Positions 1-54,858 of a stretch of DNA of 54,858 nucleotides are shown here, piece by piece (position 1 is the stretch's first letter; the number at the start of each line of letters is the position of its first letter). Under the pieces are notes generated by a model. That model was not told where the DNA came from, ran no database searches, and saw only the letters and a program-made list of their open reading frames with translations. The stretch is from assembly GCA_021846845.1 (NCBI GenBank), contig JAJZWB010000004.1:1-54858 (forward strand), written 5' to 3'. A program made the translations under genes and the position numbers. The stretch comes from Actinomycetes bacterium (GTDB taxonomy: Bacteria > Actinomycetota > Thermoleophilia > Solirubrobacterales > Solirubrobacteraceae).

Positions 1-22
1 AATCGGTTGATCGGGTGAGCCG

Positions 23-53
23 CCCCTCCCCCCTCCGCCGTAGGGGGGAGGGG
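23..53. terminator. Strong GC hairpin
   Basis: A perfect 11-bp inverted repeat (CCCCTCCCCCC at 23-33, GGGGGGAGGGG at 43-53) encloses a 9-nt loop. There is no T tract, so it may be a Rho-assisted terminator or a 3'-end stabiliser of whatever gene lies left of the window. It sits directly before the VOC remnant. Confidence 0.5.
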
Positions 54-61
54 GCATCACG

Positions 62-217
62 GTGACGACGGACGACATCGATGCCACCCACGCCAAGCCG
101 AGGGCGCGCGGGGTGGACGTCGACGCCGAGGTCTCGCCGATGGGCGCCCCGGTCCCGCCCCTGTTCTGGTTCCGAGACCCGATGGGCCGGTCGCCGATGA
201 TCGTGGAGCTGCGCTGA
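62..217 (+). pseudogene. C-terminal remnant of a VOC (glyoxalase/bleomycin-resistance) protein
   Basis: Reading from GTG 62 gives 51 residues ending in TGA 215-217. They look like the last third of a VOC-superfamily protein: a 'TTDDIDATHA..RARGVDVD' helix-strand segment, then 'PPLFWFRDPMGRSPMIVEL', where the F-RDP-G..-IVE pattern forms the final strands and normally supplies a metal-binding Glu. The N-terminal half is missing: in the same frame there are stops at 41-43 and 8-10, and a hairpin occupies the space. I read it as a decayed gene or the tail left by a deletion. A very short real gene is possible but less likely. Confidence 0.6.
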
Positions 218-297
218 CCGCGCAGGCTCGCCGGCTCGCCGAGGAGAAGCGCCACCGCCGGGCCGCGACCGCGACCGCGCTCGCGGCGTCGTCGTCG

Positions 298-303
298 TAC
301 GCT
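298..303 (+). promoter_or_regulatory. Candidate -10 (TACGCT) for the M20 peptidase gene
   Basis: TACGCT matches TANNNT. It lies just 4 nt before GTG 308, so a transcript starting about 7 nt downstream would miss that codon, which favours the GTG at 356 as the true start. No clear -35 is visible. Confidence 0.3.
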
Positions 304-307
304 GCAG

Positions 308-1558
308 GTGGATGAGGTCCACAGTCTCCGACACCGGCATGGAGCCTGGCGCGGCGTGAGCGTCGCAGCCGATCCGCTGATCGCCGCGCAGGCGGCCGAG
401 ATCGCCTCCGGCGCGGCCGAGCAGCTCGCTGCGCTGGTCGACATCTCCACGCCCTCCGGCGACGTCGAAGGGGCCGAGCGGGCGCTGGCGGTGTGCGCCG
501 CGCTGCTGCCCCCGGAGGCCGAGATCGCGCGGCCGCCCTGCTCGACGCCCGGTTGCGCGCCCGACATGATCGCGACGATCTCGGGCACCGGCAGCGGGCG
601 GATACTGCTGCTGGGCCACGTGGACACGGTCGTCGGGCACGATGCGCACCGGCCGCTGTGGCGGGATGGCGAGCGGCTCCGCGGCCCCGGATCGGTCGAT
701 ATGAAGGGCGGCGACGTGCTCGCGCTGGGAGTCGCGCGCGTGCTGGCCGCAGATCCAGCCGGCTTCGAGGAGCTCGCCGTGCTGATGGTCACCGATGAGG
801 AGTGGCGCACCCGCCCGTTCGCCCACGCCGGGCCCGACGGGAGGTTCGCGGGCTACGACGCCTGCCTGTGCTTCGAGGGCGGCCAGCACGGCCCGGGCGG
901 GGGCGAGGGCGTGGTTGTGCGGCGCAAGGCGGCGGGGACGATGAGGATCCTCGCGGCCGGTCGTGCCTCCCACTCGGGCAGCGCCCCCGACGCGGGAGCG
1001 AACGCGCTGCTCGCGCTCGCCCGCACCGCTGCGCACCTGGCCGGCATGCACGACCCGTCGGGTCCCGAGCAGCTCACGGTGGTGCCGACGGTGATCCGCT
1101 CCGGAGAGGCGATGAACGTGGTGCCGGCCGACGGAGAGCTGACGCTCGACCTGCGCGCGCGCGACCTGCCGGCGTTCGACCCCGTGATCGCGGCGGTCTC
1201 CGAGCGGATCGACGGTGTGCGTCTCGAGGCGCGACTGGAGCGGGGCTGGCCGGGGATGGACTCGACGGCCGCGACCGCCGACCTGCTCCGTCGCGCGACC
1301 GAGCGCCTGGGCCGCGCGATCGAGCCGGTGCACCGTGGCGGAGCCAGCGACGCAAGCCACTTCGCCGCCACGATCGCGGTGACGATCGACGGCCTCGGGC
1401 CGCTCGGCGCAGGGGCTCACACGCCGGACGAGTTCGTGCTGGAGCCGGCGCTGCGCGAGCGCGCCGAGGTCGCCCTGGCGCTGGCCCACGAGGTGCTCGC
1501 CGGCGCGGGGCGCGCCGTGGCCGAGCACGAGCCGGACGTCGTGGGCGACGAGCGGTAA
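308..1558 (+). CDS. M20-family zinc peptidase (carboxypeptidase G2/ArgE/DapE-like)
   Basis: Metal-dependent hydrolase of the M20/M28 amidohydrolase superfamily, expected to cleave a C-terminal amino acid or N-acyl group from a small substrate in the cytoplasm. Numbered from GTG 308 (416 codons), the di-metal site is visible: GHVDTV with H104 and D106, D131 in the DMKGGD segment, TDEE at 162-165 with E164/E165, E190, and a C-terminal His in a GGASDASHF motif. The lid domain carries RASHSGSAPDAGANA (His222), typical of glutamate carboxypeptidases. GTG 356 (giving VSVAADPL) has GGAG 11 nt upstream and is probably the better start, making a 400-residue protein. The substrate cannot be told from sequence. 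It stands alone ahead of the rhomboid gene. Confidence 0.85.
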   Translation: MDEVHSLRHRHGAWRGVSVAADPLIAAQAAEIASGAAEQLAALVDISTPSGDVEGAERALAVCAALLPPEAEIARPPCSTPGCAPDMIATISGTGSGRILLLGHVDTVVGHDAHRPLWRDGERLRGPGSVDMKGGDVLALGVARVLAADPAGFEELAVLMVTDEEWRTRPFAHAGPDGRFAGYDACLCFEGGQHGPGGGEGVVVRRKAAGTMRILAAGRASHSGSAPDAGANALLALARTAAHLAGMHDPSGPEQLTVVPTVIRSGEAMNVVPADGELTLDLRARDLPAFDPVIAAVSERIDGVRLEARLERGWPGMDSTAATADLLRRATERLGRAIEPVHRGGASDASHFAATIAVTIDGLGPLGAGAHTPDEFVLEPALRERAEVALALAHEVLAGAGRAVAEHEPDVVGDER

Positions 1559-1617
1559 CGCCCATCGCGACCGCGTGACCAGGCGGGGAGGCGGCCCGCG
1601 CATGGCATGCTGCGTGG

Positions 1618-2352
1618 ATGGACCAGTCCCGCCCCGCCACCGACCTGGGCCGGCGGCTCCGGTCGGCGCGCCGCCTGCCGGAGCCCGGTCGGCGGCCGGC
1701 CGGGGGGCTCGCGCTGCTGGCAGCGATCGTCGTCCTGATGTGGCTCGTCGAGGCGATCAACTCGCTGGACCACCAGGCGCTCGACGCGGGCGGGGCGATC
1801 TATCCGCGTGACCTCGCGCGGCTGTGGGCGATCTTCACCTCGCCCTTCCTGCACGCCAGCTTCCAGCACCTGATCGACAACACCGTTCCGCTGGTGTTCA
1901 TGGGCGTGATCGTCGCGGTGCGCGGCGCCGCGAGACTCGCCCTGGTCACCGCCATCGTGATCGTCGTGGGCGGCGTCGGCACGTGGCTGATCGCGCCGGC
2001 GCACACAGAGACGGTCGGTGCCAGCGGGGTCGTGTTCGGCTACGCGACCTACCTCTTCGCTCGCGGCCTGTTCGACCGCAGCGTGCTCGAGGGCCTGACC
2101 GGCCTGGTCGTCGGCCTCGTCTGGGGCGGCGCGCTCGTCTCAAGCGTGGTGCCGCACCCAGGGATCTCATGGCAGGCGCACGTCTGCGGCGCGGTCGGCG
2201 GCGTCGTCGCCGCGTGGGTGCTCGCCGGGCATCGCAGGGGACCCCGGTCAGGCGCGGGCGGCTCGCCCGGCGGGGGCGTCCCGCACCCGCCCGCGCACCG
2301 GCCACTGCACGACGCGCTTGACCGGGCGCTGTCGCAGCAGCCGGGCCGCTAG
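1618..2352 (+). CDS. Rhomboid-family intramembrane serine protease
   Basis: Predicted integral-membrane protease of 244 residues that would cleave transmembrane substrates. The rhomboid core is complete: HLIDN (84-88, the HxxxN-type motif of TM2), the nucleophile Ser136 in GASGVVFG, and the catalytic His188 in SWQAHVCG, each in a hydrophobic helix. Helices run from about 30 to 205. A basic, Pro-rich cytoplasmic tail follows with no recognisable fold. The stop codon TAG (2350-2352) is also the first half of the TAGCCT hexamer that probably drives trpS. A CATGCT hexamer lies 6 nt before its ATG, a weaker version of the same promoter arrangement. Substrate unknown. Confidence 0.88.
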   Translation: MDQSRPATDLGRRLRSARRLPEPGRRPAGGLALLAAIVVLMWLVEAINSLDHQALDAGGAIYPRDLARLWAIFTSPFLHASFQHLIDNTVPLVFMGVIVAVRGAARLALVTAIVIVVGGVGTWLIAPAHTETVGASGVVFGYATYLFARGLFDRSVLEGLTGLVVGLVWGGALVSSVVPHPGISWQAHVCGAVGGVVAAWVLAGHRRGPRSGAGGSPGGGVPHPPAHRPLHDALDRALSQQPGR

Positions 2353-2355
2353 CCT
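2350..2355 (+). promoter_or_regulatory. -10 box TAGCCT of trpS, overlapping the rhomboid stop codon
   Basis: TAGCCT fits TANNNT and ends exactly 7 nt before the GTG of trpS, the spacing expected if transcription starts at or next to the start codon. Its TAG is the stop codon of the preceding gene. Confidence 0.5.
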
Positions 2356-2362
2356 GCGGCCC

Positions 2363-3358
2363 GTGCGGATCTTCTCCGGCATCCAGCCGACCGGTCGCAA
2401 GCACCTCGGCAACTACATCGGCGCGATCACGCAGTACGTCGCCGGCCAGGATCGTGGCGAGGGCATCTACTGCGTCGTGGACCTGCACGCGATCACGGTC
2501 TCCTACGACCCGGCGGGGCTGCGGACCGCCGTCTACGACACGGCCGCGCTGCTGCTGGCGGCGGGGCTGGACCCGGAGCGGTGCATCTTCTTCCGCCAGT
2601 CCGACGTTCCCGAGCACACCGAGCTGACGTGGCTGCTGTCGAGCGTGACCTCGTTCGGCGACCTCAACCGCATGCACCAGTTCAAGGAGAAGTCCGCCGC
2701 GCAGCGGGAGCTGGTGACCGCCGGGCTGTTCACCTATCCGGTGCTGATGGCGGCCGATGTGCTCGCCTACCGCGCGCACGAAGTGCCGGTGGGCGACGAC
2801 CAGCGCCAGCACGTGGAGCTGATGCGCGACGTTGCGGAGCGGTTCAACGCGCGGTTCGGCGAGACGCTGGTCGTGCCGCAGGTGAGGATCCCGGCGGTCG
2901 GGGCGCGGATCATGGACCTCCAGGCGCCCGAGCGCAAGATGTCGACCACATCCGACAGCCCGCAGGGGCTCATTCACGTCACCGAGGAGCCGGCACAGAT
3001 CGTCAGGAAGGTCCGCGCGGCGGTCACCGACTCGGGCTCCGAGGTCCGGCGCGGTCCCGACAAGCCGGGGATCTCCAACCTGATCGAGATCATGGCGGCC
3101 GTCCGAGGCAGCGAGCCCGCCGCGATCGAGCGCGAGTTCGAGGGCTCCGGCTACGGGAGCTTCAAGCAGGCGGTGGCCGACGCGGTGGTCGAGTACCTGG
3201 CGCCGGTGCGCGAGCGCTACGGCGAGCTGCGCGCGGACGAGGCGGCGCTCGAGCGCGCGCTCGCCGGCGGAGCCGAACGTGCGCGCGCGATCGCGTCCGA
3301 CACGCTGGCGGACGTGCGCGCCGCGATGGGCGTGGGAGCGGTCCGACCGCGCGGGTAA
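2363..3358 (+). CDS. trpS: Tryptophanyl-tRNA synthetase
   Basis: Class Ic synthetase charging tRNA-Trp. GTG 2363 was chosen because the protein then begins VRIFSGIQPTGRKHLGN, the normal TrpRS N-terminus, giving 331 residues, the usual length. The HIGH-type signature is HLGNYIG (14-20). The KMSKS loop reads KMSTT (192-196), replacing the second Lys; I believe this variant recurs in actinobacterial relatives, so I do not read it as inactivation. The segments GDDQRQH and FGDLNRMHQFKEK match the Trp/AMP-binding core. No ribosome-binding site precedes it and a -10-like TAGCCT sits 7 nt upstream, suggesting a leaderless mRNA. Confidence 0.97.
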   Translation: MRIFSGIQPTGRKHLGNYIGAITQYVAGQDRGEGIYCVVDLHAITVSYDPAGLRTAVYDTAALLLAAGLDPERCIFFRQSDVPEHTELTWLLSSVTSFGDLNRMHQFKEKSAAQRELVTAGLFTYPVLMAADVLAYRAHEVPVGDDQRQHVELMRDVAERFNARFGETLVVPQVRIPAVGARIMDLQAPERKMSTTSDSPQGLIHVTEEPAQIVRKVRAAVTDSGSEVRRGPDKPGISNLIEIMAAVRGSEPAAIEREFEGSGYGSFKQAVADAVVEYLAPVRERYGELRADEAALERALAGGAERARAIASDTLADVRAAMGVGAVRPRG

Positions 3359-3400
3359 GGTCTGCGGTCCGATGACCGCCTCCGGCCCGCGGGCGAAGCG

Positions 3401-4162
3401 GTGACGCTCGCCTACCTTGATCTGGACCTCGACGTTTTCGCGGGTCCGTTCGACCTGCTGCTGACGCTGATCCTGAGGGAGGAGGTGGACCTCCTTGAGG
3501 TTGATCTGGCCGAGGTGGTGATCGCCTACATCGACCACCTCGAGGCCCGCGGGGAGCTCGACCTGGAGGCCGCGACCGAGTTCCTGGTGCTGATCGCGGC
3601 GCTGCTCGAGCTCAAGTCGCGTCTGCTGCTGCCGGGCGAGGAGATCGAGGAGCTGGAGCTCGATCCCGGCGAGGCCGCCGAGGAGCTGCTCGCGCGGCTC
3701 CTGCACGCGCATCGCTATCGGGGCGCCGGCGCGCACCTGGTGGAGCTGCTGGCCGGGGAGGAGGGCCATCGCTTCCGCTCCGCGCCGCTGCCCTCCCGGC
3801 TGCGCCGGGCGCCCCTCGCGGAGGCGGAGGCGGTCTACCCACCGGCCGCGCTGTCGCGCGCGATCCAGGGGATGCTGGCGCCGCCGCCGCGGGTCGACAT
3901 CCGCCACATGACCGTCGCGAAGGTGACGGTCTCGGAGCGGCTCGCCCATCTTCGGCGGCTGCTGGCGCGCGGCCGGTTCACGTTCTCAGAGGCCGTCGCC
4001 CGCGCCGATCGCGTGACGATCGCGGTCACCCTCTACGCGCTGCTCGAGCTCTACAAGCAGGGCGAGGCGACGTGGGCGCAGGATGAGCCGTTCGCCGAGA
4101 TAGTGGTCGAGTCGGTCGCTCGCGCCGCGGTGCAGGGCGCCCGGCCGAGGACCGCGGCGTGA
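3401..4162 (+). CDS. scpA: Segregation and condensation protein A (kleisin)
   Basis: Kleisin subunit that bridges the two heads of the SMC dimer and, with ScpB, forms the bacterial condensin that organises and segregates the chromosome. The N-terminus 'DVFAGPFDLLLTLI' followed by an acidic 'EEVDLLEVDLAEVV' helix is the ScpA hallmark. Residues about 60-90 form the neck-binding helix, and the C-terminal third (about 165-250) is the winged helix that binds the other SMC head ('VTVSERLAHLRRLL...FSEAVARA...VTLYALLELYKQG'). Length 253 is typical. GTG 3401 is the only start fitting the family N-terminus. It overlaps scpB by 4 bp, so translation is coupled. Its partner smc lies at 50215. Confidence 0.95.
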   Translation: MTLAYLDLDLDVFAGPFDLLLTLILREEVDLLEVDLAEVVIAYIDHLEARGELDLEAATEFLVLIAALLELKSRLLLPGEEIEELELDPGEAAEELLARLLHAHRYRGAGAHLVELLAGEEGHRFRSAPLPSRLRRAPLAEAEAVYPPAALSRAIQGMLAPPPRVDIRHMTVAKVTVSERLAHLRRLLARGRFTFSEAVARADRVTIAVTLYALLELYKQGEATWAQDEPFAEIVVESVARAAVQGARPRTAA

Positions 4163-4815
4163 TCGGCGATCCCGAGCGCGCCACGGACGGCGCCGAGCCC
4201 ATCGACGAGCTGGAGCGCGTCATCGAGGGGCTTCTGTTCCTCAGCTCGGAGCCGGTGGCCGCCGGCGCGCTGGCGGACGCCACCGGCGCGCAGAGCGAGG
4301 AGGTGCTGGGGGCGCTGGCCCGCCTGCGGCAGCGATGTGATCGCCAGCGCCGGGGGATCGTCGTCCGCGAGCTTGCGGGTGGCTGGACGCTCAGCTCCCA
4401 TCCCGACGTCGAGCCGGCCGCGCGACGTCTGCTCGCCAAGCCTCGGACGCCGCCGCTGACCGCGGCGCAGGCCGAGACGCTCGCGATCATCGCCTACCTG
4501 CAGCCCGTGTCGCGGCCCGAGATTGCCAGGATCCGCGGCGTGAGCGCCGAGTCGGCCACCCAGACGCTGGTCGAGCGCGGGATCGTCGAGGAGTCGGGCA
4601 GGTCGCAGTTCGGGGCCGTCCTGTACCGCACGACCGATCTGTTCCTGAAGCTGTTCGGCCTGCGCTCCGTCGGCGAGCTGCCGCCGATCGAGGGATTCGA
4701 CCCATCGCCGGAGGTCGCCCACGAGCTGCGTGAGCGGCTGCTGCGAGCGGGGGAGGCCCGCGCCGGCGTCGCCGGCGCGTTGACGAGGCCTGACGGAGAC
4801 GGCGAGGGCGGCTGA
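4159..4815 (+). CDS. scpB: Segregation and condensation protein B
   Basis: Dimeric partner of ScpA in the SMC-ScpAB condensin. It consists of tandem winged helices: the first about residues 15-90 ('ELERVIEGLLFLSSEPV..'), the second about 100-180 with the diagnostic 'LTAAQAETLAIIAYLQPVSRPEIARIRGV' split over 97-125 and 'LVERGIVEESGR'. The start GTG overlaps the scpA stop (GTGA). The length of 218 includes a short disordered Gly/Glu-rich tail. A long spacer follows it, so it probably ends the trpS-scpA-scpB transcription unit. Confidence 0.95.
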   Translation: MIGDPERATDGAEPIDELERVIEGLLFLSSEPVAAGALADATGAQSEEVLGALARLRQRCDRQRRGIVVRELAGGWTLSSHPDVEPAARRLLAKPRTPPLTAAQAETLAIIAYLQPVSRPEIARIRGVSAESATQTLVERGIVEESGRSQFGAVLYRTTDLFLKLFGLRSVGELPPIEGFDPSPEVAHELRERLLRAGEARAGVAGALTRPDGDGEGG

Positions 4816-4935
4816 CGCTCGGCGGGCAGCCGGCCGACGCGTGTACGGCGGCCGATGCTCGGCGGGCCGAGGCAGGCGGCGCGCGCGTCGACGCGTCGTA
4901 CCGCGAGGGTCTCCGTGTCGATGCGCGGTCCGCGC

Positions 4936-5178
4936 TCAGGCTGTCCGCGCCTGCGAGATGCCGCGCTGGGCGCGGCGGTCGCGGCCGGAGAACGGCTGTT
5001 GGGAGCGCCGACGCTCGGGCCGCAGCACCGGACCGTGCCGCTCGCCGACCACGCGCAGAACGTAAGCGCTGCGGCCGTAGCTGTAGCGAAGGCACGGGCG
5101 AAGCGCGACCAGCAGCGCCGGGGCGACGTAGTGACGCCTGCGCTGCGTCCGCAGGCGAGCACCAGCAATCCGTTGCAT
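4936..5178 (-). CDS. Small basic protein of unknown function
   Basis: An 80-codon minus-strand frame starting at ATG 5178. The centre ('RHYVAPALLV...RPCLRYSYGRSAYVL' then 'RVVGERHGPVLRPERR') reads like a real protein: alternating hydrophobic and aromatic residues and a Y-S-x-x-R-x-A-Y-V-L-R-x-x-G-x-R-x-G-P-V-L pattern that I associate with short uncharacterised Thermoleophilia proteins. No function can be assigned. The last 25 residues are low-complexity Arg/Ser and may not be conserved. An AT-richer patch (5179-5190, TAGTTAAG on the minus strand) sits directly before the ATG and may be its promoter. It is isolated between scpB and rlmN. A chance frame in GC-rich DNA remains possible. Confidence 0.45.
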   Translation of the reverse strand: MQRIAGARLRTQRRRHYVAPALLVALRPCLRYSYGRSAYVLRVVGERHGPVLRPERRRSQQPFSGRDRRAQRGISQARTA

Positions 5179-5234
5179 CGCTTAACTACAGCACATCGCG
5201 ACGGGTGCCGGGTCACGCCCATGGGGAGGGCTGC

Positions 5235-5275
5235 GCTCGGCGCTCGCGCCCGCGGGCCGGGCACGAGCGCCGAGC
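5235..5275. repeat. 12-bp perfect inverted repeat (hairpin)
   Basis: GCTCGGCGCTCG (5235-5246) is the exact reverse complement of CGAGCGCCGAGC (5264-5275), with a 17-nt loop that is itself GC-rich. It lies about 160 bp beyond the rlmN stop on the minus strand, so it may terminate that transcript, though no T tract follows in either direction. Confidence 0.6.
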
Positions 5276-5286
5276 CCGCGATCCGG

Positions 5287-5341
5287 GCCGCTCGACGCAG
5301 GGCGGGAGGACGCCTGGGCTCGGGGCCGGCCGTCGAGCGGC
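5287..5341. repeat. 11-bp perfect inverted repeat (hairpin)
   Basis: GCCGCTCGACG (5287-5297) pairs with CGTCGAGCGGC (5331-5341) across a 33-nt loop. It is next to the 12-bp hairpin at 5235-5275. A smaller GCCGG/CCGGC stem follows near 5375-5391. Together these make 5230-5395 an unusually structured spacer, possibly a 3' UTR of rlmN or a small RNA. Confidence 0.5.
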
Positions 5342-5435
5342 ACGCGCGCCTCGGCCTGCCGCTCGGTGCGCGGTGCCGGTCAACAGCCGGCGGCCATCCA
5401 ACGCGCCTGCGGTGGCGCAGCGTTCGCGGGTCTCG

Positions 5436-6416
5436 TCAGCCGCGAGCCGCCAGCTGACCGCACGCGGCCGCGATGTCGCGACCGCGCGTGAGCCTGACCG
5501 TGGCCGTGATCCCGAGCCGCTCCAGCTCGGCCCGGAAGGCCTCGATCGCCTTCGGGCTCGAGCCCTCATAGGCGGAGCCGGTCGGGTTGTAGGGGATCAG
5601 GTTGACCTTGAACATGCGCGGGTCAAGCACCCGTGCCAGCTGGCGCGCCTGACCGACCGAGTCGTTGACGCCCGCCAGCATGACGTACTCGACGAACACC
5701 ATCCGGCGCTTGCGCTCGAAGTGCTCGCGGCAGGCCGCGAGCACTTCCGCGAGCGGATAGCGATCGTTGACCGGCATGATCTGGGAGCGCAGCGACTCGT
5801 CGGCGGCGTGCAGCGAGAGCGCCAGGCGCAGCGGCGCCGGCTCACGGGCGAGCCGGCCGATCCCCGGGATCCAGCCGACCGTCGAGACGGCCGTGCGGCG
5901 GGGCGCGATCCCGATCGACGGCAGCCGCGAGCAGGCCCTCAGGACCGCGTCGAGGTTCATCAGAGGCTCGCCCATTCCCATGAACACGGCATGGTCGACC
6001 GGTCCCAGCCGGCGGAAGTGCAGCGCCTGATCGATGATCTCGGACGCCGTCAGGTTGCGGCCGAAGCGCATCGAGCCCGTGGCGCAGAACGTGCACGTGA
6101 GCGGGCAGCCCGACTGCGAGGAGAGGCAGAGCGAGCGCCGTCCGTCGCGGTAGCGCATCAGGACCGCCTCCACGGGACGCCCGTCTCGGGTCAGGAACAG
6201 CGCCTTGACGGTGCCGTCCGCCGCCCGCGCCTCGTGGCGCACCGTGAGCGTCGAGAACGGCAGCGAGCCGTGCAGCGCCTCCCGCAGCGAGAGCGGCAGG
6301 TCGGTCATCGCGTCAAAGCCGTCCGCGCCCTGCGCCGCCCAGCGCCACACCTGGCGCGCACGGTAGGCGGGCTCGCCGAGCTCGGCCAGGGTCGTCTCCA
6401 GCAGTTCAAGGTCCAT
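5436..6416 (-). CDS. rlmN: 23S rRNA (A2503-C2)/tRNA (A37-C2) methyltransferase, radical SAM
   Basis: Methylates C2 of adenine 2503 in 23S rRNA, and A37 of some tRNAs, by radical-SAM chemistry. The [4Fe-4S] motif is C104-x3-C108-x2-C111 within SGCPLTCTFCATG. GMGEP follows at about 146-150, and the C-terminus has R-G-x-D-I-x-A-A-C-G-Q-L, whose Cys is the methyl-carrying residue of the RlmN mechanism. At 326 residues it is a little shorter than the E. coli protein but complete. ATG 6416 gives a normal N-terminus (MDLELLETTLAELGEPAYRARQ). Its start is only 6-21 bp from the divergent rluB start, leaving almost no room for conventional promoters or ribosome-binding sites. Confidence 0.95.
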   Translation of the reverse strand: MDLELLETTLAELGEPAYRARQVWRWAAQGADGFDAMTDLPLSLREALHGSLPFSTLTVRHEARAADGTVKALFLTRDGRPVEAVLMRYRDGRRSLCLSSQSGCPLTCTFCATGSMRFGRNLTASEIIDQALHFRRLGPVDHAVFMGMGEPLMNLDAVLRACSRLPSIGIAPRRTAVSTVGWIPGIGRLAREPAPLRLALSLHAADESLRSQIMPVNDRYPLAEVLAACREHFERKRRMVFVEYVMLAGVNDSVGQARQLARVLDPRMFKVNLIPYNPTGSAYEGSSPKAIEAFRAELERLGITATVRLTRGRDIAAACGQLAARG

Positions 6417-6421
6417 CGCTC

Positions 6422-6427
6422 TATGGT
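6422..6427 (+). promoter_or_regulatory. Candidate -10 (TATGGT) for rluB
   Basis: TATGGT ends 10 nt before ATG 6438. If it is used, the upstream in-frame ATG at 6423 cannot be the start, because it lies inside the hexamer. Confidence 0.35.
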
Positions 6428-6437
6428 GGCATCGACG

Positions 6438-7199
6438 ATGCGCCTAGCGAAGCTGCTCGCCACCGCCGGGGTCGCCTCCAGACGCGCGGCCGAGCTGATC
6501 GTCCGGGACGGACGGGTGGCGGTCGACGGCGAGACGGTCATCGACCCGGCGTTCGACGTCGCCGGAGCGGAGGGGGTGAGCGTCGACGGCCGTCCGCTCG
6601 CCGTCCGGGTGCCGCGGGTCGTATACGCGGTCAACAAGCCGCGGGGTGTGGTGTCGACCGCGCGTGACCCGCAGCGACGCCCGACGGTTGTCTCGCTGGT
6701 CGGGTCGTCGCTGCGCCTGTACCCGGTGGGGCGGCTGGACATCGACGTGACGGGGCTGATCCTGTTGACCAACGATGGCGAGCTGGCGCACGCGCTGACG
6801 CATCCGAGCTTCGAGGTGCCCAGGACCTATCGGGCCGTCGTCGCCCGTCCGCCGGTGCGTGAGGCGGCTCTGCGCGCGCTGCGCTCCGGGGTCGAGCTGG
6901 AGGACGGGCGCACCGCGCCCGCGCAGGCGCGGCGGCTGGCCGCGGACACGATCGAGCTCACGATCCACGAGGGCCGCAAACGGCAGGTGAAGCGGATGTG
7001 CGACGCCGTCGGCCACCCGGTCAGGTCGCTTGAGCGCATCGCGTTCGGGCCGCTGAGGCTCGGCGACCTGGCTCCGGGCGCCCACCGGCGGCTGAGCGCG
7101 GCCGAGGTGCGCGCGCTGCGCCTCAGCCTCGCTCGTAGATCAGGACGTCGTGGCCGAGACGCGTCGTCCTCAGGGTCGCGGCGACCTCCCGCCGGGTGA
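6438..7199 (+). CDS. rluB: RluB/RsuA-family 23S/16S rRNA pseudouridine synthase
   Basis: Converts a specific rRNA uridine to pseudouridine. An S4-type RNA-binding domain (about 1-60, 'MRLAKLLATAGVASRRAAELIVRDGRVAVDG', split across the N-terminus) precedes the catalytic domain. The active-site motif is GRLDIDVTGLILLTNDGELA with the nucleophilic Asp in GRLD, and the C-terminal 'TIHEGRKRQVKRMCDAVGHPV' is diagnostic of the RsuA/RluB/E/F family. ATG 6438 gives 253 residues; ATG 6423 would add MVAST. The last 25 codons are a basic, low-complexity tail that overlaps the 3' end of the convergent glycosyltransferase by 77 bp, so the true functional end may be earlier. Confidence 0.92.
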   Translation: MRLAKLLATAGVASRRAAELIVRDGRVAVDGETVIDPAFDVAGAEGVSVDGRPLAVRVPRVVYAVNKPRGVVSTARDPQRRPTVVSLVGSSLRLYPVGRLDIDVTGLILLTNDGELAHALTHPSFEVPRTYRAVVARPPVREAALRALRSGVELEDGRTAPAQARRLAADTIELTIHEGRKRQVKRMCDAVGHPVRSLERIAFGPLRLGDLAPGAHRRLSAAEVRALRLSLARRSGRRGRDASSSGSRRPPAG

Positions 7200-8766
7200 T
7201 CGCCCGCGGCCCGCCGGAGGCCAGCGTCAGGATCGTGAACTGCAGCACCCGGCGCCGCCCGATCGCGTGGAACCCGGGGATCGAATAGCTGCGCTGCATC
7301 CGTGAGGGGATCAGGTTGCAGGCCGCTCCCCACCAGCACAGCGGCTGCTGCGGCGAGCTCATCGAGACGACATCGATCTGCGACACCCGCTCCGGCGCCC
7401 TGAGGACCCGCATGCGGGGCAGGTAGAGCGACAGCGGCAGCAGGTAGGCATAGTGCTGGATCAGGATCGCGCGGCCGGCGGCGGGCGGCGGCCCTAGCGC
7501 CCTGGCGACATAGCGCCAGTCGGGGCGCTGCAGGTTGCGGTCGAGCGCGATCCCAACCGTCGCGAAGATCCCGATCGAGCACAGCGCCGCGGTCACCGCC
7601 AGGCCGAGCGCCCTGGTGCGGTCGGCCGCCAGCCCGCCGGTGACCGCGACCGCCGCGGGCAGCCAGAGCGCGATGATGTTGCGCGTGATCAGGTCGTCGA
7701 ACCCGGCGACGACGAGGATCAGCGCGAGCGCGAACCCGCCCAGCGCCAGCGCGCCAGCCACCAGGGCCCGGCGCCGCTGGGACCGGTCGGCTCCGACGGC
7801 CAGCAGTCCGAGGGCGACGATCGCGAGCGCGAACGCCAGGAACTTGAACAGCGTCCGGTCAGGCATATCTGTCCCGATCAGGAACTGCGGGATGATCTGG
7901 CGCAGGCGCGGCCCGAACGGCGCCGACGCGATCCAGCTGTCGTTGCCGGTCGCGTTCTGCGACAGCGCGAGCGGCAGCAGCGCCAGGCCGCACGCGGCCG
8001 CCAGCGCGAAGGCGATCCGCACGCCCCGGCTGTCGCGGCGCTCGACCAGCAGCCACAGCGCCTGCGGCACCACCGCGACCAGCGCGTAGTAGTGGGTCGC
8101 GAGCGCCAGCCCGGAGGCCGCCACCCACAGCGCCAGCCGCCCGGGCGAGGGATCCGCCCGCGCCCGCAGCCAGGCCAGCAGCGACAGACCTGTCATCAGC
8201 ACCAGGAGGGAGTACGCGCGCGCCTCCTGCGAGTACCAGATCAGGAGCGGGCTCGTGGCGGTCAGCGCCGCCGCGATCAGACCCGCGCGCTCCGCGCCCG
8301 CGCCGCGCGCGCGTCCCGGGCCGGCGACGGGCCCCGGCAGGCCGCTCGCGGCCGCGGCGACTGGCCCTGAGGCAGTCGCGCCGCGCCGGTGGGGGCGATC
8401 TCCATAGAGCTGCGCCGCGACGCCGTAGGCGACCGGGATCGCGAGCGTGCCCGCCACGGCCGACAGGGACCGCACCCCCGCCTCGCCGAACCCGAACACG
8501 CGCGCCCACACCCAGGCGATGCAGTAGTACAGCGGCGGGGTCGACTCGCTCTGAGGCAGCAGGCCCAGCATCTTCCCGGGCGACAGGTGGATCAGCAGCA
8601 CGGTGTTGCCCTCGTCGAACCAGAATCCCTGGTGCCCGATCCTCCAGAGGCGAAGCGCCGCGCCGAGCGCGGTCAGGGCGAGCACCGCGACGCCCGCGGA
8701 GAGGCCGGCGCGCGCCTCGCGGCGGACGAGGCCGAGGTCGGGTCGGACTGCCGAGCTCGCGCTCAC
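7123..8766 (-). CDS. GT39-like (PMT/ArnT superfamily) membrane glycosyltransferase
   Basis: Polytopic GT-C glycosyltransferase of 547 residues, expected to transfer a sugar from a polyprenyl-phosphate donor outside the membrane. The first extracytoplasmic loop has FWFDEGN (48-54), the Asp-Glu pair typical of GT-C catalytic loops. Further on come 'STPPLYY' and 'WYSQEARAYSLLVL', both standard in GT39-like bacterial proteins. About ten hydrophobic segments are visible, with a C-terminal soluble domain from about 400. Residues about 125-162 are a Gly/Ala/Pro/Arg-rich insert breaking the usual TM2-TM3 spacing. GTG 8766 is the start. A minus-strand TAGGGT (8778-8783) lies 11 nt upstream. Acceptor and sugar unknown. 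Confidence 0.8.
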   Translation of the reverse strand: MSASSAVRPDLGLVRREARAGLSAGVAVLALTALGAALRLWRIGHQGFWFDEGNTVLLIHLSPGKMLGLLPQSESTPPLYYCIAWVWARVFGFGEAGVRSLSAVAGTLAIPVAYGVAAQLYGDRPHRRGATASGPVAAAASGLPGPVAGPGRARGAGAERAGLIAAALTATSPLLIWYSQEARAYSLLVLMTGLSLLAWLRARADPSPGRLALWVAASGLALATHYYALVAVVPQALWLLVERRDSRGVRIAFALAAACGLALLPLALSQNATGNDSWIASAPFGPRLRQIIPQFLIGTDMPDRTLFKFLAFALAIVALGLLAVGADRSQRRRALVAGALALGGFALALILVVAGFDDLITRNIIALWLPAAVAVTGGLAADRTRALGLAVTAALCSIGIFATVGIALDRNLQRPDWRYVARALGPPPAAGRAILIQHYAYLLPLSLYLPRMRVLRAPERVSQIDVVSMSSPQQPLCWWGAACNLIPSRMQRSYSIPGFHAIGRRRVLQFTILTLASGGPRAITRREVAATLRTTRLGHDVLIYERG

Positions 8767-8777
8767 GGTGAGGGCGA

Positions 8778-8783
8778 ACCCTA
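8778..8783 (-). promoter_or_regulatory. Candidate -10 (TAGGGT) for the GT39-like gene
   Basis: Minus-strand TAGGGT lies 11 nt before the GTG start at 8766, in the 128-bp divergent spacer shared with the gene at 8895. Confidence 0.35.
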
Positions 8784-8882
8784 GTCCACGGAGGCGGCGG
8801 CGCCACCGGCCGGGAAGCGGCCGAGGCGCCTTAACCGGATCGCAACGGCGCTTCTCGGCGGGGGGAAAGCTCGCCGCGTCAC

Positions 8883-8888
8883 TATCTT
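8883..8888 (+). promoter_or_regulatory. -10 box TATCTT for the gene at 8895
   Basis: TATCTT fits TANNNT and ends 6 nt before ATG 8895. The intervening bases contain no Shine-Dalgarno sequence, consistent with a leaderless transcript. Confidence 0.5.
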
Positions 8889-8894
8889 GCGCAC

Positions 8895-10421
8895 ATGCGC
8901 GAAGACCAGGCCAGCCCCGACGCGGTCGTCGCGCTGCACGCGGGCGCGCTCGTTGGAGCGCCCGGGCTGCGCGCCGGAGAGGCGCCGATCACGGTGCCCC
9001 ACCCGGCCGGCGGTCCGGACGGCGGCAGGGGCGCGCCCTGGCGCCGCGAGTCGCCGCGCATCTCGGGGGCGCTTCGCGGCCGCGCCGCGGCGCGGCTGGC
9101 CGTCGGGTTCCTGATCCTCGCGACCGCGGCGATCGTCGTGACGGCGGCCGGCGGCCCCTCCATGCTCGTGCCGCGCGCGGCCGAGGCGTTCCCCGCCTGG
9201 GAGGCCGGTCCGCTTCACCTGCTGTCGCTGCGGCCGATCCTGGACCCGGTGACGCTCGGACGGGCGTTCAGCGTCGTCGTGCTGGCGATGCTCGCCGCCT
9301 ACGGGGTGACGCTGCTCGCGGTCCGCTCGCTGTCGACGCGCGCCGTCGTCGCGGCGGTGCTGGCGCTGCACCTGATCGTGCTGCTGAGCCCGCCGATGCA
9401 GCTGACCGACATCTTCAACTACCTGGGCTACGCGCGGCTCGGCGCGCTGCACGGGCTCAACCCATACAGCCACGTGATCCGCCAGGAGCTCTTCGACCCG
9501 GTCTCGGCGTTCGCCAGCTGGCACAACCTCCGCAGCCCCTACGGGTGGCTGTTCACGGCGCTGACGTACCCGCTCGCGTTCGTGTCGCTGCCGATCGCCT
9601 ACTGGGCGGTCAAGATCGTCACGGTCGCGATCGCGCTCGCGTTCGTGGCCCTGGTCGCGCACTGCGCCCGGCGGCTCGGCCGCGACCCGCGCGTCGCCGT
9701 CGCGTTCGTGGCTTTCAACCCGATCTACATCGTCTACGCGGTCGGCGGCTTCCACAACGACTTCTTCATGCTCACGCCGATGCTCGGCTCGGTCGCGCTG
9801 CTGCTCGCGCGCCGCGACCGCCTGTCCGGCGCGGTGCTGATGCTCGGCGTGGCGACCAAGTTCACGGCCGTGCTGCTGCTCCCGTTCCTGCTCCTGGCGG
9901 CGCGAGATCGCCGCCGCCGGGTGGACGTGATCGTCGGCGCGATCGCCGGCGCGCTGCCGCTGGCGGTCCTGAGCCTGGCGCTGTTCGGCCCGACGCTGCC
10001 CAACCTCGCCCAGCAGAGCGCCGTCCTCACCGGGACGAGCATCCCGAACCTGTTCGGCCTGCTGGCGGGCGTCGGCGGCGCCACGCCGCTGCTGCTCAAG
10101 CTCGCGGAGGCGGGCGTGGTGGCGGTCGTGGCGCACCAGTTCCTGCGCGGCCGGGACTGGCTCGCCGGGGCCGGGTGGTCGACGCTGGCGCTGATCGCGA
10201 GCCTGGGCTGGCTGATGCCCTGGTACGTGGTCTGGCTGCTGCCGCTGGCCGCGATCGGCTCAAGCGTGCGCCTGCGACGCGCCGCGATCCTGATGACGGT
10301 CTTCCTGGTGCTCGCGTTCCTGCCGGAGACCGCGTACTGGATGTCTAGCCACAACGTCCAGCTGCTCGATACGCCCGCCGGCCAGTCGGCCCTGTCACTT
10401 CAGGATAAGCTCGCCAACTGA
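8895..10421 (+). CDS. GT87/MptB-like polyprenol-phosphate-dependent glycosyltransferase
   Basis: Integral-membrane GT-C enzyme of 508 residues. After an approximately 60-residue Pro/Gly-rich cytoplasmic leader there are roughly 11 hydrophobic helices. The key loop is 'LTDIFNYLGYARLGALHGLNPY' (spanning about 168-190): an Asp after TM3, a Y-x-x-x-A-R and a terminal G-x-N-P-Y, as in GT87 and the MptA/MptB alpha-mannosyltransferases that use polyprenyl-phosphate-mannose. 'FNPIYIVYAVGGFHNDFFML' is a second motif of that group. This suggests mannan or arabinomannan-type envelope glycan assembly, which is inference. A hairpin terminator follows at 10426. It is flanked by other GT-C genes. Confidence 0.75.
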   Translation: MREDQASPDAVVALHAGALVGAPGLRAGEAPITVPHPAGGPDGGRGAPWRRESPRISGALRGRAAARLAVGFLILATAAIVVTAAGGPSMLVPRAAEAFPAWEAGPLHLLSLRPILDPVTLGRAFSVVVLAMLAAYGVTLLAVRSLSTRAVVAAVLALHLIVLLSPPMQLTDIFNYLGYARLGALHGLNPYSHVIRQELFDPVSAFASWHNLRSPYGWLFTALTYPLAFVSLPIAYWAVKIVTVAIALAFVALVAHCARRLGRDPRVAVAFVAFNPIYIVYAVGGFHNDFFMLTPMLGSVALLLARRDRLSGAVLMLGVATKFTAVLLLPFLLLAARDRRRRVDVIVGAIAGALPLAVLSLALFGPTLPNLAQQSAVLTGTSIPNLFGLLAGVGGATPLLLKLAEAGVVAVVAHQFLRGRDWLAGAGWSTLALIASLGWLMPWYVVWLLPLAAIGSSVRLRRAAILMTVFLVLAFLPETAYWMSSHNVQLLDTPAGQSALSLQDKLAN

Positions 10422-10425
10422 AGCT

Positions 10426-10443
10426 GGCCGGTCCGGCCGTTTT
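10426..10443 (+). terminator. Rho-independent terminator
   Basis: The stem GGCCG (10426-10430)/CGGCC (10434-10438) with loop GTC is followed by GTTTT, 5 bp after the stop of the 8895 gene. It is the clearest hairpin-plus-T-run in the window and is followed at once by the next gene's -10. Confidence 0.6.
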
Positions 10444-10451
10444 GCTCTGCT

Positions 10452-10457
10452 TAGCTT
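10452..10457 (+). promoter_or_regulatory. -10 box TAGCTT for the gene at 10465
   Basis: TAGCTT ends exactly 7 nt before GTG 10465 with no Shine-Dalgarno between them. It starts 9 nt after the terminator T-run, so the spacer is a compact terminator plus leaderless promoter. Confidence 0.5.
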
Positions 10458-10464
10458 CGGCTTC

Positions 10465-12150
10465 GTGAGCGTGCACTCCCCGCCGGTCGCGGCCGGGCCG
10501 GAATCGTTAACGCGGAGGATCGCGGTTCCGTACCGTCGGCTTGGCGTCGACCCGGCGGAGCTGGGCGTGCTCGCGGCCTTCGCGCTGTTCTCGGTCTGGA
10601 TCGTGGCGCTCGATCTGGTCAACGCCAGCGACCGCGGCCTGGTGTGGACCGGGACCGACGGGTTCTTCATCGTCGACCAGATGCAGTACCTGGCGTGGAT
10701 CCAGTCCGCGGCGCATCACCTCCTGTCCTCGAACCTGTTCGTCCTGCGCCCCACGCCGGCGGACTACTTCCAGCCGGCGATCGAGCTCTCGGCCGCGCTG
10801 ACCGCCCTCGGGATCGCGCCCTGGCTTTCGCTGCTGCTGTGGAAGCCGGTCGCGGTGGTCGGGCTGTTCGCGGCGGCGCGCGCCGTCGTGCACCGCTGCC
10901 TGGGCGGGCGCGCGCAGCGGCGCGCGGCGCTCACGCTGGCGATCCTGTTCGGCTCCTTCAGCGTCGTCTACGGGGCCTTCGGGATCGTCGGCGACATGAT
11001 GCCCACCTGGCTCTCGTGGGGCTATCCGTTCGGGCTGATGGCGGTCGCGGCGCTCGCCTATGCGCTGGTGCGCTACGACCGGGCACGGGCCGACGGCCGC
11101 TGGTCGTGGGGCCCGGGGCTGCTGGGGGCGCTCGCCAGCGCGCTGCACCCATGGCAGGGCGAGACGCTGATCCTGATCGTGCTCGGCGCCGAGCTGTGGC
11201 GGGCGCGGGAGTGGGCCGCCGGGTCGCCCGCCGACCGCCGGCGCGCGCTCACGCTGCCCGCGCTGACGCTCGTGCTGACCGGGGCGCCGCTGCTCTACTA
11301 CCTGCTGCTCGGCCACCTGGACGTCTCCTGGGGCCTGGCGCGCGACGCCTCCAAGCACGCCTTCTCGCTGGTGTCGGTCGCGATCGGCGCCGCGCCGCTG
11401 GCGCTGCCGGCACTGCTCGGTTACCGGGGCCGCAGCGAGAGCCGGCTGGAGCTGATGCTGCGGCTGTGGCCGCCGGTGGCGCTCGCGATCTGGGTGTTCT
11501 CCGCCACCGGTCTGAGCGCGACGCCGCTGCACGCCTTCAACGGGATCACCATCCCGCTCTCGGTCCTCGCCGTCGGGGGCGTCCAGCGGTCGCGGCTGCG
11601 CTCGCTCCCGCGCGGGCGGGCGATCGCCTGGCTCGCGATCGCGGCGGGGACGATCCCGGCCAACGCGTACGCGATCGCCGTCTCGCACACGTTCGTGCGC
11701 CCGACCCCGGGCAACGCCAACTTCATCACCCGTGACGAGGGCGCCGCGCTCGCCTACCTGGCGCGCGACCCGACCCCCGGAGGCGTGCTGACGCGGTTCT
11801 ACCTCGGCGAGGCCGTCCCGGCCCGCACCGGCCGCCGGACGTTCGTGGGCGACTGCCTGTGGTCGGAGCCTCGCTGCATGCCCCGCTCGCTCGCCGCGGA
11901 CGCCCTGTTCGAGGGCAGGGACAGGCCGGCCGTGGCGCGGGCGTTCGTGCGCGACTCCGGCGCGCGCTTCCTGCTGGCCGGCTGCAGCCCCCAGGACGTC
12001 CCGCTGCGCGGGGAGCTCGGGGCGATGGTCGTGGCGGTGCGCCGCTTCGGCTGTGCGACCGTCTACGAGCTCGGCCGGCCGTCTGCGCCGACGGGCCCTC
12101 TGGCACAATTGACAGGCGATGCGTCTGTTCGCGCTTCGAGGCGCCAATAG
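10465..12150 (+). CDS. Polytopic membrane protein, probable GT-C glycosyltransferase
   Basis: 561 residues from GTG 10465 with about eleven hydrophobic segments (first at about 36-52) and a soluble C-terminal domain from about 425. The first large extracytoplasmic loop ('WTGTDGFFIVDQMQYLAWIQ', residues 61-80) has acidic residues and aromatics arranged as in GT-C catalytic loops, followed by 'YGAFGIVGDMMPTWLSWGYP'. I do not recognise a defined family. The neighbourhood of GT-C genes supports envelope glycan or lipid-linked sugar work. The last 10 codons overlap the start of the chorismate mutase gene by 32 bp, so the two are probably co-transcribed. Confidence 0.6.
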   Translation: MSVHSPPVAAGPESLTRRIAVPYRRLGVDPAELGVLAAFALFSVWIVALDLVNASDRGLVWTGTDGFFIVDQMQYLAWIQSAAHHLLSSNLFVLRPTPADYFQPAIELSAALTALGIAPWLSLLLWKPVAVVGLFAAARAVVHRCLGGRAQRRAALTLAILFGSFSVVYGAFGIVGDMMPTWLSWGYPFGLMAVAALAYALVRYDRARADGRWSWGPGLLGALASALHPWQGETLILIVLGAELWRAREWAAGSPADRRRALTLPALTLVLTGAPLLYYLLLGHLDVSWGLARDASKHAFSLVSVAIGAAPLALPALLGYRGRSESRLELMLRLWPPVALAIWVFSATGLSATPLHAFNGITIPLSVLAVGGVQRSRLRSLPRGRAIAWLAIAAGTIPANAYAIAVSHTFVRPTPGNANFITRDEGAALAYLARDPTPGGVLTRFYLGEAVPARTGRRTFVGDCLWSEPRCMPRSLAADALFEGRDRPAVARAFVRDSGARFLLAGCSPQDVPLRGELGAMVVAVRRFGCATVYELGRPSAPTGPLAQLTGDASVRASRRQ

Positions 12151-12484
12151 CGTCGAGGCCAACGAGGCGCGCGCGATCCTGGAGGGCACGTCCGTCCTGA
12201 TCCGGGAGCTGATGGATCGCAACTCGCTGGACACCGAATCGATGGTCAGCTGCATCTTCACGCTCACCGACGATCTCGACGCGGAGTTCCCGGCGGTCGC
12301 CGCGCGGGCGCTCGGGATGGACCGGGTCGCGCTGCTGTGCACTCGTGAGGTGCCGGTGCCGGGGTCGCTGCCGCGCGTGATCAGGCTGCTGCTGCACTAC
12401 TACGCGCCCGAGGACCACCGGCCGCGGCACGTCTACCTGGGCGCGGCGCGGGCGCTGAGGTCGGACCTGGAGGCGGCGCAGTGA
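12119..12484 (+). CDS. aroH: Monofunctional chorismate mutase, AroH class
   Basis: Rearranges chorismate to prephenate, the branch to Phe and Tyr. The 121-residue trimeric-type AroH fold is clear. By comparison with the Bacillus subtilis enzyme, the active-site residues are all present: Arg7 in LRGAN, Cys74 and Glu77 in 'LLCTREVPVPGSLP', Arg89 in RVIRLLLHYY, and Tyr106 in RHVYLGAA. ATG 12119 lies inside the end of the upstream membrane-protein gene. An aminotransferase gene starts 30 bp after it, and the aro operon follows after a further GT-C gene, so it belongs to the aromatic amino acid set of this window. Confidence 0.93.
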   Translation: MRLFALRGANSVEANEARAILEGTSVLIRELMDRNSLDTESMVSCIFTLTDDLDAEFPAVAARALGMDRVALLCTREVPVPGSLPRVIRLLLHYYAPEDHRPRHVYLGAARALRSDLEAAQ

Positions 12485-12514
12485 GGCGGCGCGCGGGCGC
12501 CCGCCGGGGGCACG

Positions 12515-13609
12515 ATGACGCTTGAGTTCGCTCAGCGGATCTCCCGCATCCCCTCCTACCCGCTCGCGGACGGCTACGACCTGGGCTCGGGCACCGCGAT
12601 GCTCGCCTCCAACGAGTCGTCCTTCGCGCCATCGCCCGCCGTGCTGGACGCGGCGGCGCGCGCGCTGAGCGGCGCCAACCGCTACCCGGACCCGTCCTAC
12701 TCGGCGCTGCGCCGGGCGCTCGCGGACCGCTACGACATCCCAAGGGAGCGGATCGCGCTCGGCAACGGCTCCTGCGACATCCTGCTGGCGGCCGGGGAGG
12801 CGCTGCTGGAGCCCGGCGCCGAGGTCGTCTACGCGTGGCCGGCGTTCAGCGTCTACCCGCACCTCGCGGCCGCCTCCGGGGCGCGCGCGATCGAGGTCGC
12901 GCTCGACGATCGAGCCCGCCACGACCTGGACGCGATCGCCACCGAGGTCACCGTAGCCACTCGCCTGGTGCTGGTCTGCAACCCCAACAACCCGACCTCC
13001 ACGGCGCTCCCGCTGGAGCGGGTCGAGGCGTTCCTGGAGCGGGTGCCGCGGCACGTGTGCGTGATCCTCGACGAGGCCTACGTCGAGTTCTCGCTCACGG
13101 TCGGCGACACCTACGCATCGGTTGAGCTGCTGCGGCGCTGGCCGAACCTGGTGCTGCTGCGCACCTTCTCCAAGGCCTACGGGCTCGCGGGCCTGCGCGT
13201 CGGCTACGCGCTCTGCGGCTCCGAGTCCTTCCGCGCGGCCGTCGACCAGGTCCGCCAGCCGTTCTCGCTCAACGCCGCGGCGCAGGCCGCGGCGGTCGAG
13301 GCGCTGCGCCACCAGGAGGAGGTGGAGCGCCGCGTCGCGCACGTGGTGGCGGGACGCGCGGAGCTGATCGACGGTCTGCGGGCGCTCGGCCTCTGGACCG
13401 CCGACTCGGATGCGAACTTCATCTGGACGCACCTGCCGGAGCAGGTCGTCGAAGCCGACGTGACCGCCGGTCTTGCAGCACGCGGGGTGCTGGTCCGGGC
13501 GGGCGCCGCACTGGGGCGCCAGGGGTCACTGCGGGTAACGGTCGGGACCGATGAGGAGAACGGCCGGTTCCTGGGCGCACTGGGAGAGATCCTGGGAGCG
13601 AGCCCATGA
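12515..13609 (+). CDS. hisC: HisC/aromatic aminotransferase (PLP fold type I)
   Basis: Class I/II aminotransferase of 364 residues. PLP contacts: CNPNNPT (155-161), DEAY (186-189), the Schiff-base Lys220 in RTFSKAYG, and an Arg-containing 'LRVTVGT' near the C-terminus. The family is annotated histidinol-phosphate aminotransferase, but the same fold serves as Phe/Tyr aminotransferase in actinobacteria. Its place between chorismate mutase and the DAHP synthase/TyrA operon, with no his genes nearby, makes a role in the last step of Phe/Tyr synthesis more likely. Substrate cannot be decided from sequence. A GT-C gene starts 7 nt after its stop. Confidence 0.88.
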   Translation: MTLEFAQRISRIPSYPLADGYDLGSGTAMLASNESSFAPSPAVLDAAARALSGANRYPDPSYSALRRALADRYDIPRERIALGNGSCDILLAAGEALLEPGAEVVYAWPAFSVYPHLAAASGARAIEVALDDRARHDLDAIATEVTVATRLVLVCNPNNPTSTALPLERVEAFLERVPRHVCVILDEAYVEFSLTVGDTYASVELLRRWPNLVLLRTFSKAYGLAGLRVGYALCGSESFRAAVDQVRQPFSLNAAAQAAAVEALRHQEEVERRVAHVVAGRAELIDGLRALGLWTADSDANFIWTHLPEQVVEADVTAGLAARGVLVRAGAALGRQGSLRVTVGTDEENGRFLGALGEILGASP

Positions 13610-13616
13610 ACCGATC

Positions 13617-15065
13617 GTGACGGGCTCGGGGCCGCTCACCATCGGGCCGCGAACCGGCCGCGGCCGGCGACGCCCGCCGGCCGCGCGCGGTCACCTGCGC
13701 GCCTGGCTGCTGACCGCCGCCGCGATCGTGGCGGCGTCCGTCGCGGTCGTGTTCGCGACCGGCATGCGCCCCGACTACGACGCGTTCGGGTGGCTGGTGT
13801 GGGGCAAGCAGGTCCTGCACTGGAACCTGAACCTGGACGGCGCGCCGTCGTGGAAGCCGCTCACCTTCCTGTTCACGCTTCCCTTCGCGCTCGCGGGCCA
13901 CGCCCAGATGTATCTGTGGATGATCACGGCGGTGGCCGGCGCGCTGGCCGGCTGCGTGTTCGCCGCCCGGGTCGTCTTCAGGCTGACCGGCCCGTGCCCG
14001 GAGCGCCCGTGGGCGCCATACGCGGCGGCGGCGTTCACCGCCGTGAGCCTGCTCGGGCTGGCCACCTACTCGCGCCTGATCCTGATCGCAAATTCCGACC
14101 CGGTGGTCGTCACGCTGTGCCTGGCGGCGATCGACGCGCATCTGTGCGGGCGGCGGCGGCTCGCGTTCTGGCTGCTGTTCCTCGGCTCTCTCGGGCGGCC
14201 GGAGCTGTGGCCGATCAACGGCCTGTACGCGCTCTGGATGGCCCGTGAGGATCGGCGCACGCTGCCGGTGTCGGCGCTGGGGCTGGCGCTGATCCCGGCG
14301 GCCTGGTTCGTAATCCCCGCGCTCACATCGCGCAGCTGGTTCATCGCCGGCGACCTGGCGCTGCACCAGAAGACGGCGATCCACGGGTCGAAGATCCTCG
14401 GCGTGATCTCGCGCCTGCGCAGCCTCTACGGGCTGCCGATGCAGATCGCGGTGGTGGCGGCGATCGCGGTCGCGGTCCGCCGTCGCGACCGCGCCACGCT
14501 GACGGTCGCGGCGGCAGCGCTGCTGTGGGTGGTGATCGAGATCGGCTTTGCCTATCACGGCTGGTCGGCGGTCAACCGCTACATGATCGAGGCCGGCGCA
14601 GCGCTGGTCCTGATCGCGGGAGTCGGGGTCGGGCGGGCGCTGACCGTCCTGCGCCCGCCGGCCGCCGCCAGGCTGGGCCCGCTGGCCGTCTTGGCTCTGG
14701 TGGCGGCGATGGTCCCGCTCGCGCGGTCCTGGGCGCGCCAGGCCCACGTCGACCTGGACAACGCGCGCGCCCACGCCAAGCAGGTTCGCCGGCTGGAGGC
14801 CGTCGTGCGGAGGATCGGAGGGCCGGCGGCGATCAGGTCGTGCGGCCAGCCGACCTCGCTGCTCGGCTTCCAGAGCACCGTCGCCTGGGTGGTGGGCGTC
14901 AACGTCGGAGACGTGGGATTCCACCCGGGCATCGCGATCCACGATCGCGAGCCGATCGTGATGCTCAAGCCGCATGACCTCGGCTGGCAGGTCCGGGTCT
15001 ACAACATGCCGCCGTCGCGGGCCGCTCGGTGCGACAGGCTGGCGACCGACTCGGCGATGGGGTGA
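13617..15065 (+). CDS. Polytopic membrane protein, probable GT-C glycosyltransferase
   Basis: 482 residues from GTG 13617, just after the aminotransferase stop. After a short basic N-terminus there are about ten hydrophobic segments. The first loop reads 'MRPDYDAFGWLVWGKQVLHW', the D-x-F-G-x-L-V-W-G pattern seen in uncharacterised actinobacterial GT-C proteins, and 'YSRLILIANSDPVVVTL' and 'GRPELWPI' follow as in their TM4-TM5 region. The function is likely sugar transfer from a polyprenyl-phosphate donor. An upstream in-frame ATG at 13551 would overlap hisC by about 60 bp and add a non-hydrophobic stretch, so I prefer GTG 13617. Confidence 0.65.
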   Translation: MTGSGPLTIGPRTGRGRRRPPAARGHLRAWLLTAAAIVAASVAVVFATGMRPDYDAFGWLVWGKQVLHWNLNLDGAPSWKPLTFLFTLPFALAGHAQMYLWMITAVAGALAGCVFAARVVFRLTGPCPERPWAPYAAAAFTAVSLLGLATYSRLILIANSDPVVVTLCLAAIDAHLCGRRRLAFWLLFLGSLGRPELWPINGLYALWMAREDRRTLPVSALGLALIPAAWFVIPALTSRSWFIAGDLALHQKTAIHGSKILGVISRLRSLYGLPMQIAVVAAIAVAVRRRDRATLTVAAAALLWVVIEIGFAYHGWSAVNRYMIEAGAALVLIAGVGVGRALTVLRPPAAARLGPLAVLALVAAMVPLARSWARQAHVDLDNARAHAKQVRRLEAVVRRIGGPAAIRSCGQPTSLLGFQSTVAWVVGVNVGDVGFHPGIAIHDREPIVMLKPHDLGWQVRVYNMPPSRAARCDRLATDSAMG

Positions 15066-15189
15066 GAGGCCGGCCGGCGACTGCAGCGGCGCGGCGGCGT
15101 GCGGCCGCGGCGCCGCGGCGAGCGGTCACGCCCCTCCGAAGCGCCTCGCAGGGCCGCGGCGCGCGTCTGCTAAAACCGGAGCGGAGCGC

Positions 15190-15282
15190 ATGCGCGACCG
15201 TCGCACCATCCGCCGTCCGATCGCCGCCGCCAATCACGGCGGCACCCGGCGCGCGCGCTTCTACGCCTGGCGATTTATCTAG
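15190..15282 (+). CDS. Candidate aromatic leader peptide upstream of the DAHP synthase operon
   Basis: A 30-codon frame from ATG 15190 to TAG 15280-15282 with GGAG (15178-15181) at a good 8-nt spacing. Most of the peptide is basic, but its C-terminus reads R-F-Y-A-W-R-F-I-stop: Phe, Tyr, Trp and Phe within six codons just before the stop, including the rare codon TTT. The DAHP synthase genes begin 152 bp downstream. Corynebacterium glutamicum is known to control aroF through a short leader (AroR) containing Phe-Tyr-Phe, so a ribosome-stalling attenuator is a natural reading. This gene is inferred from sequence only. It could be a chance frame, although the aromatic cluster is very unusual for this base composition. 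Confidence 0.5.
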   Translation: MRDRRTIRRPIAAANHGGTRRARFYAWRFI

Positions 15283-15288
15283 GCGCCC

Positions 15289-15395
15289 GGCCCAAGACGC
15301 TCGCACGCCCGGTGCGGGCCGCCCGGAGGCCGAGCGCCGCCTGATCGGCGAAGGCGGGCCGCTGCGCCGTCGCCGCAGTTCCGGGCCGGCGGCCG
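15289..15395 (+). promoter_or_regulatory. Possible attenuator hairpins between leader peptide and aroF
   Basis: Stems visible after the leader stop: CGCAC (15302-15306)/GTGCG (15312-15316) with an outer GGCC/GGCC, and CTGCG (15362-15366)/CGCAG (15374-15378) with outer GGCC pairing to 15384-15387. Repeated GGCC blocks allow alternative pairings. There is no T run, so termination would have to be Rho-dependent or act on translation. Confidence 0.35.
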
Positions 15396-15400
15396 TTCCC

Positions 15401-15406
15401 TACAGT
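15401..15406 (+). promoter_or_regulatory. Candidate internal -10 (TACAGT) before aroF
   Basis: TACAGT fits TANNNT and would start a transcript near 15413, downstream of the leader peptide and just ahead of the GAAAGGAAG ribosome-binding site. If active it would bypass attenuation. Confidence 0.25.
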
Positions 15407-15434
15407 GTTCAGGCGCAGTGAAAGGAAGCTTCAG

Positions 15435-16481
15435 ATGATGATCGTGATGAACCCGGAGGCGACCGAGGCGCAGATCGGCGCGGTCGTCGAGCGAGTCGAG
15501 AGCGCCGGCGCGCGAGCTCACGTGGTCCGCGGTGAGGAGCTCACCGTGATCGGCGCGATCGGCGACCGGGAGCACGTCGGCCGCCTCGAGCTCGAGGGCG
15601 CGCCGGGCGTCGATCACATGCTGCCGATCTCCAAGCCCTACAAGCTCGCCTCCAGCCAGATCACGCACGGCCGGCGGACCGTGCTCGACGTCGGGGGCGC
15701 GCGGATCGGCGGCGGCCAGTTCGCGATGATCGCCGGCCCCTGCACGGTCGAGTCGCGCGACCAGATGCTCGGGACCGCGCGGACCGTCGCCGACGCCGGC
15801 GCGACGATGCTGCGCGGCGGCGCGTACAAGCCGCGCACCTCGCCGTACGCGTTCCAGGGGCTGGGCCAGGAGGGGCTGCGGCTGCTCGCCGAGGCCAAGG
15901 AGCGGACCGGGCTGCCGATCGTCACCGAGGTGATGGACGCGCGGGACCTGGAGTCGATCCTCGAGGTCGCAGACGCGGTCCAGGTCGGTGCTCGCAACAT
16001 GCAGAACTACGCCCTGCTGTCGGAGATCGGACGCGCCGGGTGCCCCGTGGTGATCAAGCGCGGGCTTGCGAGCACGCTGGAGGAGCTGCTGATGGCCGCC
16101 GAGTACGTCCTCAAGGAGGGCAACGAGGCGGTGATCCTGTGCGAGCGCGGGATACGAACGTTCGAGACCGCCTACAGGTTCACGCTCGACCTGATGGCGG
16201 TCCCGGTGCTCCAGCAGCTGACCCACCTGCCGGTGATCGTCGACCCCAGCCACGCCGCCGGGCGACGCGAGCTGGTGCCGCCGATGTCGCTCGCCGCGGC
16301 CGCAGCCGGTGCCGACGGGATCATCGTCGAGGTGCACAGCGCTCCGGACGAGGCGATCTGCGACGCCGCCCAGCAGCTGGAGGCCGATCGGTTCCCCGCC
16401 TACATGGCGGGCGTGCGCGCCGCCGCGGAGCTCGCCGGCAAGCGCGTCTCGCCGCCTCCGTCGATCGCGAGGGCGGGATGA
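15435..16481 (+). CDS. aroF: 3-deoxy-7-phosphoheptulonate synthase, type I-beta
   Basis: First enzyme of the shikimate pathway, condensing PEP with erythrose 4-phosphate. This is the I-beta subfamily (Thermotoga/Bacillus type): an N-terminal ferredoxin-like regulatory domain (about 1-70, beginning MMIVMNPEATEAQIG) precedes the TIM barrel. Barrel motifs include 'IAGPCTVES', 'LRGGAYKPRTSPYAFQG', 'VQVGARNMQNY', 'VIKRG' and 'VDPSHAAGRR', the last carrying metal ligands. ATG 15435 is preceded by AGGA at 8-nt spacing, one of the few strong ribosome-binding sites in the window. The stop overlaps the next DAHP synthase by 4 bp. The N-terminal domain is normally the feedback-sensing part in this subfamily. 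Confidence 0.95.
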   Translation: MMIVMNPEATEAQIGAVVERVESAGARAHVVRGEELTVIGAIGDREHVGRLELEGAPGVDHMLPISKPYKLASSQITHGRRTVLDVGGARIGGGQFAMIAGPCTVESRDQMLGTARTVADAGATMLRGGAYKPRTSPYAFQGLGQEGLRLLAEAKERTGLPIVTEVMDARDLESILEVADAVQVGARNMQNYALLSEIGRAGCPVVIKRGLASTLEELLMAAEYVLKEGNEAVILCERGIRTFETAYRFTLDLMAVPVLQQLTHLPVIVDPSHAAGRRELVPPMSLAAAAAGADGIIVEVHSAPDEAICDAAQQLEADRFPAYMAGVRAAAELAGKRVSPPPSIARAG

Positions 16482-17557
16482 CGGCGACCGGCGCCGCGCG
16501 CAGCGAGGCGGTGCGCGATCAGCGGATCGAGCGGGTCGTGCCGCTGCTCGCCCCGGCGGACCTGGTCGAGGAGCTGCCGCTCGGGGAGGCGCACGTCGAG
16601 TCGCTGCTGCGCGGGCGCGGAGAGGTGCGGGCGGTGCTCGACAGGGCCGACGATCGGCTCCTGGTCGTGGTCGGTCCCTGCAGCGTGCACGACGTGGAGG
16701 CGACCCGCGACTACGCCGAGCGGCTGGCGGCGCTTGCGCCGCGGCTGGCGGGCGAGCTGTGCCTGGCGATGCGCGTCTACTTCGAGAAGCCGAGGACGAC
16801 GGTCGGCTGGAAGGGTCTGATCAACGACCCGCACCTCGACGGCTCCCGGGATGTCAACACCGGGCTGCGGATGGCCAGGCGGCTGCTGCTGGAGGTCCTG
16901 GGTCTCGGCCTCCCGGTCGGCTGCGAGTTCCTTGACCCGATCACCCCGCAGTACATCTCCGACGCGGTCTGCTGGGGCGCGATCGGCGCGCGCACGGTCG
17001 AGAGCCAGACGCACCGCCAGCTGGGGTCCGGGCTGTCGATGCCCGTCGGCTTCAAGAACCGCACCGACGGCAACGTGCAGGTCGCCGTCGACGCGGTGCG
17101 CGCGGCCGCCGTGCAGCACGCGTTCGCGGGGATCGACATGGGCGGCACGCCCGCCGTGCTCTACACGCGCGGGAACCGCGACTGCCACGTGATCCTGCGC
17201 GGCGGCCGCGGCCGCCCCAACCACGACGCCGAGTCGGTCGCCGAGACGCTGGCGCTGCTGCGCGACGCAGGCCTGCCGGAGCGGGTCATGATCGACCTCA
17301 GCCACGACAACAGCGGCAAGGACCCGTCGCGGCAGCCGGCGGTCGCGGATGCCGTGGGCGCCCAGATCGCCGCCGGTGAACGGGCGATCGTCGGCGTGAT
17401 GCTGGAGTCGTTCCTGGTCTCCGGGCGCCAGGACCTGGGAGGCGAGCTCGTCTACGGCCAGTCGATCACCGACGGATGCCTCGGCTGGGATGACACGGTG
17501 CAGGTGCTGGAAGCTCTCGCGGCCGCCGTCGCCTCGCGACGGGCGGCGGACGGCTGA
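16478..17557 (+). CDS. aroG: 3-deoxy-7-phosphoheptulonate synthase, type I-alpha (AroG/F/H-like)
   Basis: A second DAHP synthase, from the E. coli AroFGH-like I-alpha subfamily and not closely related to the I-beta enzyme it overlaps (ATGA). Near-identical stretches to E. coli AroG include 'DDRLLVVVGPCSVHD', 'MRVYFEKPRTTVGWKGLI', 'NDPHLDGS', 'GAIGARTVESQTHR', 'GLSMPVGFKNRTDG', 'CHVILRGG' and 'SITDGCLGWDDT', so substrate and metal sites are intact. Length 359 is normal. I-alpha enzymes are usually inhibited by a single aromatic amino acid, so the pair may respond to different end products. The tyrA gene follows after 14 bp. Confidence 0.95.
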   Translation: MTATGAARSEAVRDQRIERVVPLLAPADLVEELPLGEAHVESLLRGRGEVRAVLDRADDRLLVVVGPCSVHDVEATRDYAERLAALAPRLAGELCLAMRVYFEKPRTTVGWKGLINDPHLDGSRDVNTGLRMARRLLLEVLGLGLPVGCEFLDPITPQYISDAVCWGAIGARTVESQTHRQLGSGLSMPVGFKNRTDGNVQVAVDAVRAAAVQHAFAGIDMGGTPAVLYTRGNRDCHVILRGGRGRPNHDAESVAETLALLRDAGLPERVMIDLSHDNSGKDPSRQPAVADAVGAQIAAGERAIVGVMLESFLVSGRQDLGGELVYGQSITDGCLGWDDTVQVLEALAAAVASRRAADG

Positions 17558-17571
17558 CGGGCCGGAACTCG

Positions 17572-18642
17572 ATGCGCGTCGCGGTCGTCGGCGTGGGGCT
17601 GATCGGCGGCTCGGTCGCGCTTGCGGCGCGCCGGCGCGGCGGCGCGACGGTGGTCGGCTACGACGCGTCGCCGGGGGCCGTCGAGCTGGCGCTCGAGCTC
17701 GGCGCGCTGGACGCCGGCGCCGCCACGCTCGCCGAGGCGGTCGCGGGCGCCGAGGCGGTGTTCGTCGCGGCGCCGGTCGGCCTGCTGCCGCAGCTCGTCG
17801 GCGAGGTCCTCGCCGCCGCGCCGCCGGAGTGCGTGGTGACCGACGTCGGCTCGACCAAGCGGGCCGTCGTGGCCGCGCACGACGACCCGCGGTTCGTCGG
17901 CGGCCATCCGCTGGCGGGCGCGGAGAGCGCTGGGGTTCGGCACGCGCGCGCCGACCTGTTCGAGGGGGCGACCTGGTACCTGACGCCCAGCTCATCGACC
18001 TCCGGCGTGCTCTACGACAGGCTGTTCAGACTGCTCGCCGGGCTGGGCGCGAGGCCGGCCGCGATCGACGCCGAGACCCACGACCGGATCCTGGCCGCGG
18101 TCTCGCATCTGCCGCACGTGCTCGCCAACGTGCTCGTGTCGCAGGCCGCGACGACGCTCGCCAGCGGGGACGCTCGGCTGCCTGCGACCGGCCCCAGCTT
18201 CCGCGACGCCACCCGCGTCGCCGGCGCGCCGAGCTCGATCTGGACCGACATCTACCTGTCCAACGCCGATGCCCTGATCACGGCGATCGACGGCACCCTC
18301 GCGCGGCTGGCGGCCGTGCGCGAGACGCTCGCCCGCGGCGACCGCGCGGCGATCTCGGACTGGAACGACGCGGCCGCCGCCGACCGCCGCGCGCTGCTCG
18401 AGGCCCAGCTGGCTGGCGGCGAGCTGCACGAGCTTCGAGCCTCCGTGCCCAACCGGCCGGGCGTGGTGGCGCAGATCGCGCTGGAGCTCGGCCGCTCGGG
18501 GGTCGACATCGCCGACATGGCGCTGCACCCGGCGCCCGACATGACCGCGGGCGTCGTGGCGCTGTGGATCGCGGGCGACGGACCGGCCGCCAGGGCGCGG
18601 CAGCTGGTCGCGGCCCTCGGCTTCCCGGTGACGCTCGCATGA
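17572..18642 (+). CDS. tyrA: Prephenate dehydrogenase with C-terminal ACT domain
   Basis: Oxidative decarboxylation of prephenate (or arogenate) in tyrosine synthesis. Rossmann motif GVGLIGG (7-13) at the N-terminus, 'DVGSTKRAV' and 'GGHPLAGAESAG' around the active site, and 'SHLPHVLA' carrying the catalytic His. An ACT domain ('HELRASVPNRPGVVAQIALE', then 'SGVDIADM') begins at about residue 285 and probably binds Tyr for feedback control. 356 residues, as expected for the TyrA-ACT form. It lies between the DAHP synthases and aroA and overlaps aroA by 4 bp. NAD versus NADP preference and the choice between prephenate and arogenate cannot be settled here. Confidence 0.94.
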   Translation: MRVAVVGVGLIGGSVALAARRRGGATVVGYDASPGAVELALELGALDAGAATLAEAVAGAEAVFVAAPVGLLPQLVGEVLAAAPPECVVTDVGSTKRAVVAAHDDPRFVGGHPLAGAESAGVRHARADLFEGATWYLTPSSSTSGVLYDRLFRLLAGLGARPAAIDAETHDRILAAVSHLPHVLANVLVSQAATTLASGDARLPATGPSFRDATRVAGAPSSIWTDIYLSNADALITAIDGTLARLAAVRETLARGDRAAISDWNDAAAADRRALLEAQLAGGELHELRASVPNRPGVVAQIALELGRSGVDIADMALHPAPDMTAGVVALWIAGDGPAARARQLVAALGFPVTLA

Positions 18643-19904
18643 GCGCCACCATCCGCGTCTCGCCCGGACGCCCGCCCGCGCGCTGGACGGTCAGGGTGCC
18701 CGGCTCCAAGAGCCTCACCAACCGCGCGCTGCTGCTCGCTGGTGTCGCGGGCCCCGGCCGCTCGCGGCTGGCGGACCCTCTGATCGCCGAGGACACCGAG
18801 GTGATGGCTGGCGCGATCGCCGCGCTGGGCGCGGGCGTCGTCGCGCAGCCGGATGCCTGGGAGGTGGACGGGATCGGCGGCGCTCCGAGCGGCGGGGGCG
18901 AGCTGTGGTGCGGGATGGCGGGGACGGCGGGCCGCTTCCTGGTGCCGATGCTCGCCGCCGGGCGCGGCCGGTTCGTCGTCGATGCCCACCCGCAGCTGCG
19001 CCGCCGGCCGCTGGGGCCGGTGCTCGACGCGCTCCGCTCGCAGGGGGCGGCGATCGAGGGGGATGCGTTCCCGCTCACGATCTCGGCCTCGGGGCTGAGC
19101 GGCGGGGAGGTCCCGGTCGACGCGTCGATCTCCAGCCAGTTCCTGTCGGGCCTGCTGATGGCGGCGCCGTTCGCCCGGTCCCCGACGCGGCTCGTGTTCG
19201 ACCGGCTGGTGAGCCGCCCGTACCTGGATCTGACGCTTCGGATGATGCGCTCCTTCGGCGTGGAGGTCGATCGCGTCCCGGGCGCGCTGAGCGTGGCGCC
19301 CGGCCGCTACCGCCCCGCGCGGGTCGCGATCGAGCCGGACGTCTCGACCGCGTCCTACTTCCTGGCATCCGCGGCTCTGACGGGGACGGCGGTCTCGCTG
19401 CCGGGGCTGGACCTCGACGCCACCGCGCAGGGGGACATCGAGCTCGTCACCCATCTGGAGGCGATGGGGGCGAGGGTCGTCTCCCGGGCGCCCCTGGAGC
19501 TCGCCGGCCCGCCTCGGCTGCGCGGCGTGCATGTGGACATGGGCAACAGCTCCGACGTGTTCATGACGCTCGCGTGCGTTGCGCCGTTCGCCGACGGGCC
19601 GACGACGATCGAGGGGATCGCGCACGCACGGGTCAAGGAGTCAGATCGGGTGGCCGCGACCGCCGACAACCTGCGCCGGCTCGGGATCCAGGTCGACGAG
19701 GGCCCCGACCACCTGCGGATCCGGCCCGGCACGCCGCGGCCGGCGCGCCTGGCGACCCACGACGACCACCGGATCGCGATGGCGTTCGCGCTCGTCGGGG
19801 CGCGGGTCCCGGTCGAGCTGGAGGACCCCGAGGTGGTCGCCAAGACCTGTCCCGGCTTCTGGGATCTGTGGCCGGCGACCGGCGCGCGGCTGGAGCGCTC
19901 GTGA
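18639..19904 (+). CDS. aroA: 3-phosphoshikimate 1-carboxyvinyltransferase (EPSP synthase)
   Basis: Transfers the enolpyruvyl group of PEP to shikimate 3-phosphate. 421 residues with both inverse alpha/beta domains: 'VPGSKSLTNRALLLA' (shikimate-3-P and PEP binding), 'AGTAGRFL', 'SISSQFLSGLLMAAPF', 'PDVSTASYFL', 'RVKESDR' and 'THDDHRIAMAFAL', ending with the PEP-site 'VAKTCPGFW'. In the AGTAGRFL loop the position of E. coli Pro101 is Phe; I believe this is common in actinobacterial EPSPS and do not treat it as special. ATG 18639 overlaps the tyrA stop and the aroA stop overlaps cmk (GTGA), so the four genes are translationally coupled. Confidence 0.96.
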   Translation: MSATIRVSPGRPPARWTVRVPGSKSLTNRALLLAGVAGPGRSRLADPLIAEDTEVMAGAIAALGAGVVAQPDAWEVDGIGGAPSGGGELWCGMAGTAGRFLVPMLAAGRGRFVVDAHPQLRRRPLGPVLDALRSQGAAIEGDAFPLTISASGLSGGEVPVDASISSQFLSGLLMAAPFARSPTRLVFDRLVSRPYLDLTLRMMRSFGVEVDRVPGALSVAPGRYRPARVAIEPDVSTASYFLASAALTGTAVSLPGLDLDATAQGDIELVTHLEAMGARVVSRAPLELAGPPRLRGVHVDMGNSSDVFMTLACVAPFADGPTTIEGIAHARVKESDRVAATADNLRRLGIQVDEGPDHLRIRPGTPRPARLATHDDHRIAMAFALVGARVPVELEDPEVVAKTCPGFWDLWPATGARLERS

Positions 19905-20599
19905 TCGTCGCGATCGACGGGCCCGCGGGCGCCGGCAAGTCCTCGGTGGCGCGCGCCGTCGCCCGGCGGCTCGGGTTCACTTACCTGGATTCAGGCGCGA
20001 TGTACCGGGCGGTCGCCCTCGCGGCGCTGGAGCGCGGCGCGACCCCGGCGCAGGTCGCGCCCGCGATCCGGATCGAGCTCGGCGACCGGGTGCTGCTGGA
20101 CGGGCGCGACGTGACGGTCGCGATCCGCGCGCCGGAGGTCACCGAGGCGGCCTCCGTGGCGGCCGCCGACCAGGCCGTGCGCGCCGCGATGGTCGCCCAG
20201 CAGCGCCGGCTGATCTCGGTCGGCGACTGGGTCGCGGAGGGGCGGGACATCGGAACCGTGGTCGCGCCGGGGGCCGAGGTGAAGGTGTTCCTCACGGCGA
20301 GCCCGCGGGCGCGCGCCGCCCGTCGCGCGCGCGAGCTGGGCGCGGATCCAGAGGCGGTGCTGGCCGAGCAGTCGATCCGCGATCGCCGCGACGCCTCGCG
20401 GGAGCACTCGCCGCTGCGTCGCGCGGCGGACGCGGTGGAGATCGACACCACCGATCTCACGCTGGAGCTGGTCGTGGAGCGGGTCGCGTCGCTCGTGCCC
20501 GCGGGCGGCGGCCCGCAGCTGGAGGCGGGGGCGGGAGGCGGCGCGCGGGTGGGCCGAGCCGCCGACGGCGGGGCGGCCGCTAGCCTCGATCCACGATGA
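19901..20599 (+). CDS. cmk: Cytidylate kinase
   Basis: Phosphorylates (d)CMP. P-loop GPAGAGKSS (7-15), '[13 protein letters not shown]' (CMP-binding), 'EGRDIGTVV', and '[18 protein letters not shown]', which forms the lid. GTG 19901 overlaps the aroA stop. 232 residues; the last 30 or so after 'VASLVP' are a Gly/Ala-rich low-complexity tail not expected for the family, and they contain the TAGCCT that may drive der. The aroA-cmk-der order is shared by many actinobacteria. The gene ends in a 4-bp overlap with der. Confidence 0.94.
20581..20586 (+). promoter_or_regulatory. Candidate -10 (TAGCCT) for der
   Basis: TAGCCT lies inside the 3' end of cmk, 9 nt before the der ATG. It could give der its own short-leader transcript in addition to the operon message. 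Confidence 0.35.
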
Positions 20600-21942
20600 A
20601 GGTCGCGATCGTCGGATACCCGAACGTGGGCAAGTCCTCGCTGGTCAACCGCCTGACCGAGACCCGCGAGGCCGTCGTGCACGAGCGCGCCGGGGTGACG
20701 CGTGACCGCAAGGAGGTGCGCACCGAGTGGAACGGACGTGCCCTGACGCTGATCGACACGGGCGGGGTCGATCTGGATGACCGTGACTCGCTCGCGCGCC
20801 AGATACAGGACCAGGCGCGAGCCGCGCTCGCCGACGCGAGCGTCGTCGTGCTGGTCGTGGACGCGCGCGCCGGCATGCGCCCGGGGGACCAGGAGCTGGC
20901 GCAGATGCTGCGCGGATCCCCGCTGCCGGTGCTCGTCGCCGCCAACAAGATCGACACGGTGCGCGACCTGTCACTGGCGGCCGAGTTCCATGCGCTGGGG
21001 CTCGGCGAGCCGATCGCCGTATCGGCCGCGCAGGGCCTGGGCACCGGAGACCTGCTCGACCGCATCTCCGCCCTCGCGAGCGACGCGGCGCAATCGCCGG
21101 ACGAGGATCGCGACGCCGTCCGCCTGGCGCTGATCGGCCGTCCGAACGTCGGCAAGTCGTCGCTGCTCAACCGCTTCGCCGGAACCGAGCGTGTGATCGT
21201 GTCCCCGGTCGCCGGCACGACGCGGGACGCGATCGACCTGCCCCTCTCATACGGCGGGCGCGACCTGATCCTGGTCGACACCGCCGGGCTCCGGCGAGCG
21301 GCGAAGGTCGGCGAGTCGCTTGAGTACTACACGGCGCTGCGCTCGCGACGGGCCGCCGAGCGGGCGGACGTCGCGCTGGTCGTTTGCGACGCGGGCGAGG
21401 GGATCACCGGCCAGGACCTGCGGATCGCCGAGCTGGCCATGCGCAGCGGCTGCGCCACCGCGCTGGTGCTCAACAAGTGGGACCTGGCGCACAGCGTCGA
21501 CCTGGACCACGAGCGCGCGCGGGTGCACCAGAAGCTCCGCCTGCGGCCGCGGGTGCTGACGGCCAGCGCCAGGACCGGGCGCCACGTCGAGCGGCTGCTG
21601 GTCGAGGCGATCGCGCTCGCCGACCGCAGCCGCACCAGGATCCCGACCCCACAGCTGAACCGCTTCCTCTCGGAGGTGGTCGCGGCCCGCCAGCCGCCGG
21701 TCGGCTCGAACCGGCGAGGGGCCGGTTCCGGCCACCGGCTGCGGCTGCTGTTCATGACCCAGACCGCCGAGCGCCCGCCACGTTTCTCGGTCCAGGTCAA
21801 CTCCCGTGCTCGCATCACGCGCGACTACGCCTACTTCCTGGAGAATCGGCTGCGCGAGCGCTACCGGCTCGAGGGCGTGCCGGCGATCATCGACTTCGTC
21901 GCGCGCAGCGAGCGCCGCCCCGAGCCGTCGCGGCGACACTGA
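20596..21942 (+). CDS. der: Ribosome-biogenesis GTPase Der (EngA)
   Basis: Essential tandem-GTPase needed for 50S ribosome assembly. The first G domain has GYPNVGKSS (7-15), DTGG and NKID; the second has GRPNVGKSS (about 180-188), DTAGL and NKWD. A KH-like domain follows ('[28 protein letters not shown]'), which binds rRNA. 448 residues, standard. The last 15 codons (from [10 protein letters not shown]) lie in the first copy of a 73-bp duplication whose second copy restates the same [10 protein letters not shown] frame and its own TGA after the gene, so the C-terminus may once have been different. Confidence 0.96.
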
Positions 21943-22039
21943 TCGAGCCCCGCCGCGGTACCGGGGCGGTGTCGCGCGCAGCGAGCGCCGCCCCGAGCCC
22001 TTGAGGCTCTACTGATCGAGCCCCGCCGCCGTGCCGGGG
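21898..22039. repeat. Tandem duplication, 73-bp period, at the der 3' end
   Basis: Copy 1 (21898-21966) and copy 2 (21971-22039) share a 29-bp block starting GTCGCGCGCAGCG, then a diverged 11-bp stretch, then ACTGATCGAGCCCCGCCG and a CCGGGG end. Each copy contains an in-frame Der-like tail with a TGA, and each ends with a hairpin. Confidence 0.85.
21947..21967. terminator. Hairpin at end of der (repeat copy 1)
   Basis: GCCCCG (21947-21952) pairs with CGGGGC (21962-21967) around a 9-nt loop, 5 bp beyond the der stop. The same stem recurs in copy 2 at 22021-22039 inside the convergent gene. No T tract. Confidence 0.4.
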
Positions 22040-22515
22040 GAGCGGAGCTCGTGCAGCGCCCGGTCAACGGTCCGCACGATGCCGCGCGGGTCGGCGACGC
22101 CGCGGAACGAGAAGTCGAAATCGGCCTCGCCGGCGGTGTCGAAGTCAACCGTGCCGATCCCGAGCGCGCGCTGCACCAGCGACTGGCGCGCGTTGACGTT
22201 CTGGATCCGCTCCAGCCTCGTCTGGTGCAGCTCACGGGCCAGCAGCCCGCGCTCGATGGTCAGCCTCCGGCTGGTGATCGAGTAGGTGGTGCGCACGCGC
22301 ACCAGGTGGATCACGGCCAGCGAGACGGCGAACACGGCCACGACCGCCGCCGCCACCCAGAGCGTGCGCACGCGTCCGTCAACGATCGCGGACACGACGC
22401 CCGCGACGACCCCCGCGAGCAGGCTGAGCGCCAGTCCCCTGGCGCCGGCGCCGATCATCGACCTCCAGGAGGCGTGGCCGTGGAAGAAGATCTCCTCGCC
22501 GGGCTCGGGCTCCAC
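22009..22515 (-). CDS. PH-domain (bPH_2/YdbT-like) membrane protein
   Basis: 168 residues from GTG 22515. After 'VEPEPGEEIFFHGHASWRSM', typical of bacterial PH-like YdbS/YdbT proteins, come two transmembrane helices (about 24-45 and 55-75). The bPH_2 domain follows: 'TYSITSRRLTIERGLLARELHQTRLERIQNV' (split over 83-115), then 'RALGIGTVDFDTAG' and 'FSFRGVADPRGIVRTVDRAL'. Function of the family is not established; membrane stress or envelope roles are suggested elsewhere. Its 3' end falls in the second copy of the 73-bp duplication shared with der. Its promoter overlaps the priA promoter. Confidence 0.85.
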   Translation of the reverse strand: MEPEPGEEIFFHGHASWRSMIGAGARGLALSLLAGVVAGVVSAIVDGRVRTLWVAAAVVAVFAVSLAVIHLVRVRTTYSITSRRLTIERGLLARELHQTRLERIQNVNARQSLVQRALGIGTVDFDTAGEADFDFSFRGVADPRGIVRTVDRALHELRSPGTAAGLDQ

Positions 22516-22522
22516 AGCAGGG

Positions 22523-22528
22523 AGGTTA
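22523..22528 (-). promoter_or_regulatory. -10 box TAACCT of the PH-domain gene
   Basis: Minus-strand TAACCT ends 7 nt before the GTG start at 22515, and its outer two bases (22527-22528) are shared with the priA -10 on the other strand. Confidence 0.5.
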
Positions 22529-22532
22529 GGCT
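22527..22532 (+). promoter_or_regulatory. -10 box TAGGCT of priA
   Basis: TAGGCT ends 7 nt before ATG 22540. Because the opposing gene's -10 overlaps it by 2 bp, RNA polymerase probably cannot occupy both at once. Confidence 0.5.
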
Positions 22533-22539
22533 GCGGGCG

Positions 22540-24690
22540 ATGATCGCCCGCGTCCAGCCCCTGACCACGACGCGTGCGGTCCGCGGATCGTTCGACTACC
22601 GCATCGCGCCGGGCCAGGCGCCGGTCGTCGGATCGCTGCTGCGGATCCCGTTTCGCTCGCGCAGCCTGCTGGGAGTTGTGGTGGAGCTGGCCGACGCCTC
22701 CCAGCTCCCACCCGAGCGGCTGGCCGAGCCTGAGGCGGTCCTCGGTCCGGGGATCGGAGACGACCTGGTGGCGCTGTCCGCCTGGATGGCGGCCGAGTAC
22801 TGCTCGACGCGGGCGCGCGCCCTGCAGCTGATGATCCCGCCCGGCGCCGCCGCCGGTCGAGGGCCGCGGCTCGCGCTGGTCGCCGAGCTCGCCGACGCCG
22901 GTGAGCGAGCGCTCAGTTCCGGCGAGGCTCGCCTCACGGACCGCCAGCGCGAGCTGCTGGCGGCGCTGCGCGACGGTCCCGAGCTCGCGTCCCGGCTCGG
23001 GACCGGCTCGCTTCGCCGCCTTGCGGACCGGGGGCTCGTGTCGATCGAGCGCCGGCCCGTTTCGCGGCGTCCGGACCTGCACGCGCTCGGCCGGGCGTCG
23101 GCATCGCCGCCGCCGTTGACCGACGAGCAGGCCGCCGCGCTGGCCGAGATCGAGCGCTCGCTCGCCTCCGGCAGGGCCGGCGACGCGCCCGCGCTCCTCC
23201 TGCACGGCGTGACCGGCTCGGGCAAGACCGAGGTCTACCTCGGCGCCGTCGCGGCGGCGCTCGCGGCCGGTCGCACGGCCATCGTGCTGGTCCCCGAGAT
23301 CGCGCTCACGCCCCAGACCGTGTGGCGCTTCCGCGCTCGCTTCGGCGACATCGTCGCCGTGCTGCACTCCGCTCTGGCTCCCGGCGAGCGCCACGACGAG
23401 TGGATGCGCCTGCGCTCGGGGGAGGCGCGCGTGTGCATCGGCCCGCGTTCCGCCGTGCTGGCGCCGCTGGACGACATCGGGCTGATCGTCGTCGACGAGG
23501 AGCACGAGAGCTCCTACAAGCACGAGGGAGACCCTCGCTACGACGCTCGCACGGTCGCTCGCGAGCGCGCCCGCGCGCACGGCGCGCTGCTGCTGCTCGG
23601 CAGCGCAACGCCTCGTCCGGAGAGCGCGCTCGAAGCTGCGCGGCTCAGGCTGCGCCGCCGCGTCGACGGGCGGCCGCTGCCCTCAGTCCGGGTGCTCGAC
23701 ATGCGGGACCGCCACCGGCCCCTGCACCCGGAGACGACGATCGCGCTCGCCGACCTGCGTCGCGCCGGCGGCAAGGCGATCGTGCTGCTCAACCGGCGGG
23801 GGTGGTCGAACTTCCTCTCCTGCCGTGCATGCGGCCGCGTGTGGCTGTGCCCCAACTGCGACGTGGCGCTGGTGCTGCATCGAGACGGGCGCTTCGTCGC
23901 ATGCCATCACTGCGGCCACGGCGAGCCCGTGCCCGCGCGCTGCGACCGCTGCGCGTCGGTGTCGGTCGCGCGCCACGGGGCCGGCACCGAGCGGATCGAG
24001 CACGAGCTGCGCGAGGCCCTGGGAGACGAGGCCTTCCCGGTCATGCGCCTCGACGCCGACTCGTCGACTCTGGCCCAGCGCGCCGCCACGCTGCAGCGGT
24101 TCGCGGCCGCGGGGTCCGGCGTGCTGGTGGGCACCCAGATGGTCGCCAAGGGCCACGACTTCCCCGGCGTCTCGCTCGGCGTCGTGATCGACGCCGATCA
24201 GACGCTGCGCTTCCCCGACTTCCGCGCCGAGGAGCGGACGTTCACGCTGATCACGCAGCTCGCCGGGCGGACCGGCCGTGGGTCGGACGGCGGCCGCGTG
24301 CTGGTCCAGACGCTCGCCCCGGAGGCGCGGCCGATCGGCTTCGCCGCCCAGCACGACTCCGACGGCTTCCTCGCCGACGAGCTGAGGCGGCGGCGGGCGC
24401 TCGGCTACCCGCCCTACGCGTCGCTGATCCGCGTGGTCTGCGCCGCCGCCGACGAGGAGGCGGCGCGCGGGATCGCTCACGGCCTCCGGCTGCGCCTCGG
24501 ACCCGTCGACGGCGCCGTGCTGGGCCCGGCGCCGCTGTTCAGGCTGCGCGGGCGCGCCCGCTCGCAGCTGGTCGTCAAGGCCCGCGACCGCCGGCCCGCG
24601 ATCGAGGCCGTGGGGCGCGCCGTGGAGCTCGTCGCGCCGGATGCCGCCCGTCGCGGTGCGACCGTGAGCGTCGACGTGGACCCGCAGTGA
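22540..24690 (+). CDS. priA: Primosomal protein N' (replication restart helicase PriA)
   Basis: 3'-to-5' superfamily 2 DNA helicase that reloads the replisome at stalled forks. 716 residues. An N-terminal 3'-DNA-binding domain (1-100) and winged helix precede the helicase core: Walker A GVTGSGKTE (about 223-231), Walker B VDEEHE, 'LLGSATPRPES', the zinc-binding cysteines CRACG...CPNCD...CHHCG...CDRCA, and motifs V/VI 'VGTQMVAKGHDFPGV' and 'QLAGRTGRG'. The ATPase motifs are complete, unlike the PriA-like proteins of mycobacteria and related actinobacteria, which are reported to have lost them. ATG 22540 is 7 nt after a -10-like box and lacks a ribosome-binding site. Confidence 0.96.
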   Translation: MIARVQPLTTTRAVRGSFDYRIAPGQAPVVGSLLRIPFRSRSLLGVVVELADASQLPPERLAEPEAVLGPGIGDDLVALSAWMAAEYCSTRARALQLMIPPGAAAGRGPRLALVAELADAGERALSSGEARLTDRQRELLAALRDGPELASRLGTGSLRRLADRGLVSIERRPVSRRPDLHALGRASASPPPLTDEQAAALAEIERSLASGRAGDAPALLLHGVTGSGKTEVYLGAVAAALAAGRTAIVLVPEIALTPQTVWRFRARFGDIVAVLHSALAPGERHDEWMRLRSGEARVCIGPRSAVLAPLDDIGLIVVDEEHESSYKHEGDPRYDARTVARERARAHGALLLLGSATPRPESALEAARLRLRRRVDGRPLPSVRVLDMRDRHRPLHPETTIALADLRRAGGKAIVLLNRRGWSNFLSCRACGRVWLCPNCDVALVLHRDGRFVACHHCGHGEPVPARCDRCASVSVARHGAGTERIEHELREALGDEAFPVMRLDADSSTLAQRAATLQRFAAAGSGVLVGTQMVAKGHDFPGVSLGVVIDADQTLRFPDFRAEERTFTLITQLAGRTGRGSDGGRVLVQTLAPEARPIGFAAQHDSDGFLADELRRRRALGYPPYASLIRVVCAAADEEAARGIAHGLRLRLGPVDGAVLGPAPLFRLRGRARSQLVVKARDRRPAIEAVGRAVELVAPDAARRGATVSVDVDPQ

Positions 24691-24756
24691 GCCGCGCGCG
24701 GGACCCACGGCGCGGCGATCCGGCCGCTGCGCGTCCTCCCGGGCCACGGGCGCGAC

Positions 24757-24762
24757 TAGACT
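24757..24762 (+). promoter_or_regulatory. -10 box TAGACT of def
   Basis: TAGACT ends 7 nt before GTG 24770, matching the leaderless arrangement of trpS and priA. Confidence 0.5.
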
Positions 24763-24769
24763 GAGGCGC

Positions 24770-25402
24770 GTGTCCCCCGATACGCACAGCAACCGCGAGC
24801 GCGAGGCCGAGGTCGCCGTGCTCGAGCCGGACCCTGAGGACGCCGCGCCCGAGGACCCCCGTCCCGAGCCGGAGCTCGACCCGGACCTCGCCGCCCGCCG
24901 CGAGGCCGCTCTGTCGCACGTGCGCAAGTTCGGCGACCCCGTCCTGCGCACCAGGGCGCGACCCGTGGAGCGCTTCGACGCGGCGCTCCTTGAGGAGGTC
25001 AGGCGCATGGGGGAGCTGATGATCGACGCCTTCGGCGTGGGTCTGGCGGCGAACCAGGTCGGAGCGCTGCGCCGGCTGCTCGTCTACCGGGTCCATCAGC
25101 AGTCTCCCGTCGCCGCGCTTGTGAACCCGGAGATCGAGTGGGTCGGTCGCGAGCTGGAGACGCTGGAGGAGGGTTGCCTCAGCCTGCCCGGGGTCCATGT
25201 CGACGTGGAGCGCCCGGTGAACGTCGTGGTCACTGCGCGCAACGAGCACGGGGAGCCGATCACGGTCGAGGCGTCCGGGCTCGAGGCCCGGGTCATCCAG
25301 CACGAGATCGATCATCTCGACGGCGTGCTCGTGCTCGACCGGGTCGGACGCTCGCAGCGCAAGGAGGCGATGCGGGCGCTGCGCGCCGCGCTGGACTCCT
25401 AG
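24770..25402 (+). CDS. def: Peptide deformylase
   Basis: Removes the formyl group from nascent N-termini. All three motifs are intact: GVGLAANQ (89-96), EGCLSLPG (134-141, Cys136 a metal ligand) and HEIDH (178-182, His178 and His182 ligands, Glu179 catalytic). GTG 24770 gives 210 residues with an acidic, Pro/Glu-rich N-terminal extension of about 45 residues that the family normally lacks; the catalytic fold begins at about 'ALSHVRKFGDPVLR'. There is no closer in-frame ATG/GTG that keeps the domain complete. Transformylase fmt follows after 47 bp, the classical pairing. Confidence 0.95.
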   Translation: MSPDTHSNREREAEVAVLEPDPEDAAPEDPRPEPELDPDLAARREAALSHVRKFGDPVLRTRARPVERFDAALLEEVRRMGELMIDAFGVGLAANQVGALRRLLVYRVHQQSPVAALVNPEIEWVGRELETLEEGCLSLPGVHVDVERPVNVVVTARNEHGEPITVEASGLEARVIQHEIDHLDGVLVLDRVGRSQRKEAMRALRAALDS

Positions 25403-25449
25403 CAGGGCCGCCCGAGAGTCGACCACGCACGGCCTGAACGCCGCGAGCC

Positions 25450-26373
25450 TTGCGCACCGTCTACCTCGGCACGTCACAGTTCGCGGTCGACGTGCTGCGC
25501 GTGCTGGCGTCGTCGCCTCACCGCCCGGCGCTCGTCGTCACCCGTCCCGACCGGCCACGCGGCCGGGGCCGGCGCTCGGCCGCCCCGCCGGTTGCCCAGG
25601 CCGCCGGCGAGCTGGGCCTGGAGCTGGCGCAGCCGGAATCGGTCAACGGCGCCGAGGCGCGCCGGGCGATCGCCGCCGCACGGCCCGAGGCGGTCTGCGT
25701 GTGCGCGTTCGGAGCGCTGATCGACGAGCCTCTCCTGTCGGAGCACACCTTCCTCAACGTCCATCCCTCGCTCCTGCCGCGCTGGCGCGGCGCCGCTCCG
25801 ATCGAGCGCTCGATCATCGCGGGCGACGCGCGCACGGGGGTCTCGATCATGCGCCTGACCGCCGGCCTGGACAGCGGACCGGTCTGCATCAGCCGGCCCG
25901 AGCCGATCGGTCCGCGGGACACGTACGGCACGCTCGCGCCGCGCCTGGCGGCGCTCGGCGGGATGCTGCTGGTGCAGGCCCTGGACCGCTGGCCTCTGGG
26001 GCTGCGCTTCGCCGAGCAGGACGAGCGGGAGGCGACCTACGCGGAGAGGATCGACGCCGCCGACCGGGTGCTGACAGGCGATCGGCCGGCGAGCGAGTGC
26101 GAGCGTATCGTCCGTGCGCTCGCACCGCACATCGGCGCCGCGGTCCTGCTTGCCGGCGGCGGGCGCCTGGGCGTATGGGAGGCGGAGGCCCGTCCCCCGG
26201 CGACCGGGGATCCCGCCCCGGGACGGGTCGCGACGGACGGGCCTGTGCCGCTGCTGGGCTGCAGCCCCGGTGCCCTGGCCCTGACGGTCGTCCAGCCCGA
26301 GGGACGGCGCTCGATGGGCGGCGACGCGTACGTGCGCGGTCTGCGCCCGGCCTCCGGCCGCCGGGACGGCTGA
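25450..26373 (+). CDS. fmt: Methionyl-tRNA formyltransferase
   Basis: Formylates initiator Met-tRNA using 10-formyl-THF. The catalytic triad is present: Asn103 and His105 in 'LNVHPSLLPRWRGAAPIE', and Asp141 in 'LTAGLDSGP'. The N-terminus 'RTVYLGTSQFAVDVL' matches the family, which fixes the start at TTG 25450, an unusual codon; no ATG or GTG fits. The C-terminal OB-like domain starts at about 210. 307 residues, normal. It is preceded by def and followed by rsmB with a 1-nt gap, so def-fmt-rsmB are probably one unit. Confidence 0.95.
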   Translation: MRTVYLGTSQFAVDVLRVLASSPHRPALVVTRPDRPRGRGRRSAAPPVAQAAGELGLELAQPESVNGAEARRAIAAARPEAVCVCAFGALIDEPLLSEHTFLNVHPSLLPRWRGAAPIERSIIAGDARTGVSIMRLTAGLDSGPVCISRPEPIGPRDTYGTLAPRLAALGGMLLVQALDRWPLGLRFAEQDEREATYAERIDAADRVLTGDRPASECERIVRALAPHIGAAVLLAGGGRLGVWEAEARPPATGDPAPGRVATDGPVPLLGCSPGALALTVVQPEGRRSMGGDAYVRGLRPASGRRDG

Positions 26374-26374
26374 G

Positions 26375-27739
26375 ATGGAGCCCCCGGCCTCGAGGATGGA
26401 TGGCCCGCCGAGACCCGGCCGACGCGCGGCCGCCGGGATCAGGGCCCGGACGGCGCACGGCGTCTCGCCGGCGCGTGCATGCGCCTACACCGTCATCAGG
26501 CGCGTGTTCGAGCAGGGCGCCTACGCCGATCGGGCGATGCACGCAGAGGCCGGCGCGGCCGCCCTCGAGGGTCGGGCTCGCGCCCAGGCGACGGCCCTCG
26601 CCTACACGACCGTCCAGCGTGCCGGGACGCTCGACCACGTGGCTGCCGAGCTCTGCGAGCGGCCGCTGGAGCGGCTCGACGCGCCGGTGCTGGCCGCTCT
26701 GCGGCTCGGCCTCTCCCAGCTGCTGCTGCTCGACGGCGTGGCGACGCACGCGGCCGTCAACGAGTCCGTGGCGCTCGCCAAGGGCAGCTCCCACGGGGGC
26801 GCCGGGCTGGTGAACGCGGTGCTGCGCCGCGCCGCGCGCGAGGGCCGCGCGCTGCTGGATGGGCTCGCCGACGCAACGCCGGAGGACGCGGCCGTGAAGC
26901 ACTCGGTGCCCCCCTGGCTGGCGCGGATGTGGTGGCGCGAGCTCGGCCCGGCGCGCGCTCGGGCGCTGCTCACGTCGGTCAACCGCCCGCCCGAGTCCGC
27001 GGTGCGCGTCAACACGCTGCTGGCCGACCCGGCGGCGGCCGCCGCGGCGCTCGGAGTTCCCGCGCGACCCGCCCCGGGGATCCCCGAGGGGCTCGTGCTG
27101 GAGGGGCCGTTCGACGCCCACGGCTCCCCGCAGTGGGCTAGAGGGGAGCTGATGCCGCAGTCGCGCGCGTCGATGGCCGTCGCGCGGGCGCTGGCGCCGC
27201 TGCCGGGGGAGCGGGTGCTCGACCTCTGCGCCGCTCCCGGGGCGAAGACCACCCACCTGGCGGCGCTGATCGGCGGCGGCGACGGGCTGGTGGCGGTGGA
27301 GCGCCACCCGGGACGGGCGCGCGCGTTGGGAGCGACGCTCGACCGGATGCGGGTCCGCGGCGCGGAGCTCACGGTGGGCGACGCGGCCGGCCTGGCGTTC
27401 GCGCAGCCGTTCGATCGGGTGCTGGTCGACCCCCCGTGCAGCGGCCTGGGCACGCTCCAGTCCCGGCCGGACCTGCGCTGGCGCTGCAGCGAGGACCGGA
27501 TCGCGCGCCTCGCCGACGCGCAGCGGAGGATCCTCGCCGGCGGGGCGGCGGCGACGCGGCCGGGCGGCGCGCTGGTCTACTCGGTCTGCACGATCTCGGC
27601 CGCCGAGTCCGACGGGATCCTCGACGAGTTCCTGGCCGCCCGTCCGGACTGGTCCTGCGATTCGCGACGGCAGCTCGCTCCCGACATCGACGGCACGGAC
27701 GGGTTCTTCATCGCGCGGCTGCGCCGCGAGGGTCGTTAA
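26375..27739 (+). CDS. rsmB: 16S rRNA (cytosine-967-C5) methyltransferase RsmB (Sun)
   Basis: m5C methyltransferase for 16S rRNA. A NusB-like all-helical domain (about 30-165) is fused to a Rossmann methyltransferase. Motif I is 'VLDLCAAPGAKTTHLA', motif IV has Cys355 in VDPPCSG (product release) and motif VI has Cys405 in 'VYSVCTIS', the covalent nucleophile. 'GLGTLQSRPDLRW' is diagnostic for RsmB. 454 residues. The first 30 are low-complexity, so the true start could be ATG 26399 or later. Its stop codon TAA is part of the -10 of the downstream gene. Confidence 0.95.
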   Translation: MEPPASRMDGPPRPGRRAAAGIRARTAHGVSPARACAYTVIRRVFEQGAYADRAMHAEAGAAALEGRARAQATALAYTTVQRAGTLDHVAAELCERPLERLDAPVLAALRLGLSQLLLLDGVATHAAVNESVALAKGSSHGGAGLVNAVLRRAAREGRALLDGLADATPEDAAVKHSVPPWLARMWWRELGPARARALLTSVNRPPESAVRVNTLLADPAAAAAALGVPARPAPGIPEGLVLEGPFDAHGSPQWARGELMPQSRASMAVARALAPLPGERVLDLCAAPGAKTTHLAALIGGGDGLVAVERHPGRARALGATLDRMRVRGAELTVGDAAGLAFAQPFDRVLVDPPCSGLGTLQSRPDLRWRCSEDRIARLADAQRRILAGGAAATRPGGALVYSVCTISAAESDGILDEFLAARPDWSCDSRRQLAPDIDGTDGFFIARLRREGR

Positions 27740-27742
27740 CCT
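27737..27742 (+). promoter_or_regulatory. -10 box TAACCT overlapping the rsmB stop codon
   Basis: TAACCT ends 7 nt before ATG 27750. Its TAA is the rsmB stop codon, the same economy seen at rhomboid/trpS. Confidence 0.5.
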
Positions 27743-27749
27743 GCCGCTA

Positions 27750-27977
27750 ATGAGCGAGCCGGCGACAAGGCCAGGACCCGAGTGCCCGGGATGCGGCGAG
27801 CCGTGGCTGCGGTCCACCGCGGTGCCGGGTCGCTACCGGTGCGTCTACTGCCTGCGCCGCTACGAGCTCGTCTCGGTCTGCCCCGACTGCGGCGAGCACT
27901 CGACGATCGTGCGGATGTCGAGCACCGCGATCGTCAAGTGCAATCACTGCGGCGGCTCGATGCTCCAGGAGGTATGA
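27750..27977 (+). CDS. Small double zinc-ribbon protein
   Basis: 75 residues with eight cysteines in four CxxC pairs: 12/15, 31/34, 44/47 and 64/67. This suggests two zinc ribbons, possibly interleaved, with 'RYRCVYCLRRYELVSVCPDCG' between. No other domain is present and I do not recognise a named family. Such proteins can bind nucleic acid or act as structural partners. It overlaps rpe by 4 bp and has its own -10-like TAACCT 7 nt upstream of the ATG. The conserved spacing of the cysteines makes it a convincing gene. Confidence 0.85.
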   Translation: MSEPATRPGPECPGCGEPWLRSTAVPGRYRCVYCLRRYELVSVCPDCGEHSTIVRMSSTAIVKCNHCGGSMLQEV

Positions 27978-28678
27978 GCGTGGCGGACGCCGCCGAGCGT
28001 CGCGCCGCCGTTCTGCGCGAGCGCCGGGTCGCGCCCTCGATCCTGTCGGCGGACCTGGCCCGGCTTGGGTCGCAGGTGGACGAGGTGCTGGCTGCGGGGG
28101 CGCGAGTGATCCACGTCGACGTCATGGACGGGCACTTCGTGCCGCCGATCACGTTCGGCGCGATCGTCGTCGCCGCGCTCGCCGACCTCGTCCACGACGC
28201 CGGAGGGGTGCTCGACGTGCACCTGATGATCGAGCGGCCCGAGCGCCACGTGGCCGACTTCGCCGCGGCGGGGGCCGACAGCATCACGATCCACGTCGAG
28301 GCCACGCCCCACGTCCGCTACGCGCTGGACGCGATCCGCGACGCCGGGGTCGGCGCCGGCGCGGCGCTCTGCCCGGCGACCCCGGTGCAGGCGCTGGACG
28401 AGGTCGCCGACGCGCTCGACCTCGCGCTCTGCATGAGCGTCAACCCCGGATGGAGCGCCCAGCGCTTCATCCCCGGCTCGGTGGGCAAGCTGCGACGCCT
28501 GCGAGCCGCGCTGCCCGACGGGGTCGCGCTCCAGGTCGACGGGGGCATCCACGACCGGACCGCCGGGCCGGCCGTCGCCGCGGGGGCGAACCTGCTGGTG
28601 GCCGGGTCGGCGGTGTTCGGCTCAGGCGACCCGGCCGGCGCCTACGCCCGGATCGTGGCCGCCTCCGGCGCCGCCTGA
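27974..28678 (+). CDS. rpe: Ribulose-phosphate 3-epimerase
   Basis: Interconverts ribulose 5-phosphate and xylulose 5-phosphate in the pentose-phosphate pathway, which also supplies precursors for riboflavin and erythrose 4-phosphate for aromatics. Motifs: 'APSILSADLARLG', 'IHVDVMDGHFVPPITFG' (metal ligands His and Asp), 'DVHLMIE', 'MSVNPGW' and 'QVDGGI' with the second catalytic Asp. ATG 27974 overlaps the zinc-ribbon stop. 234 residues. Its last 37 bp overlap the 3' end of the convergent flippase-like gene. Confidence 0.95.
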   Translation: MSVADAAERRAAVLRERRVAPSILSADLARLGSQVDEVLAAGARVIHVDVMDGHFVPPITFGAIVVAALADLVHDAGGVLDVHLMIERPERHVADFAAAGADSITIHVEATPHVRYALDAIRDAGVGAGAALCPATPVQALDEVADALDLALCMSVNPGWSAQRFIPGSVGKLRRLRAALPDGVALQVDGGIHDRTAGPAVAAGANLLVAGSAVFGSGDPAGAYARIVAASGAA

Positions 28679-30111
28679 CCGCGACCGCGCCGGTAGATCA
28701 GCCACAGCAGCGCGCAGAGCACCGCCGTCGTGCCGCAGTACCCGAGCTCGACGCGCGTGATCGCCGGGTCGCCGCCGCTGGGGCCGCTCGCGACGAAGGC
28801 CACGAACAGGGCCGCCGACAGCAGCCAGGCGGATGCCGCCCAGCGCGCCTGGCCGCGGGCCAGAGCTGCCTGGTTGAGCGTCCCCGACACCAGGTGCAGG
28901 CCCATCCCCAGCCCGACGGCCGCCAGGCCGAGCCTGCCGTAGCTGAGCGCAGGGTCCCGGTCGCCGAGCACGACCCGCATCACCGGCGGCCCGACCAGGA
29001 GCAGCCCGAGCGCGACCATGAGCCCGAAGGCCGCGATCGCGAGCACCGTGATGCGCACCGCGCGGGCGAACTCGCCCGCGTTCGCCCGCGCGTCGAGGCT
29101 CGTGAGGTGGGGGAGGATCGAGGTCTGGATAGCCTGGAACAGCTGCAGCGGCGCCCGCACGATCAGCATCACGTTGAAGACGAACCCGACCAGGCCCGTG
29201 GTCAGGTTCACGCCGCCGGTCCTGGCCGCGACGATCAGCACGCCGGCGTTCATCAGCGTCTGCTCCGCCAGCATCACGCCGACGACCGAGATCGCGAAGT
29301 CGGCCCCGCGTGCCAGCGAGAGGTCGGCCGAGGCCTCCTCCAGAGCCGCGTTGGCGGGACCCTCCAGGGCCGCGTCGGCGGCGGGCGTCCCGGCCGGGCC
29401 GCGTCCTCGAAGCCGAGAGAAGGCGAACGGGAGCACCGACAGCGATACGAACGGCGCCACCGCCATCCCCAGCCCGACGGCCCCCTGGCCGGACGCGAGC
29501 CCGAACGCGACCACCAGCGCCGGGATGAAGCGTGAGGTGGCCTCCACGAACACGAGGCCCCCGTAGAGCTCAAATCGCTTGTGGCCGGCGAGCCATCCGC
29601 GCGCGAAGTAGCTGCCGGCGTAGGCCAGGACGCCGACGACCAGGATCAGGTACAGCGTCTGCGAGCCGTCGAACATGCCCTGCTGGATCTGGTGTCGAAG
29701 GGCGAGCGAGATCGCCAGGAACGCCGCGGCGAACCCGATCTGGAGCGTGGCCGGGACCCGCAGCGGGTGGCTGTGCAGCAGCCCGCGGGCGCGCCGGCCG
29801 GCGATCGTGCGCGAGAGCAGCTGCTCGATCGGGCGGTAGATCACCGACAGGATCACGAACATGATCGCCCAGCACAGTGAGATCCGGCTGTAGGCGGCGG
29901 GGCTCAGGACGTGGCTCGATGTCGCCAGGTAGGCGAACGTGAACAGTCCCGTCGATGCGATCCCGATCGAGAGGATGCGCGCGCCGGACCCGAACGACTC
30001 GGCGGTCCGGGTCCCGTCGCTGCGGCCGCTCCCGTCGCCGGCGGGAGCGCTGCGGCCCGGGCGCCCCGCGTCCCGGGGGTCCTCCCGGTCACGCCGGTCC
30101 GTGAGGCTCAC
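28642..30111 (-). CDS. Polysaccharide flippase-like (MATE/MOP superfamily) membrane protein
   Basis: Polytopic protein of 489 residues from GTG 30111, whose GTGA overlaps the stop of the upstream methyltransferase. It has about 12-14 hydrophobic segments without catalytic motifs, beginning 'GARILSIGIASTGLFTFAYL', as in Wzx/MOP-type lipid-linked glycan exporters. A charged Gly/Ala/Pro-rich loop ('RLRGRGPAGTPAADAALEGP' and on) sits in the middle, between the two halves. It would translocate lipid-linked sugars made by the neighbouring GT2 and methyltransferase enzymes; this is inferred from context. The 3' end overlaps rpe by 37 bp on the opposite strand. Confidence 0.75.
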   Translation of the reverse strand: MSLTDRRDREDPRDAGRPGRSAPAGDGSGRSDGTRTAESFGSGARILSIGIASTGLFTFAYLATSSHVLSPAAYSRISLCWAIMFVILSVIYRPIEQLLSRTIAGRRARGLLHSHPLRVPATLQIGFAAAFLAISLALRHQIQQGMFDGSQTLYLILVVGVLAYAGSYFARGWLAGHKRFELYGGLVFVEATSRFIPALVVAFGLASGQGAVGLGMAVAPFVSLSVLPFAFSRLRGRGPAGTPAADAALEGPANAALEEASADLSLARGADFAISVVGVMLAEQTLMNAGVLIVAARTGGVNLTTGLVGFVFNVMLIVRAPLQLFQAIQTSILPHLTSLDARANAGEFARAVRITVLAIAAFGLMVALGLLLVGPPVMRVVLGDRDPALSYGRLGLAAVGLGMGLHLVSGTLNQAALARGQARWAASAWLLSAALFVAFVASGPSGGDPAITRVELGYCGTTAVLCALLWLIYRRGRGQAAPEAATIRA

Positions 30112-30731
30112 CGGCCGACCGACACCAGCAGCATCGTCCACGGGAACGGCGAGCGTGTCTCGACCACCTCGCCATGGCGGCCGAGCAGCGCCACGAAGCC
30201 GCGTCGCGTCCAGTGATTGAGATGGCCGGGGGTGTTGCCGAGCTGGGCCACGTAGGCGCCGCGCGCCACGTTCAGCGCGCGCCAGAGCGGCTCGCGGGGC
30301 ACCGAGACGAGCAGGAAGCGGCTCGCGACGCGCCGCATCTCCGCCAGCGCCCGCTCGGGGTCCGCGACGTGCTCCAGCACCTCCGTCGCGGCCACCAGCT
30401 CGAACTCGCGGTCGCCGAACGCCAGGCGCTCCACCTGCATGGCGCGGAACTCGAGGTTCTCGGCGCGCCGGCGAAGCCAGTGCTCGCCGAGCTTGGGGTC
30501 CTCCAGGTCAACGCCGACGACGCGCCCGCGGCGGGGGCTCAGCCGCCGCGCCCAGCGCTCGGTCAGGACCCCCTCGCCGCAGCCCACGTCCAGCACCGAC
30601 GATGGAGCGGCTCGGGTGAAGAGATCGTCCAGATCGCGCTCGAACCCGGCCATCAGACGGCGCACCACGGGATTGGAAGAGCCGTACTTGTCGTAGGTGT
30701 TGCCGGTCGGAACGGCCGTGGACGCGCTCAC
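30108..30731 (-). CDS. Class I SAM-dependent methyltransferase
   Basis: 207 residues with SAM motif I VLDVGCGEG (46-54), an acidic 'VVGVDLEDPKL' and motif IV-like 'ELVAATEVLEHVADPERAL', typical of Methyltransferase_11 enzymes that modify small molecules or glycans. 'RFLLVSVPREPLWRALN' and 'GHLNHWTRRGF' resemble methyltransferases found in cell-envelope glycan loci. It overlaps the GT2 gene (upstream) and the flippase gene (downstream) by 4 bp each, so the three form a tight minus-strand operon. Substrate unknown. Confidence 0.85.
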   Translation of the reverse strand: MSASTAVPTGNTYDKYGSSNPVVRRLMAGFERDLDDLFTRAAPSSVLDVGCGEGVLTERWARRLSPRRGRVVGVDLEDPKLGEHWLRRRAENLEFRAMQVERLAFGDREFELVAATEVLEHVADPERALAEMRRVASRFLLVSVPREPLWRALNVARGAYVAQLGNTPGHLNHWTRRGFVALLGRHGEVVETRSPFPWTMLLVSVGR

Positions 30732-31837
30732 GCCTGGACCGCCTCACGCTCGGCGCCGCCGCCCGTCGCGCTCCCGGCTCCGTGAGCGGTGCCCGCCCCG
30801 CCCTGCTCGGCCCCCGCGTGCCGGTCGTCCTGTCGTGTGGCCTGCTCGGCTTCCCGGGACGGGGCCCCGGGCTCGTAGTGCGACGGCGTGATCCCGAGCT
30901 GCAGCTCGATCCGCCGCACACGCTCGAAGGTGCGCTGCGAAAGCGTCCGCTGGGCGGCGAGCAGGTCGCCGATCACGCCCAGCGCCGCGAGCAGCATCGC
31001 GGTGTTGAACAGCACCGCGCCAGCGATCAGCGACTGTATGTGGCCGGCGCGCCCGCCGTTCTCGATGAACGGGACCAGGAAGCGGATGAAGAACGCCACG
31101 GCCGCCACGCCCATCAGCATTGCCGCGCTCCAGAAGACCCTCAGCGGCTCGTACTGCGAGTAGATCCTGAAGATCGAGAGCGCGTTGCGACGCACGTAGG
31201 CGGAGGTCGAGGGAAACAGCCGGGACTCGCGCGTCTTGGGGTTGGTGCGCACCGGCACGTGCCTCACCGCCACCAGCAGCTTGCCGGCCTGGATGATCGT
31301 CTCCAGCGTGTAGGTGAACTTCGACACCGCCTGGACCTGCAGCGCCGCCTCGCGGTTGTAGGCCCTGAAGCCGGAGGTCGTGTCCGGGATCTCGGTCGAC
31401 GAGGCCTGGCGCACGACCCATGACCCGAGCCGCTGGAGCCTGCGCTTGGAGGCGCTGAAGTGAGGGATCGAGCTCACCTGCCGATCTCCGATGACCATGT
31501 CGGCCTCGCCGGAGAGGATCGGCGCGACGAGCTTCGGGATGTCGGCCCCCTCGTACTGGTTGTCTGCGTCGGTGTTGACGATCACGTCCGCGCCCAGCTT
31601 CAGCGCGGTGTCAAGCCCGGCCTGGAAGGCAGCCGCGAGCCCCTTGTTGTTGGTCAGGCGCACCAGGTGATCGACGCCCGACGCGCGCGCGACCTCGATC
31701 GTTCGGTCGGTCGAGCCGTCGTCGATCACCAGCCATTCGACGCTGTCGAAGCCTTCGATCCGGCGCGGCAGGTGGCTGAGCGTCTCGGGGAGCTGGTCTT
31801 GCTCGTTGAAACAGGGGATCTGGATGATCAGCTTCAT
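30728..31837 (-). CDS. GT2 glycosyltransferase, dolichyl-phosphate-mannose synthase-like
   Basis: GT-A glycosyltransferase family 2. ATG 31837 starts 'MKLIIQIPCFNEQDQLPETL'. The nucleotide-sugar site is visible: DDGSTD (39-44) and the DXD-type TDADNQ (89-94), then 'FRAYNREAALQV' and 'TLETIIQAGK', as in DPM1-like and GtrB-like enzymes. Two C-terminal transmembrane helices (about 240-262 and 275-300) anchor it. It probably makes a polyprenyl-phosphate sugar that the GT-C enzymes of this window could use as donor. After the second helix, a Gly/Ala/Glu-rich tail of about 45 residues looks unstructured. First gene of the minus-strand operon with the methyltransferase and flippase. Confidence 0.88.
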   Translation of the reverse strand: MKLIIQIPCFNEQDQLPETLSHLPRRIEGFDSVEWLVIDDGSTDRTIEVARASGVDHLVRLTNNKGLAAAFQAGLDTALKLGADVIVNTDADNQYEGADIPKLVAPILSGEADMVIGDRQVSSIPHFSASKRRLQRLGSWVVRQASSTEIPDTTSGFRAYNREAALQVQAVSKFTYTLETIIQAGKLLVAVRHVPVRTNPKTRESRLFPSTSAYVRRNALSIFRIYSQYEPLRVFWSAAMLMGVAAVAFFIRFLVPFIENGGRAGHIQSLIAGAVLFNTAMLLAALGVIGDLLAAQRTLSQRTFERVRRIELQLGITPSHYEPGAPSREAEQATRQDDRHAGAEQGGAGTAHGAGSATGGGAEREAVQA

Positions 31838-31930
31838 GGCGTCGGGCGCGCTCGATCCGATCGCCGCGCCCCCCCGGCGCCTGGATCGCGGGGACCGGTC
31901 GCGAGCGCGCGGTCCGTCACACGGTAGCGG

Positions 31931-31936
31931 GATACT
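31931..31936 (+). promoter_or_regulatory. Candidate -10 (GATACT) for the GT/riboflavin operon
   Basis: GATACT lies 12 nt before ATG 31949 and is followed by GGGAAGG (31937-31943), a plausible ribosome-binding site. This start therefore appears to have a short leader rather than none. No FMN riboswitch could be recognised in the 111-bp spacer. Confidence 0.35.
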
Positions 31937-31948
31937 GGGAAGGCGAAC

Positions 31949-33787
31949 ATGGACGCGGCAACGGCAAGCAGGCCCGCGCCGACCCGGCGCCCGCCGCTGT
32001 CCGTGGCGAGGTCGGCGCACGGCGTCGGCGCCCGCGCGGCTCGGCGCGTCGCCGAACTGGCGGGACCGCACCGCATCGCGCTGGCGATCGTGCTGGGGGC
32101 GACGCTCGCGCTGCGGATCTGGGGCATCAGGCAGGGCCTGCCCTACAGCTACAACTCCGACGAGGCCTCGCACTTCGTGCCGCGGGCGATCGCGTTCTTC
32201 TCCCAGGACCTCAACCCCCACTACTTCCTCAACCCGCCCGGCTACTCGTACCTGCTGCAGCTCTCGTTCGAGCTGTGGTTCGGCTCGGCCGACGCGGTGC
32301 GCCGTGCCTACGTGACCGACCCCACGGCGGTGTTCGTGCTCGCCCGGGTGGTCGCGGCGCTGCTGGGGACGGTCGCGGTCTGGCTCACCTACATGGCGGG
32401 CGCGAAGCTGCTGGACCGTACCGTGGCCGTGCTGGCGGCGGCGATCTTCGGCTGCGCGTTCCTGCCGGTCTTCTACAGCCACCTCGCGCTCAACGACGTG
32501 CCGACGCTGGCGCCGGTGGCGCTCTCGCTCTACGGCATCGGCGGGGTGCTGCGCCCGGGTGCCCGCCCGCCACGCCGCCACTACGCGCTCGCCGGGATCG
32601 GGATCGGGCTCGCCGCCGCGACCAAGTACACCGGCGGGATCACCGCCGTGTGCCTGGTGGCGGCGGCGCTGTGCGACGCGACGGGCGGCGAGCCGCTGGC
32701 CGTGCTCCGGCGACTGGCGCTCGCGGGCGCGTGCGCGCTGGGCGCGTTCGTGCTCGCCAACCCGTACTCGGTGCTGGACTTCTCCGCGTTCCACGCCGGG
32801 ATCGTCACCCAGCAGGCGCTGGCGGGCGGCTCGGACCCGGAGAAGCTCGGAACGACCGCCTCCAGCGGGACCGCGTTCTACTTCTGGACGTTCACCTGGG
32901 GCCTTGGCTGGGTGCCTTCCCTGGCCGCGATCGCGGGTGCGGTCACGCTGGTCGCGCGCCGCCGGATCGCACTGGCGCTCGTGCTCGTGCCGGCGCCGAT
33001 CGCCTTCATCCTGTTCATGGGCGACCAGCAGCGCTACTTCGGTCGCTGGCTGATGCCGGTGTTCGAGATCGTCGCGCTGCTGGGCGCCTACGCGGCCGTC
33101 TCGCTGGCGCGCTGGCTGGTGGCCTCACGCAGGCTGCCGCTGGTTCCGGTGGCCGTCGCGACGGCGGTCCTGACCCTGGCCCAGAGCGTGTCCGCGGTGG
33201 TTCGCAACGACGTCGTGCTCTCGCGAGCCGACACCCGGAACCTCGCCCGCCGCTGGATGGTCGCCCACGTGCCGGCCGGAGCCAGGGTGGTGGTGGAGCC
33301 GATCGCGTCCGACAACTGGGGCCAGGACATCGGGCGCTCGCTGCCCTACACCGCGACCGGAGCCCGCTGGCAGCTCTGGAACACGTACGTCACCGACGTG
33401 GCGCCCGACGGTCGGCACCTGCCGCGGGGGGAGCACCGCTACGTCCCGATCGACCAGTACGAGCGAACGCTGCGGCCCGAGCTGCTGCGCGAGTACGCGG
33501 CCGGCGGCTGGTGCTGGGTGGTGATCGGCTCGCTCCAGGCGGGGCGCTCGTTCGCGCAGCCCCGGATCGCTCCCGCGGCGATCGCCTACTACGCCCAGCT
33601 GGCCGACCACGCCCGGCTCGTCTACCACATCAGCCCCTTCGCGCGCGGGGCTCGCGCCGTCCCGTTCAGCTTCGACTGGTCGATCGACTACTACCCTGAG
33701 CAGTACTTCCGCCCGGGACCGGAGATCAGCATCTACCACCTCACGCTGGGGCGGTGCGCGGCGAACTATTCTGCGAAGCGTCGATGA
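31949..33787 (+). CDS. GT39/ArnT-like membrane glycosyltransferase
   Basis: 612 residues with about eleven transmembrane segments and a C-terminal extracytoplasmic domain of about 180 residues. The first loop contains 'YNSDEASHFVPRAI', with the Asp-Glu pair of PMT-like GT-C enzymes, followed by 'NPPGYSYLLQL' and 'FYSHLALNDVP', also characteristic. It should transfer a sugar from a polyprenyl-phosphate donor. Its stop overlaps ribD by 4 bp (ATGA), so an envelope enzyme is translationally coupled to riboflavin synthesis. This may be only operon packing. It diverges from the GT2 gene, which could supply its donor. Confidence 0.78.
   Translation: MDAATASRPAPTRRPPLSVARSAHGVGARAARRVAELAGPHRIALAIVLGATLALRIWGIRQGLPYSYNSDEASHFVPRAIAFFSQDLNPHYFLNPPGYSYLLQLSFELWFGSADAVRRAYVTDPTAVFVLARVVAALLGTVAVWLTYMAGAKLLDRTVAVLAAAIFGCAFLPVFYSHLALNDVPTLAPVALSLYGIGGVLRPGARPPRRHYALAGIGIGLAAATKYTGGITAVCLVAAALCDATGGEPLAVLRRLALAGACALGAFVLANPYSVLDFSAFHAGIVTQQALAGGSDPEKLGTTASSGTAFYFWTFTWGLGWVPSLAAIAGAVTLVARRRIALALVLVPAPIAFILFMGDQQRYFGRWLMPVFEIVALLGAYAAVSLARWLVASRRLPLVPVAVATAVLTLAQSVSAVVRNDVVLSRADTRNLARRWMVAHVPAGARVVVEPIASDNWGQDIGRSLPYTATGARWQLWNTYVTDVAPDGRHLPRGEHRYVPIDQYERTLRPELLREYAAGGWCWVVIGSLQAGRSFAQPRIAPAAIAYYAQLADHARLVYHISPFARGARAVPFSFDWSIDYYPEQYFRPGPEISIYHLTLGRCAANYSAKRR
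33767..33772 (+). promoter_or_regulatory. Candidate internal -10 (TATTCT) for ribD
   Basis: TATTCT sits in the 3' end of the glycosyltransferase gene, 11 nt before the ribD ATG. It could express the rib genes separately. Confidence 0.35.
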
Positions 33788-34908
33788 ACACGATCGCCGA
33801 GACCGATCGGCGCCACCTCGCCCGCGCGATCGAGCTCGCCTGGCGTGGCCGCGGCCGGGTCAGCCCCAATCCACTCGTCGGCGCGGTGCTCGCCGAGGGC
33901 GACGAGCTGATCGCGGAGGGCTATCACCGTGAGCTCGGCGGACCGCACGCGGAGGTCGAGGCGCTGCGCGCCGCCGGGGACCGCGACCTGAAGCGCGCGA
34001 CGATGTACGTGTCGCTCGAGCCCTGCTGCCACCATGGCCGCACGCCGCCGTGCACCGATGCGATCCGCGCCGCCGGGATCCCGCGGGTGGTGGTCGCTTC
34101 CGACGACCCCTCCGAGCACGCCAGCGGCCGCGGGCTGGGCATTCTGCGCGACGAGGGCGTCGAGGTCGTGGTCGTCGACGGGGAGCTCGCGGCGCATGCG
34201 CGCCTGCTCAACCAGCCGTTTCGAAAGCGCGCTCGCACGGGGCGCCCCTGGGTGCTGTTCAAGTCCGCGATGACGCTCGACGGGAAGGTCGCCACCCGCA
34301 GCGGGGAGTCCAAGTGGATCTCCGGCGAGCCGAGCCGGGGCCTGGCGCACGAGTGGCGCGCGCAGTGCGATGCGATCGCCGTCGGGATCGGGACCGCGCT
34401 GGCCGACGATCCGCTGCTGACCGCGCGCCCGGACGGCGAGGTCCCGCGCCAGCCCCGCCGGATCGTGTTCGACTCTCTCGCGCGGCTGCCGCTGGACTCA
34501 AGGCTGCTGCGCGACGCCCGGACCTCGCCGCTGACGGTCGTCGTCTCGCGCGCGGCGCCGCGCGCCGCCACCGGCGCGCTGGCGGCCCATGGCGCCGAGG
34601 TGATCGTCGCCACCGGGGAGAACGAGCCGGCCCGGATCGTGTCCGCGCTACAGCAGCTGGGCGGCGCGGGGGTGTCCTCGATCCTGCTGGAGGGGGGGCC
34701 GCACCTGGCGGGCGCGTTCCTCGACGCGGGCGAGATCGACGAGGTGCGGCTGTTCCTGGCGCCGCTGATCCTCGGCGGCAGGACCGCGCGCGACCCGCTT
34801 GAGGGCGAGGGCGTCGATCGGATCGCCAGCGCCGTCCGTGCGACCGAGCTCACCTGCGAGCCGATCGGCGAGGACCTGCTGGTGCGCGCCCGTCTGAGGG
34901 AGTGGTGA
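33784..34908 (+). CDS. ribD: Bifunctional riboflavin deaminase/reductase
   Basis: Performs the deamination and ribosyl reduction after GTP cyclohydrolase II. The N-terminal deaminase has HAE (55-57) with the zinc-binding Cys81 and Cys90 in 'LEPCCHHGRTPPC'. The C-terminal reductase begins at about 155 ('RPWVLFKSAMTLDGKVATRSGESKWIS', split over 157-184) with 'DAIAVGIGTALADDPLLTAR' and 'LLEGGPHLAGAFL'. ATG 33784 fits the family N-terminus and overlaps the upstream stop; 374 residues. ribE follows after 1 nt. Confidence 0.95.
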   Translation: MNTIAETDRRHLARAIELAWRGRGRVSPNPLVGAVLAEGDELIAEGYHRELGGPHAEVEALRAAGDRDLKRATMYVSLEPCCHHGRTPPCTDAIRAAGIPRVVVASDDPSEHASGRGLGILRDEGVEVVVVDGELAAHARLLNQPFRKRARTGRPWVLFKSAMTLDGKVATRSGESKWISGEPSRGLAHEWRAQCDAIAVGIGTALADDPLLTARPDGEVPRQPRRIVFDSLARLPLDSRLLRDARTSPLTVVVSRAAPRAATGALAAHGAEVIVATGENEPARIVSALQQLGGAGVSSILLEGGPHLAGAFLDAGEIDEVRLFLAPLILGGRTARDPLEGEGVDRIASAVRATELTCEPIGEDLLVRARLREW

Positions 34909-34909
34909 C

Positions 34910-35500
34910 ATGTTCACCGGGCTGATCGCAGACCTGGGCCGGATCGCCGCGATCGAGGCGTCCGGCGACGGCGTGCGGCTGACGGTCGCAAGCGCGCTGG
35001 CGGCGGAGCTGGGCGAGGGCGACTCCGTCGCGGTCAACGGCGTCTGCCTCACCGCGACCGCGCTCGGCGAGGGATTCTTCGGCGCCGACGTGATGAACGA
35101 GACGCTGCGGCGCAGCTCGCTGGCCGACGCGCGCGTCGGGACGGCGGTCAACCTCGAGCTGCCGCTGCGCGCCAGCGACCGGATGGGCGGCCACGTCGTG
35201 CAGGGCCACGTCGACGGCACGGGCAGGGTGGCCGCGATCGCGTCCGACGGCTTCGCCCGGCGTGTCGCGGTCGGCGCCGACCCTTCGCTGCTTCGCTACG
35301 TGGTACAGAAGGGATCGATCGCGGTCGACGGCGTGTCGCTGACGGTCGCGGAGCTCGGATCCGGATCGTTTACCGTTTCGCTGATCCCTGAAACCCTGGA
35401 GCGGACCAACCTCGGCGCAGCGGAGGTCGGGACGGTCGTCAACCTGGAGGTGGACGTGCTGGCCAAATACGTCGAGCGTCTGATGGGGGCAGCGCTTTGA
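34910..35500 (+). CDS. ribE: Riboflavin synthase, alpha chain
   Basis: Dismutates two 6,7-dimethyl-8-ribityllumazine molecules to riboflavin. Two lumazine-binding repeats: the first from '[16 protein letters not shown]' with '[13 protein letters not shown]' and 'NETLRRSSL', the second from '[18 protein letters not shown]' with '[15 protein letters not shown]' and 'PETLERTNL'. 196 residues, standard. The start ATG is fixed by the invariant MFTGLI. It overlaps the TTG start of ribBA by 4 bp. Confidence 0.96.
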
Positions 35501-36783
35501 GCTCCACGAGATCGGCGTTCTCGACGATCGAGGAGGCGATCGAGGACATCCGCCAGGGCCGGATGGTCGTCGTCTGCGACGACGAGAACCGCGAGAACGA
35601 GGGCGACCTGACGATGGCCGCCCAGTTCGTGACCCCCGAGGCGATCAACTTCATGCGCAAGGAGGGCGGCGGTCTGATCTGCCTGGCCCTCACCCCGCAG
35701 CGCTGCGACGAGCTCGGGCTGGACCTGATGGCCGCCAAGAACGAGTCTCGCTTCGAGACCGCGTTCACAGTCTCGATCGAGGCGCGCTCCGGGGTGAGCA
35801 CCGGGATCTCGGCCGCCGATCGCGCCCGCACGATCCAGGTCGCGATCGATCCCAAGTCCAGCCCTCGCGATCTGGTCCAGCCCGGCCACGTCTTCCCGCT
35901 CAAGGCCAGGGCCGGAGGCGTGCTGGAGCGCGTCGGCCAGACCGAGGCGGGCGTCGACCTCGCTCGCCTGGCCGGCCTGAACCCGTCGAGCGTGATCTGC
36001 GAGATCATGAACGAGGACGGCACGATGGCGCGCGTGCCCGACCTTGAGCCCTACTGCGGGCGCCACGGGCTGAAGATGATCACGGTCGCGGACCTGGTCG
36101 CCTACCGGCGCCGCCACGAGAAGCTCGTGGAGCGGGTGGTCTCGACCTCGCTGCCGACCTCCTTCGGGGACTTCGTCGCGGTGGGCTACCGCTCGCTGCT
36201 GGACAACAAGCACCATGTGGCGCTCGTCAAGGGCGAGGTCGCCGGCGTGCCGGACGTCCTCGTGCGAGTCCACTCCGAATGCCTCACCGGCGACGTGTTC
36301 CACTCGCTGCGCTGCGACTGCGGGGAGCAGCTGGAGTCCGCGCTGGCGATGATCGAGCATGAGGGCTCCGGCGTGCTGCTCTACCTCTCCCAGGAGGGAC
36401 GCGGGATCGGGCTGCTCAACAAGCTCAGGGCCTACCGCCTTCAGGAGCAGGGCCTGGACACCGTCGACGCCAACCTGCGCCTCGGGCTGCCCGCCGACCT
36501 GCGCGACTACGGGATCGGGGCACAGATCCTCGTCGACCTGGGGCTGACCAGCATCCGGATCCTGACCAACAACCCCAAGAAGATCTCCGGCCTGGCCGGA
36601 TACGGACTCTCGGTCACCGACCAGATCCCGATCCAGCACGCCCCCAACCCCCACAACGAGGCCTATCTGCGCACCAAGCGCGAGCGGCTCGGCCACACCC
36701 TGCACCACCAGGGGCTGGCGCTCGACGACGAGATGATCGAGGCCGAGCACGAGCACGATCGGCGGCTGCGCGATGACGGCTGA
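35497..36783 (+). CDS. ribBA: Bifunctional DHBP synthase/GTP cyclohydrolase II
   Basis: Supplies both substrates of riboflavin synthesis. The N-terminal RibB domain (about 1-205) has '[16 protein letters not shown]' (metal-binding acidic loop) and '[15 protein letters not shown]'. The C-terminal RibA domain has the zinc site Cys262/Cys273/Cys275 in '[18 protein letters not shown]', then '[15 protein letters not shown]' and 'ILTNNPKKI', the last contacting GTP. 428 residues. The start TTG 35497 is unusual but lies in a TTGA overlap with ribE, and the protein then begins [20 protein letters not shown] as expected. It overlaps ribH by 11 bp. Confidence 0.96.
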
Positions 36784-37270
36784 TCCGCCGGCGCGGGACT
36801 CGGCCGCGTCGCGTTCGCCCGTCGCCGCGCATGTGGGCGAGGCGCTCCGCGTCGCGCTGTGCGTCGCGCGCTTCTACGAGCGGCTCGCGGAGCTGCTGGA
36901 GGAGGGGGCCCGCGCCGCCCTGAGCGAGTCCGGCGCCGTCGAGGTGCGGGCGTTCTCGGTGCCCGGAGCGTTCGAGCTGCCGCTGGCGGCCGCCTATGCG
37001 GCGCACTCGGGCCGCTTCGACGCGGTCGTCTGCCTCGGCGCGGTGATCCGCGGCGAGACCGACCACTACGACTATGTCTGCGGCGGCGCGGCGGAGGGGA
37101 TCATGCGGGTGCAGCTGGACACGGGCGTCCCGTGCGGCTTCGGGGTGCTGACGGTGGACTCGATGGAGCAGGCGCTGGCGCGCGTCGCGGGCGGCTCCAA
37201 GCGGGACACCGGTCGCCACGCGGTCGAGGCGGTGCTCGCCGCGCTGGAGGTCAGGGCCGCGCTGCGCTGA
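36773..37270 (+). CDS. ribH: 6,7-dimethyl-8-ribityllumazine synthase
   Basis: Condenses the RibD pathway product with DHBP. Motifs: '[11 protein letters not shown]' (the RFN-type loop, here RFY), '[11 protein letters not shown]', and '[18 protein letters not shown]' with catalytic His98, then '[16 protein letters not shown]'. The usual N-terminal extension is longer than average (about 24 residues). 165 residues. It completes the GT-ribD-ribE-ribBA-ribH operon. Only 10 bp separate its stop from the stop of the convergent kinase gene, and no terminator is visible. Confidence 0.95.
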
Positions 37271-37280
37271 GCCGCGCCGG

Positions 37281-39320
37281 TCAATCGACCAGGCTCGTGT
37301 GCTCGGCCGCGCCGCCGGAATTGCTCCCGTTGCCCGGCTGGCCGGGCCCCTGCGTCCCTGGACCGCCGCCCCCGGAGCCGGTCTGCGGGTTGCCGGGGCC
37401 GTCCTGGGCGTTGCCGGGGCCGGTCTGGGAGCTGCCGGGGCCGGTCTGCGGGTTGCCGGCGCCGGGCTGTGAGCTGCCGGGGCCGGTCTGGGCGTTGCCG
37501 GGGCCGGTCTGTGAGCTGCCGGGGCCGGTCTGGGCGTTGCCGGGGCCGGTCTGCGGGTTGCCGGCGCCCGCGCCGGCCTGGCCGACCCCGAGCCCGGCGC
37601 CCCCGGACTCGCTTACGCCCGCCTGCCCCGGCTGGGCGCTTCCCGCGGGCGGGGCCCCGGGCGCCGACCGGCCGGCCGCGCGCAGCGCCGCCGCAAGGGT
37701 CTGCTGGACGATGCTCGTCTGGTTGTGGATCTGCAGCCGCTGCTCGAGGATCGGGATCGCCGCCGAGGCATGGCCCGATCTCAGCAGCGACAGCCCTAGG
37801 TTGTAGAGCCCGTAGGCGTAGGTGAGGCTCGAGTGCTCGGCGGACATCACCGCGCGGCGCAGGGTCGGGATCGCCGCCCGGTAGTCGCCGGCCTGCATCT
37901 CCTGGAAGCCAAGGCTCTGGAGCTGCTCGGCGCTGGGCGCGGACGCCGCGCTCGGAGCCGTCCTGCCGGCCGTTCGGGCGGGAGCGGCGCTCGCGCGCGG
38001 CACGCGGTGCATGCGGCTCTGGGTCAGCGCGGTCCCGGTGCGCGCGCGGCCGGCGGCGATGGAACCGGACCGGCCGCTGCCGGAGCCGCCGACCTCGCTG
38101 GCCGTGAGCCACCCGGCGCCGGCGATCGCGACCACCAGCGCCGCGATCGCGACCAGCCGGCCGCCGGCTCCCGTCCGCGACGCGTGGGGAGCGCCCGTCG
38201 CGGCCATGCGCGCGCTGCCGTCCCCCGCGCGCGGCGCGGCGCCATGCCGTCCGCGCCGCCGGCGCCCCCCGTCGATCGCCTCCCGTCCGGAGGGCGCCAT
38301 CCGTGCGGAGGTGATCCGGGTGGTGGCCGCGGCGGCGATGCGGGTGGTGGCCGCGGCGGCGATGCGGGTGGTGGCCGCGGCGGCGGTGCTGGTGGTGGCC
38401 GCGGTGGCGGTGGAGCCGGGGCGATCCCGCCCGCCCGCGGTCGGTATCGAGCCGCCGATCACCACGCCGCCGCCGAGCGCGGTCTCGAGCGTGTCCACGA
38501 GCTCGGTGGCCGTCTGGAAGCGCTCCTCTGGGACCTTCGCCATCCCCCGGGCCAGGACGTCGTCGAGTGCCGGCGGCAGGGTGCGGTCTCGTTCGGAGAT
38601 GCGCGGCGGCGGCTCCTCGATGTGCTGCCGGGCCTGGGCCGCGAAGTGCTGGGCCGCGAACGGCCGTTCGCCCGCCAGCAGCTCGAACGCGGCCACCGCC
38701 AGCGCGTAGCGATCGCTGGCGCCGGTCGCCTCTCGCCCGAGCGCCTGCTCCGGCGACAGGTAGGCCGCGGTGCCGAACAGGTCGCCGGTCGTGATCGTCT
38801 CCTCGCTGGCGATCCGCGCGATCCCGAAGTCCGCGACGTGCAGCACCCTGCTGCGGTCCAGCAGGAAGTTGGCGGGCTTGATGTCGCGGTGCACGATCCC
38901 GCACGAATGTGCGTGGTCAAGCGCGGATGCCGCCTCGCGCAGCCAGCGGACGGCCTCCCGGCGGCGCACGGCGCCGACCCGCAGCGCGTCCGCGACCGTC
39001 CCGCCCGCGAGGTGCTCCATCACGATGAACGTCCGTCCGGAGGCCTCGCCCGGGCTCGGCTCCAGGTCGCCGATGTCGAAGATCGTCACGACGTGCGGGT
39101 GGGCCGACACCCGTGCGGCCGCGCGCGCCTCTCGCTTGAAGCGGCGGACCGCGACCTCGTCGTGGGCGAAGCGCTCGGAGAGGACCTTGATCGCCACGCG
39201 GCGACCGAGCAGCAGGTCGTCGGCCGCCCAGACCGAGGCCATCCCGCCGGTGGCGATGTGCCGGCGGACGCGGTAACGCTCAGGGAGCGTCAGCGGCAGC
39301 GGTTGCTCACTGATCGGCAT
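37281..39320 (-). CDS. Membrane Ser/Thr protein kinase (PknB-like) with TPR-like and Gly/Gln/Thr repeat tail
   Basis: 679 residues. The Hanks-type kinase domain covers about 15-275: Gly loop 'IATGGMASVWAA', Lys45 in VAIKVL, HRDIKPAN (Asp146) and DFG (164-166), all intact. A linker holds three 8-residue repeats AAAATTRI. A single transmembrane helix at about 385-403 places the C-terminus outside. Outside lie TPR-like helices (about 470-545, 'LGFQEMQAGDYRAAIPTLRR', 'LYNLGLSLLRSG') and then nine 7-residue repeats of G-[NS]-[APS]-Q-T-G-P. PASTA domains, the usual sensor of PknB, are absent, so the ligand is probably different. It converges on ribH and is transcribed away from rpmB. Confidence 0.88.
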   Translation of the reverse strand: MPISEQPLPLTLPERYRVRRHIATGGMASVWAADDLLLGRRVAIKVLSERFAHDEVAVRRFKREARAAARVSAHPHVVTIFDIGDLEPSPGEASGRTFIVMEHLAGGTVADALRVGAVRRREAVRWLREAASALDHAHSCGIVHRDIKPANFLLDRSRVLHVADFGIARIASEETITTGDLFGTAAYLSPEQALGREATGASDRYALAVAAFELLAGERPFAAQHFAAQARQHIEEPPPRISERDRTLPPALDDVLARGMAKVPEERFQTATELVDTLETALGGGVVIGGSIPTAGGRDRPGSTATAATTSTAAAATTRIAAAATTRIAAAATTRITSARMAPSGREAIDGGRRRRGRHGAAPRAGDGSARMAATGAPHASRTGAGGRLVAIAALVVAIAGAGWLTASEVGGSGSGRSGSIAAGRARTGTALTQSRMHRVPRASAAPARTAGRTAPSAASAPSAEQLQSLGFQEMQAGDYRAAIPTLRRAVMSAEHSSLTYAYGLYNLGLSLLRSGHASAAIPILEQRLQIHNQTSIVQQTLAAALRAAGRSAPGAPPAGSAQPGQAGVSESGGAGLGVGQAGAGAGNPQTGPGNAQTGPGSSQTGPGNAQTGPGSSQPGAGNPQTGPGSSQTGPGNAQDGPGNPQTGSGGGGPGTQGPGQPGNGSNSGGAAEHTSLVD
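37380..37568. repeat. 21-bp tandem repeats in the kinase 3' end
   Basis: About nine 21-bp units (consensus on the plus strand GCCGGGGCCGGTCTGNGNGTT) encode the heptapeptide G-[NS]-[APS]-Q-T-G-P. Units differ by a few bases, mostly in the codons for residues 2 and 3. Such coding minisatellites commonly change copy number by slippage. Confidence 0.85.
38315..38418. repeat. 24-bp tandem repeats in the kinase juxtamembrane linker
   Basis: The plus-strand unit GCGATGCGGGTGGTGGCC plus GCGGCG recurs about 3-4 times with few mismatches, encoding AAAATTRI on the minus strand. It lies between the kinase domain and the transmembrane helix. Confidence 0.8.
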
Positions 39321-39417
39321 CGGGGCGGCTGGGTAGGTCCAACACCACGATCAGCACCGCATGGTACGGGTCGGGCGCCCGTTTGTGGGGCAACGACCAC
39401 GATCGGCCGCCTGCGCC

Positions 39418-39423
39418 TATACT
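39418..39423 (+). promoter_or_regulatory. -10 box TATACT of rpmB
   Basis: TATACT, the hexamer nearest to the TATAAT consensus in the window, ends 9 nt before the rpmB ATG. Only about 2-3 nt of leader are possible. Confidence 0.5.
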
Positions 39424-39432
39424 GCCCGTCCG

Positions 39433-39624
39433 ATGTCGAAGATATGTCACGTGTGCTCCAAGGGCCCGGCGTTCGGCCACAACCGCAGCCACTCGATGGT
39501 CGCCACCAAGCGCCGCTTCGACCCGAACCTGCAGCGGGTTCGGATCGACGATCGCGGAACGCCGCGTCGGGTGTACGTCTGCACGCGCTGCCTGAAGGCC
39601 GGCAAGGTCACCAAGGCCCGCTGA
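39433..39624 (+). CDS. rpmB: 50S ribosomal protein L28 (zinc-binding form)
   Basis: 63 residues from ATG 39433: '[20 protein letters not shown]' then '[13 protein letters not shown]'. CxxC pairs at Cys5/Cys8 and Cys50/Cys53 mark the C+ zinc-ribbon paralogue. Actinobacteria often carry a second, cysteine-free copy induced on zinc starvation, not present here. The start was chosen over an upstream in-frame GTG/ATG because MSKICHVC is the family N-terminus. The DhaL kinase gene follows after 20 bp. Confidence 0.96.
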
Positions 39625-39644
39625 GCGCGCGCGAGGCGCCTGAG

Positions 39645-41324
39645 GTGGCCGGACCCGGGGAAGCGATCGACCCGATCGGCACATCCGATCCCAGCCTCCT
39701 GCGCTTCCGGGCGGTCGTCGAGGCCGGCCTCGCCGCGCTCGAGGCGCGTCGCGCCGAGGTCAACGATCTCAACGTGTTCCCCGTCGCCGACGGCGACACG
39801 GGCGACAACATGGTGCTCACGCTGCGAGCGGTGCTGCAGGAGCTGGACCGCCTGGCGGAGGCCAGCGAGGGCCGCTCGATCGACGAGATCGGACGGGACG
39901 AGATCGTCGCATCGGTGGCGCGAGCGGCGCTCCTCGGCGCCCGCGGCAACAGCGGCGTGATCCTCTCGCAGCTGATTCGCGGCGCCGCCGAGGAGCTCGC
40001 CAGCAGGCCGGGGGAGCTGGTCGACCCGGTGCTGATCGGCGCCGCCCTGGCCCGCGCGGCCGACCAGGCCTACGGCTCGGTCCGCGAGCCCGCCGAGGGC
40101 ACGATCCTCACCGTCGTGCGCGAGATGGCCCACCGCGTCGCATCCGAGCTCGCGCACCGCTCCGACGCAAGGCTCGGAGAGCGGGCGACGGCGGCTCAGC
40201 AGGACAGCGCGCTCGCCGACGTGATCGAGACCGCGCTGATCGCGGGCGAGGAGTCGGTCAGGCGCGGTCCGGAGCTGCTTCCCGTGCTGCGTGAGTCGGG
40301 CGTCGTCGACGCCGGCGGCTACGGGCTGACGGTCATGCTGGCCGGCATCGTCGGCGGCCTGCGGGGGACGGAGGCGCCGACGCTCGAGCACCACCGCGCC
40401 CCCCGGGTGACACGTCCCCATCACATCTCCTCAACGTTTCGCTACTGCACGAACTTCGCCGTCACCGGCTCCGGCCTGCAGCACCGGCGCTTCGCCGAGG
40501 CGTTGGAGCGGATCGGCGACTCGGTGCTGGTCGTCGGCGACGCGACGACGCTCAAGGTCCACGTGCACACGGACGATCCCGACGCCGCGACGGTGGTGTT
40601 CGCGGGCGCCGGCACCGTGTCGCACCTCGACGTCGCCGACATGCACCGCCAGGTGGAGCGCCGCGACGCGCGGCTCGCCGAGCCGTCTGGCCTCTCGCTG
40701 TGCGGGGCGCTGGCGGTCGTCGGCGGGGAGTCGATGGCGTCGCTGTTCGCCGGGCTGGGCGTCCATCCGGTCGACGGCGGCCCGACGCTGAACCCGTCGA
40801 TCTACGACCTGCTGGCCGCGATCCACGCCCTCGGCGCGGAGGAGGTCGTGGTGCTGCCCAACAGCCCCAACGTGCTGATGACCGCCGAGCGCGCCGCCGA
40901 GCTCTCCGAGAAGCCGGTGGTGGTGGTGCCGGCGCGCTCGCAGCAGGCCGGTCTAGCCGCGGCCGTCAGCCTGGACCCGGCTCGGCGCGCGAAGGACAAC
41001 GCCGAGGCGATGAGCGCGTCGCTCGAGCGCCTGCGCACCGGCGGGGTGGCACCCGCCGCACGTGACGACGTCCAGGGGCGCTTCAGGGCCGGCGACGCTG
41101 TCGGCTTCGTCGACGAGGAGCTGGTCGCATGGGGCGCCCCGGCCGAGACGCTCGCCGCCGTGCTGGCCCGGCTGGAGCGCGGCTCCGACCTGGTCACCTG
41201 CCTGCGCGGCGACGATGCGCCGCTGTCCGATGAGGAGGTGCGCTCGCTGCTGCTCGGAGACGCGGAGCTGGAGCTGGCCGAGGGCGGCCAGGCCGGCTGG
41301 TGGTGGCTGCTGTCGGCCGAGTAG
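39645..41324 (+). CDS. fakA: DhaL-domain kinase, fatty-acid kinase FakA/YloV-like
   Basis: Probable ATP-binding subunit of a fatty-acid kinase that, with a FakB acyl carrier, phosphorylates exogenous or recycled fatty acids for PlsX/PlsY. The N-terminal DhaL domain (about 25-215) has 'LNVFPVADGDTGDNM' with Mg2+-binding aspartates and 'LLGARGNSGVILSQ'. The middle and C-terminal EDD-like domains contain 'YCTNFAVTG', 'DATTLKVHVHTDDP' and 'VLPNSPNVLMTA', all typical of YloV. 559 residues. GTG 39645 is the best start (GAGG upstream). No fakB is in the window. It sits in the usual rpmB-yloV-recG order. Confidence 0.88.
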   Translation: MAGPGEAIDPIGTSDPSLLRFRAVVEAGLAALEARRAEVNDLNVFPVADGDTGDNMVLTLRAVLQELDRLAEASEGRSIDEIGRDEIVASVARAALLGARGNSGVILSQLIRGAAEELASRPGELVDPVLIGAALARAADQAYGSVREPAEGTILTVVREMAHRVASELAHRSDARLGERATAAQQDSALADVIETALIAGEESVRRGPELLPVLRESGVVDAGGYGLTVMLAGIVGGLRGTEAPTLEHHRAPRVTRPHHISSTFRYCTNFAVTGSGLQHRRFAEALERIGDSVLVVGDATTLKVHVHTDDPDAATVVFAGAGTVSHLDVADMHRQVERRDARLAEPSGLSLCGALAVVGGESMASLFAGLGVHPVDGGPTLNPSIYDLLAAIHALGAEEVVVLPNSPNVLMTAERAAELSEKPVVVVPARSQQAGLAAAVSLDPARRAKDNAEAMSASLERLRTGGVAPAARDDVQGRFRAGDAVGFVDEELVAWGAPAETLAAVLARLERGSDLVTCLRGDDAPLSDEEVRSLLLGDAELELAEGGQAGWWWLLSAE

Positions 41325-41394
41325 CGCGCGACGCCGACGGCGAGCTGGCGGCGGGACGGTCGACGCGGACGATCGGGCGCGTCATCGTCGGCCG

Positions 41395-43581
41395 ATGAGG
41401 ATCACCGCCTTCGCCGAGCTGCGTGCGCTGCGGCGCGAGGAGCTGCTGCGGGCGCCGCTGCGCTGGCCGCGGCCTTCTCGCCTGGCGCGGCCGCCGCGCT
41501 TCGAGCACCAGCGGGCTGCCCGAGCGGCGGCCGCGCTCGGGCTGACCACGGTCGGCGGCCTGCTTGAGCACATCCCCCGGGATCGCCGCGAGGCTCGGAC
41601 CGTCAGCCAGTTGGGGCCCGGCGAGGCGGCGACGCTGGTGGTCGAGGTCCTCGCCATCGCCGCCCGGAGCGTGCGCCGGCGGGGGATGCGTCCGCTCGTC
41701 GAGGCGACGGTCGCCGACGGCAGCGGAACGCTGGTGGCGACGTTCTTCAACCAGCCGTGGCTGGTTTCCCGCTACCCGCCCGGGACCACCCTGGTGCTGC
41801 ACGGCAGGGCCCAGACGCGCAACCGGTTCCTGGTGCAGGCGCACGCCCGCACCTCGAACCAGGACGGGCCGGCGAGCGAGGTCGGGCACTACGCCGCCAC
41901 CGATGGACTCTCCTCCACCGAGATCCTCGCGCTCGTGCGCGAGCACGCCACCGCGCTGCGCGACGTTCCCGATCCGCTCCCGGCGGCGGTGCGGGTCGCC
42001 GAGGGCCTGCCGGATCGGGCCGCCGCGCTGGCCGCGGCGCACATGGGGGGTGACGGGGAGCGTGCGCTGGCGCGGCGGCGGCTGGCGTTCGACGAGCTGC
42101 TGGCGCTCCAGCTCGCGCTGCTGCGGCGCCGCCGCCTGCGCCACGGTGCGGCCGGCGCGGTCCCGCTCGACGGGGAGCCGTCGCTGACGGCTCGCTGGCT
42201 GGCGGAGCTGCTCCCGTTCGAGCTCACCGGGGACCAGCGGCGCGCGATCGCCGAGATCACACGTGACCTGGCGCGCCCGCGGCCGATGCAGCGACTCCTG
42301 ATGGGAGAGGTCGGCTCGGGCAAGACCGTGATCGCGCTCTACGCGCTGCTGCGCGCGGTCGAGCACGGGCTGCAGGGGGCGCTGATGGCGCCGACCGAGC
42401 CGCTGGCCGAGCAGCACTTCGACACGCTGCAGACGCTGCTCGCGGGGGAGGCGCTGCCGATCGCGCTGCTGACCGGGTCGACGCCGGCCGGTCGCCGCGC
42501 CGACGTGCTCGGGAAGCTGGCCAGCGGCGAGCTCGCGCTGCTGGTCGGGACGCACGCGCTGATCGAGGAGCCGGTGCGCTTCGCGGCGCTCGCCGTCGCG
42601 GTCGTCGACGAGCAGCACCGGTTCGGCGTTCGCCAGCGGGCGGCGCTGGACGAGAAGGCGGGCGGGATAGGCGCGGCTGGTGCCGGCGGGGCTGGTGCCG
42701 GCGCGGCCGGTGCCGGCGGGGGACCGGGTGCCGGCGGGGGGCCGGGTGGCCGCGAGCGCCGCCTGCGGCCGCACGTCCTGCACATGACCGCCACGCCGAT
42801 CCCGCGCACGCTCGCGCTGTCGCACTACGGAGATCTCGACTTCACCGTCCTGCGCGAGCTGCCGCGGGGCCGCCGCCCGATCGAGACGTTCGCCTGCGCC
42901 ACGCCGCGGGAGCGCGCCCGTGCCTACGAGCGGATCAGGGAGGAGCTGCGGGCCGGGCGGCAGGCGTTCGTCGTCTGCCCGCTGGTGACCGAGTCCGAGC
43001 TGCTGGCCGCTCGTGCCGCTACGGTCGAGTACGAGCGGCTGCGCGACGGCGAGCTGCGCGGCTTTCGCATGGTGCTGATGCACGGACGGCTCACGCCGGC
43101 CCAGAAGCACGAGGCGATGGCGGCCTTCGCGTCGGGCCGGGCCGACGTGATGGTCGCCACGTCGGTGATCGAGGTCGGGATCGACGTCCCGAACGCGACC
43201 GTGATGCTGGTCGAGGACGCCGATCGCTACGGGATCTCCCAGCTGCACCAGCTGCGTGGCAGGATCGGGCGCGGCGAGCACCCCTCGCTGTGTCTGCTGT
43301 TCGGGCCCCGCGGTTCGGCGCGCCTGCGCGCGCTGGCGCAGCACTCGGACGGCTTCGCGCTTGCGGAGATCGACCTGGAGCTGCGCGGGGAGGGGGAGCT
43401 CACCGGCATCCGCCAGAGCGGCGTGGCCCGGCTGCGGTTCGCGGAGCTCCCGCGCGATCGCGAGCTGCAGGAGCGGGCGCGCGCGCTCGCCGAGCTGATC
43501 GACCGGCGCGACCCGGGTCTGGAGCTGCCGGAGCACGCCCTCCTGACGGAGCTTGTCGGCGACGCCCTGGGCGGGATGTGA
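41395..43581 (+). CDS. recG: ATP-dependent DNA helicase RecG
   Basis: Branch-migration helicase acting at Holliday junctions and stalled forks. 728 residues: a wedge/OB domain (about 55-165, 'VEATVADGSGTLVATFFNQPWL'), Walker A GEVGSGKT (about 304-311), DEQH in 'VVDEQHRFGVRQR', 'MTATPIPRTLAL', and the C-terminal 'ATSVIEVGIDVPNATVML', 'QLHQLRGRIGRG' motifs. Between DEQH and TATPIPRT there is an insert of about 32 residues made almost only of Gly, Ala and Pro (about 422-454), encoded by an imperfect DNA repeat. ATG 41395 begins MRITAFAELRAL. It precedes rsmD by 9 bp. Confidence 0.95.
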   Translation: MRITAFAELRALRREELLRAPLRWPRPSRLARPPRFEHQRAARAAAALGLTTVGGLLEHIPRDRREARTVSQLGPGEAATLVVEVLAIAARSVRRRGMRPLVEATVADGSGTLVATFFNQPWLVSRYPPGTTLVLHGRAQTRNRFLVQAHARTSNQDGPASEVGHYAATDGLSSTEILALVREHATALRDVPDPLPAAVRVAEGLPDRAAALAAAHMGGDGERALARRRLAFDELLALQLALLRRRRLRHGAAGAVPLDGEPSLTARWLAELLPFELTGDQRRAIAEITRDLARPRPMQRLLMGEVGSGKTVIALYALLRAVEHGLQGALMAPTEPLAEQHFDTLQTLLAGEALPIALLTGSTPAGRRADVLGKLASGELALLVGTHALIEEPVRFAALAVAVVDEQHRFGVRQRAALDEKAGGIGAAGAGGAGAGAAGAGGGPGAGGGPGGRERRLRPHVLHMTATPIPRTLALSHYGDLDFTVLRELPRGRRPIETFACATPRERARAYERIREELRAGRQAFVVCPLVTESELLAARAATVEYERLRDGELRGFRMVLMHGRLTPAQKHEAMAAFASGRADVMVATSVIEVGIDVPNATVMLVEDADRYGISQLHQLRGRIGRGEHPSLCLLFGPRGSARLRALAQHSDGFALAEIDLELRGEGELTGIRQSGVARLRFAELPRDRELQERARALAELIDRRDPGLELPEHALLTELVGDALGGM
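42665..42755. repeat. Imperfect GGTGCCGGC repeat encoding the RecG Gly/Ala insert
   Basis: Four to five units built on GGTGCCGGCGGGG or GGTGCCGGCGCGG follow each other inside recG, producing a run of Gly, Ala and Pro between helicase motifs II and III. The reading frame is kept throughout. Confidence 0.75.
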
Positions 43582-43590
43582 GCGCGGCGC

Positions 43591-44154
43591 ATGCGCGTGA
43601 TCGCCGGCAGATTCGGTGGGCGGGAGCTGGTCTCGCCGCGCGGCCGCGGGACCCGGCCGACCTCGGACCGCGTCCGCGAGGCCCTGTTCTCGATCCTCGG
43701 AGACGTCTCCGGCGCGCGCGTGCTCGACCTGTTCGCCGGCTCTGGCGCGCTCGCGATCGAGGCGCTGTCGCGCGGGGCGGCGGAGGCGACCCTGGTCGAG
43801 TCCGGAGCGGCCGCCGCGCAGGCCATCTCCCGCAACCTCCGGGCGCTCGGAGCCGTGGCCCGGGTGGACCGGCGGCCGGCGCTGCGGTTCCTCGAGGCGG
43901 CACGCCGCGACGCGCGTCAATACGATCTGGTGTTCCTCGACCCCCCATACAGCCACGCCGGCGCTCTCGGGCCCCGGCTGGCGCCGGCGCTCGCGCCGGT
44001 GCTCGCATCCGGTGCCAGGGTGGTCGCCGAGAGCGATCGCCGGCAGCCGCTGGCGCTGGACCTGGAGCTGCTCGACGAGCGCCTGTACGGAGACACACTG
44101 ATCAGGATCCATGCCGCTCGACAACCGAATCGCGATCTGCCCGGGAACCTTTGA
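43591..44154 (+). CDS. rsmD: 16S rRNA (guanine-966-N2) methyltransferase
   Basis: Modifies G966 of 16S rRNA. 'MRVIAGRFGGREL' is the family N-terminus, 'TRPTSDRVREALFSIL' follows, SAM motif I is 'LDLFAGSGALAIEALSRGA' and the catalytic motif is 'FLDPPY'. 187 residues. Its 3' end overlaps the coaD start by 44 bp, an extended version of the common rsmD-coaD coupling. Confidence 0.94.
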   Translation: MRVIAGRFGGRELVSPRGRGTRPTSDRVREALFSILGDVSGARVLDLFAGSGALAIEALSRGAAEATLVESGAAAAQAISRNLRALGAVARVDRRPALRFLEAARRDARQYDLVFLDPPYSHAGALGPRLAPALAPVLASGARVVAESDRRQPLALDLELLDERLYGDTLIRIHAARQPNRDLPGNL

Positions 44155-44608
44155 CCCGATCACCAACGGCCACCTCGACGTGATCGGCCGCTCGTCGGCG
44201 ATGTACGACACGGTCATCGTCGCGATCGTCAACCACCCGTGGCGCAAGGGCGGCACGCTGTTCACCGTGCAGGAGCGGATCGAGTTCGTGCGCGGCGCGA
44301 CCGCGGAGCTGCCCAACGTCGAGGTCGAGACGTTCAGCACGCTTCTGGTCGACTTCGCCCGCGAGAAGGGCGCGATGGCGATCGTCAAGGGGCTGCGGGC
44401 GATCTCGGACTTCGAGTACGAGCTGGAGATGCACCAGCTCAACCGCCGGCAGGCGCCCGAGATCGAGTCCGTTTACCTGATGGCCTCGCCCAAGTACAGT
44501 TTCCTCAGGTCCAGCGGCGTCAAGGAGCTGGCCACGTTCGGCGGCGACATCGACGGGCTGGTGCCGGAGGCGGTTGCACGACACTTGAAGGATCGTCTGC
44601 GCCGCTGA
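44111..44608 (+). CDS. coaD: Phosphopantetheine adenylyltransferase
   Basis: Penultimate step of coenzyme A synthesis. Nucleotidyltransferase signature 'PGTFDPITNGHLDVI' with the TxGH-type NGH motif, 'KGLRAISDFEYELEMHQLNR' and 'LMASPKYSFLRSSGVKELA' (the ISSS-type loop). 165 residues. ATG 44111 lies within rsmD. It supplies CoA for the acyl-carrier pathway that is encoded further on (plsX, acpP). Confidence 0.95.
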   Translation: MPLDNRIAICPGTFDPITNGHLDVIGRSSAMYDTVIVAIVNHPWRKGGTLFTVQERIEFVRGATAELPNVEVETFSTLLVDFAREKGAMAIVKGLRAISDFEYELEMHQLNRRQAPEIESVYLMASPKYSFLRSSGVKELATFGGDIDGLVPEAVARHLKDRLRR

Positions 44609-44666
44609 CGAAAACAAGGGCGCCAGCCCGCGCCCGCACCCGCTTCAAACCCGAATCGAGCGACTG

Positions 44667-45131
44667 ATGGATGTTCTGGTATTGATCGACAAGCTGGACG
44701 ACCTAGTCCACAACGCCAAGCCGGTCCCGCTGACCGACCAGGTGCGCGTGGACAAGGAGGAGATCTACGACATCCTCGACCAGATGCGCGCGACGATCCC
44801 GGAGGAGATCAAGCAGGCCCGCTGGATCGTCAAGGAGCGTCAGGAGATGCTCGCGGAGGCCAAGCGTGAGGCCGAGCGGGTCGTCAAGGAGGCGCGCGAG
44901 CGTCAGGAGCGCCTGATCTCCGAGGAGGAGATCACCAAGCAGGCCGAGCGGGCCGCCGAGGACATCATCGAGGACGCCCGCGCGCGCGAGCGTGAGATCA
45001 GGCTCGGCGCCGAGGACTACGCGGACGAGATCCTCAACACGCTTGAGGTGAACCTGAGCAAGTTCATCGCGGCCGTGCAGCGCGGCCGTGACCGCCTCGC
45101 CGGCAAGGACGAGCCGGCCGAGGTCTCCTAG
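44667..45131 (+). CDS. Coiled-coil protein, SepIVA/DivIVA-like
   Basis: 154 residues, almost entirely helical and charged. After 'MDVLVLIDKLDDLVHNAKPVPLTDQVRVDKEEIYDILDQMRATIPEEIKQARWIV' (residues 1-55, given here only as the recognised N-terminal module) there is a long coiled coil rich in Lys, Glu and Arg. This pattern matches actinobacterial SepIVA (Rv2927c-type), a septation and polar-growth protein encoded beside DUF177, rnc, smc and ftsY in mycobacteria, which agrees with the order here. It starts 58 bp after coaD. Localisation to septum or pole is inference from the family. Confidence 0.78.
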   Translation: MDVLVLIDKLDDLVHNAKPVPLTDQVRVDKEEIYDILDQMRATIPEEIKQARWIVKERQEMLAEAKREAERVVKEARERQERLISEEEITKQAERAAEDIIEDARAREREIRLGAEDYADEILNTLEVNLSKFIAAVQRGRDRLAGKDEPAEVS

Positions 45132-45154
45132 CGGCGGCGGCGCCGGCTTCCGGA

Positions 45155-45290
45155 GAGGCCGGCTCCGTGCCGGCTCGCGCCGACCCGGCGCCGTGGCGGC
45201 TTCGGGCGAGCCGGGGCGCGAGGCCGGTTCGGTGCCGTGCCGGCTGCGGGCGAGCCGGCGGGCAGCGCCCGACCCGGGCAGGACCGTCAG
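45155..45290. repeat. Imperfect GC-rich direct repeats in the spacer before rmuC
   Basis: GAGGCCGGCTCCGTGCC (45155) recurs as GAGGCCGGTTCGGTGCC (45220), and GGCTTCGGGCGAGCCGG recurs as GGCTGCGGGCGAGCCGG. The 198-bp spacer otherwise holds no gene that I can support. Confidence 0.5.
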
Positions 45291-45329
45291 GCGTATTCCG
45301 TCCGGTCCCCGCGCGATGCTTGAGGACCG

Positions 45330-46667
45330 ATGAACGCTCTCTGGCTCGCACTCGGAGTGCTGCTCGGCGCCGGGATCGTCGCGGTCGCCCTTCGCCCGCG
45401 GCTGCGGACGCTCGTCGCCGATGCCAGCCGTGTCGGAGAGCTGGAGCGCGACCTGGAGCGAGCCCGGGCCCAGCTGGCCCACGAGCGCGAGCTGGCCAGC
45501 CAGCGGCTGGCGGCGGTCACCGACGCGCAGGAGCGTCTGTCGGCTTCGTTCAAGGCCCTCAGCGCCGAGGCGCTGCAGGCGAGCATGAGCCACCTCGGCG
45601 AGCTTGCGCGCGCGCAGCTGCAGGCGGCTCAGGCGGAGGCCAGGGGGGATCTGGACAGGCGCCGTCAGGCGGTCGAGCAGCTCGTCGCGCCGCTGCGAGA
45701 GCAGCTCGGGCGCGTCGACGGCCAGCTGACGCGCCTCGACCAGGAGCGCCGCGAGTCGCGCGGGCGGCTGGAGGCTCAGCTGCGCGCGCTGGCCGAGACG
45801 GGCGAACGGCTGCGGACCGAGACGGGCGCGCTCGTGACCGCGCTGCGCAAGCCCAACGCGCGCGGCCAGTGGGGGCAGATGCAGCTGCGCAACGTGGTGG
45901 AGATGGCAGGGATGGTGCGCCACTGCGATTTCGCCGAGCAGTCGTCGGTGACCGGCGACGAGCGCACGCTGCGCCCGGACCTGATCGTCAACCTGCCAGG
46001 CGGCAAGCACGTCGTGGTCGACGCCAAGGCTCCGCTGCAGGGAGTGCTCGACGCCTACGAGGCCCGCGACGATGCCGAGCGCGAGCGCCATCTCGCAGAC
46101 CACGCGCGGCTGCTGCGCCGTCACGTCAAGCAGCTCGCCGACAAGGCCTACTGGGCGGGGCTCGACTCGGCGCCCGACGTCGTCGTCATGTTCCTGCCCG
46201 GAGAGCATCTCTACAGCGCCGCGCTCGAGGCCGATCCGGGCCTGATCGAGGACGCGATGTCCCGGCGGGTCCTGATCGCGACGCCGACTACGCTGCTCGC
46301 GCTGCTGCACTCGGTCGCGTACGGCTGGCAGCAGGAGCGAGTGGCGGAGTCCGCGCAGGCGATCTCGGAGATCGGGCGAGAGCTGCACGCGCGGCTGGTG
46401 AAGCTCTCGACGCTGATGGGCACGCTCGGCGGACGTCTGAACAGCGCGGTTCGCGCCTACAACGAGGCGGTCGGCTCCTACGAGGCACGTGTGCTTCCCG
46501 GCGCGCGCAGGCTCGCCGAGCACGGGGCCGTGGCCGAAGGCCGGGATCTGCCCGAGCTTGAGCCGGTGACGATCGCCGCCCGTGAGGTCCACGCCGCGGA
46601 GCTCCAGCTGCAGCTGGACCCGGCCTCCGGGACGCCCCGGGCTCGGCGCCTGCGCGCCGCCGAGTAG
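45330..46667 (+). CDS. rmuC: DNA recombination protein RmuC
   Basis: 445 residues: one N-terminal transmembrane helix (about 3-20), a coiled coil (about 30-160), then the RmuC nuclease-like core ('NARGQWGQMQLRNVVEMAGM', 'LRPDLIVNLPGGKHVVVDAK', 'VVMFLPGEHLYSAAL', 'VLIATPTTLLALLHSVAYGW'). E. coli RmuC limits inversions at short repeats; its biochemical activity is poorly known. The 'DLIV...VVVDAK' segment resembles the PD-(D/E)xK nuclease pattern. ATG 45330 has GAGGA just upstream. It is convergent with the phosphatase gene, whose stop lies 6 bp away. Confidence 0.93.
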   Translation: MNALWLALGVLLGAGIVAVALRPRLRTLVADASRVGELERDLERARAQLAHERELASQRLAAVTDAQERLSASFKALSAEALQASMSHLGELARAQLQAAQAEARGDLDRRRQAVEQLVAPLREQLGRVDGQLTRLDQERRESRGRLEAQLRALAETGERLRTETGALVTALRKPNARGQWGQMQLRNVVEMAGMVRHCDFAEQSSVTGDERTLRPDLIVNLPGGKHVVVDAKAPLQGVLDAYEARDDAERERHLADHARLLRRHVKQLADKAYWAGLDSAPDVVVMFLPGEHLYSAALEADPGLIEDAMSRRVLIATPTTLLALLHSVAYGWQQERVAESAQAISEIGRELHARLVKLSTLMGTLGGRLNSAVRAYNEAVGSYEARVLPGARRLAEHGAVAEGRDLPELEPVTIAAREVHAAELQLQLDPASGTPRARRLRAAE

Positions 46668-46673
46668 ACCGGA

Positions 46674-47252
46674 TCAGTCTCGCAGCGGCTGCCTCGCAGC
46701 GCCCGCGCCGTTGCGCGCCGCCCACCAGGCGCGCAGGTCCACGATCTGATGAGCGAGCGGCTCGGCGGTCGGCTTGCGGCGCCTCACCTCGCGCAGCGCG
46801 TCGTCGATCGACAGCCCCTCGGCGAACGCCAGCGCGCCGGCGGCGACGGCCGCCGATCGCTGCCTGCCGGCGCGGCAGTGGAGGTAGGCGAGCTCGCCCT
46901 CGCGCAGCCATGCCTCGACCAGCGACACCGCCCGCTCCAGGCTGTCGGCCGGCAGATGGCCGAAGTCTCCGAACCGCACGCGGTGCTCCTCGATCGCGGC
47001 GGCCCGCAGCGCGTCCTGCACGGCGGCGCGCGCGCCCTGCGGATACTCGACGTCCTCGGTCAGGTTCAGGACGCGCCGGACGCCGATGTGGGCGAGCGTC
47101 GAGACATCCCGTGAGTCCAGCGGATACGCGCCCACCAGCAGGTGGTCGTGGACGTCGGCGAAGCCGTAGCGGGTGAACCAGTCGGACACGGATCGCAATG
47201 ATCGCGCCTCGGACGCGATCACGGCCGCCGGGTACCCCTCCTCGCGTGCCAT
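46674..47252 (-). CDS. Dual-specificity protein phosphatase
   Basis: 192 residues with the Cys-based phosphatase signature HCRAGRQRS (125-133), Cys126 as nucleophile and Arg132 as phosphate-binding residue in C-x5-R, and Asp96 in 'RFGDFGHLP' as likely general acid. The fold matches eukaryote-like DSPs ('DHLLVGAYPLDSRDVSTLAHIGVRRVLNLT', residues 37-66). It could reverse the Ser/Thr kinase at 37281, which is speculative. It diverges from the DUF177 gene with only 9 bp between the two ATGs. Confidence 0.88.
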   Translation of the reverse strand: MAREEGYPAAVIASEARSLRSVSDWFTRYGFADVHDHLLVGAYPLDSRDVSTLAHIGVRRVLNLTEDVEYPQGARAAVQDALRAAAIEEHRVRFGDFGHLPADSLERAVSLVEAWLREGELAYLHCRAGRQRSAAVAAGALAFAEGLSIDDALREVRRRKPTAEPLAHQIVDLRAWWAARNGAGAARQPLRD

Positions 47253-47261
47253 CCTGAGCGC

Positions 47262-47780
47262 ATGGCAGGGCGGACCGACACCTACGATCTCGGTGGCCTG
47301 AGGCTCACCTCCGGCGAGGGGCGCCGCCTGGAGCTGGAGGTCTCCGCCGAGCCGCTGCAGCTGGGCGGCGAGCGCTACGAGGTGGCGCCGGACCCGGTCA
47401 GCGTCCGCGTCGACGTCTCACGCACCACGGGCGACGGCTATGCGCTGCGGCTCGCCTTCGTCGCCCGGCTGGTGGGGCCCTGCATGCGCTGCCTCTCGCA
47501 GGCCGCGCCGCAGTTCGAGGTGCAGGCGCGAGAGTTCGATCAGCCGGGCACGGGGGAGGAGCTTGAGTCTCCCTATCTGCGCGACGGCGTGCTCGACGTA
47601 CGAGCCTGGGTTCGCGACGCGCTGGCGCTCGCAGTGCCCGCGCAGGTGCTGTGCAGGCCCGACTGCGCCGGCCTGTGCCCGGTCTGCGGCGCGGATCTGA
47701 ACGAGGCGGGGCCCGACCACGAGCACCCGTCCGAGCCGGATCCTCGCTGGGCGAAGCTGTCGGAGCTGAGGCTGGACTGA
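47262..47780 (+). CDS. DUF177 (YceD-family) protein
   Basis: 172 residues; the YceD/DUF177 family is linked to large-ribosomal-subunit rRNA processing in E. coli and plants, and is usually encoded just before rpmF, as here. A two-domain shape is visible: a beta-rich first part, then 'CMRCL' and 'LCRPDCAGLCPVCGADLN' (five Cys, likely zinc-binding), ending 'PDPRWAKLSEL'. Start ATG 47262 lies in the 9-bp spacer from the phosphatase gene. rpmF follows after 69 bp. Confidence 0.92.
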   Translation: MAGRTDTYDLGGLRLTSGEGRRLELEVSAEPLQLGGERYEVAPDPVSVRVDVSRTTGDGYALRLAFVARLVGPCMRCLSQAAPQFEVQAREFDQPGTGEELESPYLRDGVLDVRAWVRDALALAVPAQVLCRPDCAGLCPVCGADLNEAGPDHEHPSEPDPRWAKLSELRLD

Positions 47781-47833
47781 CCGGCGCTCGAGGGCGCCCG
47801 TCCGGGCACGAGTGCGCGCGGCCGGGCGCGTGC

Positions 47834-47839
47834 TAGCCT
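47834..47839 (+). promoter_or_regulatory. Candidate -10 (TAGCCT) for rpmF
   Basis: TAGCCT ends 10 nt before the rpmF ATG. Confidence 0.4.
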
Positions 47840-47849
47840 GCGGCACCTC

Positions 47850-48035
47850 ATGGCGGTCCCCAAACAGAAGCAGTCTCACTCGCGCACGACCAAGCGGCGC
47901 TCGCAGCACAAGGTCGCTCAGCCGGCCCACAACGAGTGCCCGACTTGTCACACCCCGCGCATCCCACACCGCGTGTGCCCCAACTGCGGCACGTACCGCG
48001 GCCGCGAGGTCGTCACGGCCTCCGGCGACCAGTAG
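47850..48035 (+). CDS. rpmF: 50S ribosomal protein L32 (zinc-binding form)
   Basis: 61 residues starting 'MAVPKQKQSHSRTTKRRSQH', the invariant N-terminus. The zinc ribbon is Cys30/Cys33 and Cys43/Cys46 (CPTC, CPNC). Together with L28 at 39433, both C-type ribosomal proteins here need zinc. plsX begins 12 bp downstream, in the rpmF-plsX order seen in many bacteria. Confidence 0.97.
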   Translation: MAVPKQKQSHSRTTKRRSQHKVAQPAHNECPTCHTPRIPHRVCPNCGTYRGREVVTASGDQ

Positions 48036-48047
48036 CCGGAGGCCCGC

Positions 48048-49070
48048 ATGGTCACCGTCGCCGTTGACGCCGGCGGGGCGGACCTGGGGCCGGCTGAGGT
48101 CGCGGCCGGTGCGGCGATCGCGGCGCGCGCCGGCGTGGGCGTGATCCTCTTCGGCCCGGCGGCCGAGATCGGGCCCGTGGTCGCCGGAGTGGAGGTGGTC
48201 GATGCGCCCGTGTCGATCGCCAAGGCGGCCGACCCGGCGTTCGCCGCGCGGGCGACTCCTGAGGCCTCGATAGTCCAGGCCGCGCGCGCGGTCGCCGACG
48301 GGCGCGCTCATGCGCTCGTGTCCGGCGGCTCGACCGGCTCGGCGCTCGCCGCAGCGCTGTTCAACATCCGCCGCGACCGCGGCATCCACCGGCCGGCTCT
48401 GGCGCTCCCGCTGCCGGTCCCAGGCGGCCGGCCGGTGCTGATGCTCGACGTCGGGGCCAACGTCAACTGCCGTCCCGAGCACCTGGTGCAGTTCGCCCAC
48501 ATGGGCTCGGCCTTCGCGCACGCGGTGCTCGGGATCGACTCGCCGCGGATCGCGCTGCTGTCCAACGGAGAGGAGGCGGTCAAGGGCACGGCCGAGCTGA
48601 TCGATGTGCACGAGCAGCTCTCGGGCGCGGCCGGCACGGGCCTGAGGTTCATCGGCAACATCGAGGGCACGCGACTGTTCGAGGACGCGGCCGACGTGGT
48701 CGTGACCGATGGCTTCACCGGCAATGTCGCGCTGAAGCTGATCGAGGGGGTCTCGGGTCGCACGATCCGGGCGATCCGCGACTCCGCCGTGAGCACCTCA
48801 CGCGGCCGCCTCGGCGGCCTGCTGCTCGGGCCCACGGTCCGCTCGCTCCGCGAGCAGCTCGATCCCGAGGCCACCGGCGGCGCCTACATGCTCGGCCTGC
48901 GACAGGTCGGCGTGGTGGCGCACGGCCGGTTCACACGGCGAGGGTTCGCCCGAGCGATCGAGGTCGCCGCGCGCGGCGTGCGCGAGGACGTGGTGGGCGC
49001 GACACGAGACGCGCTGCGGGCGGCCGGAGCGCTCCGCGCCCCGGCCGCGGTCGCCGCTCAGGACGGCTGA
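48048..49070 (+). CDS. plsX: Phosphate acyltransferase PlsX
   Basis: Makes acyl-phosphate from acyl-ACP for phospholipid synthesis. 340 residues with 'LVSGGSTGSALAAALF', 'LMLDVGANVNCRPEHLVQFA', 'VALLSNGEEAVKGT' (in raw sequence RIALLSNGEEAVKG), 'GNIEGTRLFEDAADVVVTDGFTGNVALK' (split over 200-227) and 'GGAYMLG', all typical. The N-terminal signature, normally A-V-D-A-M-G-G-D, is AVDAGGADLGP, a local divergence. Upstream DhaL/FakA kinase and downstream acpP support a lipid block. Confidence 0.94.
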   Translation: MVTVAVDAGGADLGPAEVAAGAAIAARAGVGVILFGPAAEIGPVVAGVEVVDAPVSIAKAADPAFAARATPEASIVQAARAVADGRAHALVSGGSTGSALAAALFNIRRDRGIHRPALALPLPVPGGRPVLMLDVGANVNCRPEHLVQFAHMGSAFAHAVLGIDSPRIALLSNGEEAVKGTAELIDVHEQLSGAAGTGLRFIGNIEGTRLFEDAADVVVTDGFTGNVALKLIEGVSGRTIRAIRDSAVSTSRGRLGGLLLGPTVRSLREQLDPEATGGAYMLGLRQVGVVAHGRFTRRGFARAIEVAARGVREDVVGATRDALRAAGALRAPAAVAAQDG

Positions 49071-49104
49071 GGGGCGTTCGTCCGGTGGCGTCCGGCGGGG
49101 TGGC

Positions 49105-49110
49105 TACCTT
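49105..49110 (+). promoter_or_regulatory. Candidate -10 (TACCTT) for acpP
   Basis: TACCTT ends 9 nt before the acpP ATG, in the 49-bp gap after plsX. Confidence 0.4.
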
Positions 49111-49119
49111 TTCGCGACG

Positions 49120-49398
49120 ATGACCCGGGAGCAGGTTCTGTCACTCATCCGCGCGCACCTGGCAGCCGAGCTGGAGCTCGATCCGGCCGCGATCACCGAG
49201 TCGACCCGCCTGCGTGAGGACCTCGGGGCCGACTCGCTTGACCTGTACACGCTGGTGCAGGAGCTGGAGGACTCCTACGGGGTGCGGGTCTCCGACGAGG
49301 AGGCGGGGCGGATCCTGACCGTCGCGCAGGCGGTCGACTTCGTGATCGCCTCAGGGGTCCAGCCGGCCGCCGCGAGTCAGGGCACCGACCCTGAGTGA
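49120..49398 (+). CDS. acpP: Acyl carrier protein
   Basis: 92 residues, a four-helix bundle with the phosphopantetheine attachment Ser39 in LGADSLDL, acidic helix II (38-55) and a slightly longer tail. Its GTGA overlaps rnc, so it and RNase III are translationally coupled as in many bacteria. The holo form would be charged through CoA made by the coaD product. Confidence 0.94.
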   Translation: MTREQVLSLIRAHLAAELELDPAAITESTRLREDLGADSLDLYTLVQELEDSYGVRVSDEEAGRILTVAQAVDFVIASGVQPAAASQGTDPE

Positions 49399-50147
49399 CG
49401 CCGGACCGCGTTCGGCGCAGGTCCGGCAGCCCCTCCGGCGGCGGGAGGGCGGTCGATGCCTGCCAGGCCGACTCGGCCGGCGAGCTCGCGGAGCTGGTGG
49501 ACCGCCTGGAGCCGGAGCTGCGGCGCTCCGTGTTCACCCACTCCTCCTGGACCGAGCGCCGCTCGGAGTCCTACGAGCGGCTCGCGTTCCTGGGCGACAG
49601 CGTGCTGGGGCTCGCGGTGACCACTCACCTGTTCCCGCGCCTGGACGCCGAGCGGTTCGGAGCCGGGCGCCTCACCAAGATCCGCGCCCAGGCGGTCTCC
49701 GGCCGCTCCTGCCGGGCGGTCGCCGAGCGGATCGGGGTTCCGGAGCGGCTGCGGGCGTCCGCCCCCGACCCCGGCGCGCCTTCCGTCCGGTCGCTGATCA
49801 GCACCGAGCGTGTGCTGGCGTCCGTGATCGAGGCGGTGATCGGGGCCTGCTTCCTCGCCTTCGGCTACGAGACGACCGCCCGCGCGGTTGTCGCAGCGTT
49901 CGAGCCGGAGATCGCTGCGGCGCTCGAGCACTCGGTCGACTACAAGTCGGCGCTCCAGGAGCGTCTCGCGCGCCGCGGGGAGCTGGTCGCGTACGAGGTC
50001 GTATCGGAGCAGGGGCCTCCCCACGACCGGACCTTCACGGTCACGGCCGCCGTCGGCGGCCGGGCGATCGGCTCGGGTGCGGGACGCAGCAAGAAGGACG
50101 CCGAGCAGGAGGCGGCCCGCGCCGCGCTGACGCGGATGGGCCGATGA
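49395..50147 (+). CDS. rnc: Ribonuclease III homologue with degenerate active site
   Basis: Structured as RNase III: catalytic-fold domain (about 35-165) and dsRNA-binding domain (about 178-250, 'DYKSALQERLARRGELVAYE' and 'GRSKKDAEQEAARAAL'). GTG 49395 overlaps acpP. The signature box reads ERLAFLGDS (61-69), with Ala64 where E. coli has Glu41, and the second box is LASVIEAVIG (141-150), with Ser143 where E. coli has Asp114. The GAGRLT segment also lacks the usual EG (Glu65 region). Glu61, Asp68 and Glu146 are kept. Two of the four metal ligands of the bacterial enzyme are therefore absent. It may bind dsRNA without cutting, or cut weakly. Alignment is by eye. Confidence 0.85.
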   Translation: MTPDRVRRRSGSPSGGGRAVDACQADSAGELAELVDRLEPELRRSVFTHSSWTERRSESYERLAFLGDSVLGLAVTTHLFPRLDAERFGAGRLTKIRAQAVSGRSCRAVAERIGVPERLRASAPDPGAPSVRSLISTERVLASVIEAVIGACFLAFGYETTARAVVAAFEPEIAAALEHSVDYKSALQERLARRGELVAYEVVSEQGPPHDRTFTVTAAVGGRAIGSGAGRSKKDAEQEAARAALTRMGR

Positions 50148-50214
50148 TCGCCCCGGCGCCCTCGCTCGCACCGACCACCTGCCTGACGCGGGCCGCCGGC
50201 TCGGGGGCTGGATC

Positions 50215-53200
50215 GTGTACCTGAAGTCGCTCACCGTCAAGGGCTTCAAGTCCTTCCCGGATCGCACGCGCCTGGAGTTCGGGCCCGGCGTCAGCGTGAT
50301 CGTAGGCCCCAACGGGTCGGGCAAGTCCAATGTCACCGACGCGGTCCTGTGGGCGCTCGGCGAGCAGTCCCCGGTCGCCATCCGGGGCCAGTCGATGCAG
50401 GACGTGATCTTCGGCGGGGCGCCGGGACGTCAGGCCGCCTCACATGCGGAGGTGGAGCTGGTGCTCGATGACTCCGAGGGAAGCCTCGGGCTCGGCGCTC
50501 CGGAGATCGCGATCCAGCGCCGCCTGGACCGCTCCGGCGAGGGCGAGTACCGGCTGGCCGGGGCCCGGTGTCGCCTGGTCGATGTGGTCGAGCTGCTGTC
50601 GGACACCGGGCTGGGGCGAGAGATGCACTCCGTGATCTCGCAGGGCAGGGTCGAGTCGCTGGTCACCTCCAAGCCGCGCGAGCGGCGCCTGCTGATCGAG
50701 GAGGCAGCCGGCCTGGGCAAGCACCGCAAGCGCCGTCGGCGGGCCCAGCTGAAGCTGGCGCGCACGCGGGACAACCTGGATCGGGCGCTCGACGTCGAGC
50801 GGGAGGCGCGCTCGCGCCTGCGGCCGCTCAAGCGCCAGGCGGAGGCGGCCGAGCTCCACGATCGCCTCGAGCGCCAGATGCTGGAGGTTCGCTGGGAGCT
50901 GGCGCGCGACGAGGCGCTCAGGCGCCGGGCGGCGGTCGCCGCGGCCCACGAGGGGGCGACGGCGGCGCGCGAGCGGCGGCGCGCGATCGAGACGCGGCTG
51001 GAGGAGGTCGCGCAGCGGCGTCAGGAGGCCGAGGAGGCGCTCGCCTCGCGCAGCGCGCAGCGTGAGGAGCTCTCTCGTCGCTCCTACGCGGCGCGGGCGG
51101 CTGCCGAGCGCGTCGGCTACCGCGCGGACGCGGTCCGCTCCCAGTCGCGGTCGGTCGACGTACGGCTCAAGCGCTGCGAGGCGCAGGTCGCGACGCTTGA
51201 GGCACAGGCGGCCGAGGATCGAGGGGATCCCGCCGCCGCGGATCGGATCGCGGGTCTGCGTGAGTCGCTGGCGGCGCTTGACCGTGACCGGGAGGCGGAG
51301 CTGGAGCGCCAGCTGCGCGAGCTTGAGGCTCAGCTGGAGGCGGCCGGCGCGCGGGTCTCCGAGCAGGAGGTATCGGTCGAGGAGGCGCGCGTGCAGCGGC
51401 AGCGGGCCGAGGCAGACGTCGAGCGTTCCAGGGCGGAGCTGCGCACGGCCGAGCGGCTCGCCGACGGGGCGCGACGCGAGGCCGCGCGGGTCGGCGGCGA
51501 GCTCGCCGCCGCGAACCAGTTCCTCCGCAGTCACGCCGGCGCGCCGGGCGGCGCGGCCGCGCTCGCCGACGAGCTGGACGTCGATCCGGGTTTCGAGCTG
51601 GCGGTCGCCGCCGCGCTCGACGGCAGGCTTCGCGCCGCGGTCGTCGGCGACCTGGGCGGCGGCGCTTCGCTGCTTGATCGCGCCGGCGCCGACGGAGGCC
51701 GGGTCCTGGTCGCGTGGGGCGAGGATTGCGGCGGCGACGGCGAGGACGTGGGTGGCTCCGGCGAGCCGGGTGAAGGCGCGGCCGCGCCGGTGCCCGGGGC
51801 CGTTGCGCTGCTGGCGCACGTGCGCGGTCGGGGACGATCGCTCGCGCTGGCAGCGCTGCTGCTGCGCGACGCCTGGCTGGTGGACGACCTGGCGCGGCTC
51901 CCGGACAACTTCCGCGGCCTGGCGGTGACCGCGACCGGGCGCGTCTGGGTGGCCGCCTCGCGGGAGCTTCGCCAGGCTGCGGCGCACGGCGAGGAGCGGG
52001 TCCTGGCCGAGCGCAACCGTCGCGACGCGCTGATCGTGGAGAGCGAGCGCGCCGCGCAGGCCGAGGTGCAGGCGCGTGCGGCCGCGCAGGCGTCCGCTGC
52101 GGCGCTCGCCGAGGCCGATGCCGAGCGAGACCGCCTGACCGCAGCTCATCGCGCCGCCGTGCGCGCGCTCGACGAGGCGCAGGAGGAGCGCCGCCGGATC
52201 GCGGCGCTCATCCAGCGCCGCCGATCGGCCCCCGACGACGGTCCCGGGGCGGGGCGCCGGTCGCAGCTCGCCGCCGAGCTCGCGGCGGAGGAGCGCATGC
52301 TTGAGCGGTCGGCTCGCGAGCGCACCGAGCGGCTCCAGCGGATCGAGCGGCTGCGGGGCGCGATGGCCGGTGACCGCCGTCTCCTGCCGGCGCTGGAGGC
52401 CGTGATCGCCGCTCTCGACGCGGCCGCGTCGGCGATCGCGGGCGGCCGTGAGATCTTCGAGCGCGCGCTATCCGCCGACCGCCAGGCCGGCGAGACGGTC
52501 GCCTCGCAGCTTCGGGCCTGCGCGCGCGAGGAGGCGCAGCTCCAGACCGCCCTCGGGCGTGAGAACGAGGCGCTGACAGCGGCCGAGGTGCGGCTCCAGC
52601 GCGCCCGCGACCAGGCGGCGGAGAGCGATGCCGAGCTGGCCTCGCTCGCGGTCGCGCTCGAGCTCGAGGCCCGGCCCGCCGAGAGCGAGCTCGATGGTGA
52701 GCAGCGCGCATCGCTCGTTCAGCGGCTGGAGCGCCTCCAGCGCCGCCGCGAGCAGCTCGGGCCCGTCAACCCGCTGGCGCAGCAGGAGTACGCCGAGGCG
52801 GTGGCGCACGTAGAGGAGCTGGAGACCCAGCGCGCCGACCTGGAGACCGCCCTGCGGGAGCTGGAGCGCCTGATCTCCGACACCGACCGGCAGATCCGGT
52901 CCACGTTCGAGCGGACCTTCCAGGCGACCGCGGCGGCCTTTGAGGAGCTGGCCGCGCAGCTGTTCCCCGGCGGCAGCGGACGGCTGCGCCTCGTGTCCGA
53001 CGGCGAAGGCGCCGGGCGCCAGGCGCGGGTGCTCGGCGGCCAGCCCGCCCCCGCCGAGGGCGCCGAGACCGAATCTGAGGACGCCGGCGAGGACGAAGCC
53101 GACGGCCAGGAGGACCTGCTCGGCGTCGAGATCGAGATCACGCCGCCAGGCAAGGAGCGCCGTCGCCTGTCGCTGCTGTCGGGCGGCGAGAAGTCGATGA

Positions 53201-53469
53201 CCGCGCTCGCGTTCCTGTTCGCCGTGTTCCTCGCTCGCCCGTGCCCGTTCTACATCCTCGACGAGGTCGAGGCGGCGCTCGACGACCTCAACATCGATCG
53301 ATTCCTGGCGCTTCTGCGGCAGTACTCGTCGCGCGCCCAGTTCATCGTCGTGACCCATCAGAAGCGGACGATGGAGGCGGCCGACTCCCTGTACGGGGTC
53401 TCGATGGGCGCAGACGGAGTCTCGAAGGTGATCTCGCGTCGGCTCCCGGCGGCAGCCGAAGCAGCCTGA
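50215..53469 (+). CDS. smc: Chromosome segregation protein SMC
   Basis: Condensin ATPase partner of ScpA/ScpB. 1084 residues from GTG 50215: Walker A GPNGSGKSN (about 32-40), 'RGQSMQDVIFGG', an ABC-signature region 'LSGGEKSMTALAFLFA' and Walker B 'FYILDEVEAALDD'. Two coiled-coil arms flank a hinge (about 440-610). It is about 100 residues shorter than typical bacterial SMC, apparently because the arms are shorter. The hinge contains a Gly/Asp/Glu-rich insert (about 501-525), and the C-terminal head has an acidic insert (about 942-968, 'ETESEDAGEDEADGQED'). It lies between rnc and ftsY. A DNA glycosylase gene (mutM) often found there is absent. Confidence 0.95.
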   Translation: MYLKSLTVKGFKSFPDRTRLEFGPGVSVIVGPNGSGKSNVTDAVLWALGEQSPVAIRGQSMQDVIFGGAPGRQAASHAEVELVLDDSEGSLGLGAPEIAIQRRLDRSGEGEYRLAGARCRLVDVVELLSDTGLGREMHSVISQGRVESLVTSKPRERRLLIEEAAGLGKHRKRRRRAQLKLARTRDNLDRALDVEREARSRLRPLKRQAEAAELHDRLERQMLEVRWELARDEALRRRAAVAAAHEGATAARERRRAIETRLEEVAQRRQEAEEALASRSAQREELSRRSYAARAAAERVGYRADAVRSQSRSVDVRLKRCEAQVATLEAQAAEDRGDPAAADRIAGLRESLAALDRDREAELERQLRELEAQLEAAGARVSEQEVSVEEARVQRQRAEADVERSRAELRTAERLADGARREAARVGGELAAANQFLRSHAGAPGGAAALADELDVDPGFELAVAAALDGRLRAAVVGDLGGGASLLDRAGADGGRVLVAWGEDCGGDGEDVGGSGEPGEGAAAPVPGAVALLAHVRGRGRSLALAALLLRDAWLVDDLARLPDNFRGLAVTATGRVWVAASRELRQAAAHGEERVLAERNRRDALIVESERAAQAEVQARAAAQASAAALAEADAERDRLTAAHRAAVRALDEAQEERRRIAALIQRRRSAPDDGPGAGRRSQLAAELAAEERMLERSARERTERLQRIERLRGAMAGDRRLLPALEAVIAALDAAASAIAGGREIFERALSADRQAGETVASQLRACAREEAQLQTALGRENEALTAAEVRLQRARDQAAESDAELASLAVALELEARPAESELDGEQRASLVQRLERLQRRREQLGPVNPLAQQEYAEAVAHVEELETQRADLETALRELERLISDTDRQIRSTFERTFQATAAAFEELAAQLFPGGSGRLRLVSDGEGAGRQARVLGGQPAPAEGAETESEDAGEDEADGQEDLLGVEIEITPPGKERRRLSLLSGGEKSMTALAFLFAVFLARPCPFYILDEVEAALDDLNIDRFLALLRQYSSRAQFIVVTHQKRTMEAADSLYGVSMGADGVSKVISRRLPAAAEAA

Positions 53470-53478
53470 GGCGGCTGG

Positions 53479-53484
53479 TAACGT
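53479..53484 (+). promoter_or_regulatory. Candidate -10 (TAACGT) for ftsY
   Basis: TAACGT ends 10 nt before the ftsY ATG. Confidence 0.35.
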
Positions 53485-53494
53485 CCCCGCGCTC

Positions 53495-54487
53495 ATGGCG
53501 CGTGAATGGCGGGACCTGTTCATCCTCGACGGCGGCGACGCCGGAGGCTCACCCGCGGGGCCTGACGAGCCCGAGCGTCGGATGGGCCGGCTGCGCCGGC
53601 TGCGGGAGAGCCTCCGCCGGACCCGGCAGGCGCTCCGCTCCGAGATCCAGGCGACGCTGTTCGCGGACCTCAGCGAGGAGACCTGGGAGCGGCTCGAGGA
53701 GGCCCTCATCTACGCGGACGTCGGCGCCGCCACGACGGCCAGGGTCGTCTCGCAGCTGGAGCAGGAGGCAGACGAGCACCAGCTGAACGGCGGTCAGGAG
53801 CTGACCGATCGCCTCGTGGCGCTGCTCACGGAGATCGCGCGGACCGGCAGTGACACGATCGACCTGCGGCCGCATCCCACCGTGATCCTGGTCGCGGGCG
53901 TCAACGGCACCGGCAAGACCACCTCGCTCGGCAAGCTCGCCTGGTACCTCGGCCGCGAGCTTGACCGCTCGGTCGTGCTGGCCGCCGGCGACACCTTCCG
54001 GGCGGCCGCGGTGGAGCAGCTGGAGCAGTGGGCTCAGCGAGCCGGTGTCGCGTTCGTCAAGGGCCGCCCCGGAGCCGACTCGGCCGCGGTCGCGTTCGAC
54101 GCGATCTCGCAGGCGCGCCGCGATGACGCCGACGTGGTGCTGATCGACACGGCCGGGCGCCTGCACACGCAGGACAACCTGATGGCCGAGCTGGCCAAGG
54201 TCAGGCGGGTGATCGCCAAGCAGATCCCGGAGGCACCGCACGAGACGCTGCTCACCGTCGACGCCACCACCGGGCAGAACGGGCTGCGACAGGCGAAGGC
54301 GTTCTCGGAGGCGATCGACGTCTCCGGCCTGGTGCTGACCAAGCTTGACGGGACCGCGAAGGGCGGGATCGCGCTGGCGATCGCCAGCGAGCTCGGGATC
54401 CCCGTCAAGCTGATCGGAGTGGGCGAGCAGCTGGAGGACCTGCGTCCCTTCGACCCCGGCGAGTTCGCGCGGGCGCTCGTCTCCTGA
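53495..54487 (+). CDS. ftsY: Signal recognition particle receptor FtsY
   Basis: SRP-receptor GTPase that delivers ribosome-nascent chains to the translocon. NG domain with GVNGTGKTT (135-143), 'VLAAGDTFRAAAVEQL', 'DTAGRLHTQDNLMAEL', 'TKLDGTAKGG' and 'GVGEQLEDLRPFD'. 330 residues; the N-terminal A domain is only about 30 residues and basic, as in other actinobacteria, so membrane binding relies on the N-domain helix. It follows smc, as in mycobacteria. Confidence 0.96.
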   Translation: MAREWRDLFILDGGDAGGSPAGPDEPERRMGRLRRLRESLRRTRQALRSEIQATLFADLSEETWERLEEALIYADVGAATTARVVSQLEQEADEHQLNGGQELTDRLVALLTEIARTGSDTIDLRPHPTVILVAGVNGTGKTTSLGKLAWYLGRELDRSVVLAAGDTFRAAAVEQLEQWAQRAGVAFVKGRPGADSAAVAFDAISQARRDDADVVLIDTAGRLHTQDNLMAELAKVRRVIAKQIPEAPHETLLTVDATTGQNGLRQAKAFSEAIDVSGLVLTKLDGTAKGGIALAIASELGIPVKLIGVGEQLEDLRPFDPGEFARALVS

Positions 54488-54499
54488 GCCGGGCGGCGG

Positions 54500-54505
54500 T
54501 ACCCT
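54500..54505 (+). promoter_or_regulatory. Candidate -10 (TACCCT) for the terminal gene
   Basis: TACCCT ends 10 nt before ATG 54516. Confidence 0.35.
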
Positions 54506-54515
54506 TATCGTTGCG

Positions 54516-54858
54516 ATGGGTGGATGGATCGTGTGGGCGGTGCTGGCCGGAGCGCTGCTGGTCGCGCAGCGTGCGACCGGCCGTCTGAGGCTGACCCCGC
54601 TCGCGCTGGCGGCCGCGCTGGCGGCGATCGCCGGTGCCATGGCCGGCCTGGCCGCCTCTGCGATCGCGTTCCTGCTCGCGCTGGTGGCGGTGCTCGTGCG
54701 GGCGTCGCGGCATCCCGGGCTGGGGCGAGCGCAGGCGCGGCGGCGGCCGGGCGCAGCGCGCTCCGCGCGCCGCCGGAGCGCCGGAGCCAGAGGGCGAGCC
54801 GCGCGCGGGGCCACGATCCGGGATCGTTCGGCGGTGCTCGTCGGACGTGACGCGATCG
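54516..54858 (+). CDS. NfeD-like membrane protein (partial, 5' part)
   Basis: An open frame from ATG 54516 runs off the window end (114 codons, no stop). It starts 'MGGWIVWAVLAGALLVAQRA' with two or three hydrophobic helices (about 4-18, 27-45, 46-63), then a basic Arg/Gly/Ala segment and 'SAVLVGRDAI', which resembles the 'LVGRxGxV' entry to the OB fold of NfeD proteins. NfeD partners flotillins and stomatins in membrane quality control. The assignment rests on shape and the VGR motif, so it is moderate. Confidence 0.55.
   Translation, partial: MGGWIVWAVLAGALLVAQRATGRLRLTPLALAAALAAIAGAMAGLAASAIAFLLALVAVLVRASRHPGLGRAQARRRPGAARSARRRSAGARGRAARGATIRDRSAVLVGRDAI

What the first reader, a model, noticed from the sequence alone, without database searches (positions are those of the whole stretch)
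49575..49850. RNase III with two metal ligands missing
The two signature boxes of RNase III, ERLEFLGD and the A-D-x-x-E-A box, read ERLAFLGD and ASVIEA here. Relative to E. coli, Glu41 is Ala and Asp114 is Ser, and the EG of the EGxLTxxRA segment (Glu65 area) is AG. Glu38, Asp45 and Glu117 equivalents remain. The dsRNA-binding domain is well preserved. Such a protein could be a dsRNA chaperone or a weak nuclease, which would leave 16S/23S processing to other enzymes. The substitutions read cleanly from the sequence with no frameshift.
Basis: partly seen in the sequence, partly recalled or inferred. Interest (0 to 1): 0.62.

Follow-up and report, generated by a model that had tools for sequence, protein, structure and literature searches.

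The report
RNase III with rebuilt active site
A whole order of soil bacteria (Solirubrobacterales) carries, as its only RNase III, a version that has lost half of the usual metal-holding acids but never the two indispensable ones, and has gained a positive residue where animal and yeast RNase IIIs have their catalytic lysine, so it is probably a working double-stranded-RNA cutter with a rebuilt active site rather than a dead enzyme.

Summary
The window's rnc (49395-50147, +) has Ala at E. coli Glu41, Ser at Asp114 and Ala at Glu65; Glu38, Asp45 and Glu117 remain, and the dsRBD is intact. It is not a private oddity. In 119 distinct proteins of the order Solirubrobacterales, E41 is always Ala, E65 is never Glu, and D114 is Ser (113) or Glu (6), while D45 and E117 are 119/119. 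Outside the order, E41 and E65 are invariant in 79 sequences. E41A arose once; E38 and E65 then drifted (12 and 10 changes) while D45 and E117 changed zero times. The order also gained a basic residue (R/K, 115/119) four residues before D114, where eukaryotic RNase IIIs have their catalytic lysine. It is the only RNase III-domain gene in 25/25 genomes tested, and these bacteria keep 16S and 23S processing stems with compensatory changes. Mini-III lacks the E41/D114 acids yet cleaves dsRNA; E. coli E41A and D114A keep weak activity, D45A and E117A do not. Most likely this is an active, rRNA-processing RNase III with a reduced, re-wired metal site. The chaperone reading is the rival. New variant of a known kind; activity itself is untested.

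The parts
49395..50147 (+). rnc, RNase III (250 aa) with altered active site; only RNase III-domain gene found in this genome
49575..49598 (+). signature box ERLAFLGD (E. coli ERLEFLGD): E38 kept, E41->A, D45 kept
49662..49664 (+). Ala90 at E. coli E65 (RNA-contact acid), lost in the whole order
   Evidence: role from PMC9291653
49809..49811 (+). Arg139 at E. coli S110, seven residues before E117: order-specific basic residue (R/K 115/119) at the position of the eukaryotic catalytic Lys
   Evidence: eukaryotic numbering from PMC5357909
49818..49835 (+). second signature box ASVIEA: D114->S143, E117 kept as E146
49968..49970 (+). Ala192 at E. coli Q165 (+3 G recognition); Ala is common across the class, not specific to the order
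   Evidence: role from PMC9291653
49941..50132 (+). dsRNA-binding domain, intact
   Evidence: Pfam dsrm residues 183-246, 8.4e-19; invariant dsRBD columns
48048..49070 (+). plsX, upstream neighbour (gene run plsX-acpP-rnc-smc-ftsY)
   Evidence: TIGR00182
49120..49398 (+). acpP, overlaps the listed rnc start by 4 bases
   Evidence: NF002150
50215..53469 (+). smc, downstream neighbour
   Evidence: TIGR02168

Best explanation
The gene encodes the sole RNase III of this bacterium and it is still a dsRNA endonuclease that processes precursor rRNA, with a re-wired active site fixed once in the ancestor of Solirubrobacterales. Shown here: loss of E41, E65 and mostly D114; absolute retention of D45 and E117; gain of a basic residue at E. 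coli position 110; a single RNase III-domain gene per genome; conserved 16S and 23S processing stems. Inferred: D45 and E117 hold MgB; MgA, which has lost its E41 ligand, is held by E117, scissile-phosphate oxygens and water, so metal binding depends more on bound RNA; the new Arg, like the catalytic Lys of eukaryotic RNase IIIs, contacts the scissile phosphate or nucleophile and does the job of the third Mg2+ (MgC); removing the valley acids (E65, often E38) lowers repulsion and tightens RNA binding, offsetting the weaker metal site.
For: (1) Selective constraint: in the order D45 and E117 are invariant in 119/119; on the tree of 150 sequences, built without these columns, they change 0 times while E38 changes 12 and E65 10 times within the order. 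A pure RNA chaperone need not keep exactly the two indispensable residues. (2) Those two are the ones whose loss abolishes or nearly abolishes E. coli activity; E38A, E41A, E65A and D114A stay weakly active in excess Mg2+ in vitro (E65A is listed as inactive in vivo) (PMC8708148 Table 1). MgB is ligated by D45 and E117, MgA by E41 and E117, and D114 touches no Mg2+ in the E. coli structure (PMC9291653). (3) Precedent: B. subtilis Mini-III has LALAYIGD and STAFEAL, is described as lacking the E41/D114 equivalents (PMC4632822), and cleaves dsRNA at 1 mM MgCl2 (PMC4357697). (4) Gain: position 110 is Ser in 39/40 other actinobacterial families, N/S/T in most of the class, R/K in 115/119 of the order; it matches K112 of EhRNaseIII (E119 minus 7), and K->A there strongly reduces cleavage in Dicer enzymes (PMC5357909); eukaryotic Lys takes the place of MgC (PMC9291653). 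(5) Substrate kept: the 16S leader/trailer stem scores 44-57.5 against shuffle maxima of 26-39.5 in 12 of 13 order genomes with both flanks, and the 23S stem 36.5-63 against at most 29 in 9; 96.4% of pairs formed, with 13 and 6 two-sided changes, and 0/500 shuffles reaching the covariation score. The window genome has the 16S leader arm. (6) No other RNase III or Mini-III: 25/25 genomes hold exactly one match above cut-off. (7) Closest solved structure is the E. coli post-cleavage complex 7r97, Z 19.0, rmsd 2.9 over 211 residues.
Against: No activity is measured, and no metal or RNA was modelled; model coordinates could not be inspected. The published E. coli mutants are single changes; the combined E41/D114/E65 loss should be worse than each. 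The stems could be cut by another enzyme: RNase E/G and RNase J are present. The 16S stem is weak in one order genome (G039) and its trailer arm is off-contig in the window genome. The link between Arg110 and residue 114 (Fisher p 1.9e-6) rests on few independent events (two pairs on starred branches, sign test not significant).
Confidence: 0.76

Rival explanations
1. Pseudo-enzyme: the protein binds dsRNA (through the dsRBD and the RIIID valley) as a chaperone or ribosome-assembly factor, like mL44 in mitoribosomes or RNC1 in chloroplasts, and rRNA is matured by RNase E/G and RNase J.
For: Loss of one direct metal ligand, one second-shell acid and a valley acid; the NCBIfam RNase III equivalog model scores 156.2 against a cut-off of 166.25; mitoribosomal mL44 chains are among the structural matches; RNase E/G and RNase J present.
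Against: D45 and E117 never change in the order although E38 and E65 do; sister lineages with full E41/E65 also have RNase E/G and J, so these do not explain the loss; stems that form long dsRNA are maintained; a catalytic-type basic residue was gained.
Confidence: 0.15
2. Conditional or Mn2+-dependent nuclease: the reduced site has so low an affinity for Mg2+ that the enzyme works mainly with Mn2+ or only on RNAs it binds very tightly (a sub-case of an active enzyme).
For: E41A and D114A E. coli enzymes need excess Mg2+ (PMC8708148); EhRNaseIII is active with Mn2+ but not with Mg2+ in vitro (PMC5357909).
Against: Mini-III with the same losses works at 1 mM Mg2+ (PMC4357697).
Confidence: 0.2
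3. Sequencing, assembly or contamination artefact, or a decaying gene in one lineage.
For: The window genome is a 219-contig assembly.
Against: Same residues in 119 distinct proteins including closed genomes and named isolates such as Conexibacter sp. DBS9H8 and Svornostia abyssi.
Confidence: 0.01

Closest known systems
Bacterial class I RNase III (E. coli Rnc, PDB 7r97; A. aeolicus, 2nug)
   Same: Same RIIID + dsRBD layout and gene neighbourhood type; full-length structural match Z 19.0; 31% identity over 203 aa; D45, E117 and dsRBD kept.
   Different: E41->A, E65->A, D114->S, S110->R across nearly the whole order.
Mini-III (class IV RNase III, B. subtilis MrnC, PDB 4oun)
   Same: Ala at E41 and a non-acidic residue at D114, with Asp/Glu kept at D45/E117.
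   Different: Mini-III has no dsRBD and is barely alignable by sequence (only a 20-residue match); the likeness of the active site is convergent.
Eukaryotic RNase III (Rnt1p, KpDcr1, EhRNaseIII, Dicer)
   Same: Basic residue seven before the E117 equivalent (K112/E119 in EhRNaseIII, PMC5357909).
   Different: Eukaryotic enzymes keep the four acids and use Lys plus Asn; here it is Arg, with two acids gone.
EcEEQ 'bacterial Dicer' (engineered E. coli E38A/E65A/Q165A, PMC9291653)
   Same: E65 and Q165 are Ala here; in 16 of 119 order members E38 and E65 are both Ala.
   Different: EcEEQ keeps E41 and D114; Ala at Q165 is common in the class and not specific to the order.

Membership tests
RNase III (rnc, class I) | RIIID followed by a C-terminal dsRBD | tested here: met
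   Pfam PF14622, PF00636 and PF00035 above cut-off; full-length fold match
RNase III (rnc, class I) | four catalytic acids E41, D45, D114, E117 | tested here: not met
   only D45 and E117 present
RNase III (rnc, class I) | orthology: descent and genomic place among rnc genes | tested here: met
   order is one clade among actinobacterial RNase IIIs, support 99; plsX-acpP-rnc-smc-ftsY
RNase III (rnc, class I) | score above NCBIfam equivalog TIGR02191 cut-off | tested here: not met
   156.2 against 166.25 bits
RNase III (rnc, class I) | metal-dependent dsRNA cleavage | not testable with these tools
   needs a biochemical assay
Mini-III | RIIID without dsRBD | tested here: not met
   dsrm present
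Catalytically dead RNase III-like proteins (mL44, RNC1) | loss of the indispensable D45 and E117 | tested here: not met
   both invariant in 119/119 here; that mL44 and RNC1 lack them is from general knowledge, not tested (RNC1 domains are called inactive in PMC8708148)

The most novel reading that the evidence does not exclude
A bacterial RNase III in which one or more catalytic metal functions have been handed over to an arginine: a two-acid (D45/E117) site with an Arg at the eukaryotic catalytic-Lys position, combined with neutralised valley acids (E65A, often E38 lost) and Ala at Q165, so that it works as a natural counterpart of the engineered 'bacterial Dicer', with reduced sequence preference and multi-dimer cutting of long dsRNA into pieces of about 22 nt.
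Probability: 0.2. Interest if true: 0.75.

Novelty: new variant of a known kind. Interest (0 to 1): 0.55.

Why it matters
RNase III is a textbook two-metal (or three-metal) nuclease, and one recent structural paper predicts that all prokaryotic RNase IIIs use a third Mg2+ (PMC9291653). A whole order whose only RNase III has lost the E41 ligand and put an Arg at the eukaryotic Lys position is a natural test of that prediction and of which acids are truly needed. It also shows that missing 'catalytic residues' in an automatic annotation need not mean a dead enzyme, and it may give a reagent RNase III with altered product size or specificity.

Tried and rejected
Second rnc or Mini-III elsewhere in the genome: none above cut-off in 25 genomes; a second, canonical copy in G027 lies on a 3.8-kb contig of a genome with 7% contamination and is taken as contamination. 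Alternative acids replacing E41/D114 nearby: none found strictly conserved; E109 (104/119) is not invariant. Descent of the catalytic domain from Mini-III: rejected (tree). Leader/trailer duplex energy and gapped local alignment within 220 bases were uninformative because the leader arm often lies 230-350 bases upstream; ungapped search over 600-700 bases found it. Statistical test of Arg110 / residue 114 coupling on the tree: too few independent events. Literature search for an RNase III study in Conexibacter/Solirubrobacter: none found in the held library.

Full report
What is there. The window holds the usual actinobacterial run plsX - acpP - rnc - smc - ftsY. rnc is 49395-50147 on the + strand, 250 codons in one open frame. 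It has a full RNase III domain and a C-terminal dsRNA-binding domain. By alignment to E. coli, E41 is Ala, D114 is Ser and E65 is Ala; E38, D45 and E117 are kept.

Clade-wide, not private. The genome belongs to Solirubrobacterales: the nearest named relatives are Conexibacter, Solirubrobacter, Svornostia and Patulibacter. Of 61 genomes (the window's own plus its 60 nearest relatives) 57 have the gene. In 119 distinct order proteins E41 is Ala in all, E65 is A/P/I/S, D114 is S (113) or E (6); D45 and E117 are invariant. In 39 sequences from other families of the class, E41 and E65 are always kept while D114 is already A (24), N, G or E in most and D in 9. In 40 further sequences from other families of the phylum E41, E65, D45 and E117 are all kept and D114 is D (30) with some N. 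So D114 was relaxed early and repeatedly, and E41 and E65 were lost at the base of this order. On a tree built without these columns the order is one clade (support 99) and E41A needs one change. Within the order E38 changed 12 times and E65 10 times, D45 and E117 not once.

Why this looks like a working nuclease. In E. coli, changes at D45 and E117 abolish or nearly abolish activity, while E41A and D114A are weakly active in excess magnesium (PMC8708148). In the E. coli post-cleavage structure MgA is held by E41 and E117, MgB by D45 and E117, D114 touches no magnesium directly, and E38/E65 sit on the RNA-contact surface where their loss tightens RNA binding (PMC9291653). The order has lost what is dispensable and kept what is not. 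Mini-III offers a precedent: its sequence has Ala at E41 and Thr at D114, this loss has been remarked on (PMC4632822), and it cuts dsRNA at 1 mM magnesium (PMC4357697). The likeness is convergent: Mini-III has no dsRBD and hardly aligns.

A gained residue. Position 110 (four before D114, seven before E117) is Ser in 39 of 40 other actinobacterial sequences and N/S/T in most of the class, but R or K in 115 of 119 order members. The catalytic lysine of eukaryotic RNase IIIs has the same spacing: K112 with D116 and E119 in EhRNaseIII (PMC5357909). That lysine is reported to stand in for the third magnesium of bacterial enzymes (PMC9291653). All 113 members with S114 have R/K at 110; four of the six with E114 have lost it. 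The phylogenetic test has too few independent events to be significant, so compensation by Arg is a well-motivated inference, not a result.

The substrate is still there. In 12 of 13 order genomes with both 16S flanks, leader and trailer form a ~25-bp stem far above shuffles; a 13th (G039) is weak. The 23S stem is found in all 9 order genomes tested. The pairing is kept by compensatory change, and slid controls collapse. The window genome has the 16S leader arm at -332; its trailer arm is beyond the contig end. No second RNase III-domain gene above cut-off exists in any of 25 genomes. RNase E/G and RNase J are present in the order and in sister lineages alike, so they are possible but not specific substitutes.

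Structure. The predicted monomer (mean pLDDT 84; residues 4-25 below 50) is closest to the E. coli RNase III post-cleavage complex 7r97 (Z 19.0, 211 residues, 2.9 A) and other bacterial RNase IIIs; Dicer, Drosha, Rnt1p and mitoribosomal mL44 follow. The fold is intact. It does not by itself tell active from inactive.

Verdict. A member of RNase III by descent, layout and fold that fails one classical membership feature, the four-acid catalytic set. Most likely a working RNase III with a re-wired metal site. A chaperone or a Mn2+-type conditional enzyme remain possible until assayed.

Noticed in passing
window 49395-49475: The N-terminus of the listed rnc frame (about 27 residues) is modelled with low confidence and overlaps acpP by 4 bases; several relatives have in-frame stops just upstream of the conserved region, so the true start may be later or differ between species.
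   Followed up: partly
L126-L134 and L255-L260 (rRNA operons): 16S and 23S processing stems of these bacteria share a similar motif (C-[CU]UUGAAAACU...CAG) in both stems, mostly with a G.G mismatch opposite the first G; it looks like a common recognition or processing element.
   Followed up: partly
L088-L125 (class outside the order): D114 of RNase III is replaced by Ala, Asn or Gly in most families of the class that keep E41, so loss of this acid is widespread and predates the E41 loss.
   Followed up: yes
window 48048-49070: PlsX motifs look slightly unusual (VDAGGADLGP near the start, SGGSTG where I recall SAGNTG as usual); it still passes the plsX equivalog cut-off.
   Followed up: no
L060 (G027 contig C92): A second, canonical RNase III in one same-genus genome, on a 3.8-kb contig of an assembly with 7% contamination; probably contamination.
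   Followed up: partly
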